11,011 nucleotides of DNA from Ramlibacter sp. (lineage in GTDB: Bacteria; Pseudomonadota; Gammaproteobacteria; Burkholderiales; Burkholderiaceae_C): NCBI GenBank assembly GCA_023701085.1, contig JAMPXR010000042.1:1-11011 (forward strand), given 5' to 3'. Positions 1 to 11,011 of this stretch are shown in pieces. Each line of letters begins with the position of its first letter. Positions within the stretch are counted from its first letter, which is position 1. Under the pieces are notes generated by a model that saw only the letters and a program-made list of their open reading frames with translations, was not told the DNA's origin and made no database searches. The position numbers and the translations under genes are program-made.

Positions 1-240
1 AAGAAGAAGCCAAGCGACTACCTTCGCGAAAACTTCTGGTACACCTGCAGCGGAACGCCCTGGGAGCCCGCGATCTCCTTCTGCCAGCACGTCATCGGCC
101 AGGATCGCGTGATGTACGCCATGGACTATCCCTATCAGTACGTGCCGGAGGAGGTGAGCATGGTCGAGCGGTTGTTCGTGTCGCCACAGGTGAAGCGCAT
201 GTTCTTCGAGACCAATGCCGTTTCGCTGTTCAAGCTGTAG
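1..240 (+). CDS. Amidohydrolase family 2 protein, C-terminal end (partial)
   Basis: The reading frame is open from the window edge to a TAG at 238-240, giving the last 79 residues of a protein whose start lies outside. The fragment has the pattern of the end of the amidohydrolase_2 (ACMSD/gamma-resorcylate decarboxylase-like) TIM barrel: a KPSDYLRENFWYTCSG strand-helix segment, then QDRVMYAMDYPYQ. In this family the Asp of the [ST/M]DYP or TDWP motif is the last metal ligand. Such enzymes are cytoplasmic metal-dependent hydrolases or non-oxidative decarboxylases of small carboxylated compounds. The substrate cannot be told from this piece. The next gene starts 27 nt downstream on the same strand, so the two are probably co-transcribed, and the binding protein may serve this enzyme's pathway. 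The family call is fairly secure; the exact activity is not. Confidence 0.7.
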   Translation, partial: KKKPSDYLRENFWYTCSGTPWEPAISFCQHVIGQDRVMYAMDYPYQYVPEEVSMVERLFVSPQVKRMFFETNAVSLFKL

Positions 241-254
241 ACCGTGATCACGTC

Positions 255-260
255 AAGGAG
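255..260 (+). promoter_or_regulatory. Ribosome binding site deciding the start of the Bug gene
   Basis: AAGGAG lies 7 nt before the ATG at 268. It selects this start over an upstream in-frame GTG at 244, which has no Shine-Dalgarno sequence and would place extra charged residues before the signal peptide. Confidence 0.75.
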
Positions 261-267
261 ACTTGCG

Positions 268-1254
268 ATGACGCTTCGACGCCGCGCCTTGCTTGCTGCC
301 ACTACCGGACTGGCTCTGCTGGAAGTGCTGCTGCCCGTCGCACACGCGCAGGATGCCTGGCCGGCCAGGCCGGTGCGCATCGTCGTTCCGTTTGCGCCAG
401 GCGGCAGCGCGGACTCGGCAGCTCGACTGCTGGCGCCCAAGCTGTCCGAAAAGCTTGGACGACCCGTGCTCATTGATAACCGCCCGGGTGCCGGTGGCTC
501 GCTGGCCATCGGCCAAGTGGTCAAAGCGCCCGCGGACGGTTACACGGTTTTGCTAGCGGCCGCGGGAGGACTCACGATCTCGCCCGGCCTCAACCCAAAC
601 ATCGGCTACGAGCCGCTAGGCGACCTTGCACCCATTACGGGATTTGCACGCATTCCGTTCGTGCTCGTGACCAATGGCGACCTTGGCATACCTCGCATCG
701 GCGACCTGATCAGGCACGTCCGCGGCAATCCTGGCAAGTTCAGCTATGCCACCGGCGGCAATGGGACTGCCATGCATATTGGCGGCGAGATGTTCAAGGC
801 CATGAGCCAGAGCTACATCGTGCATGTGCCGTATCGCGGCAGCGGGCCGGCAGCTGTCGCGGCGATGTCGGGTGAAGTGCAGATGGCCGTGGTGGACTTC
901 GCCAGCGTGATCGGCCAACGAGACAACCCCAAGCTGAAGCTGATGGCCACGCTCGGCAAGGAACGCAGCACCTTGCTGCCCGACTTGCCTACCCTGCACG
1001 AGAGTGGTCTTGCCGGCTACGACGTGACAGGCTGGTTTGGCTTGTTCGCTCCGGCGCGCACGCCATTACCCATCGTCAGCAGGCTCAACACCGAAATCGT
1101 CGCGCTCCTGCGCACGCCTGAGTTCGCCGAGCGCTTCAGGAATCTTGGGATGGAGCCTCAACCGACGACATCGGATGAATTACGCACGTTGATGCGCAAC
1201 GAAATCGCCGCCTATAGCGCAGTGATCAAGCGCGCCGGTATCAAGCTGGAATAA
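268..1254 (+). CDS. Bug/TctC-family tripartite tricarboxylate transporter substrate-binding protein
   Basis: This 328-residue protein starts at the ATG behind the AAGGAG. It begins with a clear Sec signal peptide: arginines at residues 4-6, a hydrophobic core, and a likely cut after AHA at residue 27. Mature sequence follows the Bug pattern: WPARPVRIVVPFAPGG, then ARLLAPKLSEKLGRPVLIDNRPGAGG, then YATGGNGTAMHIGGEMF and HVPYRGSGPAA in the middle. The length is typical of the family. Bug proteins are periplasmic receptors, usually for small carboxylates and some amides or aromatics; many are orphans with no adjacent TctA/TctB membrane genes, and none is seen here. The gene follows the amidohydrolase closely and converges on the serine-dehydratase gene with only 9 nt between stops. 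The family call is secure; the ligand is unknown. A few codon choices (CTA, TTA, ATT, CAA) are more relaxed than in the genes downstream. Confidence 0.92.
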   Translation: MTLRRRALLAATTGLALLEVLLPVAHAQDAWPARPVRIVVPFAPGGSADSAARLLAPKLSEKLGRPVLIDNRPGAGGSLAIGQVVKAPADGYTVLLAAAGGLTISPGLNPNIGYEPLGDLAPITGFARIPFVLVTNGDLGIPRIGDLIRHVRGNPGKFSYATGGNGTAMHIGGEMFKAMSQSYIVHVPYRGSGPAAVAAMSGEVQMAVVDFASVIGQRDNPKLKLMATLGKERSTLLPDLPTLHESGLAGYDVTGWFGLFAPARTPLPIVSRLNTEIVALLRTPEFAERFRNLGMEPQPTTSDELRTLMRNEIAAYSAVIKRAGIKLE

Positions 1255-1263
1255 CGAGCTGCC

Positions 1264-2505
1264 TCAACTCCCCATCCCCGGAACGCTCCCCTGCCCCTTG
1301 AGGCCGTGCACGTAGATCTTCGCGAGGCCGCCCTGCGCCGTTTCGCGGTAGGTCGACTTCAGGTCGCGGCCGGTTTCCCACATGGTGCGCACGACTTCGT
1401 CGAAGGACACCAGGTGGTGGCCGTCGGATAGCAGTGCGTAGGCCGCGCAGTCCACGGCCCGCACCGCGGCCACGGCATTGCGTTCGATGCAGGGAATCTG
1501 GACATAGCCGCCGATCGGATCGCAAGTCAGGCCCAGGTGATGCTCCAGCCCCATCTCGGCGGCGTATTCGATCTGACGCACCGTGCCGCCCAGCAATTGC
1601 GCGGCCGCCGCCGCGGCCATGGAACAGGCGGTGCCCACCTCGCCCTGGCAGCCGACCTCGGCGCCCGAGATCGAGGCGTTGCGCTTGACGATGTTGCCTA
1701 TCATGCCGGCCGTGGCCAGCGCGTGCAGGATCTTTTCCTGCGACAGCCTGGATTGCTGCTGCAGGAAGAACAGCACGGCCGGCAGCACACCGCAGGCGCC
1801 GCAGGTGGGCGCCGTGACGACTTCGCCGCCCGCGGCGTTCTGCTCCGAGACCGCCAGGGCATAGGCGAACAGCAGCGCGGTCTGGCCGAAGTAGCCGGTC
1901 AGGTTCTGCGCCCGGGCGTGATAGGACGAGGCCTTGCGCAGCACGTTCAGGCTGCCGGGCAGGCGCCCTTCGGTGTCGAGGCCGCTCTCGATGGAGCGCC
2001 GCATCGTGGCCCAGACGTCGCCGAAATACGGCCAGATCGACTCCCCCTCGTGGCGCGCGACCATTTCCCAGATGAGCAGGCCTTCGCGTTCGGTTTCCCC
2101 GAGCACCTGGCTCATGGCGGTGTAGGGGTACACCTCGGGTCCGCCATCGGGCCGGCCCTCCTCGTCGAGCAAGGCGCCGCCGCCGACCGAGTAGGCGACG
2201 CGCGATGCGAGCACCCGGCCCGCGGCGTCGAGCGCCTCGAAGCGCATGCCGTTGGGGTGGCGCGGCAGGCTCTGCTCGGGCAGCCAGACGATCTCGACCG
2301 GCCTCGGCACAAATGGCGCGCTGACGGCGTGGTCCGTCAGGTGGCCGCGGCCGGTCGCGGCGAGACTGCCATAGAGCGTGACCCGCACCTTCGCGGCCGC
2401 TTCCGGAATCGACGCGGCGAAGGCGTCGGCCGCGAAGCGCGGGCCCATCGTATGACTGCTCGAAGGGCCGAGGCCGATGCGATAGAGTTCTCGAAGAGAT
2501 TTCAC
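1264..2505 (-). CDS. Iron-sulfur-dependent L-serine ammonia-lyase homologue, divergent
   Basis: This 413-residue protein resembles single-chain SdaA-type enzymes, which convert L-serine to pyruvate and ammonia using a [4Fe-4S] cluster. Visible landmarks are GIGPSSSHT-like GLGPSSSHTMGP (residues 11-22), YSVGGG (105-110), NASISGAEVGCQGEVG (276-291) and TCDPIGGYVQIPCIERN (327-343). The cluster cysteines are C286, C328 and C339, spaced 42 and 11, as in the Legionella enzyme. The start is a GTG at 2505, forming a GTGA overlap with the hyuA stop and preceded by AAGGA. It is shorter than E. coli SdaA (about 454). Two oddities stand out. The usual APTNGA segment reads APTCGACG (C235 for Asn). The C-terminus has no cysteine, although the single-chain enzymes known to me end with one that caps the cluster. 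The position downstream of hyuA suggests a pathway amino acid as substrate, either serine or a related C3 amino acid. Fold is certain; substrate is open. Confidence 0.88.
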   Translation of the reverse strand: MKSLRELYRIGLGPSSSHTMGPRFAADAFAASIPEAAAKVRVTLYGSLAATGRGHLTDHAVSAPFVPRPVEIVWLPEQSLPRHPNGMRFEALDAAGRVLASRVAYSVGGGALLDEEGRPDGGPEVYPYTAMSQVLGETEREGLLIWEMVARHEGESIWPYFGDVWATMRRSIESGLDTEGRLPGSLNVLRKASSYHARAQNLTGYFGQTALLFAYALAVSEQNAAGGEVVTAPTCGACGVLPAVLFFLQQQSRLSQEKILHALATAGMIGNIVKRNASISGAEVGCQGEVGTACSMAAAAAAQLLGGTVRQIEYAAEMGLEHHLGLTCDPIGGYVQIPCIERNAVAAVRAVDCAAYALLSDGHHLVSFDEVVRTMWETGRDLKSTYRETAQGGLAKIYVHGLKGQGSVPGMGS

Positions 2506-3904
2506 CGGGTCTGTCCTTGATAGGGATGGCCAAAGGGCGCACGCGCTACATAACGGCCATCGCCGGATTGGGCGCGAAGGTCGCCATCCGCCCAGACATG
2601 AGCGCCACGGCTGAAGGTGTGCAGCACTACGCCACGCACCTCCATTCCCTCCCAGACCGAAAAGTCCGTGTTCTGGTGCTGGGTTGCCGCCGACAGCTTC
2701 TTCGTCTTTGCCGGATCGAGCACGATCACGTCGGCGTCGCCGCCGATTTCCAGCCCGCCCTTGCGCGGCCACAGGTTGAAGCTGCGCGCGGCGTTGGTGG
2801 ACGTCAGCGCCACGAACTGCTCGGGCGAAATCCGGCCGCCGTTCACGCCCAGCTGCCACAGCACATGCAGGCGGTCCTCGACGCCACCGCAGCCGTTGGG
2901 AATCCGCGTGAAGTCGCCCTCGCCCAGCCGCTTCTGGGCCTTGGTGAAACAGCAGTGGTCGGTGCCCGTGGTGCTGAGCGTGCCGTCCTGCACGGCCTGC
3001 CAGAGCGCCTGCTGGTGTTCGCGCGGGCGGTACGGCGGGCTCATCACATGGCCGGCGGCGAAGTCGAAGTCGGGGTGGCGGTACACCGAATCGTCGATCG
3101 CCAGAAAGCCGGGGAGCGTCTCGCCGATCACCTTGACACCGCGCCCGCGCGCCTGGGCGATGGCGCGCGCCGCTTCCGCCGCCGACACATGCACGACGTA
3201 CAGCGGGACGCCGACGGTCTCCGCGATGGTGATGGCGCGCACCGTCGCTTCGCCTTCGCACTGGGGCGGGCGCGACAGCACATGGCCCAGCGGCGAGTTG
3301 AGGCCTTCGGCGCGCATCTTCGCTTGCAGGTACGCGATGAGGTCGCCGTTTTCCGCGTGCACCTGGGGCAGCGCGCCCAGCTCGCGGCAGCGCTGGAAGC
3401 CGGCAATCAGGTCTTCGTCCGGCAGCATCAAGCCGCCCTTGTAGGCCAGGAAGAACTTGAAACTGGTGAGGCCGTGGTCGCGCACCAGGGCCGTCATCTC
3501 TTCCGAGAAACGCGGCCCCCACCAGGACACGGTCATGTGAAAGCCATAGTCGATGGCGGCCTTCGCGGCTTTGCCCCGCCAGACTTGCAGCGCCTCCAGC
3601 GGCGGCTGGCCGCGCTCGGCCCCGACGAAGTCCAGGATCGTCGTGGTGCCCCCGGCCGCGGCGGCGGCCGTGCCGGTGTAGAAATCGTCCGCCACCACCG
3701 TCCCCATCATCGGCAGCTGCATGTGGGTGTGCGGATCGACGCCGCCGGGCATCACGAAGCAGCCGCCGGCGTCGATCACCTGCGCGCCGGCGCTGGCCGT
3801 CAGATTGGCGCCGACGGCGACGATCAGCCCGTCGCGGCACAGCAGGTCGGCGCACTCGCGGCCCTCAGCGGTGACCACCGTGCCGCCGCGGATCAGGATC
3901 TCGT

Positions 3905-3908
<4 letters not shown>
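2502..3908 (-). CDS. hyuA: Dihydropyrimidinase/hydantoinase-family cyclic amidohydrolase (HyuA-like)
   Basis: This 468-residue protein is a complete D-hydantoinase/dihydropyrimidinase-type enzyme that hydrolyses cyclic amide or ureide bonds in the cytoplasm. The full binuclear metal site can be read: H60 and H62 in GGVDPHTH, carboxylatable K151 in TSFKFFLAYKG, H184 in QVHAENGD, H240 in YVVHVSAAEA and D317 in GTDHCCF. Y156 and the MSPPYRPR loop (289-296) match the substrate-binding region. The C-terminal half carries IPNGCGGVEDRLHVLW, typical of the family and of E. coli HyuA (461 residues). The start ATG overlaps the ygfK stop in an ATGA. No Shine-Dalgarno is obvious, so translation is probably coupled. 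The stop overlaps the next start as GTGA. Adjacency to ygfK and an amino-acid ammonia-lyase argues for a purine-derived ring intermediate rather than ordinary dihydrouracil, but dihydropyrimidine or hydantoin substrates remain possible. Confidence 0.92.
2514..2518 (-). promoter_or_regulatory. Ribosome binding site of the serine-dehydratase gene
   Basis: AAGGA on the minus strand lies 8 nt before the GTG at 2505, inside the end of hyuA. It supports the GTG start, which otherwise would be doubtful because the same frame stays open far upstream as an antisense-free shadow of hyuA. Confidence 0.6.
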
Positions 3909-5962
<2,054 letters not shown>

Positions 5963-5988
5963 GGTTTCTTCAGGTGTGCGTGCGACTA

Positions 5989-6017
5989 TTGCCGGCCATG
6001 ACTGTGCCACACATGAT
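5989..6017 (+). promoter_or_regulatory. Candidate sigma-70 promoter for the xdhD-ssnA operon
   Basis: TTGCCG (5989-5994, four of six) and CATGAT (6012-6017, four of six) are spaced by 17 nt on the plus strand. It would leave a leader of about 70 nt before the xdhD ATG. It overlaps the candidate minus-strand promoter almost completely, so the two could compete or share one regulator. It is weak evidence by sequence alone. Confidence 0.3.
5997..6015. promoter_or_regulatory. Inverted repeat, candidate operator in the divergent control region
   Basis: CATG-ACTGTGCCACA-CATG is an imperfect 19-bp palindrome centred on 6006, with symmetric CATG ends and an inner TG/CA pair; a perfect TGTG-N3-CACA lies within it at 6003-6013. 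It sits midway in the 133-nt gap and overlaps the candidate -10 elements of both divergent promoters, as expected for a shared operator. No regulator gene is visible in the window. Confidence 0.35.
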
Positions 6018-6026
6018 TTCGGTCAA
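5998..6026 (-). promoter_or_regulatory. Candidate sigma-70 promoter for the ygfK-hyuA-serine dehydratase operon
   Basis: On the minus strand TTGACC (6026-6021, five of six consensus bases) is followed after exactly 17 nt by AGTCAT (6003-5998, three of six). It would start transcription about 30 nt ahead of the ygfK ATG. The weak -10 and its overlap with an inverted repeat suggest it may need or be blocked by a regulator. This is a consensus match only. Confidence 0.35.
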
Positions 6027-6081
6027 AGCATGGGCCCAAACCCGCACCTACAGTCGACTCTTTCCGCCAGCCATGGCGGCC

Positions 6082-6086
6082 GAGGG
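6082..6086 (+). promoter_or_regulatory. Ribosome binding site of the xdhD-like gene
   Basis: GAGGG lies 9 nt before the ATG at 6096 and supports that start over the in-frame ATG at 5961, which would overlap the ygfK start. A CCGCC/GGCGG inverted repeat (6064-6068 with 6075-6079) lies just before it and could fold in the leader, though at this GC content it may be chance. Confidence 0.5.
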
Positions 6087-6095
6087 CGTTCCACC

Positions 6096-8735
6096 ATGAA
6101 CCTGTATCAATTCTCCCTCAACGGTGCGCCCGTGCAGGCACATGCGCATCCCGACCGGCTGCTGCTCGAAGTGCTGCGGGAGAATTTCAAGATCACCTCG
6201 GTCAAGAACGGCTGCGCGCCCCAGCAGGCCTGCGGCGCCTGCCTGGCCCTGGTCAACGGCGCGCCGATGAATACCTGCGGCCTGACCATGGACAAGGTGC
6301 AGGGCAAGCAGATCCTTACGCTGGAAGGCGTCAGCGATGCCGAGCGCGATCTGTTCGCGCGCGCCTTCCAGTTGGCCGCCGGCCTGCAATGCGGCTTCTG
6401 CACCCCGGGCTTGCTGCTGCGCATCAAGTGGCTGGCCGATCGGGGCCGCGCCATGTCGCGCGCCGAAATCGCGCGGGCGCTCACCGGTCACCTGTGCCGC
6501 TGCACCGGCTACGTCAAGATCATCGACGCGGTGGAAATGATCTTCGATGCCAAGCGCACCGGCCGCCTGCCCGAGCCGGTGACCCGCGGCGGCGTCGGCC
6601 AGCCGCTGGGCCGCTACCAGGGGCTTGAACTGGCGCTGGGCGCGCGGCCCTTCGTCGCCGACATCGATGTGCCCGGCTTGCTGCACGGCGCCATGGTGCT
6701 GTCGCCGCACGCGCGGGCCCGCGTGCTGGGCGTCGCCACCGCCGCGGCCGCCGCGCTGCCGGGGGTGGTGCGCGTGCTCACCGCCAAGGACGTTCCGGGC
6801 GACCGCTGGGTGGGCCAGATCTACAAGGACTGGCCGGTCATCGTGGCCGAGGGCGAGGAAGTGCGCTGCGTCGGCGATGTGCTGGCGGTGGTCGCGGCCG
6901 AGACGCCGCAGATCGCGCGCGCGGCGGCGGCGCTGGTGGAAGTGACTTACGAAAAGCTCGTGCCCGTGCTCGATCCGGCGCAGGCGATCGAGCCCGGCGC
7001 GCCCCAGGTCAATCCCAGGCACGACAACCTGCTGTCGCTCACCAAAATCCAGCGCGGCGACGTAGATGCGGCGCTGGCCGCATCGGCCCATGTGGTGAGC
7101 GGCACCTGGCAGACCCAGCGCATCGAGCACCTGTTCCTGGAGCCGGAAGCGGCCCTGGCCGTGCCGCTGCAGGACGGCCGGCTGCACCTGCTGACGCAGG
7201 GCCAAGGCGTGTTCGAGGACCGGCGCCAGGTAGCCTCGGTGCTCGGTGAGCCCGAGCAGAACGTCTTTGCCGAACTGGTGCCCAATGGCGGCGCCTTCGG
7301 CGGCAAGGAGGACATGACGATCCAGGCGCAGACCGCGCTGCTGGCGCGCGCGACCGGACGGCCGGTGCGGATCGAATTGAACCGGGAAGAGTCGGTGCGC
7401 ATCCACCCCAAGCGCCACCCGATCACCATGAGCTACACGGTAGGCTGCGACGCGCAAGGGCGCCTCACGGCCGCGCGCATCAAGCTCTTGGGCGATTCGG
7501 GCGCCTACGCCTCGGTCGGCGGCAAGGTGCTGGAGCGCGCCGCCGGCCATGCCTGCGGGCCGTACCGCATTCCGGCGCTGGACATCGAAGCGCGCGCCGC
7601 CTACACCAACAACCCGCCCTGCGGCGCGATGCGCGGCTTTGGCGTGAACCAGACCAGTTTCGGCATCGAAGGCTGCGTCGATCTGCTGGCGAAGAAAGTC
7701 GGCATCGACGGCTGGGAAATGCGCTGGCTCAACGCCGTGCGCATCGGCGACGTGTTCAGTAGCGGCCAGGTGCTCGAAAAATCAGTCGGCGTGGAAAAGA
7801 CCCTGCTGGCCGTCAAGGACGCCTACTACGCCGCGCGCAAGGCGGGACGCGCGGTAGGCATCGCCTGCGGCGTGAAGAACTCGGGCCTGGGCAACGGCGC
7901 CATCGAAAAAGGCCGGTGCGCCCTGGTGGTGGAGAGCGACGGCCACGTCGGCCTGTACATCGGCTTCACCGAGATGGGACAAGGCCTGCTCACGGTGATG
8001 ATGCAGATGGCCGCGGAAGTGACCGGCCTGCCGGCGTCCGTGTTCCAGCCCAAGGTGAACAGCCGCTTCGAGCTGGGAGGCGGCCAGACCACGGGATCGC
8101 GCGCGACCATGCTGTCCGGCCGCGCCACCATCGCCGCGGCCGAGAAGCTGCGGGACGACCTGAAGGCGGGCCACACGTTGCGCGATCTGGCCGGCCGTAT
8201 CTACGAAGGCGAAACCACCATCGACGACACCACCGCGCCGGGCCAGTTGAAGAACGGCAAGATCAAGACGCACACCGCCTTCGGCTGGTCGACGCAGGTC
8301 GTGGTGCTGGACGAAGCCGGCGCGGTGGCTCGCGTGCACGTGGCGCAGGACGTGGGGCGCGCCATCAATCCGCAGCAATGCGAGGCGCAGGTCCAGGGCG
8401 CGGTGCACATGGGGCTGGGTTACGCCCTGACCGAGGAGCTGCCCTGCAAGGACGGCATGCCGGTGACCTTCCACCCGCGCGAGATCGGCGTGCTGCGGGC
8501 GCCCCACATGCCGGAAGTCGAAGTGACCATCGTCGAGGAGCACGAACCCGAAGGTCCGTTCGGCGCCAAGGGCATCGGCGAACTCGGCCTGGTGCCCACG
8601 GCCGGCGCCGTGGCGGCCGCGCTCGAGGCGTTCGACGGCGTGCGGCGCATGACGCTGCCGATGAAAGACTCGCCGGCCGCGCGCGCCATCGACGTCGGCC
8701 GCATCAAGGACGACGATCGCGACCAATGGCACTGA
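6096..8735 (+). CDS. xdhD: XdhD-like molybdenum hydroxylase, [2Fe-2S] domains fused to molybdopterin domain
   Basis: This 879-residue protein is a xanthine-dehydrogenase-family hydroxylase. Residues 1 to about 150 hold two [2Fe-2S] sites: C40, C46, C49, C61 (GCAPQQACGAC, with five residues between the first two cysteines) and C99, C102, C134, C136 (QCGFCTPG, HLCRCTGY). From about 175 onward comes the molybdopterin-binding part: LHGAMVLSPHARARV, NGGAFGGKED, GAMRGFGVNQTSF, TEMGQGLLTV, GGGQTTGSRATM and GPFGAKGIGELG, whose E829 is the expected catalytic base. E405 and R513 align with bovine xanthine oxidase E802 and R880, which orient purines, so a purine-like substrate is plausible. There is no FAD domain, and no separate FAD subunit in the window. 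The cofactor would be sulfurated and inserted by XdhC, encoded nearby. E. coli XdhD (956 residues) has the same FeS-Mo fusion. The end overlaps ssnA by 10 nt. Family certain; direction (oxidation or reduction) unknown. Confidence 0.92.
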   Translation: MNLYQFSLNGAPVQAHAHPDRLLLEVLRENFKITSVKNGCAPQQACGACLALVNGAPMNTCGLTMDKVQGKQILTLEGVSDAERDLFARAFQLAAGLQCGFCTPGLLLRIKWLADRGRAMSRAEIARALTGHLCRCTGYVKIIDAVEMIFDAKRTGRLPEPVTRGGVGQPLGRYQGLELALGARPFVADIDVPGLLHGAMVLSPHARARVLGVATAAAAALPGVVRVLTAKDVPGDRWVGQIYKDWPVIVAEGEEVRCVGDVLAVVAAETPQIARAAAALVEVTYEKLVPVLDPAQAIEPGAPQVNPRHDNLLSLTKIQRGDVDAALAASAHVVSGTWQTQRIEHLFLEPEAALAVPLQDGRLHLLTQGQGVFEDRRQVASVLGEPEQNVFAELVPNGGAFGGKEDMTIQAQTALLARATGRPVRIELNREESVRIHPKRHPITMSYTVGCDAQGRLTAARIKLLGDSGAYASVGGKVLERAAGHACGPYRIPALDIEARAAYTNNPPCGAMRGFGVNQTSFGIEGCVDLLAKKVGIDGWEMRWLNAVRIGDVFSSGQVLEKSVGVEKTLLAVKDAYYAARKAGRAVGIACGVKNSGLGNGAIEKGRCALVVESDGHVGLYIGFTEMGQGLLTVMMQMAAEVTGLPASVFQPKVNSRFELGGGQTTGSRATMLSGRATIAAAEKLRDDLKAGHTLRDLAGRIYEGETTIDDTTAPGQLKNGKIKTHTAFGWSTQVVVLDEAGAVARVHVAQDVGRAINPQQCEAQVQGAVHMGLGYALTEELPCKDGMPVTFHPREIGVLRAPHMPEVEVTIVEEHEPEGPFGAKGIGELGLVPTAGAVAAALEAFDGVRRMTLPMKDSPAARAIDVGRIKDDDRDQWH

Positions 8736-9919
8736 CAGCGCCTGCGCTGCTGGTCGGCCCGGACCGCCATGGCCGCAGCGTGGCGGTGGCGGGCGGCCTG
8801 GTCGTCGGAGAGGCGCCGCCCGATGCGGCGCGGCTGCCCTGCCCCGAGGGGGAGATCAGCGCCGGCGCGGTTTGCGCCCACACCCACCTCTACAGCGGGC
8901 TGGCGCGCCACGGTATGCCGCCCGCCACCCCCGCGCCGGAATCGTTCGTGGAAATCCTGGAGCGCGTGTGGTGGAAGCTCGACCGTGCGCTCGACGCGCA
9001 GAGCCTGCGCGCCTCCGCGCTGGACTACGTGGCGCGGGCGTTGCTGGCGGGAACGACGGCTCTGGTCGATCACCACGAGTCGCCCAACCTGATCGAGGGA
9101 TCAATTGAGATCCTGGCCGGCGCCTGCGAGCAACTGGGCGTGCGCGCGCTGCTGTGTTACGGCGCGACCGAGCGCAACTTCGGCGCCGACGAAGCGCGCC
9201 GCGGCCTGGACGAATGCCGGCGGGTGCCGGCCTCGCCGCTGCTGCGCGGCCTGGTCGGACTGCATGCGAGCTTCACCGTCTCGGACCAAACCATCCAGGC
9301 CGCCGGGCAGCTGGCGCGGGAGCTGGGTACCGTGCTGCATGTGCACGTGGCCGAGGACCAGGCCGATGTCGCCGACGCGCTGGCTCGCGGCTACCCCGGG
9401 CCGCTGGAGCGGCTGGAGCGATTGGGCGCCCTGCCGCGCGGGACTATCCTGGCCCATGGCGTGCACCTGAGCGCCGAGCAGGTGCGCCGCGCTGGCGAAC
9501 TCGGCTGCTGGCTGGTGCACAACCCGAGATCCAACGAAGGCAACCGCGTCGGCTACGCGCGGAAGCTGGGCGAAAGCGGCCGGGTGGCCCTGGGCTGCGA
9601 TGGCTGGGACGCCGACATGACGGTGGAGCAGCAGGCGCTGGACCGGCTGGCGGCGGCCCACGGCGACACCCGGACCGGCGAACGGCTGGCGCGGGGGAAC
9701 GCCTTGATCGCGGAACGTTTCGGCACCCGCCCCGAGCCGCTGCAACCCGGCGCCCTGGGCGACCTCGTGGTCCGGCAGCACGGCGCGATCCAGCATGTGG
9801 TGGTGGGCGGGCGCGTGGTCGTTGCCAAAGGCGCGCTGGTCACCGGCGACTTCGACGCCATCACCGCCCAAGCCCGGGCGCAGGCCGAGCGGCTGTGGCT
9901 GCGCATGGCGAGCCTATGA
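8726..9919 (+). CDS. ssnA: SsnA-like aminohydrolase of the ATZ/TRZ amidohydrolase family
   Basis: This 397-residue protein is a metal-dependent amidohydrolase/deaminase closest in pattern to E. coli SsnA (442 residues). The metal site reads H52 and H54 in AHTHLYSGLARHGM, D115-H116-H117 in VDHHESP, HVHVAED (205-211), H244 in LAHGVHLS and D292 in LGCDGWDADM. The stretch VWWKLDRALDAQSL matches the SsnA-type WW[RK]LDRALD signature. Ring deamination or C-N hydrolysis is the expected chemistry. SsnA is required along with XdhD, YgfK and HyuA homologues in anaerobic urate-degrading clusters. The start ATG lies within the last codons of xdhD (10-nt overlap); an AAGGA at 8706-8710 is rather distant, so coupling is likely. 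The protein is short near its C-terminus: the PTPL...H loop that normally precedes the V.VNG strand is missing, with DLVVRQHG running straight into QHVVVGGRVV. Substrate uncertain. Confidence 0.87.
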   Translation: MALTAPALLVGPDRHGRSVAVAGGLVVGEAPPDAARLPCPEGEISAGAVCAHTHLYSGLARHGMPPATPAPESFVEILERVWWKLDRALDAQSLRASALDYVARALLAGTTALVDHHESPNLIEGSIEILAGACEQLGVRALLCYGATERNFGADEARRGLDECRRVPASPLLRGLVGLHASFTVSDQTIQAAGQLARELGTVLHVHVAEDQADVADALARGYPGPLERLERLGALPRGTILAHGVHLSAEQVRRAGELGCWLVHNPRSNEGNRVGYARKLGESGRVALGCDGWDADMTVEQQALDRLAAAHGDTRTGERLARGNALIAERFGTRPEPLQPGALGDLVVRQHGAIQHVVVGGRVVVAKGALVTGDFDAITAQARAQAERLWLRMASL

Positions 9920-9941
9920 TCGGCCCCCGGGGCGCAACACT

Positions 9942-10850
9942 TCATTGACGCAACTTCAGCAGTTGTGCCGCCACCGCAATCGCGATCACCTCGGGCTCCT
10001 TGCCGTCGATACCGGGCAAGCCGACCGGGCATGTCATTCGCTCGATCGCCTCGAATGCGATTCCGCGCGCCTCCAGCCGATGGATGAAGCGCGCGCGCTT
10101 GGTGGCCGATCCGATCAGGCCGAAAAACGCGAAGTCGCCGCGCTTCAGAATCGCCTCGCTGATGCGGAAGTCCAGGTCATGACTGTGCGTCATCACGAGG
10201 TAGTGCGCGTTCGGCGGCGCGACGGCAACCTCTGCCTCGACAGACTCCACGCACACCCGCTCGATGTGAGACGCCGACGGCTCGAACGGGAAGCCGTTGT
10301 CGCGTTCATCGATCCACTGTATGCGACAGTCGGGAATGCCTTCGAGCACGCGCACGATCGCGCGGCCGACGTGGCCGGCGCCGTACAGCTGCAGATGAAA
10401 GCGTAGGCGTGGCTCGGGCCAAGCGCTGAGCGCGTCCGCGCTCAGCGGTTCGAAGCGCAAGGTGACCGCGCCGCCGCAGCACTGGCCGAGCGTGGGGCCG
10501 AGCAGCAGGTGGCGCTCGTGCACCGTCCCGGCGTGTTCCGACCGGTTTGCGATCGCCTTCCCCAGACCGCCCGCAAGCCCATCCACGAGGCATGCGCGCG
10601 CCTCGTTGATCGCAACCATCTCGAGATGGCCGCCGCCTATCGTGCCCAGCACCTGGTCGGATCCAACCAGCATTCGCGTGCCCGCCTCGCGCGGCACGGA
10701 GCCGCGCGCAGCGGTGACGGTCACCAGCATCGCGGGTCGGGCAGCAGCCAACCAGTGCGCGGCCTGCTCGCGCAAGGGGAGCGCAGGCGGTGTCGACCGC
10801 ATGGCCTCGAATTGGGCATGCAGCAGGAAGGGTTCGACGGCACGGTTCAT
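9942..10850 (-). CDS. xdhC: XdhC-family molybdenum cofactor maturation/insertion protein
   Basis: This 302-residue protein has the two-part XdhC/CoxI architecture. The N-terminal domain includes ARGSVPREAGTRMLVG (48-63), TIGGGHLEMVAINEAR (70-85) and the cysteine pair in LGQCCGG (121-127). The C-terminal Rossmann-like domain has LYGAGHVGRAIVRVLE (155-170) and WIDERD (179-184), then MTHSHDLDF and GLIGSATKRARF. XdhC proteins bind molybdopterin, guide its sulfuration and hand it to apo-xanthine dehydrogenases in the cytoplasm; the XdhD-like enzyme is the obvious client. It is transcribed toward ssnA, with 22 nt between stops, so it is not in the same transcript. The ATG at 10850 has GGAG 5 nt upstream and overlaps the stop of the preceding gene (ATGA). 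A later Met at residue 17 is possible but has no comparable signal. In E. coli the related yqeB lies in the equivalent cluster. Confidence 0.9.
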   Translation of the reverse strand: MNRAVEPFLLHAQFEAMRSTPPALPLREQAAHWLAAARPAMLVTVTAARGSVPREAGTRMLVGSDQVLGTIGGGHLEMVAINEARACLVDGLAGGLGKAIANRSEHAGTVHERHLLLGPTLGQCCGGAVTLRFEPLSADALSAWPEPRLRFHLQLYGAGHVGRAIVRVLEGIPDCRIQWIDERDNGFPFEPSASHIERVCVESVEAEVAVAPPNAHYLVMTHSHDLDFRISEAILKRGDFAFFGLIGSATKRARFIHRLEARGIAFEAIERMTCPVGLPGIDGKEPEVIAIAVAAQLLKLRQ

Positions 10851-11011
10851 GGAATCTCCAAGCGCCGGTCGAACCCGGCGGACACAGATTCGAGCAGGAC
10901 AACTTTCGTCACTTCAGGTTTCGGCAACAGGCAACCGCAAACGGCTCGCTCCGGCTTTCGCCCCCCGGCCTGCAGCAGTTTGTCGACCACTTTGCCGGCC
11001 TCGTGCGGATA
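10847..11011 (-). CDS. Unidentified protein, C-terminal end (partial)
   Basis: On the minus strand a frame is open from the window edge to a TGA at 10849-10847, giving 54 residues: YPHEAGKVVDKLLQAGG, then RAVCGCLLPKPEVTKVVLLES and an end DRRLEIP. The last codons make a 4-nt ATGA overlap with the xdhC start, and the xdhC ribosome binding site falls inside this frame, which is strong support that it is a real gene in one operon with xdhC. I do not recognise the family. The ending, with a helix, then a VVLLES strand and a short tail, faintly recalls the C-terminal ligand domain of LacI-type regulators or periplasmic sugar-binding proteins, but this is a guess. If it were a regulator it could control the nearby operons. 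Confidence 0.6.
   Translation of the reverse strand, partial: YPHEAGKVVDKLLQAGGRKPERAVCGCLLPKPEVTKVVLLESVSAGFDRRLEIP

Follow-up and report, generated by a model that had tools for sequence, protein, structure and literature searches.

The E. coli reductive uric acid set comprises xdhD-ygfM, ygfK, ssnA, hyuA, ygeW-yqeA, ygeY and ygeX (PMC12507026). The window analysed here, an entire 11-kb contig (C371; 11,011 nucleotides) of a MAG of 81% completeness, carries ygfK-, hyuA-, ssnA- and xdhD-like genes together with a serine-dehydratase homologue. Does this altered gene set point to another substrate, or to another route for urate? We consider it likely that the system is an environmental form of the reductive, oxygen-independent urate pathway published in 2025 (PMC12507026), with its front half in the window and a hydrolytic back half, made of non-orthologous enzymes, on a second contig of the same MAG (C312).

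Gene content of the window

The initial annotation described the ygfK-, hyuA-, ssnA- and xdhD-like genes as two divergent operons with xdhC adjoining, and we found them at or near the positions it gave:

244-1254, plus strand: TctC/Bug-family periplasmic receptor (PF03401, 218 bits), whose membership in the system is uncertain
1264-2505, minus strand: sda (TIGR00720, 435 bits), with a GTGA overlap with hyuA
2502-3908, minus strand: hyuA (TIGR02033, 570 bits; also placed in a tree), with an ATGA overlap with ygfK
3905-5962, minus strand: ygfK, short form (685 aa; N-terminal part 37% identical to that of E. coli YgfK)
5963-6095, no strand: shared intergenic region, presumed from its sequence to hold the promoters of both divergent operons
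6096-8735, plus strand: xdhD (TIGR03311, 886 bits, cut-off 830)
8726-9919, plus strand: ssnA (PRK07203, 257 bits; TIGR03314, 239 bits; both HxH blocks kept)
9942-10850, minus strand: xdhC, molybdenum-hydroxylase maturation factor (TIGR02964, 280 bits, cut-off 162)

The 4-bp ATGA and GTGA overlaps join ygfK, hyuA and sda in one coupled operon; an assembly error at the sda-hyuA junction was rejected on the clean GTGA overlap, as judged from the assembly sequence alone. The xdhD and ssnA genes, overlapping by 10 bp, are divergent from ygfK, and xdhC faces ssnA on the opposite strand. This arrangement is not due to chance: linkage of several of these genes recurs in Ramlibacter, Propionivibrio, Anaeromyxobacter, Pleomorphomonas and others. 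The intergenic region showed no operator or inverted repeat common to the intergenic regions of the relatives. Neighbourhoods were compared in the best 80 of 572 confirmed ygfK loci, in which long-form gut clusters are under-represented because the query was built from short forms; TctC-like matches above 60 bits were seen in 4 of these 80.

Profiles supported the protein families, but YgfK is a short form (685 versus 1032 aa in E. coli) and XdhD is not of the E. coli type. Residues 4-494 of the window YgfK align to residues 5-512 of the E. coli protein, and its tail holds two Cys clusters of the 4Fe-4S type (493-504 and 554-564). The TIGR03315 score, 413 bits, is under the curated cut-off of 835, the middle module being absent: Pyr_redox_2 (the FAD/NAD(P)H module), present at residues 552-839 in E. 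coli YgfK, was not found in the window protein. By analogy, we propose this YgfK as a candidate yanthine-reducing enzyme. The short form was found in 1 of 399 genomes of the order, namely the MAG itself (four others gave only 18-22 bits), and among genomes of the class, at E values up to 1e-60, YgfK was found in 2 of 369, the MAG and one with a 1132-aa frame that may be a long form. Plasmids gave seven records, all distant YgfK matches (38-40% identity), and the close kind was in none.

The window XdhD combines fused [2Fe-2S] and MoCo domains; a gene for an FAD subunit was not seen in the window, and E. coli YgfM and XdhB had no match there or in the Ramlibacter locus L014 (see below). With 886 bits to TIGR03311 against only 202 bits to TIGR03313, and 25% identity to E. 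coli XdhD, assignment to the E. coli type was rejected on profile scores. In an alignment that is ambiguous in that region, the protein lacks the segment holding E. coli Glu606, for which a role in orienting urate has been proposed (PMC12507026). We propose it, again by analogy, as a candidate urate-to-yanthine reductase. TIGR03311 describes selenium-dependent molybdenum hydroxylases, and SelD is encoded in the MAG (contig C255, 427.7 bits). Obligate selenium dependence of this XdhD family was, however, rejected: a Pleomorphomonas XdhD (L076) passes TIGR03311 with 871 bits, and SelD matches in three Pleomorphomonas genomes were far under the cut-off. YqeB (TIGR03309) adjoins the Propionivibrio cluster and is absent from the window.

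SsnA, a published marker of the reductive uric acid pathway, provides the best family match of the next protein, although both scores are under the cut-offs (444 for PRK07203, 455.5 for TIGR03314); identity to E. coli SsnA is 33% across 417 columns. HyuA (468 aa; TIGR02033 cut-off 393) is D-hydantoinase/dihydropyrimidinase-like. In trees, SsnA falls in a deep separate clade, and HyuA groups with dihydropyrimidinases of the pyrimidine type and apart from E. coli HyuA. Placement away from the urate-cluster clades had been named as grounds for doubting the initial annotation; both proteins do lie outside the E. coli clades, but the clades that hold them come from ygfK-linked loci. SsnA is proposed as a candidate hydrolase turning reduced yanthine into ureidomethyl-hydantoin (UMH), and HyuA as a candidate for opening the UMH ring to 2,3-diureidopropionate (DUPA), both by analogy. 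We note, as observations that speak against urate, that YgfK and SsnA score under curated cut-offs, that XdhD is without the Glu606 segment, and that HyuA lies closer to the pyrimidine dihydropyrimidinases than to its E. coli namesake.

Candidate back-half genes and their linkage in relatives

The cluster had been described as lacking several canonical members. Indeed, across the MAG (81% complete) the best match to the YgeW model was 35.5 bits (cut-off 500) and to the YgeX model 49.5 bits (cut-off 532). As a trait of the organism, however, the lack did not stand, and a truly incomplete gene set was rejected: C312 carries non-orthologous candidates, namely an M20 carbamoylase-family enzyme, a homologue of N-carbamoyl-D-amino-acid hydrolase (DCase) and a pair of PLP-fold (PALP) enzymes. 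The two contigs are linked by a shared MAG, by matching composition and by synteny in a relative rather than by continuous sequence. In that relative, Ramlibacter MAG L014, a single 15-kb cluster reads uacT-ssnA-xdhD // ygfK-hyuA-M20-DCase-PALP-PALP-sda, and the M20-DCase-PALP-PALP block of C312 matches it at 83% DNA identity.

Against a solved N-carbamoyl-D-amino-acid hydrolase (8i99) the DCase scored 440 bits and the Ramlibacter copy 436, whereas solved enzymes of other names gave at most 78 bits. The M20 protein reached 407 bits with TIGR01879 (cut-off 204); E. coli YgeY did not match it in BLAST, and TIGR03526, the YgeY model, gave only 19.6 bits (cut-off 321.5). It could serve the oxidative route, because the NCBIfam subfamily that it matches best (479 bits against a cut-off of 452) bears the name allantoate amidohydrolase; for that route, though, the genome already holds another M20 domain as part of a fusion with OHCU decarboxylase.

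Among the best 80 of 572 loci, a CN-hydrolase or UacY-like gene accompanied 17 of the 19 M20-carbamoylase loci and none of the 16 YgeY loci, whereas YgeW was seen at none of the former and 15 of the latter. The hydrolytic and E. coli-type back halves are mutually exclusive across these loci, as directly observed with score thresholds chosen after the scores were seen and in loci that are related by descent rather than independent events; in two M20 loci (L028 and L047) the partner hydrolase was not seen. In Pleomorphomonas (L029, L033 and L076) M20-DCase adjoins ygfK-xdhD-ssnA, and YgeX occupies the terminal slot with Sda not in view. Genome-wide, long YgeX-like matches (353-368 bits) stood out only in 3 Pleomorphomonas of 10 genomes; for YgeW, just 1 of 11 genomes gave a long match (466 bits). 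Homologues of Xdh and SsnA accompanied ygfK at 39 of the best 80 of 572 loci, spanning 11 phylum-level groups by record title, and many of the titles name groundwater, lake, soil, peat or sea.

Proposed reactions and rival explanations

The chemistry is published for the same four front-half families (PMC12507026). By analogy with homologues from E. coli, C. difficile and C. sporogenes, XdhD would convert urate to yanthine (2,8-dioxopurine), the short YgfK would reduce the yanthine ring, SsnA would open the pyrimidine ring to give UMH, and HyuA would open the hydantoin ring to give DUPA. Because neither XdhD nor YgfK carries the E. coli FAD/NAD(P)H electron-input module, a ferredoxin-like donor is the probable source of their electrons. 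Judged from family and position only, DCase is predicted to remove the 2-ureido group from DUPA, giving D-albizziin, and the M20 carbamoylase to remove the 3-ureido group, giving 2,3-diaminopropionate (DAP), so that the two together would replace YgeW, YqeA and YgeY. The two PALP enzymes, perhaps with Sda, would replace YgeX in DAP breakdown. The ureido groups are thus probably removed hydrolytically by way of the same intermediates, and a difference, speculatively via serine, might be confined to the final step.

That last step is where an alternative weighs most. Sda belongs to the short subfamily (413 aa) of single-chain iron-sulfur L-serine dehydratases (TIGR00720 cut-off 345) and may turn L-serine from the PALP step into pyruvate. 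It is linked to the pathway in three arrangements: hyuA-sda in the window, PALP-sda in Ramlibacter and sda-hyuA in Telmatospirillum (L018), the last with a longer type of 455 aa. Yet a homologue was in view at only 3 of the best 80 of 572 loci, this gene is the sole sda found in each of the MAG, Ramlibacter and Propionivibrio genomes, the subfamily also occurs unlinked in Propionivibrio (L121) and in Accumulibacter, and Pleomorphomonas fills the slot with YgeX. We therefore lean slightly towards ordinary L-serine catabolism, co-transcribed by chance, with the two PALPs alone turning diaminopropionate to pyruvate; this is compatible with the pathway proposed here.

It is unlikely that the cluster degrades another N-heterocycle (another purine, a hydantoin or a pterin), the altered gene set reflecting a different substrate, as first suggested, rather than a different route. 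The divergent XdhD without the Glu606 segment, the separate clades of HyuA and SsnA and the Bug receptor flanking the cluster would fit such a reading, as would the failure to find a uacT homologue in the MAG (81% complete, searched without a positive control) and the presence of a urate permease gene at only 2 of the best 80 of 572 loci. However, UacT-like urate permeases adjoin ssnA in two relatives: the Ramlibacter protein shares 52% identity with E. coli UacT (448 bits, versus 134 bits to XanQ), and Propionivibrio has a similar one. For every step of the urate pathway there is a candidate gene, and C. difficile XdhD, itself about 26% identical to E. coli XdhD, is still assigned to urate (PMC12507026).

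That the C312 block serves general D-hydantoin, D-carbamoyl-amino-acid, pyrimidine or allantoate catabolism, with no functional tie to the window, is improbable. D-hydantoinase and D-carbamoylase form the classic hydantoin pair, HyuA is a sister of pyrimidine dihydropyrimidinases, M20 passes the allantoate-amidohydrolase cut-off and the block sits on a separate contig; yet it is contiguous with ygfK-hyuA and sda in Ramlibacter, its M20-DCase part lies beside ygfK-xdhD-ssnA in Pleomorphomonas, and M20 with CN-hydrolase or UacY was never mixed with YgeW-YgeY in the best 80 of 572 loci. A pure pyrimidine pathway was rejected, since XdhD, SsnA and UacT do not fit it. Least probable of all is an exchange of electrons in which XdhD would oxidise a reduced purine and YgfK reduce what is formed, with no external donor. 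In its favour, both proteins are without an FAD/NAD(P)H module, and neither the window nor L014 showed a recognisable donor gene; against it, XdhD and UacX of C. difficile are without these modules as well, ferredoxin being the donor assumed for them (PMC12507026), and xdhD and ygfK lie on divergent operons.

The genome also encodes a second route. A search for uricase and allantoinase genes, proposed in the initial annotation, found candidate genes of the oxidative urate pathway (PuuD, HIUase, OHCU decarboxylase, allantoinase and allantoate hydrolase) in the MAG, and urate oxidase co-occurs in 7 of 8 genomes searched. This suggests an oxygen-dependent switch between routes, of which we found no mention in the texts consulted. 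The idea of a ygfK-hyuA-ssnA-xdhD system that has been reorganised and has gained a serine-dehydratase homologue held, and the genome hosting it carries oxidative urate genes as well. A bolder and rather doubtful extension is that the gut pathway represents one of the branches of an older, environmental pathway, whose environmental branch would combine a ferredoxin-fed XdhD and short YgfK, a fully hydrolytic D-series back half (D-carbamoylase taking DUPA to D-albizziin, and M20 taking that to DAP), a two-enzyme PLP step from DAP to L-serine, Sda producing pyruvate, and oxygen-dependent alternation with PuuD-type oxidation.

Comparison with known pathways

According to a 2025 commentary (PMC12990295), four questions await an answer: in which order the ureido groups are cleaved, what the stereochemistry is (R/D), what donates electrons to XdhAC, and whether the pathway arose long ago or as an adaptation to the gut. 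The loci bear on each of these four points. A relative of D-carbamoyl-amino-acid hydrolases in the YgeW/UacY position favours cleavage of the 2-ureido group first and the D form; the XdhD/YgfK pair without an FAD/NAD(P)H module bears on the donor; and the 11 phylum-level groups with many environmental titles argue against an origin in the gut alone. For the engineering of urate-lowering bacteria, the hydrolytic enzymes enlarge the choice of parts.

Overall, the system appears to be an environmental variant of the known reductive urate pathway, with other back-half enzymes placed elsewhere in the genome. It shares with the E. coli pathway the XdhD-, YgfK-, SsnA- and HyuA-family front half, the expected intermediates to DUPA and diaminopropionate and, in two relatives, a UacT-type permease. 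It differs from it in an XdhD of another subfamily without YgfM, a YgfK without the FAD/NAD(P)H domain, a HyuA of the dihydropyrimidinase clade, YgeW and YgeX not found genome-wide (MAG 81% complete), an M20 distinct from YgeY, and an oxidative route in the same genome. Like C. difficile and C. sporogenes (XdhD/XdhAC, UacX, UacY), it has an XdhD without an FAD subunit, for which a ferredoxin-type donor has been proposed in print, and a removal of the 2-ureido group that is hydrolytic rather than phosphorolytic, as predicted here from genes. In contrast to these clostridia, it carries a YgfK-type reductase instead of UacX (DHO_dh-type), a nitrilase-fold D-carbamoylase instead of the D-aminoacylase-like UacY, an M20 carbamoylase instead of YgeY, and two PALPs, perhaps with Sda, instead of YgeX. 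HyuA and DCase are homologues of the D-hydantoinase and N-carbamoyl-D-amino-acid hydrolase pair, but in relatives they are embedded in a purine reductase cluster, and a third hydrolase (M20) would take off the second ureido group. With the oxidative urate pathway the system shares its proposed substrate and a genome that holds candidate genes for both, whereas the enzymes and intermediates differ.

Genes of the window and a second contig

All the genes that the initial annotation had named, ygfK, hyuA, ssnA, xdhD, xdhC and a serine-dehydratase homologue, were located, and they do form two operons with xdhC beside them:

244-1254, + strand, tctC
1264-2505, - strand, sda (L-serine dehydratase homologue)
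2502-3908, - strand, hyuA
3905-5962, - strand, ygfK
6096-8735, + strand, xdhD
8726-9919, + strand, ssnA
9942-10850, - strand, xdhC

The ygfK-hyuA-sda operon is joined by 4-bp overlaps, and xdhD and ssnA overlap by 10 bp. The window is one complete contig (C371, 11,011 bases) of a metagenome-assembled genome (MAG) of 3.1 Mb in 543 contigs, 81% complete.

The cluster had been described as lacking several canonical members; the genome, however, offers candidates for the missing genes. Among the best 80 of 572 short-YgfK loci, the nearest belongs to another Ramlibacter MAG (L014) and holds uacT-ssnA-xdhD // ygfK-hyuA-M20-CN_hydrolase-PALP-PALP-sda in a single cluster (M20, a carbamoylase-family enzyme; PALP, a PLP-fold enzyme). 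Searching our genome with the right-hand half of that cluster located an M20-CN_hydrolase-PALP-PALP block (83% DNA identity) on contig C312, which the M20 protein as query confirmed (85%). The composition of C312 matches that of the window (GC 0.682 and 0.684, respectively; tetranucleotide r 0.985), and the contig ends 164 bases beyond the last PALP gene. In our genome sda directly follows hyuA, and M20, CN_hydrolase and the two PALP genes form a separate block. M20 is preceded by a gene for an RpiR-type regulator; RpiR-like matches above 100 bits were also found in L029, L033, L038, L076, L120, L122 and L123 (L038 and L122 are one genome).

Proposed reactions and substrate

By sequence, the C312 CN_hydrolase is closely related to N-carbamoyl-D-amino-acid hydrolases: it scored 440 bits (Ramlibacter copy, 436) against one such enzyme, 8i99, and at most 78 bits against solved enzymes of other names. 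Its alignment keeps the FPELAL, KYRKIHLPGH and CNDRRW blocks, which we take to be the seat of the Glu-Lys-Cys triad. With TIGR01879 the M20 protein scores 407 bits (cut-off 204), which places it in the hydantoinase/carbamoylase family. Within NCBIfam, however, the model that it matches best (479 bits, cut-off 452) is for a subfamily that bears the name allantoate amidohydrolase; among solved structures, hydantoinase/carbamoylase-family amidases are nearest (365 bits), and chains named allantoate amidohydrolase reach at most 190. It gave no BLAST match to E. coli YgeY. Of the two PALP enzymes, one resembles threonine synthase and the other (486 aa) cysteine synthase.

For XdhD, YgfK, SsnA and HyuA we adopt the reactions described in assays of the E. 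coli and C. difficile enzymes by Li et al. (PMC12507026). The CN_hydrolase would then cleave the 2-ureido group, converting (R)-2,3-diureidopropionate to D-albizziin, and M20 would cleave the 3-ureido group. The PALP pair would stand in for YgeX, since YgeX holds that place in the Pleomorphomonas loci L029, L033 and L076 (YgeX-M20-DCase-ygfK-xdhD-ssnA, DCase being the N-carbamoyl-D-amino-acid hydrolase homologue). Sda might conceivably consume L-serine formed in the last step. It is linked to pathway genes in the window and in Ramlibacter, in Telmatospirillum L018 as a longer form (455 aa) and in L051 as a homologue with a weaker score (117 bits); short Sda, the only sda found in our, the Ramlibacter and the Propionivibrio genomes, is unlinked in Propionivibrio.

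Urate as the substrate is suggested by the enzyme families and by two UacT-like proteins, of L014 and Propionivibrio L015, whose genes adjoin ssnA; they are 52% and 50% identical to the E. coli urate permease UacT (448 and 437 bits) and score 134 and 128 bits with XanQ. These were the only UacT-like genes among the best 80 of 572 loci, and no UacT homologue was found in our 81% complete MAG.

Our genome also encodes candidates, by sequence, for an oxidative urate route. The uricase and allantoinase search that had been proposed returned a PF06181-kind urate oxidase on contig C536 (L146, 2785-3690) and, on C136 (L144, 645-3858), a HIUase, an OHCU decarboxylase-M20 fusion and an allantoinase-like candidate, a polysaccharide-deacetylase-family protein that is presumably a PuuE-type allantoinase. 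HIUase and PF06181 were both present in seven of eight genomes searched, the exception being Propionivibrio dicarboxylicus; as the HIUase search also scores in E. coli, a HIUase by itself does not prove that the route exists.

Two back halves

Loci encoding each family among the best 80 of 572 loci (many cut by contig ends; thresholds chosen after seeing the scores)
Xdh homologue: 47
SsnA: 42
486-aa PALP: 32
Threonine-synthase-like PALP (two groups pooled): 27
M20 carbamoylase: 19
CN-hydrolase: 16
YgeW: 16
YgeY: 16
HyuA: 11
YqeA: 11
YgeX: 5
Sda: 3
UacY-like: 3

Among these 80 loci two back halves, M20 with a CN-hydrolase or UacY-like gene and YgeW-YgeY, do not mix. No locus holds both M20 and YgeY. 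A CN-hydrolase or UacY-like gene is present in 17 of 19 M20 loci versus 0 of 16 YgeY loci (Fisher p 4e-8), and YgeW in 0 of 19 versus 15 of 16 (p 5e-9); both tests cover the 35 loci that hold either M20 or YgeY, with shared descent uncorrected. Partial sets were seen: M20 alone (L028, L047), a CN-hydrolase (L040) or UacY-like gene (L022) without M20, YgeY without YgeW (L049) and a weak YgeW without YgeY (L093).

Two kinds of CN-hydrolase occur: a D-carbamoylase-like one in six loci (L014, L029, L033, L050, L067, L076), and a second kind in ten loci titled Myxococcota, Planctomycetota or Elusimicrobiota, of which the two compared (L078, L043) resemble beta-ureidopropionase or N-carbamoylputrescine amidase. 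The sole UacY-like protein compared (L038) matches solved D-aminoacylases.

YgeX and the threonine-synthase-like PALP share no locus. However, in L091 YgeX occurs alongside the 486-aa PALP, and 11 of the 32 loci with the latter have no threonine-synthase-like partner in view. One Gemmatimonadetes MAG locus (L051) combines a YgeW-YqeA-YgeY back half, both PALP kinds and an Sda homologue.

Whole-genome searches for YgeX in ten genomes gave long matches in the three Pleomorphomonas alone, at 353-368 bits against a cut-off of 532. Of 11 genomes searched for YgeW, that of L016 alone gave a long match, which is truncated at a contig end (466 bits, cut-off 500); L043's genome gave a partial YgeW match of 69 bits. 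In our MAG (81% complete) the best YgeX and YgeW scores were only 49.5 and 35.5 bits, with cut-offs of 532 and 500.

Reductases, phylogeny and known urate pathways

The window YgfK is a short form with two separate segments that align to E. coli YgfK (4-494 to 5-512 and 491-581 to 899-965), and it lacks the Pyr_redox_2 module (552-839 in E. coli YgfK). XdhD is of the TIGR03311 type by profile search (886 bits, cut-off 830); an E. coli type was rejected, TIGR03313 giving only 202 bits versus 2123 for E. coli XdhD. No FAD subunit was matched within the window or L014. Because YgfK is without that module and XdhD without such a match, both reductases probably depend on an external electron donor.

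Five of 21 alignment rows, those of the window YgfK (residues 493-504; 4451-4486) and its closest relatives, have C-x3-C-x2-C-x3-C as the first Fe-S motif; the C-x2-C-x2-C-x3-C of the other rows is one residue shorter. In the E. coli YgfK model of Li et al. there is an FMN site, and their view of C. difficile XdhD and UacX, which also lack FAD/NAD(P)H modules, is that ferredoxin serves (PMC12507026). In Propionivibrio L015 (14039-21867), genes for a fused flavoprotein resembling GltD/DHODB and for a protein like pyruvate:ferredoxin oxidoreductase lie next to the cluster, and these could supply reduced ferredoxin.

XdhD, SsnA and HyuA had been assigned to the urate cluster; the trees, covering the latter two, place both apart from the E. 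coli clades. Window HyuA groups with Ramlibacter, Propionivibrio, Telmatospirillum and Anaeromyxobacter (seven rows, two identical; support 100/98), and E. coli HyuA stands apart (branches of the E. coli and Enterococcus rows are long); the sister of this clade is four plasmid dihydropyrimidinases, three with preA within 3 kb. SsnA falls in a 14-row clade (100/100) apart from E. coli and Enterococcus SsnA. Even a shared family name thus spans independent recruitments or deep splits. For M20, the tree is compatible with a single or multiple origin of the urate set.

TIGR03311 is named for selenium-dependent xanthine dehydrogenase. SelD exceeded its cut-off in our, the Ramlibacter and the Propionivibrio genomes and matched only weakly in two Telmatospirillum and three Pleomorphomonas genomes. 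Since Pleomorphomonas L076 XdhD (11900-14545) passes TIGR03311 (871 bits) without SelD over cut-off in its genome, selenium is probably dispensable for some members; the name "selenium-dependent xanthine dehydrogenase" may be too narrow.

A commentary (PMC12990295) describes the pathway as confined to anaerobes, whether obligate or facultative, and tends to favour an origin in the gut. Judged by record titles, the best 80 of 572 loci span 13 phylum-level groups, and the 39 that have an Xdh as well as an SsnA homologue span 11; many titles point to groundwater, lake, soil, peat or sea, and many give no source. An Enterococcus faecalis plasmid (L160, NZ_CP142821.1 93976-106507) carries ssnA-ygfK-hydA-dpaL-ygeY-ygeW-arcC, and two Salmonella plasmids (H5, H6) carry ygfK; three E. 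coli plasmid-collection records (H1-H3, 4.8-4.9 Mb) look like misfiled chromosomes.

Among the titles and abstract openings that our literature searches listed, none reports this variant, and the main text of PMC12507026 contains none of the terms carbamoylase, nitrilase, serine or Burkholderia. The neighbourhood display of Li et al. is coloured by Pfam families for YgeW/UacY, YgeY and YgeX (PMC12507026); M20 and PALP genes like these may thus have been tallied there as YgeY and YgeX.
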